NCBI RefSeq assembly: GCF_014646255.1
Contig: NZ_BMNC01000012.1
Coordinates: 124,001-188,000, forward strand
Origin: Lentzea pudingi
Lineage (GTDB): Bacteria; Actinomycetota; Actinomycetes; Mycobacteriales; Pseudonocardiaceae
Length of the DNA stretch: 64,000 nt
Direction of reading: 5' to 3'
The translations under genes were made by a program, and so were the position numbers. A model generated the notes under the pieces. It saw only the letters and a program-made list of their open reading frames with translations. It searched no databases and was not told the DNA's origin. Positions 1 to 64,000 of the stretch are shown here, piece by piece (within the stretch, counting starts at the first letter, position 1; each line of letters opens with the position of its first letter).

Positions 1-958
1 GCATGTTGTTGCTGTCCTTGAGCAACGGCACGATCAGCTCGCTGAGCTTCTGCGACGTGTCGGTCGCGAGGACGGCGGCACCGGCCGGGGCCTTCTGCCG
101 CTTCACCCCGCCGGTGACGGTGATCCCGCTGGCCTGCAAGGCCTTCTGGAACACCGACGTGACGAGGCCGGCCGGGTCCTTGACCGTCGAGAGCCTGGTG
201 GTCTCGACGGACGTGGACCCGCTGACGACGATGCGGTTCGTGCCGTGCTCGCGTTCCACGGTGATGCCGGCGTTGCCGGTCGTCGCCGAGGACACGATCT
301 GCACGTGGTCGTTCGCCGGTTCGGTCGTGACGACAGCCGGGGCACCCGCCGCGGCGCCCGGCTTGACGCGCACGACGACCGTGCCCGCGCTGAACTTCGC
401 GTCCGGCGAGAGCGTGAGGGCCGACGTCTCCGCGCTGTAGGAGTACGGCTCGTCGTCCCACGCCCAACCCGAGCCGTACGGCTGCGAGTCGAACTTGGTG
501 TCGTCGACGACCAACGCGCCGTTGACCGTCGTGACACCGCTGGCCTTCAACGTGTCCGCGAGCTGCTGGTAGCGCAACCGCGACATCGTCGGGTCGCCGC
601 CGCCACGCAACACCAGGTCGCCGTCGAGCGCCGTCCCGGTCTTCGTCCCGGCCGAGGCGAGCTCGGTCTTCCAGCGGAAGTCCGGGCCCAGCAGGTCCAG
701 CGCCGTCGCCGTGGTGAGCAGCTTCAGGTTCGACGCCACCTGGGAACGCCTGCTGCTCTGCCTGGTGTAGATCACCTCGCCGGAGCCGGCGTCCCGCACG
801 ACCACGCCGACGTCCGCGCCCTTGAGCGCGTTGTCGGCGAGGATCGTGTCGAGATCAGCCGTGAGGGCCTCGTTCCCGACCGCCACGGCGCCGCCGCTGG
901 ACGTCAGGGAAACCCCTGCCGCCACAGCGACGACCGCCCCCAGAATCCGAAATTTCAC
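1..958 (-). CDS. dacB: D-alanyl-D-alanine carboxypeptidase (PBP4/S13 family), 3' end missing
   Basis: Secreted penicillin-binding protein of the peptidase S13 family, expected to trim or hydrolyse D-Ala-D-Ala cross-links of peptidoglycan outside the membrane. The GTG start at 958 gives a short hydrophobic signal sequence (residues about 1-25, with VVAVAAGVSL). The nucleophile motif SNLK (SxxK) follows near residue 70. The second active-site motif SNN lies at the very edge of the window, so the KTG motif and the C-terminus are outside it. The start overlaps the gnd stop in a GTGA (955-958), implying translational coupling to gnd. The family is assigned from the SxxK and SxN motifs plus the signal peptide; the missing C-terminus prevents a length check. 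Confidence 0.85.
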   Translation of the reverse strand, partial: MKFRILGAVVAVAAGVSLTSSGGAVAVGNEALTADLDTILADNALKGADVGVVVRDAGSGEVIYTRQSSRRSQVASNLKLLTTATALDLLGPDFRWKTELASAGTKTGTALDGDLVLRGGGDPTMSRLRYQQLADTLKASGVTTVNGALVVDDTKFDSQPYGSGWAWDDEPYSYSAETSALTLSPDAKFSAGTVVVRVKPGAAAGAPAVVTTEPANDHVQIVSSATTGNAGITVEREHGTNRIVVSGSTSVETTRLSTVKDPAGLVTSVFQKALQASGITVTGGVKRQKAPAGAAVLATDTSQKLSELIVPLLKDSNNM

Positions 959-2385
959 GCTTCCACCTCTGATCGATCACCCGACCACAACGTGTGGAAG
1001 CTACCGGGCCTGTCCGTGCGCCTGTACGTGTGCGCACCGAAGAAGTCGCGCTGTCCCTGGACGAGCGCGGCCGGCAGACGCTCCGAGCGGAGTCCGTCGT
1101 AGTAGGCCAGAGCGGACACGAAGCCAGGAGTCGGCACCCCGGACTCGACCGCGCGGACCACGACCCTGCGCCAAGCGGCCTCGGCGTTCCGCACCGCGTC
1201 GCGGAAGTAGTCGTCCACCAGCAGAGACGCGATGTCGGCGTTCTTGTCGTAGGCCTCGCGGATGCGGTTGAGGAACTGCGCGCGGATGATGCAGCCGCCG
1301 CGCCAGATCGTCGCCATCGCGCCGAGGTCGATGTTCCAGTCGAACGTCTTCGACGCCTCACGCATCATGTCGAAGCCCTGCGCGTACGCGACGACCTTCG
1401 ACGCGTAGAGCGCCTGGCGCACGTCGTCGACCAGTTCGGCGTCCGGCTTCGCGACGACCTCGCTGGCACCGAACGCGGCGCGCACGGCCTTGCGCTGGTC
1501 GGTGTGGCCGCTCAGGCTGCGGGCGAACACGGCCTCGGCGATGCCGGTGACCGGCACACCCAGTTCGAGCGCCTCCTGCACGGTCCAGCGGCCGGTGCCC
1601 TTCTGCTCGGCCGCGTCCTCGATGACCTGCACGAGCGGGGTGCCGTCGGCGTCGACGTGCTTGAGCACCTCGGCGGTGATCTCGACCAGGTACGACTCCA
1701 GGTCGCCCGAGTTCCACTGCGTGAAGACCTCGGAGATCTCCGCCGGCGACTGGCCCCCGATCCTGCTGAGGAGGTCGTACGCCTCGGCGATCAGCTGCAT
1801 GTCGGCGTACTCGATGCCGTTGTGGACCATCTTCACGAAGTGCCCGGCGCCGTCCGGCCCGACGTGCACGCAGCACGGCTGACCGTCCACCTTGGCCGCG
1901 ATCTCCTCGAAGACGGGCCCGACGTGCTGGTAGGACTCCGCGGGCCCGCCCGGCATGATGCTGGGGCCGTTGAGCGCGCCCTCCTCACCACCGGAGATGC
2001 CGGCACCGACGAAGAGCAGCCCCTTCTCCTTCAGCGCGGCCTCACGGCGGCGCGTGTCGTTGAAGTGGGCGTTGCCGCCGTCGATGACCATGTCGCCCGG
2101 CTCGAGGATCCCGCTCAGCTCGTCGATGACGGCGTCGGTCGGGCCACCCGCCTTGACCATGATGATGATCTGGCGCGGCGTCTGCAGGCTGTCCACCAGG
2201 TCCTGCAGCGTCTCGGCGCCGACGAAGTCACCCTCGTGGCCGTGCTCGTCGAGCAGGGCCTTCATCTTCGCGGGCGTCCGGTTGTGCACGGCGACCTTGA
2301 ACCCGTGACGCGCGAGGTTGCGCGCGAGGTTGCTGCCCATGGTGGCAAGACCGGTGACCGCGATACGTGCTTTGCCTTCCGTCAT
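955..2385 (-). CDS. gnd: 6-phosphogluconate dehydrogenase, NADP-dependent, decarboxylating
   Basis: Oxidative pentose phosphate enzyme turning 6-phosphogluconate into ribulose 5-phosphate, CO2 and NADPH in the cytoplasm. The 476-residue length is normal for the long-chain family (about 470-480). A Rossmann motif GLATMG sits at residues 12-17. The substrate-binding signature GISGGEEGALNGPSIMPGG lies near residue 130, and the catalytic Lys region HFVKMVHNGIEYADMQ near residue 185. The C-terminal all-helical domain has GGCIIRAQFLNRI. The ATG at 2385 directly begins the Rossmann domain. It is followed, with a 4-nt overlap, by the D-Ala-D-Ala carboxypeptidase gene. Confidence 0.96.
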   Translation of the reverse strand: MTEGKARIAVTGLATMGSNLARNLARHGFKVAVHNRTPAKMKALLDEHGHEGDFVGAETLQDLVDSLQTPRQIIIMVKAGGPTDAVIDELSGILEPGDMVIDGGNAHFNDTRRREAALKEKGLLFVGAGISGGEEGALNGPSIMPGGPAESYQHVGPVFEEIAAKVDGQPCCVHVGPDGAGHFVKMVHNGIEYADMQLIAEAYDLLSRIGGQSPAEISEVFTQWNSGDLESYLVEITAEVLKHVDADGTPLVQVIEDAAEQKGTGRWTVQEALELGVPVTGIAEAVFARSLSGHTDQRKAVRAAFGASEVVAKPDAELVDDVRQALYASKVVAYAQGFDMMREASKTFDWNIDLGAMATIWRGGCIIRAQFLNRIREAYDKNADIASLLVDDYFRDAVRNAEAAWRRVVVRAVESGVPTPGFVSALAYYDGLRSERLPAALVQGQRDFFGAHTYRRTDRPGSFHTLWSGDRSEVEA

Positions 2386-2506
2386 GCGCCATAGCCTGCC
2401 GTGTTCTCCACGTTTGCGCGAGACGTCACAGGGTGTTCTCAGACTCCGTTTTGCCAGGTGAACCGCGTCACGTGCCGGTACGTATTGCTAGGCGTAAGTT
2501 GGCTTC

Positions 2507-2809
2507 ATGACGGAATTCACGAGCGTGGGACGCTCGGCGACCGACCGTGCCCCGAGGTACGGATCGCAGCTGGTGAAGCACTTCACGGCCAAGGACCTCG
2601 AAGGGTCCTGGGAGGACACCCGCGGCTTCGTCCGCTTCTCCGCGGGCCTGGCGGAGTTCGAGGCCGCCGACGACGCGTTGATCATGCGCGTGGTGTGCAC
2701 GTCGGAGGAGGACGTGGCTCGGTTGCGCGACGTCGTGGAACGGCACCTCGTCCGCTTCGGAACGCGCGACGAACTGTCCGTCACGTGGGACTCAGGTAGC
2801 GAGAACTGA
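2507..2809 (+). CDS. DUF2218 family small protein
   Basis: A 100-residue cytoplasmic protein that fits the DUF2218 family: N-terminal T/S-rich strand, central KHF, and C-terminal RHLVRFGTRDELSVTWD. Family members are single-domain proteins, often near siderophore or metal genes, with no established reaction. The ATG at 2507 follows the divergent gnd promoter region (2386-2506). The gene converges on the LysE exporter gene and their 3' ends overlap by 18 bp. Nothing in the immediate surroundings tells its job. Confidence 0.75.
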   Translation: MTEFTSVGRSATDRAPRYGSQLVKHFTAKDLEGSWEDTRGFVRFSAGLAEFEAADDALIMRVVCTSEEDVARLRDVVERHLVRFGTRDELSVTWDSGSEN

Positions 2810-3397
2810 CGCCGCCAGCCCGATGAGAGCGGTCCCACAGACCCGCTCGAACACCGCGCGGGTCTTGGGCCTGCTCAGCAGCCGGCCCAGCTGACGCGCG
2901 GACGGCACCACGATGACCCAGAACACCGCGAACACGCCGACCGTGACGGCACTCAACATCGCCGCCTGGGGCAGCGGCGCGGCGTTCGGGTCCATCGCCT
3001 GCGGGATGAGGCTCAGGAACGTGAGCATCACCTTGGGGTTCAACAGGTCGCACAACATGCCGCGCAGGAACACGTTCTTCTGCTGCGGCTGCTCCTCGAC
3101 GGGCTTGCTCGCCGACCTCAACGTCATGAAGCCGACGTAGGCGAGGTAGACCGCACCGATCGCCTTGACGACGAACAACGCCGCCGGCGCCGCCGCCACG
3201 AGCGCGGACAACCCGAGCGTCGCGAGCGTCGCGTGGATCAGCAGCCCGGTGAGCACGCCGAGCGCCGCCTCGACGCCCTTGCGGAGGCTGCGGACCGCGT
3301 TCCCCATGACCAGTACGAAGTCGGGACCGGGCACGACCGTGATCACCACGAGTGCCAGCAGGAACGACGTCCACGCGATGTGCATGGCGCAGATCAT
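2792..3397 (-). CDS. LysE/RhtB family amino-acid exporter
   Basis: A 201-residue integral membrane protein of the LysE/RhtB family, which exports amino acids and derivatives by proton antiport. It has six hydrophobic segments. The first carries the family motif VVPGPDFVLVMG (about residues 20-31), and later segments include LDLLNPK-like LCDLLNPKVMLTF. The ATG at 3397 is used here; a second ATG at 3385 is equally possible because neither has a convincing ribosome-binding site. An Lrp/AsnC regulator is divergently transcribed 48 bp away, the usual arrangement in which the regulator senses the exported amino acid. The substrate cannot be told from sequence. Confidence 0.88.
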   Translation of the reverse strand: MICAMHIAWTSFLLALVVITVVPGPDFVLVMGNAVRSLRKGVEAALGVLTGLLIHATLATLGLSALVAAAPAALFVVKAIGAVYLAYVGFMTLRSASKPVEEQPQQKNVFLRGMLCDLLNPKVMLTFLSLIPQAMDPNAAPLPQAAMLSAVTVGVFAVFWVIVVPSARQLGRLLSRPKTRAVFERVCGTALIGLAASVLAT

Positions 3398-3445
3398 CTG
3401 CGCTTCGTTCGTGTGCGTTCCAGCAGGTCAGTACGATGTTCGGTT

Positions 3446-3952
3446 ATGCGCGAACAAGCCGAACTGGATTCGGTCGACTGGCACATCCTGGAGGAGTTGC
3501 AGAACGACGCCACCCTGCCGAACCGGGCTTTGGCGGAGATCGTCGGGCTGGCGCCCTCGTCGTGCTTGCAGCGGGTGCGGCGGCTGCGCGACCTGGGCGT
3601 GATCACGGGGTGCCACGCCGTCGTCGATCCGGCTACTACCGGGCTGCCGCTGGAAGCCGTGATCTCGGTGAACGTGCGGCCGCACACCCGATCCGTCGTG
3701 GCGTCGTTCCGCGCGTTCGTGATGGCGCAGCCGGAGACCCGGTCGATCTTCCACGTGTCCGGGCAGGCGGACTTCCTGATCCACATCGCCGTCGCGGATT
3801 CCACGCACCTGCAGGCGTTCCTGATGGACAAGATCGCGTCGCGGACGGAGGTGCGGAACCTGACGTCGTCGGTGGTGCTGGAGCGGGTGGAGACGCGTGC
3901 GTTGACGCCGCCGGCGAACCTGCGGCCGACCCATCGGCGGCGGAAGGTCTGA
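3446..3952 (+). CDS. Lrp/AsnC family transcriptional regulator
   Basis: A 168-residue Lrp/AsnC regulator. The N-terminal helix-turn-helix spans about residues 10-60 (DSVDWHILEELQNDA, then LAEIVGLAPSSCLQRVRRL). A C-terminal RAM effector/oligomerisation domain follows (ISVNVRPHTR...HVSGQADFLIHIAV). It is divergent from the LysE exporter gene across 48 bp, so it probably controls that exporter and itself in response to an amino acid. The ATG at 3446 is chosen because the HTH domain begins right after it; an in-frame upstream extension would run into the exporter gene. The C-terminal tail is Arg-rich. Confidence 0.9.
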   Translation: MREQAELDSVDWHILEELQNDATLPNRALAEIVGLAPSSCLQRVRRLRDLGVITGCHAVVDPATTGLPLEAVISVNVRPHTRSVVASFRAFVMAQPETRSIFHVSGQADFLIHIAVADSTHLQAFLMDKIASRTEVRNLTSSVVLERVETRALTPPANLRPTHRRRKV

Positions 3953-4000
3953 GCGTCACTCCCAGCGTGACCGGCCGAACCACCACATCCCGTTCGGTGG

Positions 4001-4558
4001 CTATCGGCGACGGACCAGCGCATCGAGGTCGAACACGAGCGGTGCGGGTCGAGTCAGCCGGACCTCACCCACAACGTCCTCCACGAGCTTGTAGACGCCG
4101 TCCACGAGTTCGAACGCGGTCAAGCTGATCGGAGTACCGAGCTCGACGAGCCAGTAGTGCGCGATCCCGGCTTTGGCGTACAGGGTGGGCTTGGTGACGC
4201 GGTCGACGCGCTCGGAACCAGGGGACACGATCTCCACTGCGAGAACCACGTCCTCGACGTCGAACCGTTTGGGGTAGCGGTCCGCCGCTTCTGCCGTCAC
4301 CACGGTGATGTCGGGCTTGCGCACGGTTGGCCGGTTCGAGCGGTCGATCGTCACGTCGACGTCGCCATAAGCGACCAGACTCGGCGGCAACTGCTCGTCG
4401 AGCCAGTAGGCCAACCTGTTCTGTGCCATCTGGTGCGAAGGTATGGCTGCGGCCACCACGTGCAGGACTCCATCCACGAGCTCGAGGTTCTTGTCCTCTG
4501 GCATCGCGTCCCACTCGTCGAGGCTGATCAGGTGATCCGGCCACGCTTCAGCGGTCAT
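4001..4558 (-). CDS. Uma2 family (DUF820) PD-(D/E)XK-fold protein
   Basis: A 185-residue Uma2/DUF820 protein, a restriction-endonuclease-like fold that is abundant in cyanobacteria and some actinobacteria and has no defined role. Visible fold elements are LELVDGVLHVV (early acidic residue), KPDITVV (the D of the PD motif), and DVVLAVEIVSPGSERVDRVTKPTLYAKAGIAHYWLVE (the ExVSPxS...K segment). The open frame extends to 4648, but the ATG at 4558 has a good AGAAAGG ribosome-binding site. A second Uma2 gene lies at 30755-31321. It stands alone between the Lrp gene and tesB. Confidence 0.85.
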   Translation of the reverse strand: MTAEAWPDHLISLDEWDAMPEDKNLELVDGVLHVVAAAIPSHQMAQNRLAYWLDEQLPPSLVAYGDVDVTIDRSNRPTVRKPDITVVTAEAADRYPKRFDVEDVVLAVEIVSPGSERVDRVTKPTLYAKAGIAHYWLVELGTPISLTAFELVDGVYKLVEDVVGEVRLTRPAPLVFDLDALVRRR

Positions 4559-4663
4559 GTGATCACCTTTCTCCGGCCTCATTGGAGTCTCTTCCGCCAC
4601 CAGCTCCCACCAGCCTCCCGATTGGAGATCCTCCATGCCATCACTCACAAGCGTGGATCGAAC

Positions 4664-5575
4664 TCATTCACCGTCGTCGGAGGACTTGATCACCCGGATC
4701 AGCCCCTCCTGCACCACCGTCGCCACCAGCTGCCCGTCCCGCGTGAAGAACCGCCCGGTCGCCAGCCCACGGTTCCCGGAGGCGGACGGCGAAGTCGTGT
4801 CGTACAGCAACCACTCGTCGGCCCGGAACGGCCGGTGGAACCACATCGCGTGGTCGAGCGAAGCGCCGAGAACCTTGTCCAGTCCCCAATAAACGCCGTG
4901 CCGCGCCAGAACGCCGTCCAGCAGCGTCATGTCCGACGCGTAGGTCATCACGCAGAGCTGCAGCATCGGGTCGTCCGGCAGCTTGCCGTCGGCCTTCATC
5001 CACACCTGGGACGCGGCCGCGCCGGGACCGTCCTCACGCGACTCCCACGGCGGCTCCGTCACGTAGCGGACGTCGATGGGGCGCGGGAACTTCAGGTTCA
5101 CCAGCGGGTAGCTCTGGGCCGACTCGGTCCACGTCGGCAGCGACTCCGGGTCGGGCACCTCGGGCATCTCCGAGGAGTGCTCGACGCCCTGCTCCTCCAG
5201 TTGGAAGGACGCGGACAGCGAGAAGATCGCTTTGCCGTGCTGCACGGCGACGACGCGGCGGGTGGTGAATGAGCGGCCGTCGCGGATGCGGTCCACCTCG
5301 TAGACGATCGGCACGCGCGGGTCGCCGGGGCGGATGAAGTACGAGTGCAGCGAGTGCACCCGCCGTTCCGCCGGGACCGTGCGGCCGGCGGCGACGAGGG
5401 CCTGGCCGGCCACCTGCCCGCCGAAGACGCGCACGGGTGACTCCGCAGGCGACACGCCACGGAAGATGTTCTCCTCGATGCGTTCCAGGTCGAGCAACGC
5501 GACCAGGTCGTCCACTGCGGATTGTCCACTCAGGCCCGACGGGCTCGAAGCGGCGGCACGGGCGGCCTCAGTCAC
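4664..5575 (-). CDS. tesB: Acyl-CoA thioesterase II
   Basis: Hydrolyses acyl-CoA to free fatty acid and CoA. The 303-residue protein shows the double hot-dog arrangement of TesB. The first half has NIFRGVSPAESPVRVFGGQVAGQALVAA and SLHSYFIRPGDP (residues about 25-90); the second has ASLDHAMWFHRPFRADEWLLYD and RGLATGRFFTRDGQLVATVVQEGLIR. The GTG start at 5575 has GAGGAGT about 8 bases upstream; an in-frame extension to 5650 would cross the terminator hairpin of pyk. It lies downstream of pyk but is separated from it by that strong hairpin. A pyk-tesB neighbourhood is also known from mycobacteria. Confidence 0.93.
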   Translation of the reverse strand: MTEAARAAASSPSGLSGQSAVDDLVALLDLERIEENIFRGVSPAESPVRVFGGQVAGQALVAAGRTVPAERRVHSLHSYFIRPGDPRVPIVYEVDRIRDGRSFTTRRVVAVQHGKAIFSLSASFQLEEQGVEHSSEMPEVPDPESLPTWTESAQSYPLVNLKFPRPIDVRYVTEPPWESREDGPGAAASQVWMKADGKLPDDPMLQLCVMTYASDMTLLDGVLARHGVYWGLDKVLGASLDHAMWFHRPFRADEWLLYDTTSPSASGNRGLATGRFFTRDGQLVATVVQEGLIRVIKSSDDGE

Positions 5576-5607
5576 GGCAGAACACTCCTCGAAGTCACAG
5601 CAAGGCA

Positions 5608-5644
5608 CCGGCCCTGCTCCCCCAGTATGCGGGAGCAGGGCCGG
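5608..5644 (-). terminator. Hairpin terminator of pyk
   Basis: A perfect 14-bp inverted repeat (CCGGCCCTGCTCCC, 9-nt loop, GGGAGCAGGGCCGG) lies 33 nt downstream of the pyruvate kinase stop codon. It has no long U-tract, as is usual in high-GC actinobacteria. It separates pyk from tesB. Confidence 0.75.
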
Positions 5645-5677
5645 CATCACGACTGCCCTGACTGAGAGTCAGCGCAC

Positions 5678-7102
5678 TTACGCGTGGTCGTCCTCGCCCA
5701 GGCGGTGCACCCGGATGAGGTTGGTCGAGCCGATGGTGCCGGGAGGCGAGCCGGCGACGACGACCATGAGGTCACCGGCGGAGTAGCGGCCGATCTCGAT
5801 CATGGCCACGTCGACCTGGCGGACCATCTCGTCGGTGGACTCCACCTTCGGGACCAGGAACGTCTCGGTGCCCCACGTCAGCGACAGCTGCGAGCGGACC
5901 GAGGGCTCCGGCGTGAACGCGAGCAGCGGCAGGTGCGTGTGCAGCCTCGCCAAACGACGGACCGTGTCACCGGACTGCGTGAACGCGACCAGGGCCTTGG
6001 CGTTGAGGCGCTCGCCGATGTCGCGGGCCGCGTACGAGATCACGCCGCGCTTGGTGCGCGGGACGTGCGTCAGCGGCGGCACGACGACCGACTCGGTCTC
6101 GACGGCCTCGATGATGCGGCCCATGGTCTGCACGGACTCGATGGCGTAGCGGCCGACCGAGGTCTCGCCGGACAGCATCAGGGCGTCCGCGCCGTCGAGC
6201 ACCGCGTTCGCGACGTCGGACGTCTCGGCGCGGGTCGGGCGGGAGTTGGTGATCATCGAGTCGAGCATCTGGGTCGCGACGATGACCGGCTTCGCGTTCT
6301 CGCGGGCGATCTGGATCGCCCGCTTCTGCACCAGCGGCACGTGCTCCAGCGGCAGCTCGACGCCCAGGTCGCCGCGGGCGACCATGACGCCGTCGAAGGC
6401 GAGGACGATGGCCTCGAGGTTGTCGACGGCCTCCGGCTTCTCGATCTTCGCGATCACCGGCAGCCGCTTGCCGCCCGAGCGGTCCATGATCTGGTGGACC
6501 AGGTCGATGTCCGCGGGCGAGCGCACGAACGACAGGGCGATGAAGTCCACGCCCAGCGAGAGCGCGAACTCGAGGTCCTCGATGTCCTTCTCCGACAGCG
6601 CCGGCACGGAGACGTCCATGCCGGGCAGCGAGAGGCCCTTGTTGTTGCTGACGGGTCCGCCCTCGGTGACCTCGCACACGACGTCGGAACCTTCGACGTC
6701 GACGACCACGAGGCCGACCTTGCCGTCGTCCACGAGCAGGCGGTCGCCGACCTTGGCGTCCTTCGCGAGCTCCTTGTACGTCGTCGACACGCGGTCGTGC
6801 GTGCCCTCGACGTCCTCGACGGTGATGCGGACGACGTCGCCGTTGTTCCAGTCCACCGGACCCGCGGCGAAACGGCCGAGGCGGATCTTGGGGCCCTGGA
6901 GGTCGGCGAGGATGCCCACGGCGCGGCCGGACTCGTCGGCTGCCGCGCGGACCATGTCGTAAACCTGCTTGTGGTCGGCATGGCTGCCGTGGCTGAAGTT
7001 CATCCTGGCCACGTCCATACCGGCCGCTACCAGGTCACGGACCTTCTCCGGCGTGCCAGTGGCGGGACCGAGGGTACAGACGATCTTTGCGCGTCGACTC
7101 AC
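5678..7102 (-). CDS. pyk: Pyruvate kinase
   Basis: Final glycolytic step: phosphoenolpyruvate plus ADP to pyruvate plus ATP. The 474-residue protein has all family signatures. These are KIVCTLGPAT at the N-terminus, MNFSHGSH, the catalytic KIEKPEAVDNLEAI (pyruvate kinase active-site Lys) with VMVARGDLGVELP near residue 240, and IVATQMLDSMITNSRPTRAETSDVANA. The start is GTG at 7102, with no clear Shine-Dalgarno sequence upstream. A TACTCT-like element a few bases before it could mean a leaderless mRNA. The gene ends at a strong hairpin and is divergent from the VanZ-like gene. Confidence 0.96.
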   Translation of the reverse strand: MSRRAKIVCTLGPATGTPEKVRDLVAAGMDVARMNFSHGSHADHKQVYDMVRAAADESGRAVGILADLQGPKIRLGRFAAGPVDWNNGDVVRITVEDVEGTHDRVSTTYKELAKDAKVGDRLLVDDGKVGLVVVDVEGSDVVCEVTEGGPVSNNKGLSLPGMDVSVPALSEKDIEDLEFALSLGVDFIALSFVRSPADIDLVHQIMDRSGGKRLPVIAKIEKPEAVDNLEAIVLAFDGVMVARGDLGVELPLEHVPLVQKRAIQIARENAKPVIVATQMLDSMITNSRPTRAETSDVANAVLDGADALMLSGETSVGRYAIESVQTMGRIIEAVETESVVVPPLTHVPRTKRGVISYAARDIGERLNAKALVAFTQSGDTVRRLARLHTHLPLLAFTPEPSVRSQLSLTWGTETFLVPKVESTDEMVRQVDVAMIEIGRYSAGDLMVVVAGSPPGTIGSTNLIRVHRLGEDDHA

Positions 7103-7165
7103 GTGTAGAGAGAGTAGACCCGTTCCTGGACCGATCCCGAACTACTCCTCGGTAATGTTCTGACA

Positions 7166-7510
7166 ATGGGTCGAGTACTTCCGTTCGTGATCGCGGTGTC
7201 GCTCAGCGTCGTCGTGCTGTTCACCCCCGAGTCAGGTGTGCCGAGCTCGCCTCCTGGTACGGACAAGGTGGTCCACACGCTGCTGTTCGCGTTGCTCGCG
7301 TTCACCGGCCTGTACGCGAAGATTCCTCACATTCTGCTCGTGCTGGTGGCCTACGCAGGCATTTCGGAGGTGCTCCAGCAGCTGATCACGCCACTGCACC
7401 GCAGCGGCGACGTGCTGGACGCGCTGGTGGACGTGCTCGGGATCGGCCTGGGCTGGGCTATCGCCTCGGCTGTTCGCTCACGCCGACGTGGTCCTCGCAC
7501 CACGCGTTGA
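7166..7510 (+). CDS. VanZ-like small membrane protein
   Basis: A 114-residue protein with three or four hydrophobic segments and the VanZ-family pattern: FTPESGVPSSPPGTDKVVHTLLFALLAF (D-K-x-x-H after the first segment), SEVLQQL, and GDVLDALVDVLGIGLGW. VanZ relatives are linked to glycopeptide resistance or phosphotransbutyrylase fusions, but the short stand-alone forms are of unknown role. Its last 53 bp overlap the convergent DUF2461 gene. Confidence 0.72.
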   Translation: MGRVLPFVIAVSLSVVVLFTPESGVPSSPPGTDKVVHTLLFALLAFTGLYAKIPHILLVLVAYAGISEVLQQLITPLHRSGDVLDALVDVLGIGLGWAIASAVRSRRRGPRTTR

Positions 7511-8105
7511 AATCCTTGAGCTGCCTCCAAGACTTGCGCACCCGGTCGAGGCAGCCCGGCTCGTGCAGCACGTCGTCCGGCTCCCAGACCTTGCGCACGT
7601 AGATCGACCGGTGCCTGAGCAGGTCGAGGTGCGGGTGGTCGTCGGCGAACCCGCGCGGCTTCGACTTCATCACGTCGCCCGCGAGCGCCCAGCCCTGCCC
7701 GAGCAGCTTGTCCACGATCTTGCGCAGCAGGATCCCGTGCGCGTCGACCGAGGCCCGGTAGCGCGCCAGCTGGTCGGACTGCATGTGGAACGAGCCGCCG
7801 CCGGTCATCAGGCCCTCGGGGCTGAGCTGCACGTAGTACGCGCCGCCGCCGCGACCCTTCTCGATCACGCCGCCGCAGTGGTCCTTGTACGGCGTCTTGT
7901 CCTTGGCGAACCGCACGTCGCGGTACGGGCGGAACACCTTGCCCTCGCCGAACTCCTTCTCCAGCGCGAGCAGGAGGGCCTCCATCGGGGCCCGCACGTC
8001 GCGCAGGTAGGTCTCCTTGTTGTCGTCCCAGTACGCCTTCGAGTTGTCCAGAACCAGGCCGTCGTAGAAGTCGATGGCGTACTCGCCGAAACCGCTGAAC
8101 GTCAC
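7458..8105 (-). CDS. DUF2461 family protein
   Basis: A 215-residue protein of the DUF2461 (TIGR02453) family. Characteristic segments are FYDGLVLDNSKAYWDDNKETYLRDVRAP at the N-terminus, GEGKVFRPYRDVRFAKDKTPYK near residue 60, YYVQLSPEGLMTGGGSFHM, and YVRKVWEPDDVLHEPGCLDRV near the C-terminus. No reaction has been assigned to the family. The start is GTG at 8105. It converges on and overlaps the VanZ-like gene and is divergent from the helicase-associated-domain gene, with a 76-bp gap. Confidence 0.85.
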   Translation of the reverse strand: MTFSGFGEYAIDFYDGLVLDNSKAYWDDNKETYLRDVRAPMEALLLALEKEFGEGKVFRPYRDVRFAKDKTPYKDHCGGVIEKGRGGGAYYVQLSPEGLMTGGGSFHMQSDQLARYRASVDAHGILLRKIVDKLLGQGWALAGDVMKSKPRGFADDHPHLDLLRHRSIYVRKVWEPDDVLHEPGCLDRVRKSWRQLKDFNAWCEDHVGVSEQPRR

Positions 8106-8181
8106 CGAGTCAGCCTAGGCCGATCGCCCATGTGCGTGAAAATTCGTTTGAGTGCACACAACCAGGGCCATAATCCGACGA

Positions 8182-10101
8182 ATGCCACGCCGTATCAACG
8201 CGCTCGCGACCTGGCTCCTCCAACTCGGGCCGGACGAGGTGGCCGCGATCCTCCTGCACCGCCGCGACGTCGCGGACCGCTACATCCGCACGCTGAAGGA
8301 CCTCGCGACACAGCTGACCGACTCCGACTCGGTGCACGCCGCCGAGGACTCGCTGGACCAGGGCGCGCTCGACGTGCTCGGGACGATCGTCGCGCAGGGC
8401 AACACCGGCACGATCGACACGGTGTGCGCCGAACTGCGGTGCTCCGTCGGCGACTTCGAACGGGCTTTCGGTGAGCTGAAGCAACGGGCGCTGGCCTGGC
8501 CGGAGGGCCCGCGGCTCGTCGCGGTGAACTCGGTGCGGGCGACCGGGGCGACGCAGGGGCAGCTGACGTTGCGGCCGAAGACGCCCGGACGGCGGCGGGC
8601 GTCCGCGATCTCGCCGATCGTGGCCGCCATGTCCACTGTGGACGGTGTGGCGCGGCTGCTGGCGCACTGCGAGCAGGACAACTTCGACGCCCGCTACACC
8701 GGTGGCGTGGCGACCGTGGAGATCCGGCGGGTCGCACGGGCGTTGCGGGTCGCGGACGGGGTGCTGCGGCTCTGGCTGGAGCTCGCTGCCGAGGCCCAGC
8801 TGCTCGGCGTGGAACGGTCCCGGCTGCTGCCGACCAGGCAGGCCGACGCGTGGCTCGACTCGCAGCCGGGTCAGCGGCTGTCCGCGCTGCTCGCGGCGTG
8901 GCGGCGGATGGACTGGCGGCCGGAGCCGGACCTGGCGCGGGCCGCGTTGCGCGACTACACGGGCGCGGCCGGGCTGGTGCTGCGGCGGAGCGCGCTGGAG
9001 CGGTTCTCCGCGGAGGAGGCCTTCACCAGCACCGCCGAACTGGTCGAGGACCTCGCCTGGGAACGTCCCGGCGTGCACGACGTGCGGGCGACGGCGGCGG
9101 TGATCGGCGAGATGGAGTCGCTGGGCCTGGTGGCCGGCGGCGCGCTCACGCCGTTAGGGGTGGCGGTGCGGCACGACGGTGACGTCGACGCCGCCGCGGA
9201 CGAGCTGATGCCGCCGGCGACGGAGAAGGCCGCGTTCCAGACGGACATGACCGCGGTGGTGAACGGGCTGCCGTCGCCGGAGCTGAGCGCGACGCTGAAC
9301 CTGGTGGCGGACCTGGAGGACAACGACGCGGCACGGGTGTGGCGGCTGTCCGCCGGGTCGGTGCGGCGAGCCCTGGACTCGGGGCTGTCCGCCGACGAGG
9401 TGCTCGCGAAGCTGGACGCCGTGTCGGAGGCCGCGCTGCCGCAGGTGATCGAGTACCAGGTGCGGGACGTGGCGCGGCGGCACGGGCAGCTGACGGTGAC
9501 GGACGTGGCGAGCTGCGTGCGGGCCACGGATCCGTTGCTGCTGCAGGAGATCGCGAAGTCGAAGCGGCTCGGTTCGCTGAAGCTGAGGTTCCTCGCGCCG
9601 ACCGTGCTCGCGTCGGCCCAGCCGATGGCCGAGACGCTCACGGCGTTGCGCCGGTGCGGGTACGCGCCGACCGGCCTGGACGGCGGTGACAAGTCCATTG
9701 TGGAGACTGTCGGCCGACTGCGGGCGTCCGCCCGGGGTGAGCGGCGCTCCGAACGCTGGTGGCGGACCGAGATGGACGACCTGGAGCTGACGCAGCTCGC
9801 CGTCCGGCTGGTGGAGCAGGAACGGCCGAGCGCCGGCCGCGGCACCCCGCGGGCCAACGCGGCGCGGATGTTGCGCGACCAGAACGTCTTCCTGCGCGAC
9901 GAGGAGGTGGTGCTGCTGTCGTCGGCGCTGGTCGACGGGAGCCGCGTCGAGATCAAGTACGCGAGCGGGCCGCGCCGGACCGAGACGCACCTGATCGTGC
10001 CGACCAAGCACCTCGAAGGGGTGCTGAGCGCGGACTGCGAGGACGGCACGGGCAGGGAGTTCGACATCGGGCACGTCCGCAAGGTCGCCCTGCCCGAATG
10101 A
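8182..10101 (+). CDS. Helicase-associated-domain protein (XPB/Ssl2 N-terminal-like)
   Basis: A 639-residue protein that resembles the actinobacterial helicase-associated-domain family (Rv0862c-like, with homology to XPB/Ssl2 non-catalytic regions). It has no Walker motifs, so it is not itself a helicase. It starts with MPRRINALATWLLQLGPDEVAAILLHRRDVA and continues as long helical segments (about 30-450). A middle block has HGQLTVTDVASCVRATDPLLLQEIA. The C-terminal strand-rich region is VEIKYASGPRRTETHLIVPTKHLEGVL...REFDIGHVRKVALPE, which is WYL-like. In mycobacteria the gene sits beside an XPB helicase; no such helicase is in this window. The next gene, encoding a NACHT protein, starts 80 bp downstream on the same strand. 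Confidence 0.7.
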   Translation: MPRRINALATWLLQLGPDEVAAILLHRRDVADRYIRTLKDLATQLTDSDSVHAAEDSLDQGALDVLGTIVAQGNTGTIDTVCAELRCSVGDFERAFGELKQRALAWPEGPRLVAVNSVRATGATQGQLTLRPKTPGRRRASAISPIVAAMSTVDGVARLLAHCEQDNFDARYTGGVATVEIRRVARALRVADGVLRLWLELAAEAQLLGVERSRLLPTRQADAWLDSQPGQRLSALLAAWRRMDWRPEPDLARAALRDYTGAAGLVLRRSALERFSAEEAFTSTAELVEDLAWERPGVHDVRATAAVIGEMESLGLVAGGALTPLGVAVRHDGDVDAAADELMPPATEKAAFQTDMTAVVNGLPSPELSATLNLVADLEDNDAARVWRLSAGSVRRALDSGLSADEVLAKLDAVSEAALPQVIEYQVRDVARRHGQLTVTDVASCVRATDPLLLQEIAKSKRLGSLKLRFLAPTVLASAQPMAETLTALRRCGYAPTGLDGGDKSIVETVGRLRASARGERRSERWWRTEMDDLELTQLAVRLVEQERPSAGRGTPRANAARMLRDQNVFLRDEEVVLLSSALVDGSRVEIKYASGPRRTETHLIVPTKHLEGVLSADCEDGTGREFDIGHVRKVALPE

Positions 10102-10160
10102 CGCTGCCCGAGTGGCACGGCCCGGATGAACAGCTGGTGAAGTACCGCGGCGGCCGGTGA
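10098..10160 (+). CDS. Possible 20-residue micro-ORF linking the helicase-like and NACHT genes
   Basis: An ATG at 10098 overlaps the preceding stop (ATGA) and opens a 20-codon frame, MTLPEWHGPDEQLVKYRGGR, ending 21 bp before the NACHT start. The overlap is the form usually seen for translational coupling. Its length is too short to judge by coding statistics, so this could be chance. If real it may simply carry ribosomes towards the NACHT start. Confidence 0.25.
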   Translation: MTLPEWHGPDEQLVKYRGGR

Positions 10161-10181
10161 TCACGTGCTGATACTGGAGGT

Positions 10182-13046
10182 GTGGCCGACCCGTTTTCCG
10201 CCGGACTGCTGATGGTGCTGGAGACCGTGCTGGAGCGCGTGCTGCTCGGTCTCTTCGACGTGGTGCACAAGGGTGCCAGGGACAAGAAGCGCCAGCGCGA
10301 GCTGACCAGACCGGGACCGCTGGTGGAGCGGGTCAGCGCGGAGCTCGCGCGCGGTGAGCTGAGCACCGTCGAGGAGCACGAGTGGCAGGCCGCCGTGGAC
10401 GCGGTGCGCGAGTCCATCGAGGCCGCGCTGCCGTTGCGTCCGGACGAGGCGCTGCGGATCATGCTGACGCCTGAGTCGTTGCGCGCCCACGTGCTGTCCA
10501 GGTCGGTGGCGATCCGGCGGGCGGCGGGGCTGTCCGACCAGGCGACGGCGGTCTACGACGCGTTGTTGCTGAGGGTGTGCGTCGCGGTCGTGGAACTGGT
10601 GTGGTCGCAGCCGGAGTACGCGCGGCGGCTCGCCGTCGAGACGTTCCGGATGGGCCGGGCGACCGCCGACGCCGTGGCGCGGCTCGCGGACCAGCAGCAG
10701 CTGGCGCTGACGGCGTCGCACCGGGACTTCGAGGACCGGTACGCGGACCAGGTCGCGCACGCGCTGGGCGGGCTGGAGCTGTTCGGGGTCTCGCGCGGCC
10801 GGGCACCGCGGCGGCAGTCGTTCGACACGTCGTACGTGTCGCTGGCGGTGGCGCGGGTCGGTGACACCGACGAGCTGACCGGGGCCGGGCTGCCGGTGGC
10901 GGCGGCGCTCGCGGACACGCACCGGGTGCTGATCAGGGGCGGCGCGGGCGCGGGCAAGACGACGTTCCTGCGCTGGCTCGCGATGAACTCGCTGGGCCAG
11001 ACGCGGACCTCGGGCAACGAATGGCTCGGGCTGGTGCCGTTCTTCGTGCCGTTGCGGCAGTACTCGACGCTGCCGAAGCCGGAGGAGTTCATCTCACCGA
11101 CGGCGTCGATGATCGAGGAGGAGAAGCCTGCCGGGTGGGTCACCGCGCGACTGCGGGAAGGGCGCGCGCTCGTGCTCGTCGACGGCGTGGACGAGCTGGT
11201 GCAGGAACGGCGGGCCGAGGCCCGGCTGTGGCTCGAGCAGCTGGTCAACGCCTATCCCGAGGCCCGGTACGCGATCACGACCAGGCCTGCGGCGGTGCCG
11301 GAGGACTGGCTGGAGGACCTGGACTTCGCCGCGTTCGACCTGTTGCCGTTGAGCGACAAGGGCGTGCGCGACTTCGTGGAGGCCTGGCACACCGCCGCCC
11401 TCGACGAGCCGGGGCTCACGCGGGACGCGCGGGTGTGGCTCACCGACTGCGAGGCACGGCTGGTGACGACGCTCGCGAAGCGACCCGACCTGCGGCGGCT
11501 GGCGTCGAGTCCGTTGCTGGCAGGGCTGTTGTGCGCGTTGCACCAGGACCGGAACATGCACCTGCCGCGTGACCGGCGCTCGTTGTACGAGGCAGCGCTG
11601 GACCTGCTGCTGGTGCGCTGGGACGAGGACCGCGGGCTCGCGCTGCCGTCGTTCTCCAAGGAGGAACAACTCGTTCTGCTGCAACGGTTCGCGTACTCGC
11701 TGGTGCGCAACCGCGAGCTGATGGTGCCGCGTGAGGAGGCCGTGCACCGGCTCGGGAACGCGATGCGCGGGCTGCGGTCGCACGACATCGACCCCGACGA
11801 GGCGATGCAGCGGTTGCTGGAACGGGCCGGGCTGCTGCGGGAAGCAGGCAACGAGCGCGTGCAGTTCGTGCACCGGACGTTCCGCGACTACCTGGCGGCC
11901 AAGGAGGTCGTGGACGCGGGCGACCTGAACCTGTTGGTGGACAGGGCACATCTGGACGAGTGGCACGACGTCGTGGTGATGGCGGTCGCCCACGCCCGGC
12001 CGCGCGAACGGGCCCGCGTGCTGATGGACCTGCTGGCGGGCAACGACGACACCCGCAAGGACGAGCGCGGACGGGACAGGCTGCGGCTGCTCGCGCTGGC
12101 GTGCCTCGACCAGGCCGACGTGATCGAACCGGAGGCCGCACGCGCCCAGGTGACGGCGGCGGCCGCGTCGTTGATCCCGCCGACGAGCTTCGCGCACGCC
12201 GACGCGCTGTCCGAGGCCGGGTCGTTCGTGGTCGACCTGCTGCCCGGCCCGGAGGCGTCGGCGGAGGCCGCGTACATCGTGCGGACGCTGGCGAACATCG
12301 GCGGCGAGGGCGCGTGGGAACGGATCGCGGAGTTCGTGGCCGTGGACCACGCGATGGTCATCGACGAACTGCTGCGGGCGTGGCGGAACACGCCGGACGC
12401 GGAGAAGTACGCGCGTTCCGTGCTGTCCAAAGTGGATTTCGGTGATCGGCGGGTGGACGTCCGCGGGTGGCACCGGATCCAGTTCATCATGCACCTGGAG
12501 AAGCTGCGGTACGTGCGGTGCATCGGCAACATCAACCCGCTCGACCCGTTGGGCGCCATGCCGTCGTTGCACCGGCTGGAACTGTGGCAGAACGAGGTGA
12601 TGCGCGACCTCTCGCCGCTGACGCTGTCACGTTCGCTGAAAGAGCTGCACCTGAGCAGGTGCCGTCCGCTCGGGCGGATCGACCTGGCGCCGGTGAAGGA
12701 CCTGGACGAGCTGCACCTGCACTTCAGCCGGGTCGACCTCGCGTCCCTGGAGGGCGGCTCGGTGCGGCGCTTGCAGCTCCGCGACTCGGCCACCGACGTG
12801 GGACTCGACGCGCTGCCCTCGTTGCCCGCACTGCGGGAGCTGGCGATCGATCACCGCCCGCCCTACCCGCTGGCGGGGCTTGCGCGGTGGCCGACCATCA
12901 CGACGCTGGAGGTGTTCGGGGTGCCGGCCGCGGACGACCTGCGCCCGCTGCCCTCACTCGAACACCTCGTGGTGCACCAACCGGAATCGCTCGCCCGGCT
13001 GGAAGAACTGCGTCAGGCCCTGCCTGGGCTGACCGTCACCAGTTGA
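10182..13046 (+). CDS. NACHT-domain NLR-like NTPase with C-terminal leucine-rich repeats
   Basis: A 954-residue STAND ATPase. Residues about 1-240 are helical, in the place of a NACHT N-terminal helical (NNH-type) domain. Walker A is IRGGAGAGKTTFLRW (about 250-264), Walker B is RALVLVDGVDEL (about 327-338), and a sensor-like YAITTRPA lies near 365. Helical winged-helix/HD-like segments follow, including FVHRTFRDYLAAKEVV, which is typical of NACHT proteins. From about residue 790 the sequence reads as leucine-rich repeats (LHRLELWQNEVM, LKELHLSRCRPL, LDELHLHFSRVDL, LRELAIDH). Bacterial NACHT proteins of this build include anti-phage NLR-like proteins; defence here is inference. The GTG start at 10182 has GGAGG only one base away, an unusually short spacing; an ATG at 10212 is the alternative. 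Its 3' end overlaps the convergent endonuclease gene by 11 bp. Confidence 0.88.
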   Translation: MADPFSAGLLMVLETVLERVLLGLFDVVHKGARDKKRQRELTRPGPLVERVSAELARGELSTVEEHEWQAAVDAVRESIEAALPLRPDEALRIMLTPESLRAHVLSRSVAIRRAAGLSDQATAVYDALLLRVCVAVVELVWSQPEYARRLAVETFRMGRATADAVARLADQQQLALTASHRDFEDRYADQVAHALGGLELFGVSRGRAPRRQSFDTSYVSLAVARVGDTDELTGAGLPVAAALADTHRVLIRGGAGAGKTTFLRWLAMNSLGQTRTSGNEWLGLVPFFVPLRQYSTLPKPEEFISPTASMIEEEKPAGWVTARLREGRALVLVDGVDELVQERRAEARLWLEQLVNAYPEARYAITTRPAAVPEDWLEDLDFAAFDLLPLSDKGVRDFVEAWHTAALDEPGLTRDARVWLTDCEARLVTTLAKRPDLRRLASSPLLAGLLCALHQDRNMHLPRDRRSLYEAALDLLLVRWDEDRGLALPSFSKEEQLVLLQRFAYSLVRNRELMVPREEAVHRLGNAMRGLRSHDIDPDEAMQRLLERAGLLREAGNERVQFVHRTFRDYLAAKEVVDAGDLNLLVDRAHLDEWHDVVVMAVAHARPRERARVLMDLLAGNDDTRKDERGRDRLRLLALACLDQADVIEPEAARAQVTAAAASLIPPTSFAHADALSEAGSFVVDLLPGPEASAEAAYIVRTLANIGGEGAWERIAEFVAVDHAMVIDELLRAWRNTPDAEKYARSVLSKVDFGDRRVDVRGWHRIQFIMHLEKLRYVRCIGNINPLDPLGAMPSLHRLELWQNEVMRDLSPLTLSRSLKELHLSRCRPLGRIDLAPVKDLDELHLHFSRVDLASLEGGSVRRLQLRDSATDVGLDALPSLPALRELAIDHRPPYPLAGLARWPTITTLEVFGVPAADDLRPLPSLEHLVVHQPESLARLEELRQALPGLTVTS

Positions 13047-13848
13047 TGTCGTCGAGGCTGTCGAGCGGCCTGCGCTCCGTCTCCTCCAGCAGCTGCACCG
13101 ACGCCGTGTCCGCGGCGTGCAGCTCGGCGGGGAAGGTGAAGCTCACCCGCTTCTCGATCTCGGTCAGCGACACCTGGAACACGCGGAACTCGTCCAGGTC
13201 GAGGGCCTCGGCCAGGACGATGTTCTGGGTGAGCAGGAACGCGCTGCAGCGCAGTTCGCCGTCCACCACGAACGCGATCGCCTTGTAGAACTCGCGCGGG
13301 ATCGCGACGCCGCGGAACACCCTGTCGTCGACGTTGAAGACCGGACCGCCGTAGACGCTGACCTTGAGGTTGTCGACGTCGACGTCCGCGAGCACCGCGT
13401 CCTCGAGCCGGCCCCAGAGACCTTCCTTGGTGCTCTGGTTGAAGTCGTCCATCTGCGGCGTGATGTTCGTGAAGAAGAACGAGTCTTTGTTCGCCTTCTG
13501 CGCCTCGGCCTTCGGGCCCCAGCACAGGTCGGCGCGGCGGGCGAGGTGGCCGCGGTCGAGCCGGTTGTCGCGGTAGAGCTCGTCGCCGGTCTGGAACTCG
13601 GCCGGGATGCGCTCGTCCTTGACGAACGGGATGCCGGTGCGGCTCAGCGCCTTCATCTCGCCGCCGTCGATGTTCCACGCGACCCAGCTCGCGAACTTGC
13701 GCGACTTGCTCATCGCGAGCGAGAAGTGCGTGTAGTCGATCGTGGCCGAACCGTCGAGCTCGACCGCGTCGGCCGCTCCCGACTCGGTCAGGACGGGCAT
13801 CCCGGCAGCGGTGCCGAGGAACTTCGCGTCGAATCCCGCACTGGTCAT
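13036..13848 (-). CDS. DNA/RNA non-specific endonuclease (NUC family)
   Basis: A 270-residue beta-beta-alpha metal nuclease of the NUC/EndoG family. The catalytic motif is LDRGHLARRADL, with His about residue 101 acting as general base. The metal-binding region FFFTNITPQMDDFNQ follows about 25 residues later, and a third block is VSVYGGPVFNVDDRVFRGVAIPREFYKAIAF. Unlike secreted relatives, the N-terminus (MTSAGFDAKFLGTAAG) has no signal peptide, so an active enzyme would be cytoplasmic unless exported another way. The ATG at 13848 has an AGGGGGCGAC ribosome-binding site. It converges on the NACHT gene with an 11-bp overlap. No inhibitor gene is recognisable beside it. Confidence 0.87.
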   Translation of the reverse strand: MTSAGFDAKFLGTAAGMPVLTESGAADAVELDGSATIDYTHFSLAMSKSRKFASWVAWNIDGGEMKALSRTGIPFVKDERIPAEFQTGDELYRDNRLDRGHLARRADLCWGPKAEAQKANKDSFFFTNITPQMDDFNQSTKEGLWGRLEDAVLADVDVDNLKVSVYGGPVFNVDDRVFRGVAIPREFYKAIAFVVDGELRCSAFLLTQNIVLAEALDLDEFRVFQVSLTEIEKRVSFTFPAELHAADTASVQLLEETERRPLDSLDDINW

Positions 13849-13949
13849 GGTGTCGCCCCCTACTGGTTCACCTGCAGGGTCGACATCTTCCACTGGGCCG
13901 TTAGCCGCACACACCCGAACAGCCCAGTGTTCACCGGCCGGACGGGAAA

Positions 13950-13976
13950 GCGCCGCGACCCCCAAGGCCGCGGCGC
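13950..13976 (-). terminator. Hairpin terminator of the SulP transporter gene
   Basis: A perfect 8-bp inverted repeat (GCGCCGCG, 11-nt loop, CGCGGCGC) begins 7 nt past the SulP stop codon and is followed on the minus strand by TTTCCC. It separates the SulP/carbonic anhydrase unit from the endonuclease gene. Confidence 0.55.
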
Positions 13977-13982
13977 CGTCCC

Positions 13983-15311
13983 CTATCGGCCGACGAGATC
14001 GACGGTCTTGCCCGCCTTGCGCGACTCGTCCACCCACTGGTCGATCGCCTGCCCGCAGGCCTGGTCGAGGTGCCGGACCCCGCTCAGGTCCATCCGGACG
14101 TGCTCGCGGTCGACGCGGTCGAGTTCCTCCAGCAGCACGGGCAGCCGCAGGAAGGTCGCGTTGCCGCGCAACGCCACGCCCTCCGGCGTCACGGTGACCT
14201 GCAGCCTCGACACGTCCCAGGCCGTCTTGACGACCGCGGCCAGCAGACCGGCCACGGTGCCGGTCAGGAGGTCGGTCGCCACGATGAGACCGGCCGTGAG
14301 GACGAAGACGAAGCTCTCGGCCCTGTCGGTGCGCCACAACGTGACGACCTCGCGCAGGCCCAGCAGCTTCCACCCCGCGTGCACCAGGACCGCCGCGAGC
14401 ACGGCGACCGGGATGAGTGTCAGCAGCCCGGGCAGCAGCACCACGAACAGCAGCAGCCACACGCCGTGCAGCACCCTGGACGCCTTCGTCCGGGCGCCGG
14501 CGGACACGTTGGCCGAGCTGCGCACGATCACCGCCGTCATCGGCAACGCGCCGAGCAGACCGCAGATCGTGTTGCCCACGCCCTGCGCGACCAGCTCCTT
14601 GTTGTACTGCGTGCGCGGGCCGGAGTGCATTCGGTCCACGGCGGCGGCGCTGAACATCGACTCCGCGGAGGCGACGAGGGCGAACACCACCGCGGTGCCG
14701 ATGACCCCCGTGTTCAGCAACGAGAAGTCGGGCAGGTGCACGTCCGCCGACAACGTGCCGACCGTGATGCGGTCGACCGAGGACGCGAACACCGCCGCGA
14801 ACCCGGTGCAGACGACCACGCCGACGAGGATGCCGGGCACCACGCGCATCGGCGTGCGCTGCCAGAGCAACATGATCAGCACGGTGAGCAGGCCGAGCGC
14901 CAACGCGATCGGCGAGACCAGCAGGTGCCTGAGCTGACCGAAGATCAGCACGAGGCCGATGCCCGCGAGCATGCCCTGCACCACGGACGGCGAGATCGCG
15001 CGGAACCACCGCCCGCACCTCGCCAAGCCCAATGCCACCTGCAACAGGCCCGCGCCGAGCACGATCACGCCCAGCGCCTGGATCCCATGCCTGCCGACGG
15101 CATCCGCCACCAGCACCGTCAGCCCGGCGGCCGGTCCGCTCACCTGCATCGTGCTGCCCGGCAGCAGGCCGACGACGATGCCGCCGACCACGCCGGTCAC
15201 GATGCCGAGTTCGGCCGGCACCCCGGACGCCACCGCCACGCCCACGCACAGCGGCAGCGCCACGAGGAACACGACGACCGATGCGCCGAGATCGGTCCAG
15301 TACTTCTTCAT
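13983..15311 (-). CDS. SulP family anion transporter (likely bicarbonate)
   Basis: A 442-residue SulP/SLC26-type transporter. The N-terminal core has KKYWTDLGASVVVFLVALPLCVGVA and GLLPGSTMQVSGPAAGL in the first helices. About ten further membrane segments follow (for example VFALVASAESMFSAAAVDRM and LLGALPMTAVIVRSSANVSAGA). The protein ends in a short STAS-like domain (VTVTPEGVALRGNATFL...VRMDLSGVRHLDQACGQAI). It lies just downstream of a beta-carbonic anhydrase gene on the same strand, 13 bp away. SulP-carbonic anhydrase pairs are commonly read as bicarbonate uptake or CO2 retention, an inference here. The ATG at 15311 begins the conserved N-terminus; the frame is open further upstream into the carbonic anhydrase gene. 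Confidence 0.88.
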   Translation of the reverse strand: MKKYWTDLGASVVVFLVALPLCVGVAVASGVPAELGIVTGVVGGIVVGLLPGSTMQVSGPAAGLTVLVADAVGRHGIQALGVIVLGAGLLQVALGLARCGRWFRAISPSVVQGMLAGIGLVLIFGQLRHLLVSPIALALGLLTVLIMLLWQRTPMRVVPGILVGVVVCTGFAAVFASSVDRITVGTLSADVHLPDFSLLNTGVIGTAVVFALVASAESMFSAAAVDRMHSGPRTQYNKELVAQGVGNTICGLLGALPMTAVIVRSSANVSAGARTKASRVLHGVWLLLFVVLLPGLLTLIPVAVLAAVLVHAGWKLLGLREVVTLWRTDRAESFVFVLTAGLIVATDLLTGTVAGLLAAVVKTAWDVSRLQVTVTPEGVALRGNATFLRLPVLLEELDRVDREHVRMDLSGVRHLDQACGQAIDQWVDESRKAGKTVDLVGR

Positions 15312-15324
15312 CACGTCGGAACCC

Positions 15325-15897
15325 CTACAGCGGAAGGAAGGCGTGCTCGGCACACGCGGAGACCTCGCCGGTCTCGATGTCGTAGAACCAGCCGTGGACG
15401 CGCAACGAACCCGAGGCGACCTTCTCGGCCACGAACGGGTACGCCAGCAGGATCTCCAGCTGGGCGCGCACGTGCTCCTGACCTTCCGGGCGCATCGCGG
15501 GACCGGACGCCTCGCGCGGTTGCCCGGGACGCAACCAGCCGCGCATCGCGGGCAGGTGGTCGATGCCGCCGCCGTTCAGCGCGCCGACCGCACCGCAGTG
15601 CGAGTGGCCGCAGACGACGATCTCGCTGACACCGAGTTGCAGCACGGCGAACTCGATCGTGGCCATCTCGCTGGACGGCGCGGCCAGCGAATAGGGCGGG
15701 ATCACGTTGCCCGCGGTGCGGAGTTCGAACAACGAACCGGGCTCGGCGCCCGTGATCGCGGCCGTCACGATGCGCGAATCCGCGCACGTGATGAACATCG
15801 TCGTGGGTTGCTGGCCCGCGGCGAGCTTGCGGCCGAGCGCGCGGGAACGCGACGCGGCGTGTGCGCGGGCATGCTGAACAAAGCGATGGAAGTCCAT
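15325..15897 (-). CDS. Beta-class carbonic anhydrase
   Basis: Interconverts CO2 and bicarbonate using one zinc per subunit. The 190-residue protein shows the two zinc-ligand motifs of the beta class: CADSR near residue 38 (Cys plus the Asp-Arg dyad) and CGHSHCGA near residue 96 (His and Cys). The flanking conserved segments FELRTAGNVIPPY and SEMATIEFAVLQLGVSEIVVCGH are present. It is the first gene of a two-gene unit with the SulP transporter, 13 bp downstream of its stop. That order suggests the enzyme works on the transported bicarbonate. The ATG at 15897 fits the family start. Confidence 0.93.
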   Translation of the reverse strand: MDFHRFVQHARAHAASRSRALGRKLAAGQQPTTMFITCADSRIVTAAITGAEPGSLFELRTAGNVIPPYSLAAPSSEMATIEFAVLQLGVSEIVVCGHSHCGAVGALNGGGIDHLPAMRGWLRPGQPREASGPAMRPEGQEHVRAQLEILLAYPFVAEKVASGSLRVHGWFYDIETGEVSACAEHAFLPL

Positions 15898-15956
15898 GGG
15901 AATCCCTCACTGCTGGAGAAAAAGGTGTTCGGTTTCGATCGGGGAGAGAGGACCGA

Positions 15957-16274
15957 TCAGTTGCGGAACACCTGCAACGCAGGAGGTGTTCGCCAGACCA
16001 GTATCGGTTCGGCGTTGGACACGAGACCGAGAGCGGGCGGAACGGCACGCGGCAGGAGCACCGTGACGAAGGACGGAGCTGCCACCCTGGAAGTGCGGTC
16101 GACAGAGGTGACCAGCAGGCGCAGCCGCGTCGTCTCGCGCTCCTCGCGGGGCGCCTCCTCCTTGGGAGCCGACGTTTTCGACTTCGGTGGCGGTGCACCG
16201 ATCGACGCCGTCGACACCGCCGGGGTGAGCACGGCGCACAGGGCGACGATGACAGCGAGAAGAACGCTGCGCAT
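15957..16274 (-). CDS. Small secreted hypothetical protein
   Basis: A 105-residue protein of unknown function. A clear signal peptide occupies about residues 1-24 (RSVLLAVIVALCAVLTPAVSTA). A Pro/Lys/Glu-rich linker (PPPKSKTSAPKEEAPREERE) and a hydrophobic, Val/Leu-rich C-terminal half with no Cys follow. The ATG at 16274 has GGGGGTG at good spacing; a GTG two codons earlier is possible. It lies 59 bp upstream of the carbonic anhydrase gene on the same strand and may share its transcript. I recognise no family. Confidence 0.55.
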   Translation of the reverse strand: MRSVLLAVIVALCAVLTPAVSTASIGAPPPKSKTSAPKEEAPREERETTRLRLLVTSVDRTSRVAAPSFVTVLLPRAVPPALGLVSNAEPILVWRTPPALQVFRN

Positions 16275-16664
16275 GCTCACACCCCCAACCGAGTCGATCT
16301 ACAGCTATCAGTTTCGCCCGAAATGGACAACTTGCGCGATATACGAGACTGGATTCGCCCGCACCACACACAAATTTCACCCGAAAGGGTTTCTGGTCTC
16401 ACGGAACGACAACCATGCACAGAGTGATCGCCGCGCGGTCGGGTTATGCCATCAGTGGACATCCAGATCGGCGATCCATAGCCGACCGATACGATCCGTG
16501 ACGGAATGCCCAATGAGGCTCTCTTGGCGAGTGAGTTCGTCAGCCGCAGTGTGCGAAATGTGGCATTCGCAACACATATCTATTCGCGACGCTGGGTGGG
16601 CGCGTGATTTTTCCTGAAGTTCACCCCGGCGACAGGATTCAAGTCGCGAAGTGTGGGAAAGACG
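16275..16664. other. AT-richer intergenic region with three short direct repeats
   Basis: About 390 bp without a credible gene; a 78-codon minus-strand frame here is short and lacks family features. The region holds three similar elements in 76 bp: TTTCGCCCGAAA (16312-16323, itself a palindrome), ATTCGCCCG (16353-16361) and TTTCACCCGAAAG (16375-16387). They lie upstream of the small secreted protein gene, in the position expected for operators. Confidence 0.4.
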
Positions 16665-16894
16665 CTAGCGCGTGATGCCGAACTTCTCCTCCACCATCAA
16701 CCAGAACCCGGGCACCGCCTCCGAGACCGGGAACTGCCGGATCTCCTTGCGCCCCGCCTTGCGCTTCTTCAGACCGCGAAAGCCGATGGCGATGCAGCCG
16801 TCGTCCATCGGCCTGCCTTCCGGGCGACGGCCTCCCAGCTGTCGCCCGTGAACCGTCCCCCGATCGACGCGAACGGCAGGAAGAACTCCCCCAA
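16665..16894 (-). pseudogene. Frameshifted diverged tandem copy of the neighbouring unknown gene
   Basis: A TTG at 16894 with GGAGG 6 bases upstream opens a frame starting LGEFFLPFASIGGRFTGDSW and running to ARKAGR near 16810. The homologous continuation MDDGCIAIGFRG to EKFGITR, ending at 16665, is in another frame. The tail matches the C-terminus of the upstream gene (GRREFRQYL...FWDVVGEKFGITR against GRKEIRQFP...FWLMVEEKFGITR). A near-identical 20-bp DNA stretch encodes the shared end. This looks like a tandem duplicate broken by one frameshift, or by a sequencing error. An alternative reading is an intact 47-residue frame from the ATG at 16808. Confidence 0.5.
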
Positions 16895-16896
16895 GT

Positions 16897-17310
16897 TCAG
16901 CCTCCGGCCCTCACGCGGGTGATGCCGAACTTCTCGCCGACCACGTCCCAGAACGCCTCGACGGCGTCTTCGGCCAGGTACTGGCGGAACTCGCGCCGCC
17001 CGTCCTCGCTGTAGAACGAAAGCCCCATGTGCCCCGGCACCACCGGAAAGTTCGCCGGCGAGATCACCGTGATCGTCCCGCGCCCGGGCGCCTGAGCTGA
17101 CGCGACCGCCAGGTCGTCCATCGCCGTGAGCGCGAGCAGCCGATCAGCGACCCCGCTCGCCAGCACGCTGTCGACGATCTCGATCGACGACCTGAGCTCC
17201 TGGGAACCGGCATACCGGCCTCGCCACGTCGTGCCGACCTCGTCCCAGCTCCAGCACCCGGACGGTCCGCCGATGTTGCGGTACAGGCCCACCCAGTCGC
17301 CTTCGTCCAT
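16897..17310 (-). CDS. Hypothetical protein, first of a tandem pair
   Basis: A 137-residue soluble protein that I do not recognise. It begins MDEGDWVGLYRNIGGPSGCW, has an Ala/Leu-rich middle (VLASGVADRLLALTAMDDLAVASAQA) and ends FWDVVGEKFGITRVRAGG. There is no signal peptide or membrane segment. The ATG at 17310 is used; a GTG two codons earlier (17316) is equally possible because no good ribosome-binding site is visible. Its end carries the GGAGG that would serve the frameshifted copy downstream. The fold may resemble small immunity-like proteins, but that is only an impression. Confidence 0.5.
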   Translation of the reverse strand: MDEGDWVGLYRNIGGPSGCWSWDEVGTTWRGRYAGSQELRSSIEIVDSVLASGVADRLLALTAMDDLAVASAQAPGRGTITVISPANFPVVPGHMGLSFYSEDGRREFRQYLAEDAVEAFWDVVGEKFGITRVRAGG

Positions 17311-17438
17311 CCGCACAGGCTAACGAACCACCGCGGTCGCGGCGCAGCGGTTTTCTCGCCCGCCACAAAGGCGAACGCCCGCGCGACGTCGTTGTCACGC
17401 GGGGCGTCATGCTGCTCTCCGCAGGTCGAACGCCGTTG

Positions 17439-18944
17439 TCAGACCACAGCGAGCGGAAGCTGGTTCGGGATGACGGGCGAAGGCAGGTTCGAGGAACCCG
17501 TGAGGAACCTGTCCACGGCGTTCGCCACGGACCGCCCCTCCGCGATCGCCCACACCACCAGGGAGGCGCCGCGGTGGGCGTCCCCGCAGACGAACACGCC
17601 GGGCGCGGTCGTCTGCCAGTCGGAGCCGCACGAGATCGTGCCGCGCTGCGTGAGCGAGATGCCGAGGTCGTCCAGGAGCCGCATGTGCTCGACGCCCTCG
17701 AAGCCGATCGCCAGCAGCACCATGTCCGCGGGCAGGAGCTCGACCTCGTCGGACAGCGGCACGACCGAGCGGCGGCCGGACGAGTCCTTCTCGACGCGCA
17801 CCTGCTGCAGCTCGATGAACCGCACGTGGCCCTCGTCGTCACCGACGAAACGCTTGACCGCCACGGTGAAGCGGCGTTCGCCGGCCTCCTCGTGCGCGGG
17901 GTACGTGCGCAGGATGTGCGGCCACACCGGCCACGGTGAGCGGTCGTCGTCGCGCACCGACGGCGGCATCGGGTACTGGTCGAGCTGCGTCACGGACAGC
18001 GCGCCCTCGCGGGTCGCGGTGCCGTAGCAGTCGGCGCCCGTGTCGCCACCACCGATGACGATGACGTGCTTGCCCTCGGCGGAGAACGACGACGGGCCGT
18101 CGCCCTCGACCGCGCGGTTCGCGGGGACCAGGTGGTCCATCGCGAGGTGCACGCCCTCGAGCTCACGTCCCGGGGTCGTCTTGTCGTCACGGCCGCGCAG
18201 CGCGCCCACGGCGAGCACGACCGAGTCGAACTCGGCTCGCAGCTGCTCGACGGTGATGTCGACGCCGACCTCGCAGCCGGTCACGAACCTCGTGCCCTCC
18301 TTGCGCAGCTGCGACAGCCTGCGGTCGAGGACCTTCTTCTCCATCTTGAACTCGGGGATGCCGTACCGCAGCAGCCCGCCGAGACGGTCGTCGCGTTCGT
18401 AGACGACGACTTCGTGGCCCGCGCGGGTCAGCTGCTGCGCGGCGGCGAGTCCGGCGGGACCGGAACCGACGATCGCGACCCGCTTGCCGGAGGACACCGT
18501 CGCCTGGGACGGCTGCACGTAGCCGTTCTCCCACGACACGTCCGCGATGGTCTCCTCGACGCGCTTGATCGCGACGGCACCACCGGCGTCGTGCGAGATC
18601 GCCAGCACGCAGGCGGCCTCACACGGCGCCGGGCACAACCGGCCCGTGAACTCCGGGAAGTTGTTGGTGGCGTGCAGGCGGTCCGAGGCCAGCTCCCAGT
18701 CGCCGCGGCGCACCAGGTCGTTCCACTCGGGGATGAGGTTCCCGAGTGGACAGCCCGCGGTTCCGCTGTGGCAGAAGGGAATGCCGCAGTCCATGCACCG
18801 CGTCGCCTGCGTGCGCACGGCGGCGTTGCGCTCGGCCGGCTCCTCGCGGAGGTAGACCTCGTTCCAGTCCTGCAAGCGGTCCGGCTTCGGACGCTTCGGC
18901 GCGTCGGAGCGGGAGAACTTCATGAAACCCTGTGGATCAGCCAC
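17439..18944 (-). CDS. gltD: Glutamate synthase (NADPH) small subunit
   Basis: Feeds NADPH electrons through FAD and iron-sulphur clusters to GltB. The 501-residue protein has the N-terminal cluster ligands [20 protein letters not shown] and [11 protein letters not shown] (residues about 50-120). An FAD-binding [11 protein letters not shown] follows near residue 155 and an NADPH-binding [17 protein letters not shown] near residue 305. The C-terminal FAD signature is [23 protein letters not shown]. The GTG start at 18944 overlaps the gltB stop by 8 bp, so the two are coupled. The open frame extends further upstream, but only inside gltB. Confidence 0.95.
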
Positions 18945-21900
18945 GAGACGCCTCCATGACAGCCGCGTCAACGTCCCGGCCCTCGGCGCGGGCGAGGCGC
19001 ATGGCCTCGAGAACGCGCTGGTAGTCGCCGGGCATGACCTTCGTGAACGCACCGGCCCGACGGGTCCAGTCACCGAGCAGCGACGCGGCGACGGCGGAAC
19101 CGGTCGCGTCGTGGTGCTTGGTGACCGCGTCCTTGAGCCAACGCAGGTCCTCGGCGCTGAGGCGCTGCAGATTCACCATCTCCTGGTTCACCGACAGGGG
19201 ATCCAGGTCGAGCACGTACGCGATACCGCCGGACATGCCGGCCGCGACGTTGCGCCCGGTCGGCCCGAGCACCACGGCCCGGCCACCGGTCATGTACTCG
19301 AACGCGTGGTCGCCCACGCCCTCGGCCACCAGCAGCGCGCCGGAGTTGCGCACGCAGAAGCGTTCGCCGACCCGGCCGCGCAGGAAGATCTCACCGGACG
19401 TGGCGCCGTAGCCGATCACGTTGCCCGCGATCACCTGCTGCTCGGCGCGGAACGGCGCGTCGTCGTGCGGCCGGACGATGATCCGGCCGCCGGACAGGCC
19501 CTTGCCGACGTAGTCGTTCGCGTCGCCGACCATCTCCAGCGTGATGCCGCGCGGCAGGAACGCGCCGAGCGACTGACCGGCCGAACCGGTCAGCTTCACG
19601 TGGATCGTGTCGTCCTCCAGGCCCTCGCCGCCGAAACGACGGGTGACCTCGGCGCCGAGCAACGTGCCGACCGTGCGGTTGACGTTGCGGACCGGCAGTT
19701 CGAGGGTGACTTTGTGCGCGTCCTCCAGCGCCGCCTCGGCGAGCTGGATCAGCGTGCGGTCCAGGGCCTTGTCGAGGCCGTGGTCCTGGTCGCGGACCTT
19801 GCGCTTCGCCGTCGGGTACGGCGTCTCCGGCACCTCGAAGACCGGGTCCAGGTTCAGGCCCGCGGTCTTCCAGTGCTCGATCGCGTCGTCCTTGTCGAGC
19901 AGCTCCGCGTGTCCGACGGCCTCGTCGATCGTGCGGAAACCGAGCTCGGCCAGGATCTCGCGGGCCTCCTGCGCGATGAACTCGAAGAAGTTCACGACGT
20001 GGTCGGCCTGCCCGGTGTAGCGGGCGCGCAGGTCCGGGTTCTGCGTGGCGACGCCGACCGGGCACGTGTCCAGGTGACAGACGCGCATCATCACGCAGCC
20101 CGCGACGATCAGCGGCGCCGTCGCGAAGCCGAACTCCTCGGCACCGAGCAGCGCGGCGACCACCACGTCGCGGCCGGTGCGCATCGCGCCGTCGACCTGG
20201 ACGGTGATGCGGTCGCGCAAACCGTTGAGCAGCAACGTCTGCTGGGTCTCGGCGAGGCCGATCTCCCACGGCGTTCCCGCGTGCTTCAACGAGTTCATCG
20301 GCGAGGCGCCGGTGCCACCGTCGTAGCCCGAGATCAGCACGACGTCCGCGTGCGCCTTCGCCACACCGGCGGCGACGGTGCCGACGCCGATGGACGAGAC
20401 GAGCTTCACGTGAACCCGCGCCCGCTCGTTCGCGTTCTTCAGATCGTGGATGAGTTGCGCCAGGTCCTCGATCGAGTAGATGTCGTGGTGCGGCGGCGGC
20501 GAGATGAGACCGACGCCCGGCGTGGAGTGCCGGGTGCGCGCGACCCACGGGTAGACCTTGAAGCCGGGCAGCTGACCGCCCTCGCCGGGCTTGGCACCCT
20601 GCGCCATCTTGATCTGGATGTCCGTGGAGTTCACGAGGTACTCGCTCGTGACGCCGAACCGTCCACTCGCGACCTGCTTGACCGCGGAACGCCGTTCCGG
20701 GTCGTACAGGCGCTCGCGGTCCTCGCCGCCCTCACCGCTGTTCGACCGGCCGCCGAGCCGGTTCATCGCGATGGCAAGGGTCTCGTGCGCCTCGGCCGAG
20801 ATCGAGCCGTACGACATGGCGCCGGTGTTGAAGCGCTTGACGATCGAGCTGACCGGCTCGACCTCGTCGATCGGGATGGGCGTGCGGCCCTCGCTGCGGA
20901 ACTTGAACAGCCCGCGCAACGTGCCGCCCTGCCGCGAGATGCGCTCGACCTCCGCCGTGTACTGGCGGAAGACCTCTTCCTTGCGCGTCTTCGTGGCGTG
21001 CTGCAGCAGGAACACCGTCTCCGGCGTGAACAGGTGCAGCTCGCCCTCGCGGCGGTACGAGTACTCGCCACCCACTTCGAGCCTGCGGTGCGCCCGGTCG
21101 GTGGGGTTGTCCGGGTACGCGCGGCGGTGGCGCACCGCCACCTCCTCGGCGAGCACCTCCAGGCCGGCGCCGCCGAGCTTCGACTGCGTACCGGTGAAGT
21201 ACTCGTCCAGCAGGTCGTTCGACAGGCCGACCGCCTCGAAGATCTGCGCCGCGGTGTAGGCGCCGACGGTCGAGATGCCCATCTTCGACATGATCTTCAG
21301 GACGCCCTTGACGAGCGCCTTGACGTAGTTGCGCACGGCCTTGTGCGCGGGCACGCCCGTGATGGCACCCTGGCTGATCAGGTCCTCGATCGTCTCGAAC
21401 GCGAGGTACGGGTTCACCGCGGCGGCGCCGTAGCTCAGCAGCGCGGCGACGTGGTGGACCTCGCGGCAGTCACCGGACTCGACGACGAGCGCGACGCGCA
21501 GGCGTTCCTTGGTGCGCACCAGGTGGTGGTGCACCGCGGAGACGAGCAGCAGCGACGGGATCGGTGCCATGCGGTGGTCCGAGTCGCGGTCGGACAGGAC
21601 CAGCGTCCGGGCACCGTTCGCGATGGCCTCCGACGCCTCGCGACGCACGCGCTCGATCGCGGCCGTCAGCGCCTCGCCGCCGCCGTCCACTTCGTACAGT
21701 CCGGACAGGACGGTGCAGGCGAAGCCCGGCAGGTCGCCGTCGTCGTTGATGTGGATGAGCTTGGCGAGCTCGTCGTTGTCGATGACCGGGTAGTCGAGCG
21801 TCACGTGGCGGCACGACACCGGGCCCGGGTCGAGCAGGTTCTGCTCGGGACCCATCACGCGCTTGACGGATGTGACGATCTCTTCGCGGATCGCGTCCAG

Positions 21901-23460
21901 CGGCGGGTTCGTGACCTGGGCGAAGTTCTGCACGAAGTAGTCGTAGAGCAGCCGGGAGCGCTGGCTGAGCGCGGCGACCGGCGTGTCCGTGCCCATCGAC
22001 GCCAGCGGCTCCATGCCCATGATCGACATGGGCGTGAGCAGGATCCGCAGCTCCTCCTCCGTGTAGCCGAAGGTGAGCTGGCGGCGCACGACGGACTCGT
22101 GGCTCTGCACGACGTGCTCGCGGTCCTGCAGGTCGGCCAGGTCGAGCAGACCGGCGTGCAGCCACTCGTCGTAGGGCGACTCCGAGGCGAGCCCCGACTT
22201 GAACTCCTCGTCGTCGACGATGCGACCCTGCTCGGTGTCCACCAGGAACATACGGCCGGGCTGCAGGCGGCCCTTCGCGACCACCTGGTCGGACGGCACG
22301 TCGAGCACACCGGTCTCGGACGCCAGCACGACACGGCCGTCGGCGGTCTGCCACCAGCGGGCCGGACGCAGGCCGTTGCGGTCGAGGACCGCGCCGACGA
22401 GCGTGCCGTCGGTGAACGTGACACAGGCCGGGCCGTCCCACGGCTCCATCAGCGACGCGTGGAACTGGTAGAACGCGCGGCGCTTCGGGTCCATCGTGGC
22501 GTGGTTCTCCCACGCCTCCGGGATCATCATCAGCACCGCGTGCGGAAGGCTGCGGCCGCCGAGGTGCAGCAGTTCCAGCACCTCGTCGAACGACGCCGAG
22601 TCCGAGCCGTCCGGGTTGCAGATCGGGAACAGCCGGGCGAGGTCGCCCGGGATGAGTTCGCTGTCCAGCAACGCCTCGCGGGCGCGCATGCGGTTGCGGT
22701 TGCCGCGGACGGTGTTGATCTCACCGTTGTGCGCGACGAACCGGAACGGGTGCGCGAGCGGCCACGAGGGGAAGGTGTTCGTGGAGAAACGACTGTGCAC
22801 CAACGCGATCGCCGTGTAGAGGCGCTCGTCGTGCAGGTCGGGGAAGAACGCCGGCAGCTGCTCGGTCGTCAGCATTCCCTTGTAGACGATCGTGCGCGCC
22901 GACAGCGACGGGAAGTAGACGCTGCCCTCGTGCTCCACCCGCTTGCGCAGGCAGAAGGCCAGGCGGTCCAGGGCGATCCCGGACTCCTCGCGCGTGCCCT
23001 TCACGAAGAGCTGCGCGAAGTGCGGCGCCACCGACATCGCGGTCGGGCCGACGTCGGCCTTCTCGGGGTCGACCGGGACGTCGCGCCAGCCGAGGACGAC
23101 GAGGCCCTCCTGCTCGGCGATGCGCTCGATCTCCTGCATCGCGGTGGCGCGTTCTTCGGCCTCGAACGGAAGGAAAGCGATTCCCGCCGCGTACTGCCCG
23201 CGCTCGGGCAGGTCGAACTCGACGACAGCGCGCAGGAACTCGTCCGGCAGCTGCAGAAGGATGCCAGCACCGTCGCCCGACGTGGGCTCGGCGCCGGCGG
23301 CGCCCCGGTGCTCCAGGTTCGCCAGCGCCGTCAGGGCATCGACAACGATGCCGTGCGAGCGCCTGCCCTGGATGTCGGCCACCATGGCGACACCGCAGGC
23401 GTCGCGCTCATCAGCCGGGTCGTAAAGACCCTGGGGGCCGGGGATGGCGGAGAAGATCAC
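18937..23460 (-). CDS. gltB: Glutamate synthase (NADPH) large subunit
   Basis: Makes two glutamates from glutamine and 2-oxoglutarate. The 1507-residue length is standard. The class II glutaminase domain starts after a short propeptide, [17 protein letters not shown], with the nucleophile Cys at residue 22. The FMN/synthase domain carries [36 protein letters not shown] and [20 protein letters not shown]. The 3Fe-4S ligands are in [21 protein letters not shown]. The C-terminal GXGXG beta-helix reads [15 protein letters not shown] and [21 protein letters not shown]. It is followed by overlapping gltD. The 546-bp upstream region probably holds a nitrogen-responsive promoter. Confidence 0.97.
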
Positions 23461-24006
23461 TTCGCAGACCTCCTTCGTCGTCCTCGCTAAAGAACAAAGT
23501 CCTCGTGCTCAGACCTCGAACCAACAGGTGGGAGCACGGGACGACGATGGCCCGCGTGTTGACGCGACTTTAACAGCCGCGAAACCCAGGGACACCCACC
23601 AATGGGTGATCTAGGTCATGGATGTGTAACGATTCCCGGCTGCGGAACGACATTGCGTCCAACGTCGGCGTTCGTTACAGCCGGGTAAGCGTAACCGAAC
23701 GTTCAACTGGGGCCAGCCCGATGAGAGTTGCGCGACATTCCCGTCTTGCCACTGGTTGAGCCAGGCGCTCGGACATTTTAGCTGATCAGCGGCCTGTCGT
23801 CCCAGTTAGCGGACGCTCACCCCGCCGGAATCGATCGTACCGCCCCACCGTCCATACGGGCAGATCAACGGTTGTTCCCCACCAAACGAGACCGAGGCCC
23901 CGTTCACCCCACGCCGCATGTGGGGAGAGCGGGACCTCGGCATACAGGGAGGTCTGAGGTCTCGTGGCCGGAGGCGGGGAAGAGCCGCCTCCGGCCACGG
24001 ACGTCC
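23461..24006. promoter_or_regulatory. gltB upstream region and gltB/dctA spacer
   Basis: No credible gene lies here. The part nearer gltB carries an inverted pair GTTAC (23674-23678) and GTAAC (23691-23695), plus another GTAAC at about 23626. That would suit a GlnR-type nitrogen regulator acting on gltB, although the spacing does not match the full GlnR consensus. The far end holds the dctA terminator hairpin (annotated separately). Confidence 0.35.
23892..23940 (-). terminator. Long hairpin terminator of dctA
   Basis: A 21-bp imperfect inverted repeat lies 67 nt beyond the DctA stop codon. The 5' arm is 23892-23912, the loop is 7 nt, and the 3' arm is 23920-23940, with three non-matching positions. 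The arms begin CCGAGG and end CCTCGG. No U-tract follows. Confidence 0.65.
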
Positions 24007-25365
24007 TCAGTGAGCCGCGACCGGCTCCTTCTTGTCGTCGTTCTCGCCGGTCGCCTTGGCGAGCAGGTCGTCGACGTCGACGCTGTCCGGGTTGTTGAGG
24101 ACGTGCGTCAGGCGCTCCTTGTCGAGGCCCTTCTGCCAGGCGGCGACCACGAGCGACCCGACACCGTTGCCGATCACGTTGGTGATGGCGCGGGCCTCGG
24201 ACATGAAGCGGTCGATGCCGACGATCAGCGCGATGCCGACCGCGGGGATGGCCGAGTGGGCCTCGAAGGCCTGCAGCGAGGCGGCCAGGGTGACGAGGCC
24301 GGCGCCGGTGACGCCCGCCGCGCCCTTCGACGCGATCAGCATGAACAGCAGCAGGCCGATCTGGACGCCGATCGACACGTCGTGGCCCGTGGCCTGGGCG
24401 ATGAAGATCGCGCCCATGGTCAGGTAGATGCAGGTGCCGTCGAGGTTGAACGAGTAGCCGGTCGGGATGGTGAGACCGACGACCGACTTCTGCGCGCCCG
24501 CCGCCTCCAGCTTGACCATCATGCGCGGCAGCACCGACTCCGACGACGAGGTGCCGAGCACGATCAGGATCTCGTCCTTGATGTAGCGCAGGAACTTGAA
24601 GAGGCTGAAGCCCGCGAACTTCGCCACGAGGCCGAGCACCACGATCACGAACAGGATGCACGTGGCGTAGAAGGAACCCATCAGCCAGAGCAGCTTGCCC
24701 AGGACGCTGCCGCCGAACTTGCCGACGGTGTAGGCGATGCCGCCGAAGGCGCCGATCGGGGCGACGTACATGACGATCTTGATGATGCCGAACATCACCT
24801 TGGAGAGCGTCTCCATCGCGGAGACGACCTTGGCGCCGCGCTCACCCATGCCGGCGACCGCGACGGCCACGAGGATGGCGACCACGAGCACCTGGATCAG
24901 CTGACCGTCGGTGAAGGCGCTGACGAACGACTTCGGCACCAGGCTCAGGATGAAGCCGGTGACACCGGTCTCCGCGGTCGAGGCGGACTTCAGCGTCGCG
25001 TCGGCCTGGCTCGCGTTGAGCGTGATGTCGCCGCCGTGGTGACCCGGCTGGACGAGGTTCACGACGATGAGGCCGATGGCGAGCGCCACCGTGGTCATCG
25101 CGGTGAAGTAGAGGATCGTGCGGAGTGCGAGGCCACCCGCCTTGGCGAGGTTCCCGAGGCCCGCGATGCCGACGATGATCGTCGCGAAGATGGTCGGCGC
25201 GATGACGACCTTCACGAGGTTCACGAACAGGTCGGCGAGCCACTTCATCTCGGACGCCTGTTTGGGGAACAGGAAGCCGACGGCAGCGCCCAGAACGATG
25301 GAGACGAGCACCCAGAAGTAGAGGTGCTTGTAGATCGGTTTGCGCCCTGTGGTCGTGGTGGCCAC
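24007..25365 (-). CDS. dctA: C4-dicarboxylate/cation symporter (DAACS family)
   Basis: A 452-residue sodium- or proton-coupled dicarboxylate transporter. It has the DAACS signatures: VVIAPTIFATIIVGIAGLGN in the first third, the Ser-rich re-entrant loop VLGTSSSESVLPRMM (near residue 280), GYSFNLDGTCIYL in helix 7, and a KGAAGVTG loop. The C-terminus is acidic and lysine-rich (DDLLAKATGENDDKKEP). The GTG at 25365 has a near-perfect AAGGAGG ribosome-binding site. A TAXI lipoprotein gene starts divergently 110 bp away and is followed by a two-component system. That neighbourhood fits a dicarboxylate-sensing module. A glutamate-type substrate cannot be excluded. Confidence 0.9.
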   Translation of the reverse strand: MATTTTGRKPIYKHLYFWVLVSIVLGAAVGFLFPKQASEMKWLADLFVNLVKVVIAPTIFATIIVGIAGLGNLAKAGGLALRTILYFTAMTTVALAIGLIVVNLVQPGHHGGDITLNASQADATLKSASTAETGVTGFILSLVPKSFVSAFTDGQLIQVLVVAILVAVAVAGMGERGAKVVSAMETLSKVMFGIIKIVMYVAPIGAFGGIAYTVGKFGGSVLGKLLWLMGSFYATCILFVIVVLGLVAKFAGFSLFKFLRYIKDEILIVLGTSSSESVLPRMMVKLEAAGAQKSVVGLTIPTGYSFNLDGTCIYLTMGAIFIAQATGHDVSIGVQIGLLLFMLIASKGAAGVTGAGLVTLAASLQAFEAHSAIPAVGIALIVGIDRFMSEARAITNVIGNGVGSLVVAAWQKGLDKERLTHVLNNPDSVDVDDLLAKATGENDDKKEPVAAH

Positions 25366-25475
25366 TGTTCCTCCTTGAACTACGCGTTGGGGAGAGAGTG
25401 AGCCGCGCCACCACACCCGACAAGCCGACCTGAGGAAACTTCAGACAGCCCTGACGTAACAGCTAGGCTTCGCTG

Positions 25476-26375
25476 GTGTCGCTCAGCCGTCGCACACTTC
25501 TGCTAGGGGCCGGTCTGGCTCTCGCGGGGTGCACCCCTCGCAGGGTCGAGGCCCCCGCTGAGCTGGTGCTCGCCACCGGGCCGGAAGGCGCGGTGTTCCG
25601 CGAGGTGGGTGGGGCGCTGGCGGCCGCGCTGGCCGAACAGCTGCCCGGTACCAGGGTCACCGCGATCCCCACCGCCGCGTCGGTCGAGAACCTCCAGCTG
25701 CTGCGGTCCGGTGAGGCGCAGCTCGCGCTGTCCTCTTTGGACCCCATCGACGACCCGCAGAGCGTCCGCGCGGTCGGCCGGCTCTACGACAGCTTCATGC
25801 AGATCGCGGTCCCGGCGGCGTCTCCGATCCACACCTTCGGTGATCTGAGGGGCAAGCGGATCTCCCTGGGGCCCATCGGTTCCGGCACGGAGTTCACCGC
25901 CAAGCGGATGCTGGAGTTCTTCGGTCTGTCCGCAATGGACGAACGCATGGCGCACGTCGTGGCGTCCCGCCGGGTCGCGGAGGGGTCGCTGGACGCGATG
26001 CTGGCGCTGACCGGCATCCCGACACCCGCGATCACCGACCTGCAGGGCAACGTGCGGCTCGTCAACATCCCGGACGAGGCGATCAAGCTCGCCGAGAAGT
26101 ACAAGGGCCCGTACATCCCCGCGACGATCCCCAGCACCACCTACGCGGACGTGCCGGCGAACCAGACGTTCGCGGTGCCGAACCTGCTGCTGGCGCGCGA
26201 GTCGCTGAGCGCGGACGTCGTGGAGGTCGTGACGCGCACGGTGTTCACCGAGACCGCGCGGATCGTGGAGGGGCACCCGGAGGCGTCGCGCATCAACGTC
26301 CGCACCGGCATCGCGACCGGGCTCGTGCCGCTGCACGACGGCGCTATGCGGTGGTTCCGCTCCGTGAAGCGCTGA
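25476..26375 (+). CDS. TAXI family solute-binding lipoprotein
   Basis: A 299-residue extracytoplasmic binding protein of the TAXI (TRAP-associated extracytoplasmic immunogenic) family. An Arg-containing signal (SLSRRTLLLGAGLALAGC) ends in a lipobox with Cys at residue 19. Family segments follow: ELVLATGPEGAVFREVGGALA, AQLALSSLDP, DLRGKRISLGPIGSGTEFTAKRMLEFFGL and GSLDAMLALTG. No TRAP permease gene is next to it. It overlaps the 3' end of a convergent histidine kinase gene by 32 bp, so it may act as a periplasmic sensing partner (inference). TAGGCT at 25464-25469 could be a -10 box for a leaderless message. Confidence 0.85.
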   Translation: MSLSRRTLLLGAGLALAGCTPRRVEAPAELVLATGPEGAVFREVGGALAAALAEQLPGTRVTAIPTAASVENLQLLRSGEAQLALSSLDPIDDPQSVRAVGRLYDSFMQIAVPAASPIHTFGDLRGKRISLGPIGSGTEFTAKRMLEFFGLSAMDERMAHVVASRRVAEGSLDAMLALTGIPTPAITDLQGNVRLVNIPDEAIKLAEKYKGPYIPATIPSTTYADVPANQTFAVPNLLLARESLSADVVEVVTRTVFTETARIVEGHPEASRINVRTGIATGLVPLHDGAMRWFRSVKR

Positions 26376-27741
26376 GGGCGACCTTCACGTCCAGTCCGGG
26401 GTCCGCGTCGTGCAGGGTGAGCGTGCCGCCGGCCGACTCGATCAGCTCGGCGCAGATCGCGAGTCCCATGCCGGTGCCCGCGATGTTCTGGTGCTTGGTG
26501 GCGCGCCAGAACCGTTGCAGCGCGAGCTCGCGTTCCTCCGGGGTGAGGCCGTCGCCGTTGTCGGCGACGTGCAGCTCGCCGTGCTTACCGGTGATCGTGA
26601 CCTCGGTGGCGTTGGCCAGCCGGATGGCGTTGCTGACGAGCTCGTCGAGCACGCTGCCGAGACCACCGGGCGGTTCCTGCATCGTCAGGCCCGCCGGCAC
26701 GTCGACCCTCAGCGTGACACCGGACTTGGCGGCGAGCGCCTGCCAGGCCGCACGGTGCGTCGCGAGCAGCTGGTCGATCTCGACGGGCTCGGTTTGCCGC
26801 GCGCTGTCGAGCCGGGTCGCGGCGAGCAGGGTGTCGAGCACGCGCCCCATCTCCTCGGCCTCCTCGACCGCGATCTGGTGCGCTTCCCTCGCGAGCTCGC
26901 CCTCGACGTGCGGTTCGAGGTTGTCGACGGCCAGCCGCAGACTCGCCAGCGGGTTCCGCAGCTGGTGCGAGGCGTCGGCGACGAACGCCTTCTGCCTGTT
27001 CAGGGCCTTGCCGACGACGTCGACCATGGTGTTGAAACTGCGCGCGAGCCTTCGGAGCTCCTGGGGACCGCCGACCTCGTCCGCCCGCACGTCGAGGTTG
27101 CCCGCGGCGACGGCGGCGGTGGCCTCGTCGAGGCGGCCGACCGGTCTGAGCACCCACCGCGACATCGGCCAGGCGGCGGCGACCACGGCGAGCATCGGCG
27201 CGAGCCCGGCCAGCGCCATCAGGCCCCACTGCCTCAGGACCTCGTGCCGCAGCCCGCGCGTCTGCGAGATGGTGACGACCGCGGCCACGACCTCGCTGTC
27301 CCGCCCGACCGGCTCGACGACGACCATCGGCCCGGTGCGCCACGGCCAGCCCGTGTACTCGGGTTCGGGCCGCACGCCACCGTTCAGCGCCGTGTTGAGG
27401 GCCTTGGTGACCTCGGGGTCGTTGCTGGGGTCGAACCCCTGCCGGGACGCCAGCAGGATCCGCTTGTCGGCGCTGACGAGGGCGACGGGGACGTCGTAGA
27501 GGTTGTCGTAGCGCTGGATCTCCTGGCTGAGGGCTTCCAGCCGGTCCGACTGCAACGCGCTCTCCCCGAGCGCGGCGAACCTGCTCGCGTCACCGAGGCG
27601 GTCGAGGTACGTCGTCTGGGTCTCGCGCTGCACGACCGCGGACGCCAGAGGGATGCCGAGCGCCGCGACCAGGGCGACGAGCAGCGGAACGGTGATGGCG
27701 AGGAGTCGGCGGAGCATCGGTGCCGATTGTTCCGCAACCAC
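26344..27741 (-). CDS. Two-component sensor histidine kinase
   Basis: A 465-residue membrane kinase. One transmembrane helix lies at about 12-36 and a second at about 175-200 (GLMALAGLAPMLAVVAAAWPM), enclosing an extracytoplasmic sensor region. HAMP follows (RPVGRLDEATAAVAAGNLDVR). HisKA has the phospho-acceptor in ADASHQLRNPLASLRLAVDNLE, and the HATPase domain has the N-box LDELVSNAIRLANA and GTGMGLAICAELI. The GTG at 27741 or the ATG at 27717 may be the start. The cognate response regulator gene ends 25 bp upstream. The gene converges on the TAXI lipoprotein gene, with a possible ligand-sensing link. Confidence 0.9.
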   Translation of the reverse strand: MVAEQSAPMLRRLLAITVPLLVALVAALGIPLASAVVQRETQTTYLDRLGDASRFAALGESALQSDRLEALSQEIQRYDNLYDVPVALVSADKRILLASRQGFDPSNDPEVTKALNTALNGGVRPEPEYTGWPWRTGPMVVVEPVGRDSEVVAAVVTISQTRGLRHEVLRQWGLMALAGLAPMLAVVAAAWPMSRWVLRPVGRLDEATAAVAAGNLDVRADEVGGPQELRRLARSFNTMVDVVGKALNRQKAFVADASHQLRNPLASLRLAVDNLEPHVEGELAREAHQIAVEEAEEMGRVLDTLLAATRLDSARQTEPVEIDQLLATHRAAWQALAAKSGVTLRVDVPAGLTMQEPPGGLGSVLDELVSNAIRLANATEVTITGKHGELHVADNGDGLTPEERELALQRFWRATKHQNIAGTGMGLAICAELIESAGGTLTLHDADPGLDVKVALSASRSGTTA

Positions 27742-27766
27742 CTGCGGGTTGTCTTCCGGACACTCG

Positions 27767-28429
27767 TCACGTGGCGAGCCGGTAGCCCACTCCCCTGACC
27801 GTCTCGATCCTGACGTGGCCGCCGAGCTTGCTCCTGAGCGCCGCGATGTGCGTGTCCAGCGTCCGTGACGGCGCCTCCCAGTGCGCCTGCCACACCTGGT
27901 CCACGATGAAGTCGCGGCTCACCACCTCGCCCTTGCGGGCCGCGAGGAGAGCGAGCAGATCGAACTCCTTGCGGGTCAACGACAGCGGCTCACCGTCCAA
28001 AGTGGCGGCACGCGTCGAGGCGGTGATCCGCAGTGGACCGATCTGGAGCGGCCCCTCGGCCTCCGGCTCGGCGCGGTGCGCGCGCGTCCTCCTGAGGACG
28101 GCCTCGATCCGGGCGAGGAGCTCGGACGTGCCGAACGGCTTCACCACGTAGTCGTCGGCCCCCGCGCGCAGGCCCAGCACGCGTTCACGTTCCTCGCCGC
28201 GTGCGGTCACCGTGATGACGGCGGTGCCCGGACGGTGCCGCAACTCGCGCAGCACGTCCAGGCCGTCACCGTCGGGCAGACCGAGGTCGAGCAACACCAC
28301 GTCGGCGGGTGCGGCACGCAGCGCGTCGGCGGCCGTGGCCACCCGATGCACCTCGTAGCCCGCGTGCCGCAGCGCGGTCAGCAGGCCTCGGGCCACCCGG
28401 TCGTCATCCTCGACGACGAGCACGCGCAA
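27767..28429 (-). CDS. OmpR family response regulator
   Basis: A 220-residue regulator. The receiver domain has the acidic pocket VVEDDDR at residues 5-11, phospho-acceptor Asp about 48 in VVLLDLGLPDGDG, and the conserved Lys in YVVKPFGTSELLARI. The C-terminal winged helix (about 130-220) has LTRKEFDLLALLAARKGEVVSRDFIVDQVW and RTLDTHIAALRSKLG. It starts 3 bp after the lgt stop and is followed by the sensor kinase gene, so lgt, regulator and kinase look like one transcription unit. Confidence 0.93.
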   Translation of the reverse strand: MRVLVVEDDDRVARGLLTALRHAGYEVHRVATAADALRAAPADVVLLDLGLPDGDGLDVLRELRHRPGTAVITVTARGEERERVLGLRAGADDYVVKPFGTSELLARIEAVLRRTRAHRAEPEAEGPLQIGPLRITASTRAATLDGEPLSLTRKEFDLLALLAARKGEVVSRDFIVDQVWQAHWEAPSRTLDTHIAALRSKLGGHVRIETVRGVGYRLAT

Positions 28430-28432
28430 GGT

Positions 28433-29491
28433 TCACTCCGGTTTGACGGACTCCGGGGAGCCCTTCTTGTCCTTCTCGGCGACGTCCGCGGCAGGCACTT
28501 CTTCCGCGGCCTCGGTGGTCTCGTCGGTGGTGGTGTCGTCGGTGGTGGTCTCGTCGGTCAGCGGCCTGAGCGACGATGTCGATGACTCGGGCAACGGCGA
28601 TTCCGAGGTCGCGTCGGTGCGTCGCAACGCGGCGACGTCCTCACGGTCACCTCGCGACCTGGCGATGACGAAGTACGCGACCGCCCCGAAGAACACGATC
28701 GCCGACACGAACACGTTGACGCGCGTGCCGAAGACCAGCGTCGCCTCGTCGGTGCGCATGAGCTCGATCCAGAACCGGCCGGCCGTGTAACCCGCGACGT
28801 ACAGCGCGAACACGCGCCCGTGGCCGAGCCGGAACTTCCGGTCCGCCCACACGATCAGCAGAGCGACACCGACGTTCCACAGCAGTTCGTAGAGGAACGT
28901 CGGGTGCACGACCTGGATCGGCGTGTGGTCGATGGCGACACCGGCCAGCGCGTCCTCACGACCCTCGGGCGTGACCCGGCGGTAGATCTCGAGCCCCCAC
29001 GGCAGCGTCGTGTCGCCACCGTAGAGCTCCTGGTTGAAGTAGTTGCCGAGCCGCCCGATGGCCTGCGCCACGACGATGCCGGGCGCGAGCGCGTCGGCCA
29101 TCGCGGGCAGCGGGATGCCCCGGCGCCGGCACCCGATCCACGCACCGACGGCACCGAGCGCGATCGCACCCCAGATGCCGAGGCCGCCGTTCCAGATCTC
29201 CAGCGCCGCGAGCGGGTCCTTGCCCGGCCCGAAGTACTTCTGGTTATCGGTGATGACGTGGTACAGCCGACCGCCGACGAGGCCGAACGGAACGGCCCAC
29301 ACGGCGATGTCGGTGACCTCGCCCTTGATGCCGCCGCGAGCGACCCAGCGGCGCTCACCCCACCAGATGGCGACGATGATGCCGGCGATGATGCACAGCG
29401 CATAGGCCCTGATGGGGAGCGGACCGAGGTGCCACACACCTTGGTCGGGACTCGGGATCGTGGCCAGAAGGGCGTCCAACACGGCGCCCAC
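28433..29491 (-). CDS. lgt: Prolipoprotein diacylglyceryl transferase
   Basis: Transfers diacylglycerol from phosphatidylglycerol to the lipobox Cys of prelipoproteins at the membrane. The GTG at 29491 gives about 352 residues with seven membrane segments. The Lgt signature [14 protein letters not shown] is present, together with [12 protein letters not shown] and [12 protein letters not shown]. The last 55 or so residues are a soluble Thr/Asp/Glu-rich tail ([18 protein letters not shown]), longer than in enteric Lgt but common in actinobacteria. In the order of this genome it follows trpA, although two genes and a terminator lie between. The frame is open far upstream, but that part is low-quality sequence antisense to the monooxygenase gene. 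Confidence 0.93.
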
Positions 29492-29609
29492 CGTACCGGT
29501 CGCCCTGTGAGCGCCTCGTGGGGACGCTCGATCGTTATCCGATCCTCGGCTCGGCGGCCCCGAGCCGAGATACTCGAACGCGGCTCGGCGGACTCGGGAA
29601 AGGGCGTAC

Positions 29610-30758
29610 ATGACGGTCCTGGTGGTCGGCGGCGGCATCGGCGGACTGGCGGCGGCGGTCGGGCTCGCCCGAGCCGGGCAGCACGTCACGGTGCTCGAGT
29701 CCGCGGTGGCGTTCGAGGAGATCGGCGCCGGAATCCAGGTCGGGCCCAACGGGTTCCGCATGCTCGACGCGCTGGGCGTGGGTGCCGCTGTGCGCGCCCG
29801 GGCCGTGCACGTGGACGAGGGACGCCTGCGCTGCGGGGTCTCCGGGCGGCTGATCGCCGCGCTGCCGTTCGACGAGGGCTTCCAGCGCCGGTTCGGCACC
29901 TATGCGGTGGTGCACCGCAACGACGTGCTCGCGCCGTTGCTCGACGCCTGTCGCGGTGAGGAGCGGGTCGACCTCCGGGTGGACAGCGGCGTGGAGTCGT
30001 ACGCGCAGGACGCCGACGGTGTCACGGCGGTGCTGCGGTCAGGTGACCTCGTGCGCGGGACGGCCCTCGTCGGTGCGGACGGGTTGCGGTCGGTGGTGCG
30101 GCGGCAACTCGTGGGCGACGGGGAACCGCCGGTGTCCGGACACACGACCTTCCGCGCGGTCATCCCGGCTCACACCGTGCCGCGGTCGTTGAAGGACAAC
30201 GTCGTCACGCTCTGGGCGGGGCCGCGCTACCACGTCGTCTGGTACGTGATCGCCGGTGGACGGTTCGTGAACCTCGTGGCCACCACCGACAACGGCGCGA
30301 CGGAACCCATGACCGGCAAGCCCGTCGAGACCGCCGAGGTGCTGCGGCACTTCACGCCGTTGTGCGAGGACGCGGCTCGGATCATGTCGCTCGCTCGCGA
30401 GTGGCGGGCGTGGGTGCTGTGCGACCGCCCGCCGATCACGACCTGGCAGGACTCCCGCGTGGTGCTGCTCGGCGACGCCGCCCACCCCGTGCTGCAGTAC
30501 GCCGCGCAGGGCGCCTGCCAGGCGTTGGAGGACGCCGTGTGCCTCTCGTCCGTCTTCGACCCCCAGGACGTGGGCGGCTCTTTCGCGCGGTATGTGGCGC
30601 TCCGCTCGGAGCGGACCGCGCGCGTCCACCACGTCTCACGGTTGATGGGCCGGGAGGTCTACCACCCTGCCGGGGAGGCCGCTGCGGCCCGTGACGCGAT
30701 GTTCGCCTCGTGGACCGCGGCCGACCTGCACGAACGGCTGGAGTGGCTCTACGGCTAG
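29610..30758 (+). CDS. FAD-dependent aromatic-type monooxygenase
   Basis: A 382-residue group A flavoprotein monooxygenase, most like 3-hydroxybenzoate/salicylate hydroxylases. The N-terminal FAD fold has [19 protein letters not shown] (residues 5-23), and the DG motif is [19 protein letters not shown] near residue 155. The second FAD motif is [26 protein letters not shown] near residue 285. It would use NAD(P)H and O2 to hydroxylate a small ring compound; the substrate is unknown. It is divergent from lgt, with no partner aromatic pathway genes in view. The ATG at 29610 opens directly on the nucleotide-binding strand. Confidence 0.87.
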
Positions 30759-31321
30759 GAGGCCAGCTCGAGCGTGACCGGGAACGGCCGTTCGAAGGTC
30801 AGCACGCCTGCCTCGCTGCGCGCGAGCTCGACGTACTCCCCTTCTTCGAGCTCGAACAACGTCGCCTTGGGAACTTGCTGGGCCGGATCGATGATCAGGT
30901 AGTAGGAGATACCGGCTTCCGCGTACACCTGGCGCTTGAGCACCAGGTCGTTCACCTTGGTGCTCCGGGAGAGCACCTCGCCGATGAGGAGCACGTCCGC
31001 CGCCGGCACGGTCAGGCCCTTCGCGCCTCGCTTCTTCAGCACCGTGAAGTCCGGGATGAAGAGCCGATCGCCGTCGAACTGGACGTTCAGCTCGATCGTG
31101 GTCTCGAGCTCCTTCGGGCACGCACCGCGCAACGAGTAGGACGCCTCGAACACCAAGCGCTGGTGCAAGGCGTTCCCCATCGGGCTCACGTGCAGCATCC
31201 CGTCGAGGAGTTCGATGCGTTGGCTGTTGTCCTCCGGCAAGGCGAGGACATCCTCGATCGTCCACGGCCCTTCATGAGCGGGCAGCAGGACGTCGGGTCG
31301 AGCTTCGGCTGGCGCCGCCAC
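30755..31321 (-). CDS. Uma2 family (DUF820) PD-(D/E)XK-fold protein, second copy
   Basis: A 188-residue Uma2/DUF820 protein. Fold elements are RIELLDGMLHVSPMGNALHQRLVF, IPDFTVLKKRG, VLLIGEVLSRSTKVNDLVLKRQVYAEAGISYYLIID and a strand-rich C-terminus. The GTG start at 31321 has a strong GGAGGTGAT ribosome-binding site. It overlaps the end of the monooxygenase gene by 4 bp on the opposite strand. It is only a distant relative of the Uma2 gene at 4001-4558, so this is not a recent duplication. The function is unknown. Confidence 0.85.
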   Translation of the reverse strand: MAAPAEARPDVLLPAHEGPWTIEDVLALPEDNSQRIELLDGMLHVSPMGNALHQRLVFEASYSLRGACPKELETTIELNVQFDGDRLFIPDFTVLKKRGAKGLTVPAADVLLIGEVLSRSTKVNDLVLKRQVYAEAGISYYLIIDPAQQVPKATLFELEEGEYVELARSEAGVLTFERPFPVTLELAS

Positions 31322-31661
31322 TGGGCATCACCTCCGTTGACCGCCTGCGCACCACCAGTGTGGCACGCCAGGCGAATGGCTGGGTTGTGCATGAGTCCAC
31401 GATCGCAGGTCAGAACGACGGTCAAAGGGGGTTTTGACCCAACCGAACCAGGATTCACTCGATCAGGTGTTCGAATCCATGTCATGCTCTTGGAGGAAAG
31501 TCAACGACTCCGATCGGAGGCAGAGGCTCACCACAACTTCATACTCGCCATCCCGACAACCACTCAATGGCGAGCACGGTGTTCGACCTCGTGAAAGCAA
31601 TTCCGCGCCACCCGACAACCAAAGTCGGGGCCGTCGCTGCAGAGGCGGCTTCGTCGAGCAC
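31322..31661. other. Intergenic region between the Uma2 gene and the trp terminator
   Basis: About 340 bp with no credible gene on either strand. Short frames here lack conserved features, and I find no tRNA cloverleaf despite the somewhat lower GC. It probably holds the promoter of the Uma2 gene. Confidence 0.4.
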
Positions 31662-31696
31662 AAACCAAAACCGCCCGGCCAGCAGGCCGAGCGGCT
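31662..31696 (-). terminator. Rho-independent terminator of the trp operon
   Basis: On the minus strand, 20 nt after the trpA stop, CCGCTCGGCC and GGCCGGGCGG form a near-perfect 10-bp stem (one G-U) around a TGCT loop. They are followed by TTTTGGTTT. This is the only hairpin in the window with a clear U-rich tail. Confidence 0.85.
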
Positions 31697-31715
31697 TCAC
31701 CGAACGAAGGGAGGT

Positions 31716-32507
31716 TCAGACCGTCGCAGGAGCCGATCGCACGCCCTTGGCGAGGTCCGCGGCCAGCGCGCGCACCGCGGCGTCGCTCTCGCCCGCGGCC
31801 GACACGAACGCCGACCCGACGATGACGCCGTCCGCGAACCCGGCGATCTCGGCGGCCTGCGCACCGGAGCGCACACCCAGCCCGACGCCGATCGGCAGCG
31901 TGGTGTGCTCCCGAACCCGCGCGACGAGCGCGGGAGCGGCGGACGACACGACGTCACGGGCGCCCGTGACGCCCATGACCGCGGTGGCGTAGAGGAAGCC
32001 GGACGAGGCACGCGCGGTCATCGCGATGCGCTCCTCGGTCGACGACGGCGCCACCAGGAAGGTCCGGTCGAGGCCGTGCGCCTCGGACGCGGCCATCCAG
32101 TCCTCGGCCTCGTCCGGGACGAGGTCGGGCGTGATGATGCCGAGCCCACCGGCCGCGGCCAGGTCACGCGCGAACGCGTCCACGCCGTAGCGCAGCACCG
32201 GGTTCCAGTACGTCATGACGACCGCACGCCCACCGGCGTCGGAGACAGCAGCCACCACGTCGAACAGGTCGCGCACGCGGAAGCCCGCGGACAGCGCCTG
32301 CTCGGCGGCGGCCTGGATCGTCGGGCCGTCCATCACCGGGTCGGAGAACGGCAGGCCGACCTCGACCAGGTCACACCCGGACTCGACCATCGAACGGAGG
32401 TGGTCCTTCGATCCCTCGATCGTGGGGAAACCCGCGGGCAGGTAGCCGATCAGCGCGGCGCGCGACTCGGCCTTCGCGGCGGCGAACACGTCGGACAACG
32501 TCGACAT
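31716..32507 (-). CDS. trpA: Tryptophan synthase alpha subunit
   Basis: Cleaves indole-3-glycerol phosphate to indole, which is channelled to TrpB. The 263-residue TIM barrel has the catalytic Glu in DLVEVGLPFSDP and the catalytic Asp in the adjoining FSDPVMDGPTIQAAAEQAL. Phosphate-binding GVTGARDVVSSAAP and the C-terminal GLGVRSGAQAAEIAGFADGVIVGSAFV are also present. Its ATG shares one base with the trpB stop (TGATG), showing translational coupling. It is the last trp gene, with a terminator 20 nt beyond its stop. Confidence 0.96.
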   Translation of the reverse strand: MSTLSDVFAAAKAESRAALIGYLPAGFPTIEGSKDHLRSMVESGCDLVEVGLPFSDPVMDGPTIQAAAEQALSAGFRVRDLFDVVAAVSDAGGRAVVMTYWNPVLRYGVDAFARDLAAAGGLGIITPDLVPDEAEDWMAASEAHGLDRTFLVAPSSTEERIAMTARASSGFLYATAVMGVTGARDVVSSAAPALVARVREHTTLPIGVGLGVRSGAQAAEIAGFADGVIVGSAFVSAAGESDAAVRALAADLAKGVRSAPATV

Positions 32508-33727
32508 CAGGCCTGTCCCCCGTCAGCGAGGCCGAAGTACTTCACGGCCGTGTCCATGTCCTTGTCACCGCGGCCGGAGAGGTTCACGACCAGGAGTCCG
32601 TCCGGTCCGAGCGATGGTCCGAGCTTCAGCGCGCCCGCGAGCGCGTGCGAGGACTCGATCGCCGGGATGATGCCCTCGGTGCGCGAGAGCAGCGCGAACG
32701 CCTCCATGGCCTCGGCGTCGGTGACCGGGAAGTACTCAGCGCGGCCGATGTCCTTCAGGTGCGAGTGCTCCGGACCCACGCCGGGGTAGTCGAGACCGGC
32801 GGAGATCGAGTGCGCCTCGGTGATCTGGCCGTCGTCGTCCTGCATGACGTACGACATCGCGCCGTGCAGCGAGCCGGGCGTGCCGGCCGTCAGCGTCGCG
32901 CCGTGGCTGCCGCTGTCGAGGCCGGAACCGCCGGGCTCGACACCGACCAGGCGGACGTCCGCGTCGTCGATGAAGCCGTGGAAGATGCCGATCGCGTTCG
33001 AGCCGCCACCGACACAGGCGACGACGGCGTCGGGCAGGCGGCCCGCCTTCTCGAGGATCTGCTCGCGCGCCTCGATGCCGATGACCCGGTGGAAGTCGCG
33101 GACCATCAGCGGGAACGGGTGCGGGCCGGCTGCCGTGCCGAGCAGGTAGTGCGTCTCGTCGACGTTGGCGACCCAGTCGCGCAACGCGTCGTTGATCGCG
33201 TCCTTCAGGGTGCGCGACCCGGACTTCACCGGGATGACCTCGGCACCCAGCAGGCGCATGCGGGCGACGTTGAGCGCCTGGCGCTCGGTGTCGACCTCGC
33301 CCATGTAGACGACGCAGTCGAGGCCGAGGAGCGCGCACGCGGTCGCCGTCGCCACGCCGTGCTGGCCGGCGCCGGTCTCCGCGATCACGCGCTGCTTGCC
33401 CATGCGCTTGGTCAGCAACGCCTGGCCGAGCACGTTGTTGATCTTGTGTGAACCCGTGTGGTTGAGGTCCTCGCGCTTGAGCCACACCCGTGTGCCGGCG
33501 TGCTCCGCGAACTTCGGGGCCTCGGTCAGCAGGGACGGACGGCCCGCGAAGTCGCGCAGGAGGCGCTTGAACTCGTTCACGAACTCCGGGTCGAGCCGCG
33601 CCTTGTCGTACTCGGTGGCCAGCTCGTCCACCGCGGCGATCAGGGCCTCCGGGACGAACCGGCCGCCCCACGGACCGAAATGGCCACGTGCGTCGGGATC
33701 ATGCGGGGTGGGCGTGAACTGGCCCAT
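32507..33727 (-). CDS. trpB: Tryptophan synthase beta subunit
   Basis: PLP enzyme joining indole and serine to make tryptophan. The 406-residue protein has the PLP-lysine signature [20 protein letters not shown] near residue 90. Glu and Gln of the active site are in [20 protein letters not shown], and the phosphate loop is [15 protein letters not shown]. The start is ATG at 33727, 35 bp after the trpC stop. There is no trpX gene between trpC and trpB, unlike Streptomyces trpCXBA. The N-terminal [15 protein letters not shown] is typical of TrpB1. Confidence 0.96.
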
Positions 33728-33762
33728 CGGGTAGCTCCTCTAGCGCTTGGATCAACCGTGCC

Positions 33763-34572
33763 CTACCGGCTGGGCCGGGGGCACGCGGGGTGTGAGCCCG
33801 CGGTCACGAGCTTGTTCACGGCGGCCTTGGGGTCTCCGCTGGTCACCAGGCTTTCGCCGACGAGCACCGCGTCGGCACCCGCGCCGGCGTACGACATCAG
33901 GTCGCCGGGCCCGGTCACGCCCGACTCGGCGATCTTGATCGTCTCCGAGGGTAGTCCCGGAGCGATCCTGCCGAAAACGTCTTTGTCGACCTCCAGCGTG
34001 TGGAGGTTGCGCGCGTTCACCCCGATGACCGACGAACCCGCCTCCAGCGCACGGTCGGCCTCCTCGGCCGTGTGCACCTCGACGAGCGCCGTCATGCCGA
34101 GCGACTCGACCCGGTCGAGCAGCGACACCAGCGCGTTCTGCTCCAGCGCGGCCACGATCAGCAGCACCAGGTCCGCGCCGTGCATCCGGGCCTCGTGCAC
34201 CTGGTACGGCGACACGATGAAGTCCTTGCGCAGCAGCGGGATCTTCACCGCCCTGCGCACCGCGTCGAAGTCCGCCAGCGACCCGCCGAAGCGGCGCTGC
34301 TCGGTCAGCACGCTGATCACCGACGCGCCGCCCGCCTCGTACGCGGACGCGAGCTCGGCCGGCTCCGGGATCTCCGCCAGCGCGCCCTTTGAAGGGCTGC
34401 GGCGCTTGACCTCGGCGATGACGCCCACGTTCGGCCCGCGCAGCACCGACAGCACGTCGAGCGGCGGCGCGGACTTGGCCGCGCGCTCCTTCACGACGTC
34501 GAAGGGCAACTGGGCCTCGCGAGCGGCGAGATCCTCACGCACACCTTCGAGGATCGACTCGAGAACCGTCAC
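33763..34572 (-). CDS. trpC: Indole-3-glycerol phosphate synthase
   Basis: Closes the ring of carboxyphenylamino-deoxyribulose phosphate to indole-3-glycerol phosphate. The 269-residue TIM barrel has [15 protein letters not shown] (catalytic Glu and Lys near residue 54), [32 protein letters not shown] and [12 protein letters not shown]. The GTG start at 34572 has a GGAAGGGGA ribosome-binding site. No trpF is fused or adjacent; the PRA isomerase step is expected from PriA (40237-40968). A hairpin and a possible 16-codon leader frame with one Trp codon lie just upstream. Confidence 0.95.
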
Positions 34573-34591
34573 AGTGTTGTTCCCCTTCCCG

Positions 34592-34642
34592 CTACGGGGA
34601 TGCTAACCCCGGCGGAGTAACGCCCCAGCCACCGGGGTTCAT
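34592..34642 (-). CDS. Possible trpC leader peptide (16 codons)
   Basis: An ATG at 34642 with GGGGAC at good spacing encodes [16 protein letters not shown] and stops 19 bases before the trpC start. Codon 6 is Trp. Codons 2-5 lie inside the 5' arm of an 11-bp hairpin (34605-34639), so ribosome position could alter folding ahead of trpC. A single Trp codon is weak evidence for attenuation. Confidence 0.35.
34605..34639 (-). promoter_or_regulatory. Hairpin upstream of trpC, candidate attenuator
   Basis: AACCCCGGCGG (34605-34615) pairs with CCACCGGGGTT (34629-34639) with one mismatch across 11 positions; the loop is 13 nt. It overlaps the possible leader peptide and has no U-tract. It might be a translational or transcriptional attenuator, or only an intercistronic mRNA stabiliser. 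Confidence 0.4.
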
Positions 34643-34703
34643 GTGTCCCCGCAGCTAACCGAGGCCGTGCACGTGTCACATGCGGGAACGCGGATAATGA
34701 TCT

Positions 34704-35105
34704 TCACTCGTTCGAGATCGTCCCGCCGGGGCTCTTGTCGTCGGTCGGATCGTCCCCACGCTCCAACGCGCGCCACATGTCGGTCTCGGGGTCGTGCGCG
34801 CGGGCCTTCTGCCCGCCCATCCCGATCTTCGGCATCCGGGCCCCGAGAGCCACCAGGAGCACACCGACGGCCACCACGAGCACGCCGCCCGCGATGGCCA
34901 GCCAGTGGCCCGAGAACGCACCCGCGACGCCGACGACGACCAGCAGCGCGCCGAGGACCCGGCGCGCCACCCCGCTGAGCGCGACAGCCGCCGCGACGGC
35001 CGCGAGGCACAGCAACGCGATCGGCACCGAGCCGGCACCCCAGAAGGCACCCGCCGCGCTCACGAGCAGGAGCGCGGCGATCCACAGCGGCGAGCTAGCC
35101 CTCAA
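34704..35105 (-). CDS. Trp-operon-associated membrane protein (TIGR02234 type)
   Basis: A 133-residue membrane protein in the place of the trp-region conserved membrane protein found between trpE and trpC in many actinobacteria (the Rv1610 position). It has four hydrophobic segments ([68 protein letters not shown]). The soluble tail ends [20 protein letters not shown]. The start is assigned to the TTG at 35105, which overlaps the trpE stop by 11 bp and keeps the first membrane helix whole; a GTG at 35063 would cut into it. The function is unknown, possibly tryptophan transport. Confidence 0.8.
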
Positions 35106-36633
35106 CTGCCGGCGCCATCGTCTGGGCGGTCGCGATCGCGGCCAGCACCGCGCCCGCCTTGTTGAGGCACTCGTTGTCCTCGGCCAGCGGGTCGGAGTCG
35201 GCCACGATGCCGCCACCGGCCTGCACGTACGCCACCCCCTCGCGCACCAGGGCGGTGCGGATGGCGATGGCGGTGTCCGCGTCCCCGGCGAAGTCGAAGT
35301 AGCCGACGACGCCGCCGTAGAGGCCGCGGCGGGTGGGCTCCAGTTCCTCGATGAGCTCCATCGCGCGCGGCTTGGGCGCACCGGACAGCGTGCCGGCCGG
35401 GAAGCAGGCCGCGACCGCGTCGTAGGCCGTCTTGCCCTCGGCCAGCTCCCCGGTCACGGTCGACACGATGTGCATGACGTGGCTGTACCGCTCGACCTTG
35501 AAGAAGTCGACGACGTGCACCGAGCCGGGCTTGCAGACGCGGCCCAGGTCGTTGCGGCCGAGGTCGACGAGCATCAGGTGCTCGGCGCGTTCCTTGTGGT
35601 CCGCGAGGAGGTCCTTCTCGAGCAGGGCGTCCTCCTCGGGGTCCTCGCTGCGCCAGCGGGTGCCCGCGATCGGGTGGGTGGTCGCCTTGCCGTCGCGCAC
35701 CGTGACCAGCGACTCCGGGCTGGACCCGACGATGTCGAACCCGTCGAGGCGCAGCAGGTACATGTACGGGCTGGGGTTCGTCGCGCGCAGCACCCGGTAG
35801 ATGTCGAGCGCGTCGGCGTCCGTCTCGATCTCGAAGCGCTGCGACACGACAACCTGGAACGCCTCGCCCGCGCGGATGGCCTCCTTGGCCTTCTCGACGG
35901 CCGCGAAGTGCTCGGCCTGCGAGCGCCGGCGCCGGAACTCGGGCTTGGGCCGCGAGAACACGGCGGCCGTGGGCGGCGCGGGCGTGTGCAGCGCCGTCGT
36001 CATCTCGTCGAGGCGGCGCACGGCGTCGTCGTAGGCGGCGTCGACCCGTTCGGTCGAGTCGTCCCAGTTGATGGCGTTCGCGATGAGCGTGACGGTGCCC
36101 TCGTGGTGGTCCAGCGCGGCGAGGTCGGTCGCCAGCAGCATGACCAGCTCGGGGATCTTCAGGTCGTCCTCGGCGATGACGGGCAGCCGCTCCAGGCGCC
36201 GCACCGCGTCGTAGCCGATGTAGCCGACCATGCCGCCGGTCAGCGGGGGCATGCCGGGCAGCGGGTCGGTGCGCAGCACCTCGATGGTCTCGCGCAGGGC
36301 CTGCAGCGGGTCGCCGCCGTCGGGCAGGCCGACGGGCCGCGTGCCCGTCCAGAACGCCTCACCGCCGGTCGCCGTGAGCGCCGCCGTGGACCGCACGCCG
36401 ATGAACGACCAGCGCGACCAGGAGCGGCCGTTCTCCGCCGACTCGAAGAGGAACGTGCCCGGCTGGTTCGCCCCGAGCTTGCGGTACAGGCCGACCGGGG
36501 TCTCCGCGTCCGCGAGCAGCTTGCGGACCACCGGGATGACCCGGCGGTTGACCGCCAGCTCGCGGAACTCCTCACGCGTGGGGCTCACGGCCCCCAGACC
36601 AGCGGCGGCCACAGCCCCGATGACGCTCACCAT
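35095..36633 (-). CDS. trpE: Anthranilate synthase component I
   Basis: Makes anthranilate from chorismate with the TrpG glutaminase, which is not in this window. The 512-residue protein has the tryptophan-inhibition N-terminal region ([24 protein letters not shown]) and the chorismate-binding core. The core has [71 protein letters not shown], and [31 protein letters not shown]. The ATG at 36633 is chosen; the frame is open upstream only through the divergent TetR operator. A TetR gene reads away from it, with a palindrome between, so trpE may be under that repressor. Confidence 0.96.
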
Positions 36634-36640
36634 GGCGTCA

Positions 36641-36668
36641 TTGTTGCATAAATTCAACAACTGTTGAA
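36641..36668. promoter_or_regulatory. Palindromic operator between trpE and tetR
   Basis: TTCAACA (36653-36659), 2-bp centre, TGTTGAA (36662-36668) is a perfect inverted repeat. A third half-site TTGTTG at 36641-36646 pairs with CAACAA (36655-36660) to form an overlapping second palindrome. CATAAA at 36648-36653 could be a -10 box for the TetR gene. The site overlaps both divergent promoters, the normal place for a TetR operator. Confidence 0.65.
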
Positions 36669-36670
36669 CT

Positions 36671-37282
36671 ATGACCCACGTGGAGCAAGTGAACCAGAAA
36701 CGCCGAGGCCGCCGCGCCGCGGGCGAGGACACCAAGGCCGCGCTCGTCGCAGCGGCCCGCGAGGTGTTCGTCGAGAAGGGCTACGACGGCGCCACGGTAC
36801 GCGCGATCGCCGCCAAGGCGGGCGTGGACGCCGCGATGGTCAACCACTGGTTCGGCGGCAAGGAGGGCCTGTTCGCCCAGTCCGTGCTGCAGCTCCCGTT
36901 CGACCCGGCCGAGATCCTCAAACGCCTGCTCGACGGCCCCGTCGAGCAGGCCGGCGAACGCATCGTCCGCACGTTCGTGACGGTCTGGGACGCGACCGGC
37001 GGCGGCACGTTCGCGGCGCTGATCCGCAGCGTCACCAGCCAGCCGGAGGTGGCGGGCGCGCTGAAGTCGTTCCTCGTCAACGCGATCTTCAAGAACGTGC
37101 TCGCCGAGATCGGCGCCGAGCAGCACGAGCTCAGGGCGACGCTGTGCGCGACGCAGATGGTCGGGCTCGGCATCGTCCGCTACGTCGTGCGCTTCGAACC
37201 GCTGGCGTCGACCGACGTCGAGACGGTGGTCAAGGCCATCGCGCCGAACATGCAGCGCTACCTCACCGGCGACCTCGACTAG
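36671..37282 (+). CDS. TetR family transcriptional regulator
   Basis: A 203-residue TetR regulator. The N-terminal HTH spans about residues 20-66 ([48 protein letters not shown]). The C-terminal ligand domain resembles the TetR_C_17-like group ([11 protein letters not shown]...[13 protein letters not shown]). It is divergent from trpE, with a perfect palindrome between the two starts, so autoregulation and control of trpE are plausible. Its 3' end stops 4 bp before convergent hisI. The effector is unknown; a tryptophan-related molecule is only a guess from position. Confidence 0.9.
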
Positions 37283-37286
37283 GGCC

Positions 37287-37637
37287 TCACACGTCGGCGA
37301 GCAGCACCGTGGCGTCGAAGCACGTGCGGTCGCCCGTGTGGCAGGCGGCGCCGACCTGGTCGACGGTCAGCAGCAGCGTGTCACCGTCGCAGTCGAGCCT
37401 GACCTCGTGCACGTACTGGGTGTGCCCCGAGGTCTCGCCCTTCACCCACAGCTGCTGGCGGCTGCGCGAGTAGTACGTCGCGCGGCGGGTGGTGAGGGTG
37501 CGGTGCAGCGCCTCGTCGTCCATCCACGCGACCATGAGCACCTCGCCGGTGCCCCGCTGCTGGGCGACGGCGCAGACGAGACCGTCCGGCGTGCGCTTGA
37601 GGCGCTGGGACACAGCGGGATCGAGCGAAGCGCTCAA
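37287..37637 (-). CDS. hisI: Phosphoribosyl-AMP cyclohydrolase
   Basis: Third step of histidine synthesis, opening the purine ring of PR-AMP. The 116-residue stand-alone enzyme has the family motifs [44 protein letters not shown] and the zinc/magnesium residues in [30 protein letters not shown]. The hisE domain is not fused, as usual in actinobacteria. The start ATG overlaps the stop of the upstream small membrane gene by 4 bp (ATGA), so hisF, membrane gene and hisI form a tight unit. Confidence 0.95.
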
Positions 37638-37993
37638 CGGGGACCTCCCAGGTGTTCACGAGCCGGTCCGGTGTTGAGCAGGACCACCCCGTAGATGTGC
37701 ACGGCGGACAGCACTCCGGACGCGACGCGCGCCCACGCCGGCCCGTCGGCCAGCACGATGACCAGGTGCAGCAGCGCGACGAGGACGAACACGACCATCG
37801 CCGGGTAGTGCATGAACCGGAGTCTGATGAGCAGCGCGGCCGCGATCGGCAGTTCGACGATCGCGAGGAACGACGGCAGCTTCAGCACGTCGGGGTCGCC
37901 GGTGGAGCGCCACAGGACCAGGCCGACCACGAAGAACACGAGCGCGCCACCGAACGCGACCGCCGAGGCGACCCGCACCTCGACGGGTTTCAC
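37634..37993 (-). CDS. Small membrane protein between hisF and hisI
   Basis: A 119-residue protein with four hydrophobic segments ([71 protein letters not shown]). The GTG start overlaps the hisF stop (GTGA) and its stop overlaps the hisI start (ATGA). Translation of all three is therefore probably coupled, and its levels should follow histidine synthesis. I recognise no family. A role in histidine-related transport or simple hitch-hiking are both possible. Confidence 0.75.
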
Positions 37994-38748
37994 CGCACCA
38001 CGACGCCCGCCTGGCGCAGGCCGTCCTTGACCTCGCTGATGCGGAGCTGGCCGAAGTGGAAGACGCTCGCGGCGAGCACGGCGTCCGCGCCCGCGGCGAC
38101 GGCCGGCGGGAAGTGGTCGACCGCGCCGGCACCACCGCTCGCGATCAGCGGGACGTCGACCTCGCGGCGCACCAGTTCGAGCAGTTCGATGTCGAAGCCG
38201 GCCTTGGTGCCGTCGGCGTCCATCGAGTTCAGCAGGATCTCGCCGACGCCCAGTTCCTGGCCCTTCGCGGCCCAGGCGATGGCGTCGATGCCGGTGCCGG
38301 TGCGGCCACCGTGCGTGGTGACCTCGAAGCCAGTGCCGCCCGGGACGCGTCGTGCGTCGACCGACAGCACGATGCACTGCGCGCCGTACCGCTCGGAGCA
38401 CTCCTTGAGCAGCTCGGGACGCGCGATGGCGGCGGTGTTGAGGCTGACCTTGTCCGCGCCCGCGCGCAGCAGCTTGTTGACGTCCTCGGGGCTGCGCACG
38501 CCGCCGCCGACCGTGAGGGGGATGAACACCTGCTCGGCCGTGCGCCGCACGACGTCGAACGTCGTCTCCCTGTCACCGCTGCTGGCGGTCACGTCGAGGA
38601 AGGTCAGCTCGTCCGCGCCCTCGGCGTCGTAGGCCCTCGCGAGCTCGACGGGATCACCCGCGTCGACGAGGTTGGTGAAGTTGACGCCTTTCACCACCCG
38701 GCCGCGGTCGACGTCGAGACAGGGAATGACACGGACCGCGACTGACAT
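37990..38748 (-). CDS. hisF: Imidazole glycerol phosphate synthase, cyclase subunit
   Basis: Forms ImGP and AICAR from PRFAR using ammonia delivered by HisH. The 252-residue TIM barrel has catalytic Asp residues in [15 protein letters not shown] (Asp about 12) and [19 protein letters not shown]. The phosphate sites [10 protein letters not shown] and [12 protein letters not shown] are present. The HisH partner is encoded at 42545-43180, separated here by unrelated genes. It is the first gene of a hisF-membrane-hisI unit. Confidence 0.96.
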
Positions 38749-38793
38749 GCGGGAAAGCCTACAAGGCAGGCCCGAGGACTACGCTGCGGCGCC

Positions 38794-39174
38794 ATGATCA
38801 CCGAACTGGGCCGCGGCCAGTACCTGCTGCTGACGACGTTCCGCAAGGACGGCACCCCGGTGCCCACCCCGGTCTGGGTCGCACCCGGCCCCTCCGACGA
38901 CGTGATCTACGCCTGGAGCGCCAAGGAGACCGGCAAGGTCAAGCGGATCCGGCGCAGCGGGGACGTGGAGATCGGGCCGTGCGACCTCCGCGGCAACCCC
39001 CAGGGCCCGTCGGTCAAGGCACGGGCACGGCTGCTGGACGACTTCGCCAGCGACGACGTCCGTTCGCGCATCGTCAAGAAGTACGGGTTCATGGGCTGGC
39101 TGACGATGACCGGCAGCAGGCTGCGGCGGGGACGGACCGGGACGGTCGGCATCGAGATCACGCCGGCGAACTGA
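38794..39174 (+). CDS. PPOX class F420-dependent enzyme
   Basis: A 126-residue split-barrel protein of the pyridoxamine-oxidase-like, F420-binding class. It starts ELGRGQYLLLTTFRKDGTPVPTPVWVAP, followed by YAWSAKETGKVKRIRRSGDVEIGPCDLRGNP and a C-terminal RRGRTGTVGIEITPA. Such proteins are common in actinobacteria that make coenzyme F420; the substrate is unknown. The gene is divergent from hisF, and the repeat array begins just beyond its stop codon. Confidence 0.82.
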   Translation: MITELGRGQYLLLTTFRKDGTPVPTPVWVAPGPSDDVIYAWSAKETGKVKRIRRSGDVEIGPCDLRGNPQGPSVKARARLLDDFASDDVRSRIVKKYGFMGWLTMTGSRLRRGRTGTVGIEITPAN

Positions 39175-39183
39175 CTCGCCGAC

Positions 39184-39567
39184 GTCGGGACCCGTCGCTG
39201 TCGAGACCCGTCGACATGGAGTCGACGTTGATGCTGCCGGTCCACATCGATGCCGCCGCGTCCACGTCGAGGTCGCCTGTCCACGTCGAGATCCCCGGTC
39301 CATATCGACGACATCAGTCCACGTTGATCCCACATTGACTCGACATTGATTGCCACCCGGATCAACATCGACGCACGCCAAATCAATGCAAGGTCGACCC
39401 CACCCCTGGCGATGACAACGTTGTCACATGGGCACATCAATGGCCCGCGTCCATGTTGACCACGGGCATCAATGTCGAGTCCACGTGGACCGGATGCGTC
39501 AACGTTGAATCCACACCGATCGTCAACCCGAGGTTGACCCGCACCTCAGCGTCAACCTAAAGTTGAC
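39184..39567. repeat. Array of about 20 degenerate palindromic 12-mers, about 19-bp phased, upstream of the HTH-Clp_N gene
   Basis: The whole non-coding gap between the PPOX gene and the HTH-Clp_N gene is filled with variants of GTCCACRTYGAY. Clear copies start at 39221, 39240, 39260, 39279, 39298 and 39317 (steps of 19, 20, 19, 19 and 19). Others lie at 39339, 39361, 39449, 39468, 39479, 39498 and 39509. Several are palindromes: TGACAACGTTGTCA (39413-39426), GTCCACGTGGAC (39479-39490), GTCAACC-3-GGTTGAC (39522-39538), and GTCAAC-5-GTTGAC (39551-39567), which ends 2 bp before the next start codon. The layout suggests a cooperative operator array. Confidence 0.75.
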
Positions 39568-39569
39568 GG

Positions 39570-40271
39570 ATGATCCAGTTGGCCGACCTCATCGTCACGG
39601 TCGCTCAAGAAGCCGACGACGCCCTCATACGCCTGACGAAAGCCGTCGAACTGAGCGGTCAGCTCAGCGAACTGGGCGACCACCTGATCGGTCACTTCGT
39701 GGATGAGGCGCGGCGGGGCGGGGCGAGCTGGGCCGAGATCGGCGAGAGCCTCGGCGTCACGAAGCAGGCCGCGCAGAAGCGGTTCGTGCCCAAGGAGTCG
39801 CCGGAACTGGGCAAGCCGAGCATGGAGCGCTACACCCAGCGGTCGAGGCGGGTCATCGCGCTGGCCAGGCACCACGCGCGGTTCAGCGAGCGGATCGGCA
39901 CCGAGCACCTGCTGCTCGGGTTGCTCGACGAGTCCGCGGGGCTCGCGGCCAAGACCATCGCGAAGCTCGAGTCGGGCGACGGCAGCACGCGCATCGCGAC
40001 CCTCAACAGGCTCGACTCAGAGGCCCAGCAACGGCCGGAGAAGCAGCCGTACACGACGCACTGCAAGAAGGCCCTCGAACTGGCCGTGCGCGAGGCGCTT
40101 CGGATGGGTCACATGTTCATCGGCACCGAGCACATCCTGCTCGGCGTGCTGCTGGAAGCCGAAGGGACCGCGGCCGACGTGCTGCACAACACGGGTGTGA
40201 CGCACGCGGCCGCGGCCACTCACATCGAGGCCGTGGTCAACGGACCGCAGCGAGTGCTTCCGGGAGCGTGA
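39570..40271 (+). CDS. Helix-turn-helix protein with two Clp_N (ClpA/C N-terminal) repeats
   Basis: A 233-residue protein. Residues about 1-70 contain a helix-turn-helix-like stretch, [23 protein letters not shown]. Two Clp_N repeats follow (about 85-140: [29 protein letters not shown]; about 160-215: [34 protein letters not shown]). There is no AAA+ domain, so it is not a Clp ATPase. A DNA-binding head with Clp_N repeats suggests a regulator that might present itself, or sense substrates, to the ClpC system (inference). The ATG is 2 bp after a perfect GTCAAC-5-GTTGAC repeat, so autoregulation is likely. Its 3' end overlaps convergent priA by 35 bp. Confidence 0.82.
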
Positions 40272-40968
40272 AGGCGCCGGCGTACAGGGCCTTGCCGATG
40301 ATCGAGCCCTCGACGCCGTCGCGCGACAGCTTCGAGAGCGCCACCAGGTCGTCCACAGTGGACACGCCTCCGGACGCGATCACCGGGGCGTCGGTGCGGG
40401 CGCAGACCTCGCTCAGCAGGTCCAGGTTCGGGCCCGTCAGCGTGCCGTCCTTCGACACGTCGGTGACCACGTAACGGGTGCAGCCGTCGCGGTCGAGCCG
40501 GTCGAGGACCTCCCAGAGGTCGCCGCCGTCGGACGTCCAGCCGCGGCCCTTGACCCGGTGGCCCTGCTCGGTGATGCGGACGTCGAGGCCCACCGCGATC
40601 TTCTCGCCGTACGCGGCGAGCGCCTTCGCGCACCACTCCGGGTCTTCCAGCGCGGCCGTGCCGAGGTTCACGCGGGCGCAGCCGGTGGCCAGGGCTGCCT
40701 CCAGCGACGCGTCGTCGCGGATGCCACCGGACAGCTCCACCTTCACGTCGAGCTCGCCGACGACACGGGCGATCAGCTCGCGGTTGGAGCCGCGGCCGAA
40801 CGCGGCGTCGAGGTCGACGAGATGGATCCACTCCGCCCCGTCGCGCTGCCACTGCAGGGCCGCGTCGAGCGGCTCGCCGTAGTTCGTCTCGGTACCGGCT
40901 TCGCCCTGCACGAGCCGGACGGCACGACCGTCGGCCACGTCAACAGCGGGGAGGAGTGTGAACGTCAC
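40237..40968 (-). CDS. priA: Phosphoribosyl isomerase A (HisA/PriA, probably also TrpF activity)
   Basis: Isomerises ProFAR in histidine synthesis and, in actinobacterial PriA, phosphoribosylanthranilate in tryptophan synthesis. The 243-residue TIM barrel has [21 protein letters not shown] (catalytic Asp about 9), [44 protein letters not shown] (second catalytic Asp) and [14 protein letters not shown]. No trpF gene occurs with the trp genes here, which supports the dual role. The start ATG overlaps the stop of the frameshifted secreted gene upstream (ATGA). Confidence 0.93.
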
Positions 40969-42507
40969 CCGAGCAGCCTAGCGTCCCCCAGCACGAGGGC
41001 GGCCACGCGCTCCTGGGCCTCGGTGGTGCGCGGGAACTTCGACGGGACCGGCGTGCCGGGGCCCGTCGCGGCAGGTCCGACGCCCGTCCACGGCCCGAAG
41101 ACCATGATGCCGACGAACGCGGGGTGCTCCTGCGCCAACGCCAAGTGCAGGTACTGGGTACCCGCGAGGTCCGCGTCGGTCCTGTCCGCGCACCACGACT
41201 GCGGCGCGGCCTCGGACAGCAGGAACAGTTCCTTGCCCGGCGCACGCTCCTCCAGCTTCGTCATGCGCGCGTCCAGTGCCTCGTAGCCCACGCAGTACTC
41301 GTCGAAGCCGACCCAGTCGACGGCGGCGGGCACGCGGAAGGAGTCGTCGACCCGGATGCCCGCCTCGATCAGCATGACCTTCTTGTCCGGGAACGTGTTC
41401 TCGATCTGCTGGGCGGAGAACTCGACGTCCGCGAAGCGCGCCGTGGTGGAACGGTTCGTCCTGCAACGCGAACCCGGCCACCCGGTCGAGGTACGGCCGC
41501 ACCTTCTCCGCGAGCACCTGCCAGCGGGCAGCGGCGTTCGGGTACAGGGGGCAGCCGGCCGCGTCGCAGTCGAAGAACTCGTTGCCCGTGTGGACGACGC
41601 AGCCCGCAGGAGCGCAGTCGCGCAGCACCTCGGGACGGTAGGCGTCGACGTCGCTGATCTGCACCCAGTTGAGGTTGCTGCGGCCGCGCACCTCGGGCAG
41701 GTGGTTGCCGCCGGCGGCGTTCAGCCGCGCGCCGAAGTAGCCGTAGTGGCGCAGCTGCGACCCGGGACGTTTGCGCAGGTCGTCGGAGTTCATCCGCTCG
41801 ACGCGCAAGTCGTCGACGAGGCTCACGGTCCTGTCGTCGTCCGAGTAACGCCCGAGGTAGATCCACAACCGCTCGGTCGGGACCGCGGTGCCCAGCGTGA
41901 TCGTCCTGCGCGTGCCGTTGACCGACAGGTCGAGCTGCGATCCAGCGAGCGTCAAGGTCACGTCGAACGAGCCGTCGTCGTGGGCCACGGCGAACGACGG
42001 CAGGTTCACCACGGGCTTGCCCGGCTGGAACAGCTGCACGCCTCCGTTGGCGCGCAACAGGAAGCCGAGGTCGATGTCCTGGTTGGACACATAACCCCAG
42101 CTGTTCGCCGAACGTCCCAGAGCGATCGACGACCAGTCACCGGACGTGCGACTGCCCGCCACCGGTGTCAGCTTCGCCGAGATCGACGACCCCGTGGACG
42201 GCGCGTCGAGCCGCACGGCCGTCGTGCCGAGGTGCATCGACAGCGCGCCTCGGTGGTTCGGGTGACCGACCTGCGCGAACCACGGGCGCGGCACGTCACC
42301 GGTGTTCCACCTGCCCGACACCCGGCTGTACGTGACGGCGCCGGTCCCCTGGCGCTGCTTGAGGTTGTCGTTGAGGCCGTAGGCCGGGTCGGCGTCCACG
42401 GCGTTGTCGAAGGTGTCGTGGAACGGTGCCGATGCGGCGTGCGCGCCCCCAGGCACGGCAACGGCGGCAGCCACCAGGGCGGCTACCGCCAGCAGTCGTG
42501 TGATCAC
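40965..42507 (-). pseudogene. Secreted TIM-barrel/glycosidase-like protein, frameshifted
   Basis: From the ATG at 42507 the frame starts with a signal peptide (MITRLLAVAALVAAAVAVPG...AHA). A probable beta-sandwich/laminin-like region follows (residues about 30-230, SFDVTLTLAGSQLDLSVNGTRRTITLG). A barrel-like part then begins (YFGARLNAAGGNHLPEV, VHTGNEFFDCDAAGC, FALQDEPFHHGA). Near 41436-41443 the coding sense moves to another frame (RFADVEFSAQQIENTFPDKK, then MLIEAGIRVDDSF to the stop at 40965), so a single indel separates the two parts. It could be a real pseudogene, a programmed shift or a sequence error. The precise glycosidase family is not recognisable. Confidence 0.65.
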
Positions 42508-42544
42508 GAATAGGTAGTCAACCAGAACGGGAGGCGCACTCCGC

Positions 42545-43180
42545 TCACGACAAGGTGTTCAACCAGTTCCGCAGGAGGTGCGCACCGGCGTCACCGGACT
42601 TCTCCGGGTGGAACTGCGTCGCCCACAACGGCCCGTTCTCGACGGCCGCCACGAACTCGTCGCCCGCGTGGTCCGCCCACGTCACCAGCGGCGGCCTGAG
42701 GTGCTCGGCCCGCTCCAGCTCCCAGCGGCGCACGCCGTAGGAGTGCACGAAGTAGAACCGCGTGTCCTTGTCGAGGCCCGCGAAGAGCTTCGAACCCTCG
42801 GGCGTGCGCACGGTGTTCCAGCCCATGTGCGGCACGATCGGCGCTTCGAGCCGCTCGACGGTGCCGGGCCACTCGCCGCAGCCCTCCGTCAGCACGCCGT
42901 GCTCGATGCCGCGGTCGAAGAGGATCTGCATGCCCACGCAGATGCCGAGCACCGGACGGCCGCCGGCGAGGCGCTCGCCGATGATCCGGGCGCCGCGCAC
43001 CGAGTTGAGGCCTTCCATGCACGCCGCGTACGCACCGACGCCGGGCACGACCAGACCGTCCGCGTCCCGGGCGGCCCGATGGTCCGACGTCACCTCGACA
43101 TCGGCGCCGACCCGCTGGAGTGCGCGTTCGGCCGAGCGGAGGTTGCCGGATCCATAGTCAAGTACGACGACACGTGCCAC
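42545..43180 (-). CDS. hisH: Imidazole glycerol phosphate synthase, glutaminase subunit
   Basis: Class I glutaminase that supplies ammonia to HisF. The 211-residue protein has [17 protein letters not shown] at the N-terminus. The nucleophile elbow is [20 protein letters not shown] (Cys about 82). The His-Glu pair is in [22 protein letters not shown] near the C-terminus. It is separated from priA by the frameshifted secreted gene and from hisB by several unrelated genes, whereas hisB-hisH-hisA-hisF are contiguous in many actinobacteria. Confidence 0.95.
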
Positions 43181-43190
43181 GCCCTCCAGG

Positions 43191-43997
43191 TTAGTCGGTC
43201 GGGACCGCGCCCTGCGTGACAGGGATGACCGGCAGGACGGTGTTGATCGGTTTCGTGCGCACGAGCCGGCGCCTGAGCATGACGAGCAGCGCGCACATCA
43301 GCACCAGGAGCACGCCGCCGACGAGGTAGTAGACCACCGCCGGGATGTGGAGCAGCACCGTCACCAACGCGGTCAGCACGAGCAACGGGAAGATCAACGC
43401 GAGCGGCCACAGCTTCGCGTGCGGTGCTTCCAGCGTCCGCAGCACGAAGTCCCCGCGGCCCTGTTCCGCGAGCTCGGCCACCTGCGCGACCTCCGGCAGT
43501 CCCGCCGAGCGGAAGAAGTCCGGGATCGCGTCACGGCCGTTCGCGAAGTCGCGGATGCGTTCGAGCGGGCCCTTGCGGCCTGCTGCCGGGTACAGCGCGG
43601 TGAGCTTGTCGATGGCGTCGAGCTGCCACTTCTCCTTCTCCCGCAGGTCGACCATGCCCGCGGTCACGCGGTCGAAGGACAGTCCGACCGGCCCCGACTG
43701 CTTCGCCTGCGCCGACAAGCGCAGCACCGCCTCGCGCGAACCCCACATCGAGGCCCGCCCGATCGTCGACGTGAACAGGTAGAGCAGCGCGGCCTCGTCG
43801 TTCCAGACGGCCAGCGCGGCGCCGTTCCCGATCTTGCGCACCCGGTTCGCCATGTACGCGGCCTCGTTGAGCTTGGTGCCCGGCGGAGGCAGCAGCACCG
43901 TGCCGGACTGCACCGGGACGAGCGCCGCGGGGCCCACGTTGCCGCTGTGCATGGACTTCTGCAGCTCGGCGGCGTTCAACGGGGTCCAGATCAGCAT
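43191..43997 (-). CDS. Hypothetical membrane-anchored protein
   Basis: A 268-residue protein of unknown family. The first 190 residues are soluble ([53 protein letters not shown]). Two adjacent membrane helices lie near residues 200-245 ([21 protein letters not shown] and [21 protein letters not shown]), followed by a short basic tail. The ATG at 43997 is used; the frame is open to 44093, and ATGs at 44015/44012 with AGGA upstream are possible. It lies 10 bp upstream of hisH on the same strand, so it may be co-transcribed. Confidence 0.6.
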
Positions 43998-44229
43998 TCT
44001 CACGCCCAACATCATTCCTGGTCCGTCTCGCACGCTCGTGCAGACATGCCAAGTGACGTCACCGCAGCGCCCGGAGAATTCAGCGGACACCAATGCAGTT
44101 CACGTCGTGTCCGTGCCGTCGGCTCCGTCCACACCATACCGATCCGACGGCACGAGACACCCCTCACCCCTAGAGCGCGCGAGAAGGCGCGCCGGTCCAG
44201 TCATCCCCCATGACCGCGAACATGTTCCT

Positions 44230-45123
44230 TCACCCCCTGAAGAAACTCCGCACAGCACTCCCCAGCCCCACCACGTCGAGATCATGAGCCGCGTCATGGT
44301 CTTCGGCCGTGCCGTAGTTGCGGAGCTCTGCGTGCCGTTTGACACCTGTAGAACGAACGCGGTGCGGGATTTGTTGCAGTGTCTCGGACACGAGATGGGA
44401 GGAAGTTCCCTCCAGGTACGGCTCGACCAGCATCACGTCGGCGTGGTCCGTGTCCCGCACGGCCTTGCGCAGCCCGTCCGAGTCGAACGGACGGACCGTG
44501 GCCGCGTACAGCACCGTGACGTCCGCGTTCTCCGACTCGACGGCCTTGACCACGCGGTCGAGCATCGGCCCCACGGCGAGCACCACACCGCGCTTCCCGT
44601 GCCGGATGGTCGTGAACCCCTCGCCCACCGGATGCGCCTGGGCGTTCTCGTGCAACGAAAGTCTCACGTAGACGCGGTTGTCCTCCTTGAGCGCCTGCCG
44701 GAGCAGCGGCGTGACCTCGTCCGGGTGCCCAGGCACGTGAACGGTCCAGCCCGGAAGCGTGTCGAACAACGCGACGTCACCCGGCGACTGGTGCGTGCGG
44801 CCCCACGCCGGGTCGTCATAGGACGCTCCGATGCTCACGAACACCGCGCCCACGTCCTGATGCCCGATGTCGAGCTTGATCTGCTCGTACGGCCGTTCGA
44901 CCAGGAACGGAGCATAGCTGTGCACGACCGGCCGCAGGCCCGCCAACGCCAGGCCGCTCGCCACGCCCACCATGGTCTGCTCGCGGATCCCGACGTCCAC
45001 GACGCGTTCGTTCGCCTGCGGGAACTCGTTGCTGGAGATCACGGCCGTCACGACGGCGATCCGCGGGTCGGCGGCGATCTCGTCGTTGACCGTCTCGACG
45101 AAGGCTTGGCGCATGGTGGTCAT
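44230..45123 (-). CDS. Split transketolase, C-terminal subunit
   Basis: A 297-residue subunit with the pyrimidine-binding and C-terminal domains of transketolase. It has RVVDVGIREQTMVGVASGLALAG, with the Glu that activates ThDP, the HSYAPFLVERPYEQIKLDIG region, and GASYDDPAWGRTHQSPGDVALFDTLPGW. The ATG at 45123 shares one base with the stop of the N-terminal subunit gene (TGATG), with AGGAG upstream, so the two chains are made together. Split transketolases occur in archaea and in some secondary-metabolite or sugar pathways. The physiological reaction is not known here. Confidence 0.88.
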   Translation of the reverse strand: MTTMRQAFVETVNDEIAADPRIAVVTAVISSNEFPQANERVVDVGIREQTMVGVASGLALAGLRPVVHSYAPFLVERPYEQIKLDIGHQDVGAVFVSIGASYDDPAWGRTHQSPGDVALFDTLPGWTVHVPGHPDEVTPLLRQALKEDNRVYVRLSLHENAQAHPVGEGFTTIRHGKRGVVLAVGPMLDRVVKAVESENADVTVLYAATVRPFDSDGLRKAVRDTDHADVMLVEPYLEGTSSHLVSETLQQIPHRVRSTGVKRHAELRNYGTAEDHDAAHDLDVVGLGSAVRSFFRG

Positions 45124-45785
45124 CAGTAGCTCCTCTCGATCTTGGCGACCACCGCGTACGGGCGGTCGTGCGGCGCGGTGAGTGCGGCGAAGACGGCTTC
45201 GTGGTCACGGCCGTCGATCTCGGCGGTCTGCCACCCCTCGACGGCGAACCGCCGCGCGATGCCACCGGGCCAGCCGTACATCGCGGACTGGTTGTCGATC
45301 ACGATCGTGGTGAGGTTCGCGACCTCGAGCCTGGCCGCCACCGCGATCGCCTCGTGGTTGCTGCCCTCGTCCAGCTCACCGTCGCCGACCAGCACGAACG
45401 TGCGGCCGCGGCTTCCGGCGATCCGCTGCCCGATGGCCGTGCCGACCGCGATGGGCAGCCCGTGGCCGAGCGAGCCGCTGCTGATCTCCGCGCCTCTGAC
45501 GAGCACTCGGTCGGGATGCTGACCGAGCGGGCTGTCCCACGACGTCCAGTCGTCCAAAGTGGACTCGTCGATGAAGCCCTTCTCCGCCAGCACGGCGTAG
45601 TAGGCCATCGGCCCGTGTCCCTTGGAGAGCAGGAACCGGTCGCGGTCGGGGTCGTCGGCCGTAGCGGGCGTGACGTTGAGGACCTTGTCGTAGAGGACCC
45701 AGAGCACGTCGAGGGTGGAGGCCGCCGCCCACTCGTGCTTCTCGTCCCCGGACATCCTCGCGAAGAGCTCTGGTATCCGTTGCAC
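45123..45785 (-). CDS. Split transketolase, N-terminal (ThDP-binding) subunit
   Basis: A 220-residue subunit carrying the diphosphate-binding motif GDGELDEGSNHEAIAVAARLEVANLTTIVIDNQ (residues about 135-167), plus DRDRFLLSKGHGPMAYYAVLAEKG and ISSGSLGHGLPIAVGTAIGQ. The usual GHPGG segment near the N-terminus, which holds a catalytic His in transketolases, is replaced by SGDEKHEWAAAST. At 220 residues it is also shorter than typical N-subunits (about 270-330). The reaction may therefore differ from classical transketolase. The start is 56 bp from a divergent SoxR gene, with an 18-bp SoxR-like palindrome between. Confidence 0.85.
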   Translation of the reverse strand: MQRIPELFARMSGDEKHEWAAASTLDVLWVLYDKVLNVTPATADDPDRDRFLLSKGHGPMAYYAVLAEKGFIDESTLDDWTSWDSPLGQHPDRVLVRGAEISSGSLGHGLPIAVGTAIGQRIAGSRGRTFVLVGDGELDEGSNHEAIAVAARLEVANLTTIVIDNQSAMYGWPGGIARRFAVEGWQTAEIDGRDHEAVFAALTAPHDRPYAVVAKIERSY

Positions 45786-45801
45786 CTCACCAACTGTTCA
45801 A

Positions 45802-45819
45802 CCTCGACCAAGCTGGAGG
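45802..45819. promoter_or_regulatory. SoxR-type operator between transketolase and soxR
   Basis: CCTCGACCAAGCTGGAGG is an 18-bp imperfect palindrome with CCTC and GAGG ends, the same length and ends as known SoxR boxes (CCTCAAGTTAACTTGAGG in enterics). It sits between the divergent starts at 45785 and 45841, where MerR-type regulators act on stretched promoters. Confidence 0.55.
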
Positions 45820-45840
45820 TCAAGCGGTTACCATGATCCG

Positions 45841-46305
45841 GTGAGCAAGTTGCCGGAAATGCTGACCATCGGCCAGGTCGCCGAGCGCAGCGGCGTTCCC
45901 CACACCGCGCTGCGCTTCTACGAGGACAGGGGTCTCATCACGTCGGTCCGCACCACGGGCAACCAACGGCGCTACCTGCGCTCGGTGCTGCGCCGGCTGG
46001 CCTTCATCCGCACCGCGCAACGCGTGGGCCTCACCCTGGAGGACGTCCGCGACGCCCTCGCCCAACTCCCGGACAACCGCACGCCGACGAAGTCCGACTG
46101 GGAACGCCTCTCCCGCTCGTGGAAGACGGAGCTCGACGCCCGCATCGACGCCCTGTACCGCCTGCGCGACCGGCTCACCGGCTGCATCGGGTGCGGCTGC
46201 CTGTCGCTGCGCAGCTGCGCGCTGCAGAACATCGACGACGAGCAGGCCTCACACGGGCCGGGGGCTCCCCAGCTCAAGCCCGTCCTCGAGGGCGGCACCC
46301 TCTAG
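45841..46305 (+). CDS. soxR: SoxR-like redox-sensing MerR family regulator
   Basis: A 154-residue MerR regulator. The N-terminal winged HTH is TIGQVAERSGVPHTALRFYEDRGLITSVRTTGNQRRYLRSVLRRLAFI (about residues 9-56). A dimerisation helix follows, then the [2Fe-2S] ligand motif CIGCGCLSLRSC (CX2CXCX5C), which is exactly that of SoxR, near residue 120. Actinobacterial SoxR responds mainly to redox-active metabolites rather than superoxide. The GTG at 45841 is used, with no clear ribosome-binding site; an ATG at 45859 is the alternative. It probably controls the divergent transketolase pair through the palindrome between them. Confidence 0.9.
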   Translation: MSKLPEMLTIGQVAERSGVPHTALRFYEDRGLITSVRTTGNQRRYLRSVLRRLAFIRTAQRVGLTLEDVRDALAQLPDNRTPTKSDWERLSRSWKTELDARIDALYRLRDRLTGCIGCGCLSLRSCALQNIDDEQASHGPGAPQLKPVLEGGTL

Positions 46306-46384
46306 GAACTCCCGCACGGCGCGTGCGTAGCCCTCGGGGTCACCGTGAAAACCGGTGGACGCGCTGTGGTTTCCTGGGAACGAA

Positions 46385-46909
46385 ATGGAAGACGAAAGAA
46401 TGATCCGCCTCTCGAAGCGGATGTCCAAGGCGCTCCGGCACAAGCCCGAGCGCGTCGGCCTCACCCTCGACCCCGCGGGCTGGGTGCCGGTGGCCGACCT
46501 CCTGACCGCGCTCGGCATCTCCGAGGCCGACATGCACGAGGTCGTGGCACGCAACGACAAGAACCGGTTCTCGGTCGTGGGCGACCGCATCCGGGCGAAC
46601 CAGGGGCACAGCGTCGAGGTCGAGCTCGGGCTGCCCACCGCGGTTCCGCCGGACCAGTTGTTCCACGGCACGGTCGCGCAGCACCTCGACGACATCATGC
46701 GTGACGGGCTCAGGCCCATGTCGCGCCACGACGTGCACCTCTCGCCCGACCGCGAGACCGCGCGGCGGGTTGGCGCGCGGCGTGGGCGGCCGTTGATCTT
46801 GGTCGTCGACGCCCAGCGGATGCACGCGGACGGGCACGAGTTCCGGATGAGCGCCAACGGGGTGTGGCTCGCACAGCACGTGCCGGCGCGTTACCTGAGC
46901 ACGACGTGA
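46385..46909 (+). CDS. kptA: RNA 2'-phosphotransferase (Tpt1/KptA)
   Basis: Removes an internal 2'-phosphate from RNA by transfer to NAD+. The 174-residue protein has the family blocks LSKRMSKALRHKPERVGLTLDPAGWVPVADLL (conserved Arg-His), DQLFHGTVAQHLDDIMRDGLRPMSRHDVHLSPD (HGT motif and the Arg residues) and RPLILVVDAQRMHADGHEFRMSANGVWLAQHVP. The ATG at 46385 is used; an ATG at 46400 is also possible. Bacteria lack tRNA splicing that needs this enzyme, so its target is unknown. A coupled methyltransferase gene follows (GTGA overlap). Confidence 0.9.
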   Translation: MEDERMIRLSKRMSKALRHKPERVGLTLDPAGWVPVADLLTALGISEADMHEVVARNDKNRFSVVGDRIRANQGHSVEVELGLPTAVPPDQLFHGTVAQHLDDIMRDGLRPMSRHDVHLSPDRETARRVGARRGRPLILVVDAQRMHADGHEFRMSANGVWLAQHVPARYLSTT

Positions 46910-47511
46910 AGCGCACCGTCGAGGACGGCTACGACATCATCGCGCAGCGGTACCTCGACTGGTCCGCGCAGATCACCGACGATCCTCGGCTGCGCTACCT
47001 CGCAACCTTCGACGAACGGCTGCCCGACGGGGCGAAGGTGCTCGAACTCGGCTGCGGTGCCGGCGTGCCGTGCGGCCGGAAGCTCGCCGAACGGCACGAC
47101 GTGCTTGGCGTCGATCTGTCGCAGAGGCAGATCGACCTGGCTCGCGCGAACGTGCCGGGTGCGCGGTTCGAGAAAGCCGACATGACTGCGCTCGACTTCC
47201 CGGAAGGCGAGTTCGACGGCATCGCCGCGTTCTACTCGATCCTGCACGTGCCGCGCGCCGAGCAGCCCGCGCTCCTCGCGAAGATCGCGCGGTGGCTCCG
47301 GCCCGGTGGGCTGTTCCTCGCCTCGCTCGGCGTCGGCACGCCCGACGTCACCGAGACCTGGCTCGGCGTCGAGATGTTCTTCGGCAGCAACAGTCCCGAC
47401 GTGAACCGCGCGCTGCTCACCGAAAACCTGGAGATCGTCGTCGACGACCTCGTCACCATGCACGAGCCGGACCCGGCGACGTTCCACTGGGTCCTCGCCC
47501 GCAAGGGCTAG
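46906..47511 (+). CDS. SAM-dependent class I methyltransferase
   Basis: A 201-residue Rossmann methyltransferase. It has GYDIIAQRYLDWSAQ at the N-terminus and motif I KVLELGCGAGVPCGRKLAERHDVLGVDLSQRQIDLAR (about residues 45-80). KADMTALDFPEGEFDGIAAFYSILHVPRAEQPALL and a post-motif WLRPGGLFLASLG follow. The sequence resembles small-molecule methyltransferases of the methyltransf_11/25 type; the substrate is unknown. The GTG at 46906 overlaps the kptA stop (GTGA), so the two are translated together. That link makes an RNA-related role possible but unproved. Confidence 0.88.
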   Translation: MKRTVEDGYDIIAQRYLDWSAQITDDPRLRYLATFDERLPDGAKVLELGCGAGVPCGRKLAERHDVLGVDLSQRQIDLARANVPGARFEKADMTALDFPEGEFDGIAAFYSILHVPRAEQPALLAKIARWLRPGGLFLASLGVGTPDVTETWLGVEMFFGSNSPDVNRALLTENLEIVVDDLVTMHEPDPATFHWVLARKG

Positions 47512-47662
47512 AGCAGCCAGAGAACGGCGCCGCCCACCGCGACCAGGAGCAGCACCAGCAGGATGATCGCCAGGACCTTGGCGGTCTTCCACGTGGTGTA
47601 GACGCCACCGGCCAGGAAGCCCGCGAGGGCCAGCAGGCCGATGACGACGACTTCCTTCGGCA

Positions 47663-47663
<1 letters not shown>
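47508..47663 (-). CDS. Small two-helix membrane protein coupled to hisB
   Basis: A 51-residue frame starting MPKEVVVIGLLALAGFLAGG and ending in a second hydrophobic stretch (LAIILLVLLLVAVGGAVLWLL), with a short polar loop TTWKTAK between them. Its ATG shares one base with the hisB stop (TGATG). It thus follows hisD-hisC-hisB as a fourth coupled gene. Its 3' end overlaps the methyltransferase stop by 3 bp on the opposite strand. I know no function; a helical hairpin of this size could assist a membrane complex. Confidence 0.6.
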
Positions 47664-50688
<3,025 letters not shown>

Positions 50689-50810
50689 CTAGTTCCTGCG
50701 GAAATCTGTCAACGGTCAGCCCGCTATCGGCGCTACTCAGCCTGTGACGCCCCGGCCACGCTCGGTCGAGCACCACTCCGTCGCAAACCCCTGCTGATGA
50801 TGGAGGACCC

Positions 50811-52106
50811 ATGTTCACCAAGAGCCGCGGCAAGATCGCCGCAGTGCTCGCGATATGCCTGCCCGTGCTGGTCGCGGGCATGGCGACGCCCAGCACGGCC
50901 GACTCCGGCCGCTATCTGCTGGAGGTCACCGCCAACACGTCCGCCGAACGCACCCAGGTCGCCCAGATCGGCGTCGACGTGCTCGGCGCGACGAAGCTCA
51001 CCACGGTCTCGGTCGTCGCGGACAAGTCCCAGTACCGCGCCCTGCAGGCGACGGGACTTCCGATCAAGTACCTGGGCGACTTCGAGCAGGAGCTCAAGAA
51101 GCTCGGCAAGGTCCAGTTCGCCGACCCGCAGCCCGGCCAGATCGGCACGCTGGACTTCCCGGCGGGCTACACCGGCTACCACAACTTCGCGGAGACGACC
51201 GCGGAGCTGCAGCAGACGGTCCGCGACCACCCGACCCTGGCGAGCCTGCGCAGCATCGGCAAGAGCTTCCAGAACCGGGACATCTGGGCGCTCAAGGTCA
51301 GCGACAACGTGGCCTCGGACGAGAACGAGCCGGAGGTGCTGCTCGTCTGCGGCCAGCACGCCCGCGAGCACCTGACCGTCGAGCAGTGCCTGCAGATCAT
51401 CAAGCGCTACACCGACAACTACGCCAACTCGGCGATCAAGAACCTCGTCGACAGCCGCGAGGTCTGGATCGTCCCGATGATGAACCCGGACGGCGCCGAG
51501 TACGACATCGCCACGGGTTCGTTCCGCGGCTGGCGCAAGAACCGCCAGGGCAACGGCACCGACCTCAACCGCAACTGGGGCTACAAGTGGGGCTGCTGCG
51601 GCGGTTCCAGCGGTAGCACGACGTCCGACACCTACCGCGGCCCGTCGGCGTTCTCCGCGCCGGAGACCGCCCGCATCCGCGACTTCGTGAACTCGCGCGT
51701 GGTCGGCGGCACCCAGCAGATCAAGACGTTCATCGACTTCCACTCGTTCTCGGAGCTCGTGCTGTGGCCGTACGGCTACACCCGCAACGACACCGACCCC
51801 GGTCTCAACGCGGACGAGGCGCGCGCGTTCCAGACGCTCGGCCGGCAGATGGCCGCCACCAACGGCTACACGCCGGAACAGGCGAGCGACCTGTACATCA
51901 CCGACGGCAGCAGCGACGACTGGATGTGGGGCCAGCACAAGATCTGGGCCTACACCTTCGAGATGTACCCGAGCAGCGGCGGCCTCAACGGCTTCTACCC
52001 GCGTGACACGGTCATCGCGGCGCAGACGTCGCGCAACGACCGCGCCGTCGACCTGTTCATGAGCTACTCGGACTGCGTGAAGCGGGTCATCAACCAGACC
52101 TGCTGA
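50811..52106 (+). CDS. Secreted M14 zinc carboxypeptidase
   Basis: Extracellular metallocarboxypeptidase. A signal peptide occupies about residues 1-30 (RGKIAAVLAICLPVLVAGMATPSTA). A propeptide-like region follows to about 115. The M14 catalytic domain starts FPAGYTGYHNFAETTAELQQ, with zinc ligands in LVCGQHAREHLTVEQ (HxxE) and IDFHSFSELVLWPYG (His). The catalytic Glu is in WAYTFEMYPSSGG near residue 385. The 431-residue length suits Streptomyces-type M14 enzymes. The ATG at 50811 has GGAGG upstream. The 3' end overlaps the convergent aminotransferase gene by 17 bp. Confidence 0.92.
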   Translation: MFTKSRGKIAAVLAICLPVLVAGMATPSTADSGRYLLEVTANTSAERTQVAQIGVDVLGATKLTTVSVVADKSQYRALQATGLPIKYLGDFEQELKKLGKVQFADPQPGQIGTLDFPAGYTGYHNFAETTAELQQTVRDHPTLASLRSIGKSFQNRDIWALKVSDNVASDENEPEVLLVCGQHAREHLTVEQCLQIIKRYTDNYANSAIKNLVDSREVWIVPMMNPDGAEYDIATGSFRGWRKNRQGNGTDLNRNWGYKWGCCGGSSGSTTSDTYRGPSAFSAPETARIRDFVNSRVVGGTQQIKTFIDFHSFSELVLWPYGYTRNDTDPGLNADEARAFQTLGRQMAATNGYTPEQASDLYITDGSSDDWMWGQHKIWAYTFEMYPSSGGLNGFYPRDTVIAAQTSRNDRAVDLFMSYSDCVKRVINQTC

Positions 52107-53211
52107 TCCGTTCCAGCGCCTGATCGATCTCTTCGTGGGTGACGAAGTAGTGCGGGGAGGCCCGCACTACTTCGTCCAGGCCCCTCCTGGTCATGTCGAA
52201 CATCGTCGACGCGCGCTGCGACACCGTCACGGCGACGTTCTCCCGCCAGAGCCGGTCCTTGAGCTCCGTCGCCGGCACCCGGTCGCTCGTGAACGTGACG
52301 ATGCCCGCCTGCCGTTCACCCAGGTCCCGCACGGTGATCCCGTCGATGTTCGCGAGGCCCTCGCGCAAGCGCCTGGCACGGTCCGCGACCTCGGCCTCGA
52401 TCACGTCCAGGCCCTTGGCCAGCGCGTACTTCGCGGCGGCGATCAACCCCAGCCGGTCCGCGACGCTGTACTCCCACAGCTCGAACACCCGCGCGTCGTC
52501 GCGCGGCTCGTAGCGGTCGGGCGCGACCCACTCCGCCGCGCTGTGGTCCATCAGACGGGGCCGCAACCGTCGCCGCACGTCGTTCCGCACGACCAGCGCG
52601 CCCGTGCCGCGAGGGCCGCGCAGCCACTTGCGGCCGGTGCAGACGAGCATGTCGTAGTCGAGGCCGCTCAGGTCGAGCTGGCCGGTCGACTGGCAGGCGT
52701 CCAGCAGCACCAGGGCGCCGACCTCGTGGGCCTTCGCGGTGACCTCGTCGACCGGGTTGACCAGGCCCCCGTTGGTGGGGACGTGCACGAGCGAGATCAG
52801 CTTGACCCGTTCGTCCAGCTCCAGCGCGCCGACGTCGACCTGCCCGTGCCGGTCGGACGCCATCACCTCGATCGTCGCGCCGGTCTCCTCGGCGCGGCGC
52901 AGCATCGGCACCGCGTTGCCGCCGTACTCGACCTCGGTGACGAGGATCCGGTCGCCCTTCGCGAGCGGGACGGCGTCGAAGGCCGTGAGCCACGACCTGG
53001 TCGCGCTGTCGGTGAACGCGACCTCGGACGGCTCGCAGCCGAAGAGCCCGGCCAGCACGCCGTAGCCCGCCTCGACGTCGTCACCGCGTTCCGCGGCGGC
53101 CCGGTACCCGCCGATCTCGGTCTCCCGGCGCAGGTGCCCGACCACCTCGTCCACCACCTCGGTGGGCGGGATCGAGGAACCGGCGCTGTCCAGGAAGATC
53201 AGGTCGCTCAC
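52090..53211 (-). CDS. Class V aminotransferase (cysteine desulfurase/epimerase-like)
   Basis: A 373-residue PLP enzyme of aminotransferase class V. It has FLDSAGSSIPPTEVVDEVVGHLRRE at the start. VALVLLDACQSTGQ-type GALVLLDACQSTGQLDLSGLDYDMLVCTGRKWLRGPRGTGALVV contains the cofactor Asp and the PLP Lys (GRKWLRGPRG). The C-terminus is DMTRRGLDEVVRASPHYFVTHEEIDQAL. It resembles isopenicillin-N-epimerase-like and ergothioneine EgtE-like enzymes more than IscS. No ergothioneine genes are nearby, so the substrate is open. The GTG at 53211 has GGGGCGG upstream; a longer open frame exists antisense to the next gene. Confidence 0.85.
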   Translation of the reverse strand: MSDLIFLDSAGSSIPPTEVVDEVVGHLRRETEIGGYRAAAERGDDVEAGYGVLAGLFGCEPSEVAFTDSATRSWLTAFDAVPLAKGDRILVTEVEYGGNAVPMLRRAEETGATIEVMASDRHGQVDVGALELDERVKLISLVHVPTNGGLVNPVDEVTAKAHEVGALVLLDACQSTGQLDLSGLDYDMLVCTGRKWLRGPRGTGALVVRNDVRRRLRPRLMDHSAAEWVAPDRYEPRDDARVFELWEYSVADRLGLIAAAKYALAKGLDVIEAEVADRARRLREGLANIDGITVRDLGERQAGIVTFTSDRVPATELKDRLWRENVAVTVSQRASTMFDMTRRGLDEVVRASPHYFVTHEEIDQALERISRSG

Positions 53212-53238
53212 CCGCCCCACTGTGCCACCATCGAGGTC

Positions 53239-53727
53239 ATGGGGGATCGAACTTTCGGTTACAGCGCACAGGTGCGGCCGTTCCTGTGGGTGTTCGTCGT
53301 CTTGACACCGCTGGAAGTCCTGCTCGTGGAGCTGATCGTGCCGTGGTTCTGGCTGCGGGCCGTGCTGCTCGTGTTCGGTGTGCTGGGGGCGGTGCTGCTG
53401 GGGTGGCAGATCTGGATGCTCCAGAAGTTCAAGCACTCCGTGGACGACGAACACCTGTGGCTGCGGTACGCGCGTGAGTTCGAGTACGGGATTCCGTTGG
53501 CGGCCATCGAAAGCGTGACGCAGGGCACGACCAGCCGGTCGCTGCACCGGACCCGGTCCGTTGTGGACGGCACGCTCGTCCTGGAGATCTCCGGCTCCAC
53601 CAACGTGTCGCTGCGCCTGAACGAACCGCAGGAGGTCGACCTGGGCCGACGTGGCGCGCACGACGTGACGAAGGTCGAGTTCTGGGCGGACGACCCCGGC
53701 GGCGTGGTCCGGGCGCTGCGAAAATAG
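53239..53727 (+). CDS. Membrane/PH-like protein, first of a tandem pair
   Basis: A 162-residue protein with two membrane helices (residues about 14-58: FLWVFVVLTPLEVLLVELIV and LRAVLLVFGVLGAVLLGW). A cytoplasmic, strand-rich domain then ends NEPQEVDLGRRGAHDVTKVEFWADDPGGVVRAL. That layout recalls bacterial PH-domain (bPH2-type) proteins. The next gene encodes a clear paralogue with the same ending. The ATG at 53239 follows GAGG closely. No partner genes point to a function. Confidence 0.6.
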   Translation: MGDRTFGYSAQVRPFLWVFVVLTPLEVLLVELIVPWFWLRAVLLVFGVLGAVLLGWQIWMLQKFKHSVDDEHLWLRYAREFEYGIPLAAIESVTQGTTSRSLHRTRSVVDGTLVLEISGSTNVSLRLNEPQEVDLGRRGAHDVTKVEFWADDPGGVVRALRK

Positions 53728-53737
53728 GCTCAGCGCC

Positions 53738-54229
53738 ATGGTGGAGATCCCCTACGGCAAGCGCATGAAGCCGCGGTACGTGCGGTTCCTGATCATCACG
53801 GCGGTCGGGATCGCGCTGGTCGCGTTCGGCCTGGACATCCCGTGGCTGCTCATCACGCTGATCGTCCTGGGCGTGCTGAACACCGTCGTGTGCGTGGGCG
53901 CTCTCTACGTGTTGACGAAGCAGCCGCACACCGTGTCCGCCGACGAGTTGCGGCTGCGGCAGCTGGGGTTCTTCGACTGGCGCATCCCGACCGAGGACCT
54001 CGGGCACGCCCAGGTCGCCGAACGCACCCACAAGGGCCAGCGCAGCGTCGAGGTGATCGGTGACGCGCTCGTCATCCAGTCGCTGACCAGGACGAACGTG
54101 TCCGTGCCGTTCCACGAGCCGCAGCTCGTCGACCTCGGCAAGACCGGAGCGCGGCAGGTCGAGCGCGTCGAGTTCTGGGCGGACGACCCGGAGCGCGCCG
54201 TCCGCGAGATCAACGCCCGTACTACTTAG
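53738..54229 (+). CDS. Membrane/PH-like protein, second of a tandem pair
   Basis: A 163-residue paralogue of the preceding protein. It has two helices (about 15-60: VRFLIITAVGIALVAFGLDI and LLITLIVLGVLNTVVCVGALYVLT) and a soluble domain, HTVSADELRLRQLGFFDWRIPTEDL. It ends VDLGKTGARQVERVEFWADDPERAVREI, matching the VEFWADDP ending of the first copy. The genes are 10 bp apart and probably co-transcribed. Its 3' end overlaps the convergent binding-protein gene by 8 bp. The function is unknown. Confidence 0.6.
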   Translation: MVEIPYGKRMKPRYVRFLIITAVGIALVAFGLDIPWLLITLIVLGVLNTVVCVGALYVLTKQPHTVSADELRLRQLGFFDWRIPTEDLGHAQVAERTHKGQRSVEVIGDALVIQSLTRTNVSVPFHEPQLVDLGKTGARQVERVEFWADDPERAVREINARTT

Positions 54230-55721
54230 GCTCCCACTTCTCCAGGTTCCACCACGGGCCCCAGGTCAGCGCGCCGTAGGAGTTCGGGTCGACCACGGGC
54301 TGGTAGCCGTTCCACGAGTCGCGCATCACGTACGCGTGCTCGGGGAAGACCAGCACCGCCATCGACGGCGCCGCGACGAACGCCTGCTGGAAGAGCTTGT
54401 ACGCCACCGCACGCTGGGCCGGGTCGATCAGCCTGCGGCCGTTCTCGAGCGCGGCGTCGGCGGCGGGACTGCCCTGGCCGCGCAGGTCGTAGAGCATCAG
54501 GTCCGGGTCGAACGGCGAGCCCTCGCCGTACAGCAGCGCGTCCTGGGTCATCCGCGGGCGGATCGCCTCCCACGACAGGCCCGCGAGCTGCACGTCGACG
54601 CCCACGGCCTTGGCGTCGGCGGCGAACGCCGTGGCCAGGTCCGCGCGCAGGTCGTCGCCCAGCGGGTACATCAGCGTGAAGCGGGCCGCGACACCCTCGC
54701 GGACCCGGATGCCGTCCGCGCCGGGCACCCAGCCGCCCACGTCGAGCAGCCGCGCCGCCTCGGCCTTGTCGAAGCGGAACCTCGCGGTTGGGTCGAACTC
54801 CTCGGCGAGCGCGTCCGGCACCGGCGTGTACGCGATGGTGCCCTTGCCCTCCAGCAGGCTGTCGATCATGGCCTGGCGGTTCGCGGCGAAGTTCAGCGCG
54901 AGGCGCACGGAGGCGTTGCCGGTGACCGGGTTGGCCGCGGGCAGCCGCACGGCGCGGTAGTCGGCGCTGCGGTGGTGGTTCACCTGCAGTCCGGACTTCC
55001 CGGCGAACTGCGTGGCGATCTTGGGCGGCAGCACCGTGCCGTCGAACTCGCCGTCCTGCATGCGGCGGGCGCGCTGGTTGTCGTCGGTGACGAAGACGAC
55101 CGTCACCTTCTTGATCTTCGGCACGCCGTCGAAGTAGCCCTCGTTGGACTCCAGCAGCAGCCGGTCGCCCTTCTTCCACTCGGTGACCCTGTACGGGCCG
55201 GTGCCGACGGGCTTGCCGTCCGGGTTCGCCTGCTCGCTCGGCAGGACGCCGAGCACGAGCAGGTGCGGGAACGCGGCCTGCGTCTGCGTGAGGGTGAAGC
55301 GGACCGTCGACGGGCCGGTCTGCTCGACGCCCGCGAGGGTGCTGAACCGGTCCTTGACCGGGTTCCGCAGCGCCGCGGTGTAGGTGGCGACGACGTCCTC
55401 CGCGCCGAACGTGCTGCCGTCGGTGAACTTCACGTCGCCGCGCAGCTCGACCGTCCAGCTCAGCCCGTCCGCCGACGGCTGCGGCAGGTCGGCCGCGAGC
55501 TGCGGGGTCAGCGACCCGTCCTGGCGGTGCTCGACCAGCCCGTCGTAGATCTTCGAGACGCCCTGCGCGCCGTAGCCGAGCAGCGGGTTCAGCGTCGCCG
55601 GCTCGTCGCGGTCGGCCAGCACGATCGACGTGCCGTTCGACCCACCGTCCGGGCGGGGCGGGGCGGTTTCGGTGCAGCCCGCGACGGCCAGCAACACGAC
55701 TAGGAGCAGTGGGGAACGCAC
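54222..55721 (-). CDS. ABC transporter substrate-binding lipoprotein (family 5)
   Basis: A 499-residue SBP_bac_5 protein. The lipoprotein signal LLLVVLLAVAGC has its Cys near residue 16. Family segments follow: ADRDEPATLNPLLGYGAQGVSKIYDGLVEH, LSWTVELRGDVKFTDGSTFGAEDVVATYTAAL, and PVGTGPYRVTEWKKGDRLLLESNEGYFDGVP. Such proteins bind oligopeptides, nickel or opines. No permease or ATPase genes adjoin it, so its transporter partner must be elsewhere. It is divergent from the nitrilase-like gene. Confidence 0.88.
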   Translation of the reverse strand: MRSPLLLVVLLAVAGCTETAPPRPDGGSNGTSIVLADRDEPATLNPLLGYGAQGVSKIYDGLVEHRQDGSLTPQLAADLPQPSADGLSWTVELRGDVKFTDGSTFGAEDVVATYTAALRNPVKDRFSTLAGVEQTGPSTVRFTLTQTQAAFPHLLVLGVLPSEQANPDGKPVGTGPYRVTEWKKGDRLLLESNEGYFDGVPKIKKVTVVFVTDDNQRARRMQDGEFDGTVLPPKIATQFAGKSGLQVNHHRSADYRAVRLPAANPVTGNASVRLALNFAANRQAMIDSLLEGKGTIAYTPVPDALAEEFDPTARFRFDKAEAARLLDVGGWVPGADGIRVREGVAARFTLMYPLGDDLRADLATAFAADAKAVGVDVQLAGLSWEAIRPRMTQDALLYGEGSPFDPDLMLYDLRGQGSPAADAALENGRRLIDPAQRAVAYKLFQQAFVAAPSMAVLVFPEHAYVMRDSWNGYQPVVDPNSYGALTWGPWWNLEKWEPK

Positions 55722-55744
55722 GTTCGGACCCTACAGTGATCCCC

Positions 55745-56524
55745 ATGCGGATCGCCGTGAGTCAGATCAGCTCGACCACCGACCCCCGCTCCAACCTGGA
55801 GCTGGTGCGCGACGCGGTGCGCCGGGCGGAGGGAGCCCGGGTCGTGGTGCTGCCCGAGGCGACGATGTGCCGCTTCGGCGTGCCGCTCGGGCCCGTCGCG
55901 GAGCCGCTGGACGGGCCGTGGGCCTCGGCGGTGCACGAGATCGCCGTCCAGCACGACGTCGTGGTGGTGGCGGGCATGTTCACGCCCGCCGGTGACCGGG
56001 TGAGGAACACCCTGCTCGTGACCGGGCCGGATCTGCACGTGGGTTACGACAAGATCCACCTGTTCGACGCGTTCGGGTTCCAGGAGTCGCGGACCGTCGA
56101 GCACGGGGCCGCACCGGTCGTCTTCGAGCTGGACGGCGTCACCCTGGGCGTCGCCACCTGTTACGACATCCGCTTCCCCGAGCTGTTCCGCGCGCTGGCC
56201 GACAAGGGTGCGTCCGCAGTGCTGGTCGGGGCGTCGTGGGGTGCCGGTGCGGGCAAGAAGGAGCAGTGGGAGTTGCTGGTCCGAGCGCGAGCGCTGGACT
56301 GCACGTCCTTTGTGGTGGCCTGCGGGCAGGCCCATCCCGGCGATCTCGGGGTCGTGGCGCCCACCGGGATCGGCTACTCGACCGTGGCCGACCCGTTCGG
56401 GAACGTCGTCGTGCAGCTGTCGGACCAGCCCTCCGACACGATCGTGGACCTGGACTTCGACGTGGTGACGCGGGCTCGCGAGGTTCTGCCGGTGCTGGCG
56501 AACCGGCGCTTGACCTCCAGTTAG
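55745..56524 (+). CDS. Carbon-nitrogen hydrolase (nitrilase superfamily)
   Basis: A 259-residue amidase-type enzyme with the Glu-Lys-Cys triad: Glu in RVVVLPEATMCRFG (about 42), Lys in VGYDKIHLFDAFG (about 105), and Cys in GVATCYDIRFPELFRALADKG (about 140). The size and motifs suit omega-amidase or Nit-type hydrolases. The ATG at 55745 directly precedes RIAVSQISSTTDP, the family's usual first strand. It is divergent from the binding-protein gene and converges on nadC, but no clear pathway link is visible. Confidence 0.87.
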   Translation: MRIAVSQISSTTDPRSNLELVRDAVRRAEGARVVVLPEATMCRFGVPLGPVAEPLDGPWASAVHEIAVQHDVVVVAGMFTPAGDRVRNTLLVTGPDLHVGYDKIHLFDAFGFQESRTVEHGAAPVVFELDGVTLGVATCYDIRFPELFRALADKGASAVLVGASWGAGAGKKEQWELLVRARALDCTSFVVACGQAHPGDLGVVAPTGIGYSTVADPFGNVVVQLSDQPSDTIVDLDFDVVTRAREVLPVLANRRLTSS

Positions 56525-56617
56525 GTTGAGCCTCCGCGGACGCATGTCCCTGCCCGAGTGCTCTGGCTTTGCTGGCGTCCAGCACTTCAGCGTCGAGCGG
56601 TGCGCACCGCGGGTGAA

Positions 56618-56647
56618 GGCCGCCGCCGAGGTCGGGTGACGGCGGCC
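56618..56647 (-). terminator. Hairpin after nadC
   Basis: GGCCGCCG and CGGCGGCC form a perfect 8-bp stem with a 14-nt loop, 5 nt beyond the nadC stop codon. There is no U-tract. Confidence 0.5.
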
Positions 56648-56652
56648 GGGCG

Positions 56653-57501
56653 CTACTTCAGGTCCAGGCCGAGGTCCAACGCCGGCGACGAGTGCGTGAG
56701 GCCGCCCACCGCGAGGTAGTCCACGCCGGTCTCGGCGTACGCGCGGGCCACGTCCAGCGTGAGCCCGCCGGACGCCTCCAGCTTCACGCCGTCCGGACGC
56801 CGCTGGACTGCCTGAGCGCACTGCTCGGGCGTGAAGTTGTCCAGCAACACCAGTTCCGCGCCCTCGGCCAGTGCCTCGTCGAGCTGGTCGAGGCTGTCGA
56901 CCTCGACCTCCATCAGCAACTCGGGGGCGTGGGCGCGAGCCGCGCGGATCGCGGCGCCGACCGAACCGGCCGCGGCGACGTGGTTGTCCTTGATGAGGAT
57001 CGCGTCGCCGAGGCCCATGCGGTGGTTCACCCCGCCGCCGGCGCGCACCGCGTACTTCTGCAGCAAACGCAGGCCCGGCAACGTCTTGCGCGAGTCGCGG
57101 ACGGCCGCGCCGGTGCCCTCGATCGCGCTGACCCAGCGGGCGGTCTGCGTGGCGATGCCGGACAGGTGGCAGATCAGGTTCAGCGCCGTGCGCTCGACGG
57201 TGAGCAGGCCTCGGGTCGGGCCGGTCAGCACGAGTGCCGGCTCGCCCGGCACTGCCTTGCCGCCGTCCTGCGCTTCGGAGAGCACCTCGATCTGCGGCAG
57301 GTAGCGCTGGAAAGCCGTGCGGGCAACGGAAACACCGCACAGCACGCCCGCCGCGCGAGGGGTGATCTCGGCCGTGGCGACGGCCTTCTCCGGCACCGTC
57401 GCCAAGGTGGTGGCGTCGAGGCCGTAGCGGAGGTCCTCCTCCAGCGCGAGCTGGATGACCCGGTTCGCGTCATCCCAGTCGATGTTCGGGTCGAAGGTCA
57501 T
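56653..57501 (-). CDS. nadC: Quinolinate phosphoribosyltransferase (carboxylating)
   Basis: Converts quinolinate and PRPP to nicotinate mononucleotide, the third step of de novo NAD synthesis. The 282-residue protein has LALEEDLRYGLDATTLATVP at the N-terminus. ALNLICHLSGIATQTARWV, DSRKTLPGLRLLQKYAVRAGGGVNHRMGLGDAILIKDNH (substrate Arg/Lys/His) and VKLEASGGLTLDVARAYAETGVDYLAVG follow. The ATG at 57501 overlaps the nadB stop (ATGA). The frame is open upstream inside nadB only. Confidence 0.96.
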   Translation of the reverse strand: MTFDPNIDWDDANRVIQLALEEDLRYGLDATTLATVPEKAVATAEITPRAAGVLCGVSVARTAFQRYLPQIEVLSEAQDGGKAVPGEPALVLTGPTRGLLTVERTALNLICHLSGIATQTARWVSAIEGTGAAVRDSRKTLPGLRLLQKYAVRAGGGVNHRMGLGDAILIKDNHVAAAGSVGAAIRAARAHAPELLMEVEVDSLDQLDEALAEGAELVLLDNFTPEQCAQAVQRRPDGVKLEASGGLTLDVARAYAETGVDYLAVGGLTHSSPALDLGLDLK

Positions 57502-59111
57502 GCGACACCCTCCGCGAGAACAGGATCGGCCAGCACGGGCTGACCGGTCGGGGTGAGCCGGACGAGCTGACTGCGTTGCCACGACTCGGAACGCTCGGTG
57601 AAGTCCGTGCGGACGTGGCAACCGCGTGACTCGGTGCGTTGCTGTGCCGCCGCGATCAGGGCGCGGGCGGCCATGGTGAGCGCCGCGTCCTCGACCAGTT
57701 CGCGCGACTCCAGCTGCTTGTCCACAGTGGACACGTCGAGCACCGAGCCGACGACTGCCAGGCCCTCGGCGTCGCGGCCGATGGCGGCGTAGCGGGACAT
57801 CACGCGCTGCAGCAGGTCGCGGTCCGCCACCGGAGCGGTGGGCAGCGAGACCTCCGCGGTACGTGCGGGCGCGATCAGGCCGATCGCGAGGTCGGCGGCG
57901 ACGGTCTCGGCGGCACGGGTGCCGCAGACCAGGCCTTCGAGCAGGCTGTTGGAGGCCAGGCGGTTCGCGCCGTGCAGGCCCGTGCGGGCGACCTCGCCGA
58001 CCGCGTACAGACCGGTCACGCCGGTGCGGCCGTCGACGGTCGAGACCACTCCGCCGCAGGCGAAGTGCGCCGCCGGGGCGACGGGAATCGGGTCCACGGC
58101 CGGGTCGATGCCCACCGAGTTGCAGGCCGAGAACACGGTCGGGAAGCGCGTCGCCATGTCGTGCAACGCCGTCGCGTCCAGGAAGACGTGGTCGTCGACG
58201 CCGCCCGGTCCCGTCGCCATGTGCCGGGTGATCGCGGCCGCCACGACGTCGCGCGGGGCCAGGTCTTCGAGCGGGTGCACGCCTTTCATCACGCGGGCGC
58301 CCGTCGCGTCGATCAGCACGGCGCCTTCGCCGCGCACCGCTTCCGTGACGAGCGGGCAGCGGCCACGCGCGCCGCGACCCGTGTAGAGGACGGTCGGGTG
58401 GAACTGGATGAACTCGACGTCCGCGGCCAGCGCGCCGGCCCGCAGTGCGAGCGCGAGGCCGTCACCCGTTGCCACGGAAGGGTTCGAGGTCGCCTGGTAC
58501 ATCTGGCCGAGGCCGCCGGTCGCGAGCAGCACGGCGGGCGCGGTGAGCACACCGGGCACGCCGTTGCCGTCCAGCACCAGGAGTCCGGCGACGGCGCCGA
58601 GCGGCGTCTTCACCGCGTCGACCGCGATGTGGTTCTCCAGCAGGGGAACCCGTCCGTCCACAGTGGCCTTTAGTAGCGCGCGCTCGACCTCGGCACCCGT
58701 CGCGTCACCACCGGCGTGCACGACGCGGAACGCGCTGTGGCCGCCTTCGCGGGTGCGTTCGAGCAGGCCGTCCGGCTTCGCGTCGAACACGGCACCGCGC
58801 TCGCGCAGCCGGGCCACGGCCGCGGGACCGTCGGTGATGATCGCCGCGACGGCCGCGTCGTCGCAGAGACCCGCGCCCGCCGTCAGCGTGTCGCCGATGT
58901 GCTTCGCGACCGAGTCACCGGGGTCGTGCTGGTCCTCCATGACGACGGCGACGCCGCCCTGCGCCCAGCGGGTGTTGCCGTCGTCCCCCGCGGCCTTCGT
59001 GACGACCAGGACACGAAGTCCCAGCTCACGAGCCCGCAGCGCGGCGGTCAGACCCGCCACGCCCGTGCCGACCACGATCAGGTCGGCTCGCGCTTCCCAG
59101 CGCGCGGCCAT
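57498..59111 (-). CDS. nadB: L-aspartate oxidase
   Basis: FAD enzyme making iminoaspartate for NadA. The 537-residue protein has the FAD fold DLIVVGTGVAGLTAALRARELGLRVLVVTKA and GNTRWAQGGVAVV. The catalytic segment is GGHSAFRVVHAGGDATGAEVERALL, and VEFIQFHPTVLYTGRGARGRCPLVTEAVRGEGAVL, FACGGVVSTVDGRTGVTGLYAVGEVARTGLHGANRLASNSLLEGLV complete the flavoprotein fold. The ATG at 59111 shares one base with the nadA stop; a GTG one codon earlier (59114) is also possible. Confidence 0.96.
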   Translation of the reverse strand: MAARWEARADLIVVGTGVAGLTAALRARELGLRVLVVTKAAGDDGNTRWAQGGVAVVMEDQHDPGDSVAKHIGDTLTAGAGLCDDAAVAAIITDGPAAVARLRERGAVFDAKPDGLLERTREGGHSAFRVVHAGGDATGAEVERALLKATVDGRVPLLENHIAVDAVKTPLGAVAGLLVLDGNGVPGVLTAPAVLLATGGLGQMYQATSNPSVATGDGLALALRAGALAADVEFIQFHPTVLYTGRGARGRCPLVTEAVRGEGAVLIDATGARVMKGVHPLEDLAPRDVVAAAITRHMATGPGGVDDHVFLDATALHDMATRFPTVFSACNSVGIDPAVDPIPVAPAAHFACGGVVSTVDGRTGVTGLYAVGEVARTGLHGANRLASNSLLEGLVCGTRAAETVAADLAIGLIAPARTAEVSLPTAPVADRDLLQRVMSRYAAIGRDAEGLAVVGSVLDVSTVDKQLESRELVEDAALTMAARALIAAAQQRTESRGCHVRTDFTERSESWQRSQLVRLTPTGQPVLADPVLAEGVA

Positions 59112-60130
59112 CACTCACCGCCGCCGGGCTTGCCGATCTCGATCATGCGCTGCACGGCACCCTGGGCGCGCTTGGCGGTCTCCAGGTCGACGTGCACCTC
59201 GTCCAGGCCATCGCGCACGCACCGCAGCAGCGCGGCCGGCGTGATCATCTTCATGTAGGTGCAGGACGCGCGGTCGTTGACGGCGCGGAAGTCGATCTCC
59301 GGGGCGGCCTTGCGCAGCTGGTGCAGCATGCCGACCTCGGTCGCGACGAGCACCTTCTTCGCGTTGGTGCTGCGGGCCGCGGTGATCATGTCGCCGGTCG
59401 AGAGGATCTTGACCTTCTCCGCCGGGACGATGCCCTCGCCGCTCAGGTAGAGCGCTGACGTGGCGCAGCCGCACTCCGGGTGGATGAACAGGTCCGCGTC
59501 CGGGTTCGCAGCGGCGCGCTCGGCCAGCTCCGGGCCGTTGATGCCGGCGTGGACGTGGCACTCGCCGGCCCAGATGTGCAGGTTCTCGCGGCCGGTCTCG
59601 CGCTTGACGTGCGCGCCCAGGAACTGGTCCGGGCAGAACAGCACCTCGCGGCCGGCCGGGATCGAGCGCACCACGTCGACGGCGTTCGAGGACGTGCAGC
59701 AGATGTCCGTCTCCGCCTTCACCTCGGCCGTGGTGTTCACGTACGACACGACGACGGCACCGGGGTGCTGTGCCTTCCACTCGCGCAGCTGCGCGCCGGT
59801 GATCGAGTCGGCGAGCGAGCAGCCCGCGCGCTCGTCCGGGATCAGCACCGTCTTCTGCGGGGCCAGGATCTTCGCGGTCTCGGCCATGAAGTGCACGCCG
59901 CAGAAGATGATGGTCTGCGCGTCGGACTGCGCGGCGATCCGGCTCAGCGCGAGGGAGTCGCCGGTGTGGTGGGCGATGTCCTGGATCTCGGGCAGCTGGT
60001 AGTTGTGCGCCAGGATGACGGCGTCGCGTTCCTCCGCGAGACGCAGCACCTCGTCTCGCCACGCGGCGTTCGGCTCGACTCCGCCGTACACACCCGACGC
60101 GGTTCGCTCCACGATTGCGGTAGCGACCAT
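59111..60130 (-). CDS. nadA: Quinolinate synthase A
   Basis: [4Fe-4S] enzyme condensing iminoaspartate and dihydroxyacetone phosphate. The 339-residue protein has [31 protein letters not shown]. The three cluster cysteines are in [26 protein letters not shown] and [15 protein letters not shown], and [12 protein letters not shown] and [12 protein letters not shown] are also present. The ATG at 60130 has a strong GAGGAGG ribosome-binding site; the open frame upstream would cross the NrtR operator. It is the first gene of nadA-nadB-nadC and is divergent from nrtR. Confidence 0.96.
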
Positions 60131-60150
60131 CACTGCCTCCTCGATCCGGG

Positions 60151-60173
60151 GTTTTCGCCTACTGGTCGAAAAC
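60151..60173. promoter_or_regulatory. NrtR-type operator between nadA and nrtR
   Basis: GTTTTCG (60151-60157), 9-bp spacer, CGAAAAC (60167-60173) is a perfect inverted repeat. It lies 21 bp from the nadA start and 22 bp from the nrtR start. A TAGTAT at 60182-60187 would be a -10 box for a leaderless nrtR message. The position next to an NrtR gene makes NAD-responsive repression of both sides likely. Confidence 0.75.
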
Positions 60174-60194
60174 GTGGCCGATAGTATCAGCCGG

Positions 60195-60899
60195 GTGGCA
60201 GGTGTGGGGCACGAAGTTCTGGCCGCTGTGTTGCGGGTGAGAGGTGCGTCACTCCAGGTCATGCTGTGGGAGCGCGCTCGGGAACCGCACGCTCACCGCT
60301 GGTCGTTGCCGGGTGGCGAGCTGCGGGTGGACGAGGACGTCGAGTCCTCCATCCGCCGTCAGCTGGCCGAAAAAGTCGACGTGCGACAGTTGTCACACGT
60401 CGAACAGCTCGCCGTGTTCAGCGCACCGGACCGCGTTCCCGGTCCCCGCGTCGTGGCGACCGCGTTCCTGGGACTGGTCCCTTCGGACGTCGACCCGGAG
60501 GTCCCGTCGGACACGGCCTGGCACTGCGTCGAGAAGCTGCCCGCGATGGCGTTCGACCACGCCTCGATCGTCGTGCGAGCGCGGCACAGGCTGGGCTCGA
60601 AGCTGTCGTACACGAACGTCGGTTTCGCCCTCGCACCACCGGAGTTCACGATCTCCCTGCTGCGTGACCACTACTCCGCGGCCCTGGGCTACCGCGTGTC
60701 CGCGACGAACCTGCAGCGCGTGCTCTCCCGCCGGTTGTTGCTGGAGCCCACGGGGGGCACCGCCCCCCCCGGCCCGTCCGGCGGCCGCCCCGCCGCCCTG
60801 TTCCGGTTCAGCGCCAAGGGAATCAAGGTGACTGATCCGTTCGCCGTGCTGAGGCCGCCGGGATCCGGCCGTCCAGCAGGCGGAGGTGGCACCACGTAA
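60195..60899 (+). CDS. nrtR: NrtR-type NUDIX transcriptional regulator of NAD synthesis
   Basis: A 234-residue protein with an N-terminal Nudix-like domain (about 1-140: [49 protein letters not shown]). A C-terminal winged-helix region follows (about 150-215: [33 protein letters not shown]). The Nudix box is incomplete (its usual catalytic REx2Ex pattern is not intact), as in NrtR regulators that only bind ADP-ribose. Divergent orientation to nadABC across a palindrome supports the call, as in mycobacteria. The GTG at 60195 has no Shine-Dalgarno sequence and may be leaderless. The Gly/Pro-rich tail is unusual. Confidence 0.88.
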
Positions 60900-60909
60900 C
60901 GTTGCACGC

Positions 60910-61590
60910 GTGGCAGAGACGCTTCCGTTGTTCCCCCTGGGCACAGTGCTGCTGCCAGGGGCTTCTCTGCCGTTGCACATCTTCGAACCCCGCTACCGCC
61001 AGCTCGTCGTCGACCTGATGACCGGCTCGCTGTTCGGCAGGACGTTCGGCGTCGTGTGCATCAAGCAGGGCTGGGAAATGGGCGCCGACAACGTCCGCTC
61101 ACTGCAGGACATCGGCTGCTCGGCGGACCTGCTGGACGCCCGCCCCCTGCCGGAGGGCCGCTTCGACATCGTGACGCGCGGGGTGCGCCGGTTCCGGCTG
61201 CTCGACGTCGACACGACCACGGCGCCGTACCTGCTGGCCCACGTCGACTACGTGGACGACGCTCCCGTGCCGGAGGCGGCTCTGGAGGTCGTGCCGATTT
61301 TGGAGCGCGGGGCGCGGGCTGCTCATGAGCGGTACTGCGGGGCCGCCTGGCATCGGGAGGACTGGTCGGCGCCCGAGGACGACGTGTCCTTGGGGGATCT
61401 GTCGTACCTGCTGGCCGCTGACTGCCTGTTGCCGGTGGAGGATCGGCAGCGGTTGCTGGAGGAGAGGTCGCCGGCTCGGCGGTTGCGGTTGGTGCGGCGG
61501 ATGTTGCATCGGGAGACCGGGATCTTGTCCGCGTTGAAGGCTGTTCCGGTGCCGTTGACGGAGTTCGGGCACGTGCCCAGTCCCAACTAG
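60910..61590 (+). CDS. Lon protease substrate-binding (LAN) domain protein
   Basis: A 226-residue stand-alone Lon N-terminal-like protein (PUA-like fold). It starts TLPLFPLGTVLLPGASLPLHIFEPRYRQLVVDLM and continues GVVCIKQGWEMGADNVRSLQDIGCSADLL, GRFDIVTRGVRRFRLLDVD, and a helical C-terminal half, DLSYLLAADCLLPVEDRQRLLEE. No ATPase or protease domain is present, so it is an isolated substrate-binding domain. The GTG at 60910 is 10 bp after the nrtR stop, so the two are probably co-transcribed. The role is unknown. Confidence 0.88.
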   Translation: MAETLPLFPLGTVLLPGASLPLHIFEPRYRQLVVDLMTGSLFGRTFGVVCIKQGWEMGADNVRSLQDIGCSADLLDARPLPEGRFDIVTRGVRRFRLLDVDTTTAPYLLAHVDYVDDAPVPEAALEVVPILERGARAAHERYCGAAWHREDWSAPEDDVSLGDLSYLLAADCLLPVEDRQRLLEERSPARRLRLVRRMLHRETGILSALKAVPVPLTEFGHVPSPN

Positions 61591-61625
61591 CTGCCGGGGT
61601 CGGGGGCCGGGTGTGGCTTTGGGCT

Positions 61626-61893
61626 GCGGTCGGGCGGGAGCTTCGGGCTGCGGTCGGGCGAGAGCTTCGGGGTGGCGGTCGGGCGAGAGCTTCGGGCTGC
61701 GGTCGGGCGAGAGCTTCAGGGTGGCGGTCGGGCGAAAGCTTCGGGCTGCGGTCGGGCGAGAGCTTCAGGGTGGCGGTCGGGCGGGTGCATCGGGCTGCGG
61801 TCGGGCGAGAGCATCGGGTGGCGGCCGGGCGGAAGCGTCAGGCAGCGGTCGGGCGAGAGCATCAAGCAGCGGTCGGGCGAGAGCATCAGGGTG
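61626..61893. repeat. G-rich tandem array of eleven 24/25-bp units
   Basis: Units begin GCGGTCGGGCG and start at 61626, 61650, 61675, 61699, 61724, 61748, 61773, 61797, 61821, 61845 and 61869. The lengths therefore alternate 24 and 25 for the first seven, which implies a 49-bp higher-order unit, and then settle at 24. Alternating lengths shift the reading frame, so the array is not protein-coding. Unit variants differ mainly in CTTCGGGCT versus CTTCAGGGTG endings. Confidence 0.9.
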
Positions 61894-62435
61894 CTCGGGT
61901 TCGGCGGCGGGGTTTCGGGGGCGCACGCCGAAGGGCGGAGGCCTGGGCGGCCGGACGCCAGCGCTGAGCGGGTGAGGAACGAGCGCGGCGCACCGCGGAG
62001 CAGGTCGGGTCAGCGCACGCGCCTGCGTCTCCAGCCACCGCGCCGTCCCCCTCCAGCCACCGCGCCGTCTCCTTCCAGCCGCCGTGCTCAGCCCCGCGAG
62101 CCACCGCCCCATCCCCTCCAGCCACAGCGCCCCAGCTCGTCGAACCGCCTGGCGTCAGCTCGTCGAGCCGCCCGCGTCCGCCTCGAGCTGCCCCGCCCCA
62201 GCTCCTCAAGCCGCAGCGCCAACCTCCCCGAGCTGATCGCGCCGTGCCCGCCGAGCCGCCGCGGTGAGCCGAAGCGCCAGCCCGTTGAGCCCCCACCCGC
62301 AGGCACCACCCAGCCCACCCCGCACCCGCCGATCGTCGGATCGTTGAATTGTGGCCTTGTGGGATTGTTGAACAATCCTTACCCTGAGTTCCACATCACA
62401 CTCGACCACTCCTCCACCACGCTGCGAGGTGTCCC
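61894..62435. other. Gene-free region with a second, C-rich degenerate repeat
   Basis: No credible gene. From about 62029 to 62292, (C/G)AGCC-type elements recur at 62032, 62055, 62077, 62099, 62120, 62142, 62166, 62185, 62209, 62231 and 62254, an average step near 22 bp. A frame is open across much of this stretch, but it is low-complexity Pro/Arg/Ser and reads through the 24/25-bp array. The end of the region holds the MFS promoter and operator. Confidence 0.5.
62362..62378. promoter_or_regulatory. Palindromic operator upstream of the MFS transporter gene
   Basis: GGATTGTTGAACAATCC is a perfect 17-bp palindrome with a single-base centre, 57 bp before the MFS start codon. Its TTGTTGAACAAT core is the form many GntR-family (FadR-type) repressors bind. 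No GntR gene lies in the window; it may be just beyond the right edge. Confidence 0.6.
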
Positions 62436-63680
62436 ATGAGCACGTCCACGACCGAGGACACAGGCCGTTTCGCCTGGTTCCGCAGTCTCGGCCAGAAGGG
62501 CAGGCGCGCGTTCGTCGGCGCCTTCGGCGGCTACGGACTGGACTCGTACGACTACTGGGTCCTGCCCCTGAGCCTGGTCGCGATCACCGGCTACTTCGGC
62601 CTCACCAAGGCAGAGGCCGGTCTGCTGGGCACCAGCACGCTGCTGATGAGCGCCATCGGCGGCGCGGTGGCGGGCGTCATGGCCGGCCGGTTCGGCCGGT
62701 CGAAAACGCTCGTCATCACGGTGGCGGCGTACGCGTTCTTCACGGTGCTGTGCGGTTTCGCGACCAACTACGAGACCCTGCTGGTCTTCCGCGCGCTGCA
62801 GGGCCTGGGTTTCGGTGGCGAGTGGGCGGCCGGCGCGATCCTCGTGGCCGAGTACTGCAAGCCGAAGTACCGCGGGCGGACGGTCGCGTTCATCCAGAGC
62901 GCCTGGGCCGTCGGCTGGGGGCTCGCGGTCCTCGTCAACACGCTGGTCGCCACGCTGGCCGATCCGGCCATCAGCTGGCGGATCATGTTCTGGACGGGTG
63001 CGCTGCCCGCGCTGCTCATCTTCTACGTGCGCCGCAACGTCGAGGACGCGCCGGAGACCAAGGCGCAGCCCCGGGAGGGCGGCACGTTCGCCAAGATCTT
63101 CCAGGGTCCGATCCTCAAGACGACGGTGTTCGCGTCCCTGCTCGCGACCGGCGTGCAGGGCGGGTACTACACGCTCGCGCTGTGGCTCCCGGCGTTCCTG
63201 CAGACCGGGCGCGGCCTGACGATCATCGGCACGGGCGCCTACCTCGCGTTCCTCATCACGGGCGCGTGGATCGGCTACGTGTCCGGCGGTTATCTCACGG
63301 ACTACCTGGGGCGCAAGAAGACCTTCACGCTGTTCGCGATCGCCAGCGCGTTGCTGATCGTCGCGTACACGCAGATCCCCAACGGCGCCAACACGTTGGT
63401 CATGTTCCTGGGCTTCCCTCTGGGGTTCTGCATGAGCGCCATCTTCAGCGGGTTCGGCAGCTACCTGTCCGAGCTCTACCCGACGCGGCTGCGCGGTACC
63501 GGGCAGGGCTTCACCTACAACCTGGGGCGCGCGTTCGGCGCGGTGTTCCCCGGTCTGGTCGGGTTCATGGCCGACCGGATGGGCATCGGCGGTGCGATGC
63601 TGTTCGGGGCGGCCGCGTACGGGGTCGGTGTCCTCGCGCTGATCTGGCTGCCGGAGACGGTCAACAAGGAGCTCGAATGA
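62436..63680 (+). CDS. MFS transporter (sugar-acid/aromatic-acid symporter type)
   Basis: A 414-residue 12-helix MFS permease. It has the family segments FGGYGLDSYDYWVLPLSL (helix 1 with acidic residues), GVMAGRFGRSKTLVITV (motif A), GLGFGGEWAAGAILVAEYCKPKYRGRTVAFIQS, GYLTDYLGRKKTFTLF (second motif A) and ELYPTRLRGTGQGFTYNLGR. It resembles sialate/aromatic acid:H+ symporters. The ATG at 62436 has GAGGTG upstream. Its stop overlaps the start of the hydro-lyase gene (ATGA). The pair is probably one small catabolic operon under the palindrome upstream. Confidence 0.9.
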   Translation: MSTSTTEDTGRFAWFRSLGQKGRRAFVGAFGGYGLDSYDYWVLPLSLVAITGYFGLTKAEAGLLGTSTLLMSAIGGAVAGVMAGRFGRSKTLVITVAAYAFFTVLCGFATNYETLLVFRALQGLGFGGEWAAGAILVAEYCKPKYRGRTVAFIQSAWAVGWGLAVLVNTLVATLADPAISWRIMFWTGALPALLIFYVRRNVEDAPETKAQPREGGTFAKIFQGPILKTTVFASLLATGVQGGYYTLALWLPAFLQTGRGLTIIGTGAYLAFLITGAWIGYVSGGYLTDYLGRKKTFTLFAIASALLIVAYTQIPNGANTLVMFLGFPLGFCMSAIFSGFGSYLSELYPTRLRGTGQGFTYNLGRAFGAVFPGLVGFMADRMGIGGAMLFGAAAYGVGVLALIWLPETVNKELE

Positions 63681-64000
63681 CGACCGCGGGACAAGCGCCG
63701 GGGCAGGCGCAGGCCAACCTGATCGCCATTCCCAAGGACTGGGCGTACGACTTCCTGCTCTTCACCCACCGCAACCCCAAGCCGTGCCCGGTGCTCGACG
63801 TGCTGGACGCGGGCGAGACGGTCAGTGCGCTCAAGCAGGACGCCGACGTGCGCACCCACGCGCCGCGGTACCGCATCTGGGAGAACGGTGAGCTCGTGGC
63901 CGAACCCGAGAACGCCACCGAGCACTGGCGCGACGACCTGGTGACGTTCCTGATCGGCTGCAGCTTCACGTTCGAGACGGCACTCACCAACGCGGGTGTG
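63677..64000 (+). CDS. YcsI/DUF1445 family putative hydro-lyase (D-glutamate cyclase-like), 3' end missing
   Basis: The first 108 residues of a DUF1445/UPF0317 protein, the family that also contains D-glutamate cyclase. Conserved segments are FLLFTHRNPKPCPVLDVLDAGETV, DVRTHAPRYRIWENGELVAEP and DDLVTFLIGCSFTFETALTNAGV, the last being the family hallmark. The ATG at 63677 overlaps the MFS stop (ATGA). The right edge of the window cuts the gene well short of the usual length of about 260 residues. The substrate is open; coupling to the MFS permease suggests it acts on what that protein imports. Confidence 0.87.
   Translation, partial: MTTAGQAPGQAQANLIAIPKDWAYDFLLFTHRNPKPCPVLDVLDAGETVSALKQDADVRTHAPRYRIWENGELVAEPENATEHWRDDLVTFLIGCSFTFETALTNAGV

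Follow-up and report, generated by a model that had tools for sequence, protein, structure and literature searches.

A probable ClpC2 autorepressor gene in Lentzea, a candidate DNA-reading helix in its product and a palindrome array upstream

The closest described relative of the protein considered here is ClpC2 (Mtb Rv2667), which is reported to act both as an autorepressor and as a cyclomarin sponge (PMC10030653). As described by Taylor et al. in 2023, ClpC2 dimerises via its N-domain, binds cyclomarin through its C-domain, and represses its own promoter via the operator CGTCAAC-N5-GTTGACG, which is located 1-2 nt before the ORF and is often repeated upstream; cyclomarin frees the protein from DNA (PMC10030653). 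According to the same paper, mycobacterial work has established autorepression, DNA binding, release by cyclomarin, the sponge effect and the protection of ClpC1 (PMC10030653). Another relative is the antitoxin RelI (Rv2664), whose HTH is related to head residues 38-76 of the Lentzea protein. RelI has 85 aa and is encoded together with the toxin RelS (PMC13284704), whereas the Lentzea protein has 233 aa and carries Clp_N.

The window, that is, the whole stretch of 64,000 nucleotides from Lentzea pudingi that was analysed, contains at 39570-40271 an ORF for which a sequence-only reading had proposed an HTH-like head joined to Clp_N repeats without an ATPase. The features of this locus are listed below.

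38794-39174, plus strand: PNPOx-like gene upstream of the array (PNPOx_N 27.2 bits against a Pfam cut-off of 28.1)
39210-39520, no strand: array of gapless, degenerate 12-bp palindromes (about RTCMAYRTYGAY), 15-16 in number with the central site counted
39413-39426, no strand: central perfect palindrome TGACAACGTTGTCA
39521-39539, no strand: ClpC2 operator 1, CGTCAAC-N5-GTTGACC, differing from the published consensus at one position and lying 30 nt before the ATG
39534-39563, plus strand: predicted promoter TTGACC-18-TAAAGT, with the -35 hexamer inside operator 1 and the -10 hexamer inside operator 2
39550-39568, no strand: ClpC2 operator 2, CGTCAAC-N5-GTTGACG, a perfect copy lying 1 nt before the ATG at 39570
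39570-40271, plus strand: clpC2 orthologue with ATG start, 233 aa, HTH head and double Clp_N domain without ATPase
39570-39791, plus strand: N-terminal dimerisation/HTH domain, codons 1-74 (8ada match, AF2, Foldseek, VIA)
39759-39785, plus strand: HTH recognition helix, codons 64-72 (TKQAAQKRF; AF2), with residues 65 and 70 covarying with operator bases
39822-40244, plus strand: double Clp_N domain, codons 85-225, homologous to the ClpC1 N-domain and the ClpC2 C-domain

The proposed domain make-up was borne out by Pfam, phmmer and AF2. Clp_N was detected in two stretches of the ORF (Pfam, E 5.3e-18), HTH-type Pfam models near residues 48-72 appeared only below threshold, and no AAA+ module follows Clp_N, the ORF ending at 233 aa. 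In phmmer searches against the PDB, residues 85-211 matched the ClpC1 N-domain 3wde (1.7e-28); unlike ClpC1, the protein lacks the ATPase and has this homologous part fused to an HTH. Residues 2-63 matched the Mtb ClpC2 N-domain 8ada, with 2.4e-13 for the whole protein and 2.4e-14 for the head alone, and the head also aligned over residues 38-76 with the HTH protein RelI (9sdc, 5.8e-5). Structure prediction of the head, which had been set as a check, gave a five-helix, HTH-bearing fold (helices 4-14, 18-29, 33/34-49, 54-61 and 65-72), with an AF2 pLDDT of 90.5 for the N-domain alone and 83.9 for the whole protein, in which residues 75-83 form a low-confidence linker leading to the double Clp_N domain. 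When the head was searched alone with Foldseek, 8ada (two chains) was the sole match below 1e-3 (4.4e-4; TM 0.85-0.94 by target length), and VIA placed model residues 1-63 on 8ada residues 10-72 (Z 11.6, rmsd 1.3, 63 aligned). All other fold matches of the head had Z below 5 in VIA, so the head is assigned to no other HTH family; the HTH itself is backed by the RelI alignment and by the covariation between recognition helix and operator described below. Fold matches of the whole model were ClpC N-domains, with the ClpC2 C-domains 8b9o and 8ad9 ranking below the ClpC1 N-domains.

The protein was filed as ClpC2 on the basis of the 8ada match, the operators, the promoter layout and the kept dimer salt bridge. 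This bridge, D46-R57 in Mtb, corresponds to D37-R48 here, and the two residues are kept in 24/24 Lentzea rows and in 156/158 and 155/158 of the other rows, respectively. In comparison with Rv2667 and M. smegmatis ClpC2, the domain order, the N-domain fold, the salt bridge and the lack of AAA+ are the same, as are the operator sequence, its distance from the start codon and the promoter layout. The differences are two pocket substitutions (F96 to M85 and F172 to Y161), the gapless palindrome array that some Lentzea carry upstream, and the position of the Lentzea gene between two histidine genes and beside a PNPOx-like gene. Taken together, the probability is roughly 0.9 that the ORF is Lentzea ClpC2, a leaderless and negatively autoregulated gene encoding a dimeric repressor. 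The finding is thereby settled as a known regulator, an ordinary orthologue. The supposed newness of an HTH-Clp_N protein did not survive, and a novel stand-alone regulatory system was rejected, since the orthologue has already been published (PMC10030653). The suggestion that the state of a Clp-type binding domain is coupled to transcription fits that orthologue well, given its description as an autorepressor freed by cyclomarin (PMC10030653).

Both operators, each with at most one mismatch, were found in all 39 named loci that have an N-terminus, at -20/-21 and -48 to -50; the named set comprised 41 loci, from which L155 (Clp_N part only) and L146 (C-terminal fragment) were left out. Likewise, 25/25 family loci (L060-L084) have two sites, neither with more than one mismatch. 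The TTGACC-18-TAAAGT site is the sole promoter-like site in 39170-39640 (shuffles mean 0.1), and its arrangement, with one hexamer in each operator, agrees with the layout published for ClpC2 (PMC10030653); transcription from this predicted promoter would yield a leaderless clpC2 transcript. Across the 24 Lentzea-group genomes, GTCAAC-N5-GTTGAC is present 2-6 times per genome (exactly twice in 16), and the clpC2 operator pair is present in every one. The extra gapped sites are at about the level of the reversed control (0-2 per genome), so that the regulon defined by the strict motif is essentially clpC2 itself. The idea that the strict gapped operator serves a wide regulon was rejected for the same reason, two of the 2-6 sites lying at clpC2 and the rest being close to control.

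By analogy, Lentzea ClpC2 probably behaves as its mycobacterial counterpart does, and it is likewise by analogy that a ligand is assigned to it. The N-terminal HTH domain would dimerise, and helix 64-72 would read both CGTCAAC-N5-GTTGACG operators, which hold the -35 and -10 hexamers. Binding of a ligand to the Clp_N domain (cyclomarin in mycobacteria) would cause ClpC2 to leave the DNA, its own transcription would rise, and the surplus protein would soak up the ligand and shield ClpC1.

Which part of ClpC2 reads the operator was addressed by covariation. The published crystal of the Mtb N-domain (8ada) stops at Mtb residue 72, equivalent to window residue 63, directly before the recognition helix 64-72. 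The sample consisted of 205 loci (24 from the Lentzea group, 25 family, 18 named and 138 phylum/class), a subset of the family, class and phylum matches in which class loci were taken from among the matches listed; four loci with an identical upstream tail were removed, leaving 201, among which copies of one genome may remain. For each locus, up to 420 nt before the head (320 nt for some stretches) were searched with the core GTCAA-N7-TTGAC, in which the outermost and innermost operator bases are unconstrained. This core yielded 345 sites in 80,248 nt, compared with 0 in the reversed control, and 182 of the 201 loci have a perfect core site. The 19 without one were left out of the counts; 10 of them hold a one-mismatch site and 9 none (head scores 38-80 bits). 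The 10 include all six strong R65 heads of family f5, whose sites have T at the left outer base throughout.

Among the counted loci, the left outer base is C at 295/306 sites of K65 proteins and T at 32/39 sites of R65 proteins. A protein was counted as T/A-type when T on the left or A on the right made up half or more of its outer bases; this type accounts for 0/157 K65 proteins versus 22/25 R65 proteins, the exceptions being L204, L247 and L272. The switch is also seen within one genus (g53, family f5), where 3/3 K65 proteins go with outer C..G and each of the 20 R65 proteins that have a core site belongs to the T/A type. At the inner position, C..G is found at 294/303 sites of K70 proteins versus 11/41 of Q70 proteins, and a relaxed inner base is found in 9/157 K70 proteins versus 22/25 Q/E70 proteins (3/25 not). 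Among 226 alignment columns in the 182 proteins, the best predictor of the outer base is residue 65, with 86% of the entropy (next E196, 64%), and that of the inner base, if narrowly, is residue 70, with 48% (next D45, 44%). Sampling is clustered: at residue 65 the FastTree tree requires a minimum of 10 changes, but well-supported branches give only two independent pairs for residue 65 and one for residue 70, too few for significance. Within these bounds, the covariation supports the HTH helix as the likely operator specificity element, more strongly through residue 65 than through residue 70.

Two other accounts of the head have to be weighed against these data. Taylor et al. sought the DNA site in the C-domain and suggested recognition by a Clp_N-domain helix, which would leave the N-terminal domain to dimerisation only and would explain why R185A/R189A weakens binding in EMSA and why clpC2 mRNA goes up 2.0-fold in the equivalent M. 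smegmatis mutant (PMC10030653). The two arginines are also present here as R174 and R178, both kept in 23/24 Lentzea rows (one truncated) and in 142/158 and 137/158 of the others. However, the recognition helix of the HTH head falls just outside the crystallised fragment, the operator base changes follow residues 65 and 70 and not the arginines (ranks 196 and 152 of 226 columns for the outer base, 49 and 22 for the inner), and the dimer mutant R57A is reported to derepress 4.6-fold, above the arginine mutant (PMC10030653). Recognition by the C-terminal domain is therefore considered unlikely; as both arginines are conserved here, the Clp_N domain may be in contact with DNA as well and may add affinity. 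Alternatively, the protein might be an antitoxin resembling RelI, or simply an HTH regulator of some other gene, with the Clp_N domain incidental, as the 9sdc match to residues 38-76 (5.8e-5) and the reported HTH similarity of RelI and ClpC2 (PMC13284704) would allow. The N-domain nevertheless fits ClpC2 far better (2.4e-14), the operator sits at clpC2 itself and essentially nowhere else, and the flanks are the PNPOx-like gene and a histidine gene, with no toxin gene seen among the flanking genes searched, a search that excluded very short ORFs. This makes an antitoxin or a regulator of another gene highly improbable. Reading of the operator by the N-terminal helix of ClpC2 was not found as an assignment in the literature searched, which calls the region shared by RelI and ClpC2 an HTH (PMC13284704). 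It is accordingly put forward as a testable revision of how ClpC2 reads DNA, with a recognition helix absent from the crystal and two residues tied to two bases, and it matters because ClpC2 is a known buffer against cyclomarin.

The array directly upstream is a different kind of element. The sequence-only reading had combined it with the ORF into a self-contained system; the array is real, and its last two elements (39521-39539 and 39550-39568) proved to be the published ClpC2 operator, whereas 39210-39520 is a different, gapless array found in some Lentzea only and at most a candidate link to ClpC2. In the 345 nt before the operators of the window, 15 units score at least 9/12 (central site included), whereas 200 dinucleotide shuffles of the region gave 1.8 on average and never more than 5. 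Each of the other 13 Lentzea arrays likewise holds more units than any of its own 200 shuffles (14/14 in all). The cluster is the strongest in the 64 kb, with 16 units against 4 in the largest other 350-bp cluster. Steps between units are most often 19 (63 of 164), 11 (34) and 20 (21), and the 12-bp core GACAACGTTGTC of the central palindrome is found in 12/14 arrays. Scored by an intergenic gap of more than 100 nt, arrays are present in 14/24 Lentzea genomes and absent from 10, L129 having a short remnant; two Saccharothrix outgroups lack the array, and one Umezawaea, in which the flanking gene was not found, was left out of the comparison. Array presence requires 4 changes across the tree, and 10/11 rows of one Lentzea clade carry it.

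The array might constitute a second layer of clpC2 control, offering weak extra sites that titrate ClpC2 or stabilise it on the promoter. Such a role is suggested by the half-site letters GTCAAC/GTTGAC common to array and operators, by the position of the array next to the promoter, by its excess over shuffles in 14/14 cases and its presence in 10/11 rows of one clade, and by operator-like sites, mismatches allowed, in 6/14 arrays (L117 and L118 with one mismatch; the window, at -361, L115, L121 and L134 with two), which leave weak ClpC2 binding there possible. Against it, in 14/14 array loci operators 1 and 2 are the only exact inward GTCAAC/GTTGAC pairs spaced by 5 bp, a full 7-bp half-site is present in only 32/166 units, and the 10/24 Lentzea without an array keep both operators. 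Because its units lack the N5 gap, the array is not simply more ClpC2 operators, and a run of exact operators was rejected for wrong spacing. Moreover, the gapless motif RTCAAYRTTGAY is found 6-23 times per genome in the 24 Lentzea-group genomes, any sites at clpC2 included (control 0-2), and all 8 in the window's genome lie away from clpC2. On balance, a second control layer is possible yet doubtful.

Elsewhere in the genomes, ATGACAACGTTGTC is present in 24/24 Lentzea-group genomes, with or without the array (control 0). In 15 stretches of the window's genome (G000) and of G011, reading of the translated ORFs placed gapless sites beside a LacI-type regulator and its accompanying sugar-transport gene, next to citrate-synthase-like genes, close to choline/betaine genes and within polyketide-synthase-like coding sequence. 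Given these varied contexts, the gapless motif as one regulon looks mixed, and another protein may bind it; a literature search on the motif strings returned nothing relevant (one unrelated paper). Six Lentzea-group genomes carry ATGACAACGTTGTC in inverted pairs with a spacing of about 2.85 kb (G000:C2:461289 and 464144; also G001:C51, G003:C1, G014:C187, G015:C5 and G020:C31). Small clusters of gapless palindromes with steps of about 15 and 19 bp were observed at G000:C6:606001-606046 (L103) and G011:C1:162181-162296 (L106), near genes that read as betaine/choline catabolism-like and an IclR-type regulator.

The ligand pocket also differs from that of mycobacteria. In ClpC1, F2, F80 and E89 are described as critical for cyclomarin and conserved in ClpC2 (PMC10030653); they correspond to F96, F172 and E181 in Mtb ClpC2 and to M85, Y161 and E170 in the Lentzea protein, so that the cyclomarin-contact Phe pair is not kept and only the glutamate is. 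In contrast, the organism's own ClpC1 keeps all three. Position 85 is M or T in 23/24 Lentzea rows and F in 133/158 others, and position 161 is Y in 21/24 Lentzea rows and F in 110/158 others; both Phe occur together in only 97/158 non-Lentzea rows, and the pair is therefore not treated as defining ClpC2. With these substitutions, the ligand response may differ from that in mycobacteria. Ilamycin and ecumicin are reported to bind Mtb ClpC2 without inducing it (PMC12913811), which indicates that the ClpC2 switch is selective.

According to PMC12339860, Lentzea kentuckyensis is the source of lassomycin, a lasso peptide directed at ClpC1, and the lassomycin-ClpC1 complex 8ibo is among the fold matches of the whole model. 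A genus with a lassomycin producer has a ClpC2 whose drug pocket is altered and, before the clpC2 promoter, a lineage-specific array. As a hypothesis only, Lentzea ClpC2 might take part in self-protection. In a fuller form, it would have been retuned from a general sponge for ClpC1 drugs into a protein that senses the genus's own peptides directed at ClpC1, with a changed pocket (F to M/T and F to Y), an array setting the strength and timing of a self-protection gene, and an HTH helix, not Clp_N, using a two-position DNA code; this combined proposal is speculative and quite improbable as a whole.

With regard to distribution, clpC2 is present in 24/24 Lentzea-group genomes (split over two contigs in G012), and 80/120 sampled genomes of the family match at 1e-30. 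The head alone, at 1e-8, is found in at least 131/394 class, 35/296 phylum and 10/24 distant-class genomes, the class, phylum, distant-class and family samples overlapping. In one distant relative of the HTH head (L307, G649), four one-mismatch operator-like sites 26 bp apart lie about 137-215 nt upstream. Two further short Clp_N-like frames were found in the window's genome, L003 (G000:C1:374914-375315) and L004 (G000:C14:135845-136024), of 239 and 229 aa.

In the region 37287-43180 of the window, clpC2 and the PNPOx-like gene, both on the plus strand, lie within a minus-strand histidine gene cluster comprising PRA-CH, two His_biosynth genes and a GATase, and clpC2 overlaps the downstream histidine gene tail to tail by 35 bp. 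Further along, a minus-strand ORF at 40978-42507, together with 40965-41375 (minus), reads as secreted and hydrolase-like without a Pfam match; its tail seems to run on in another frame, making a frameshift or an assembly error possible.
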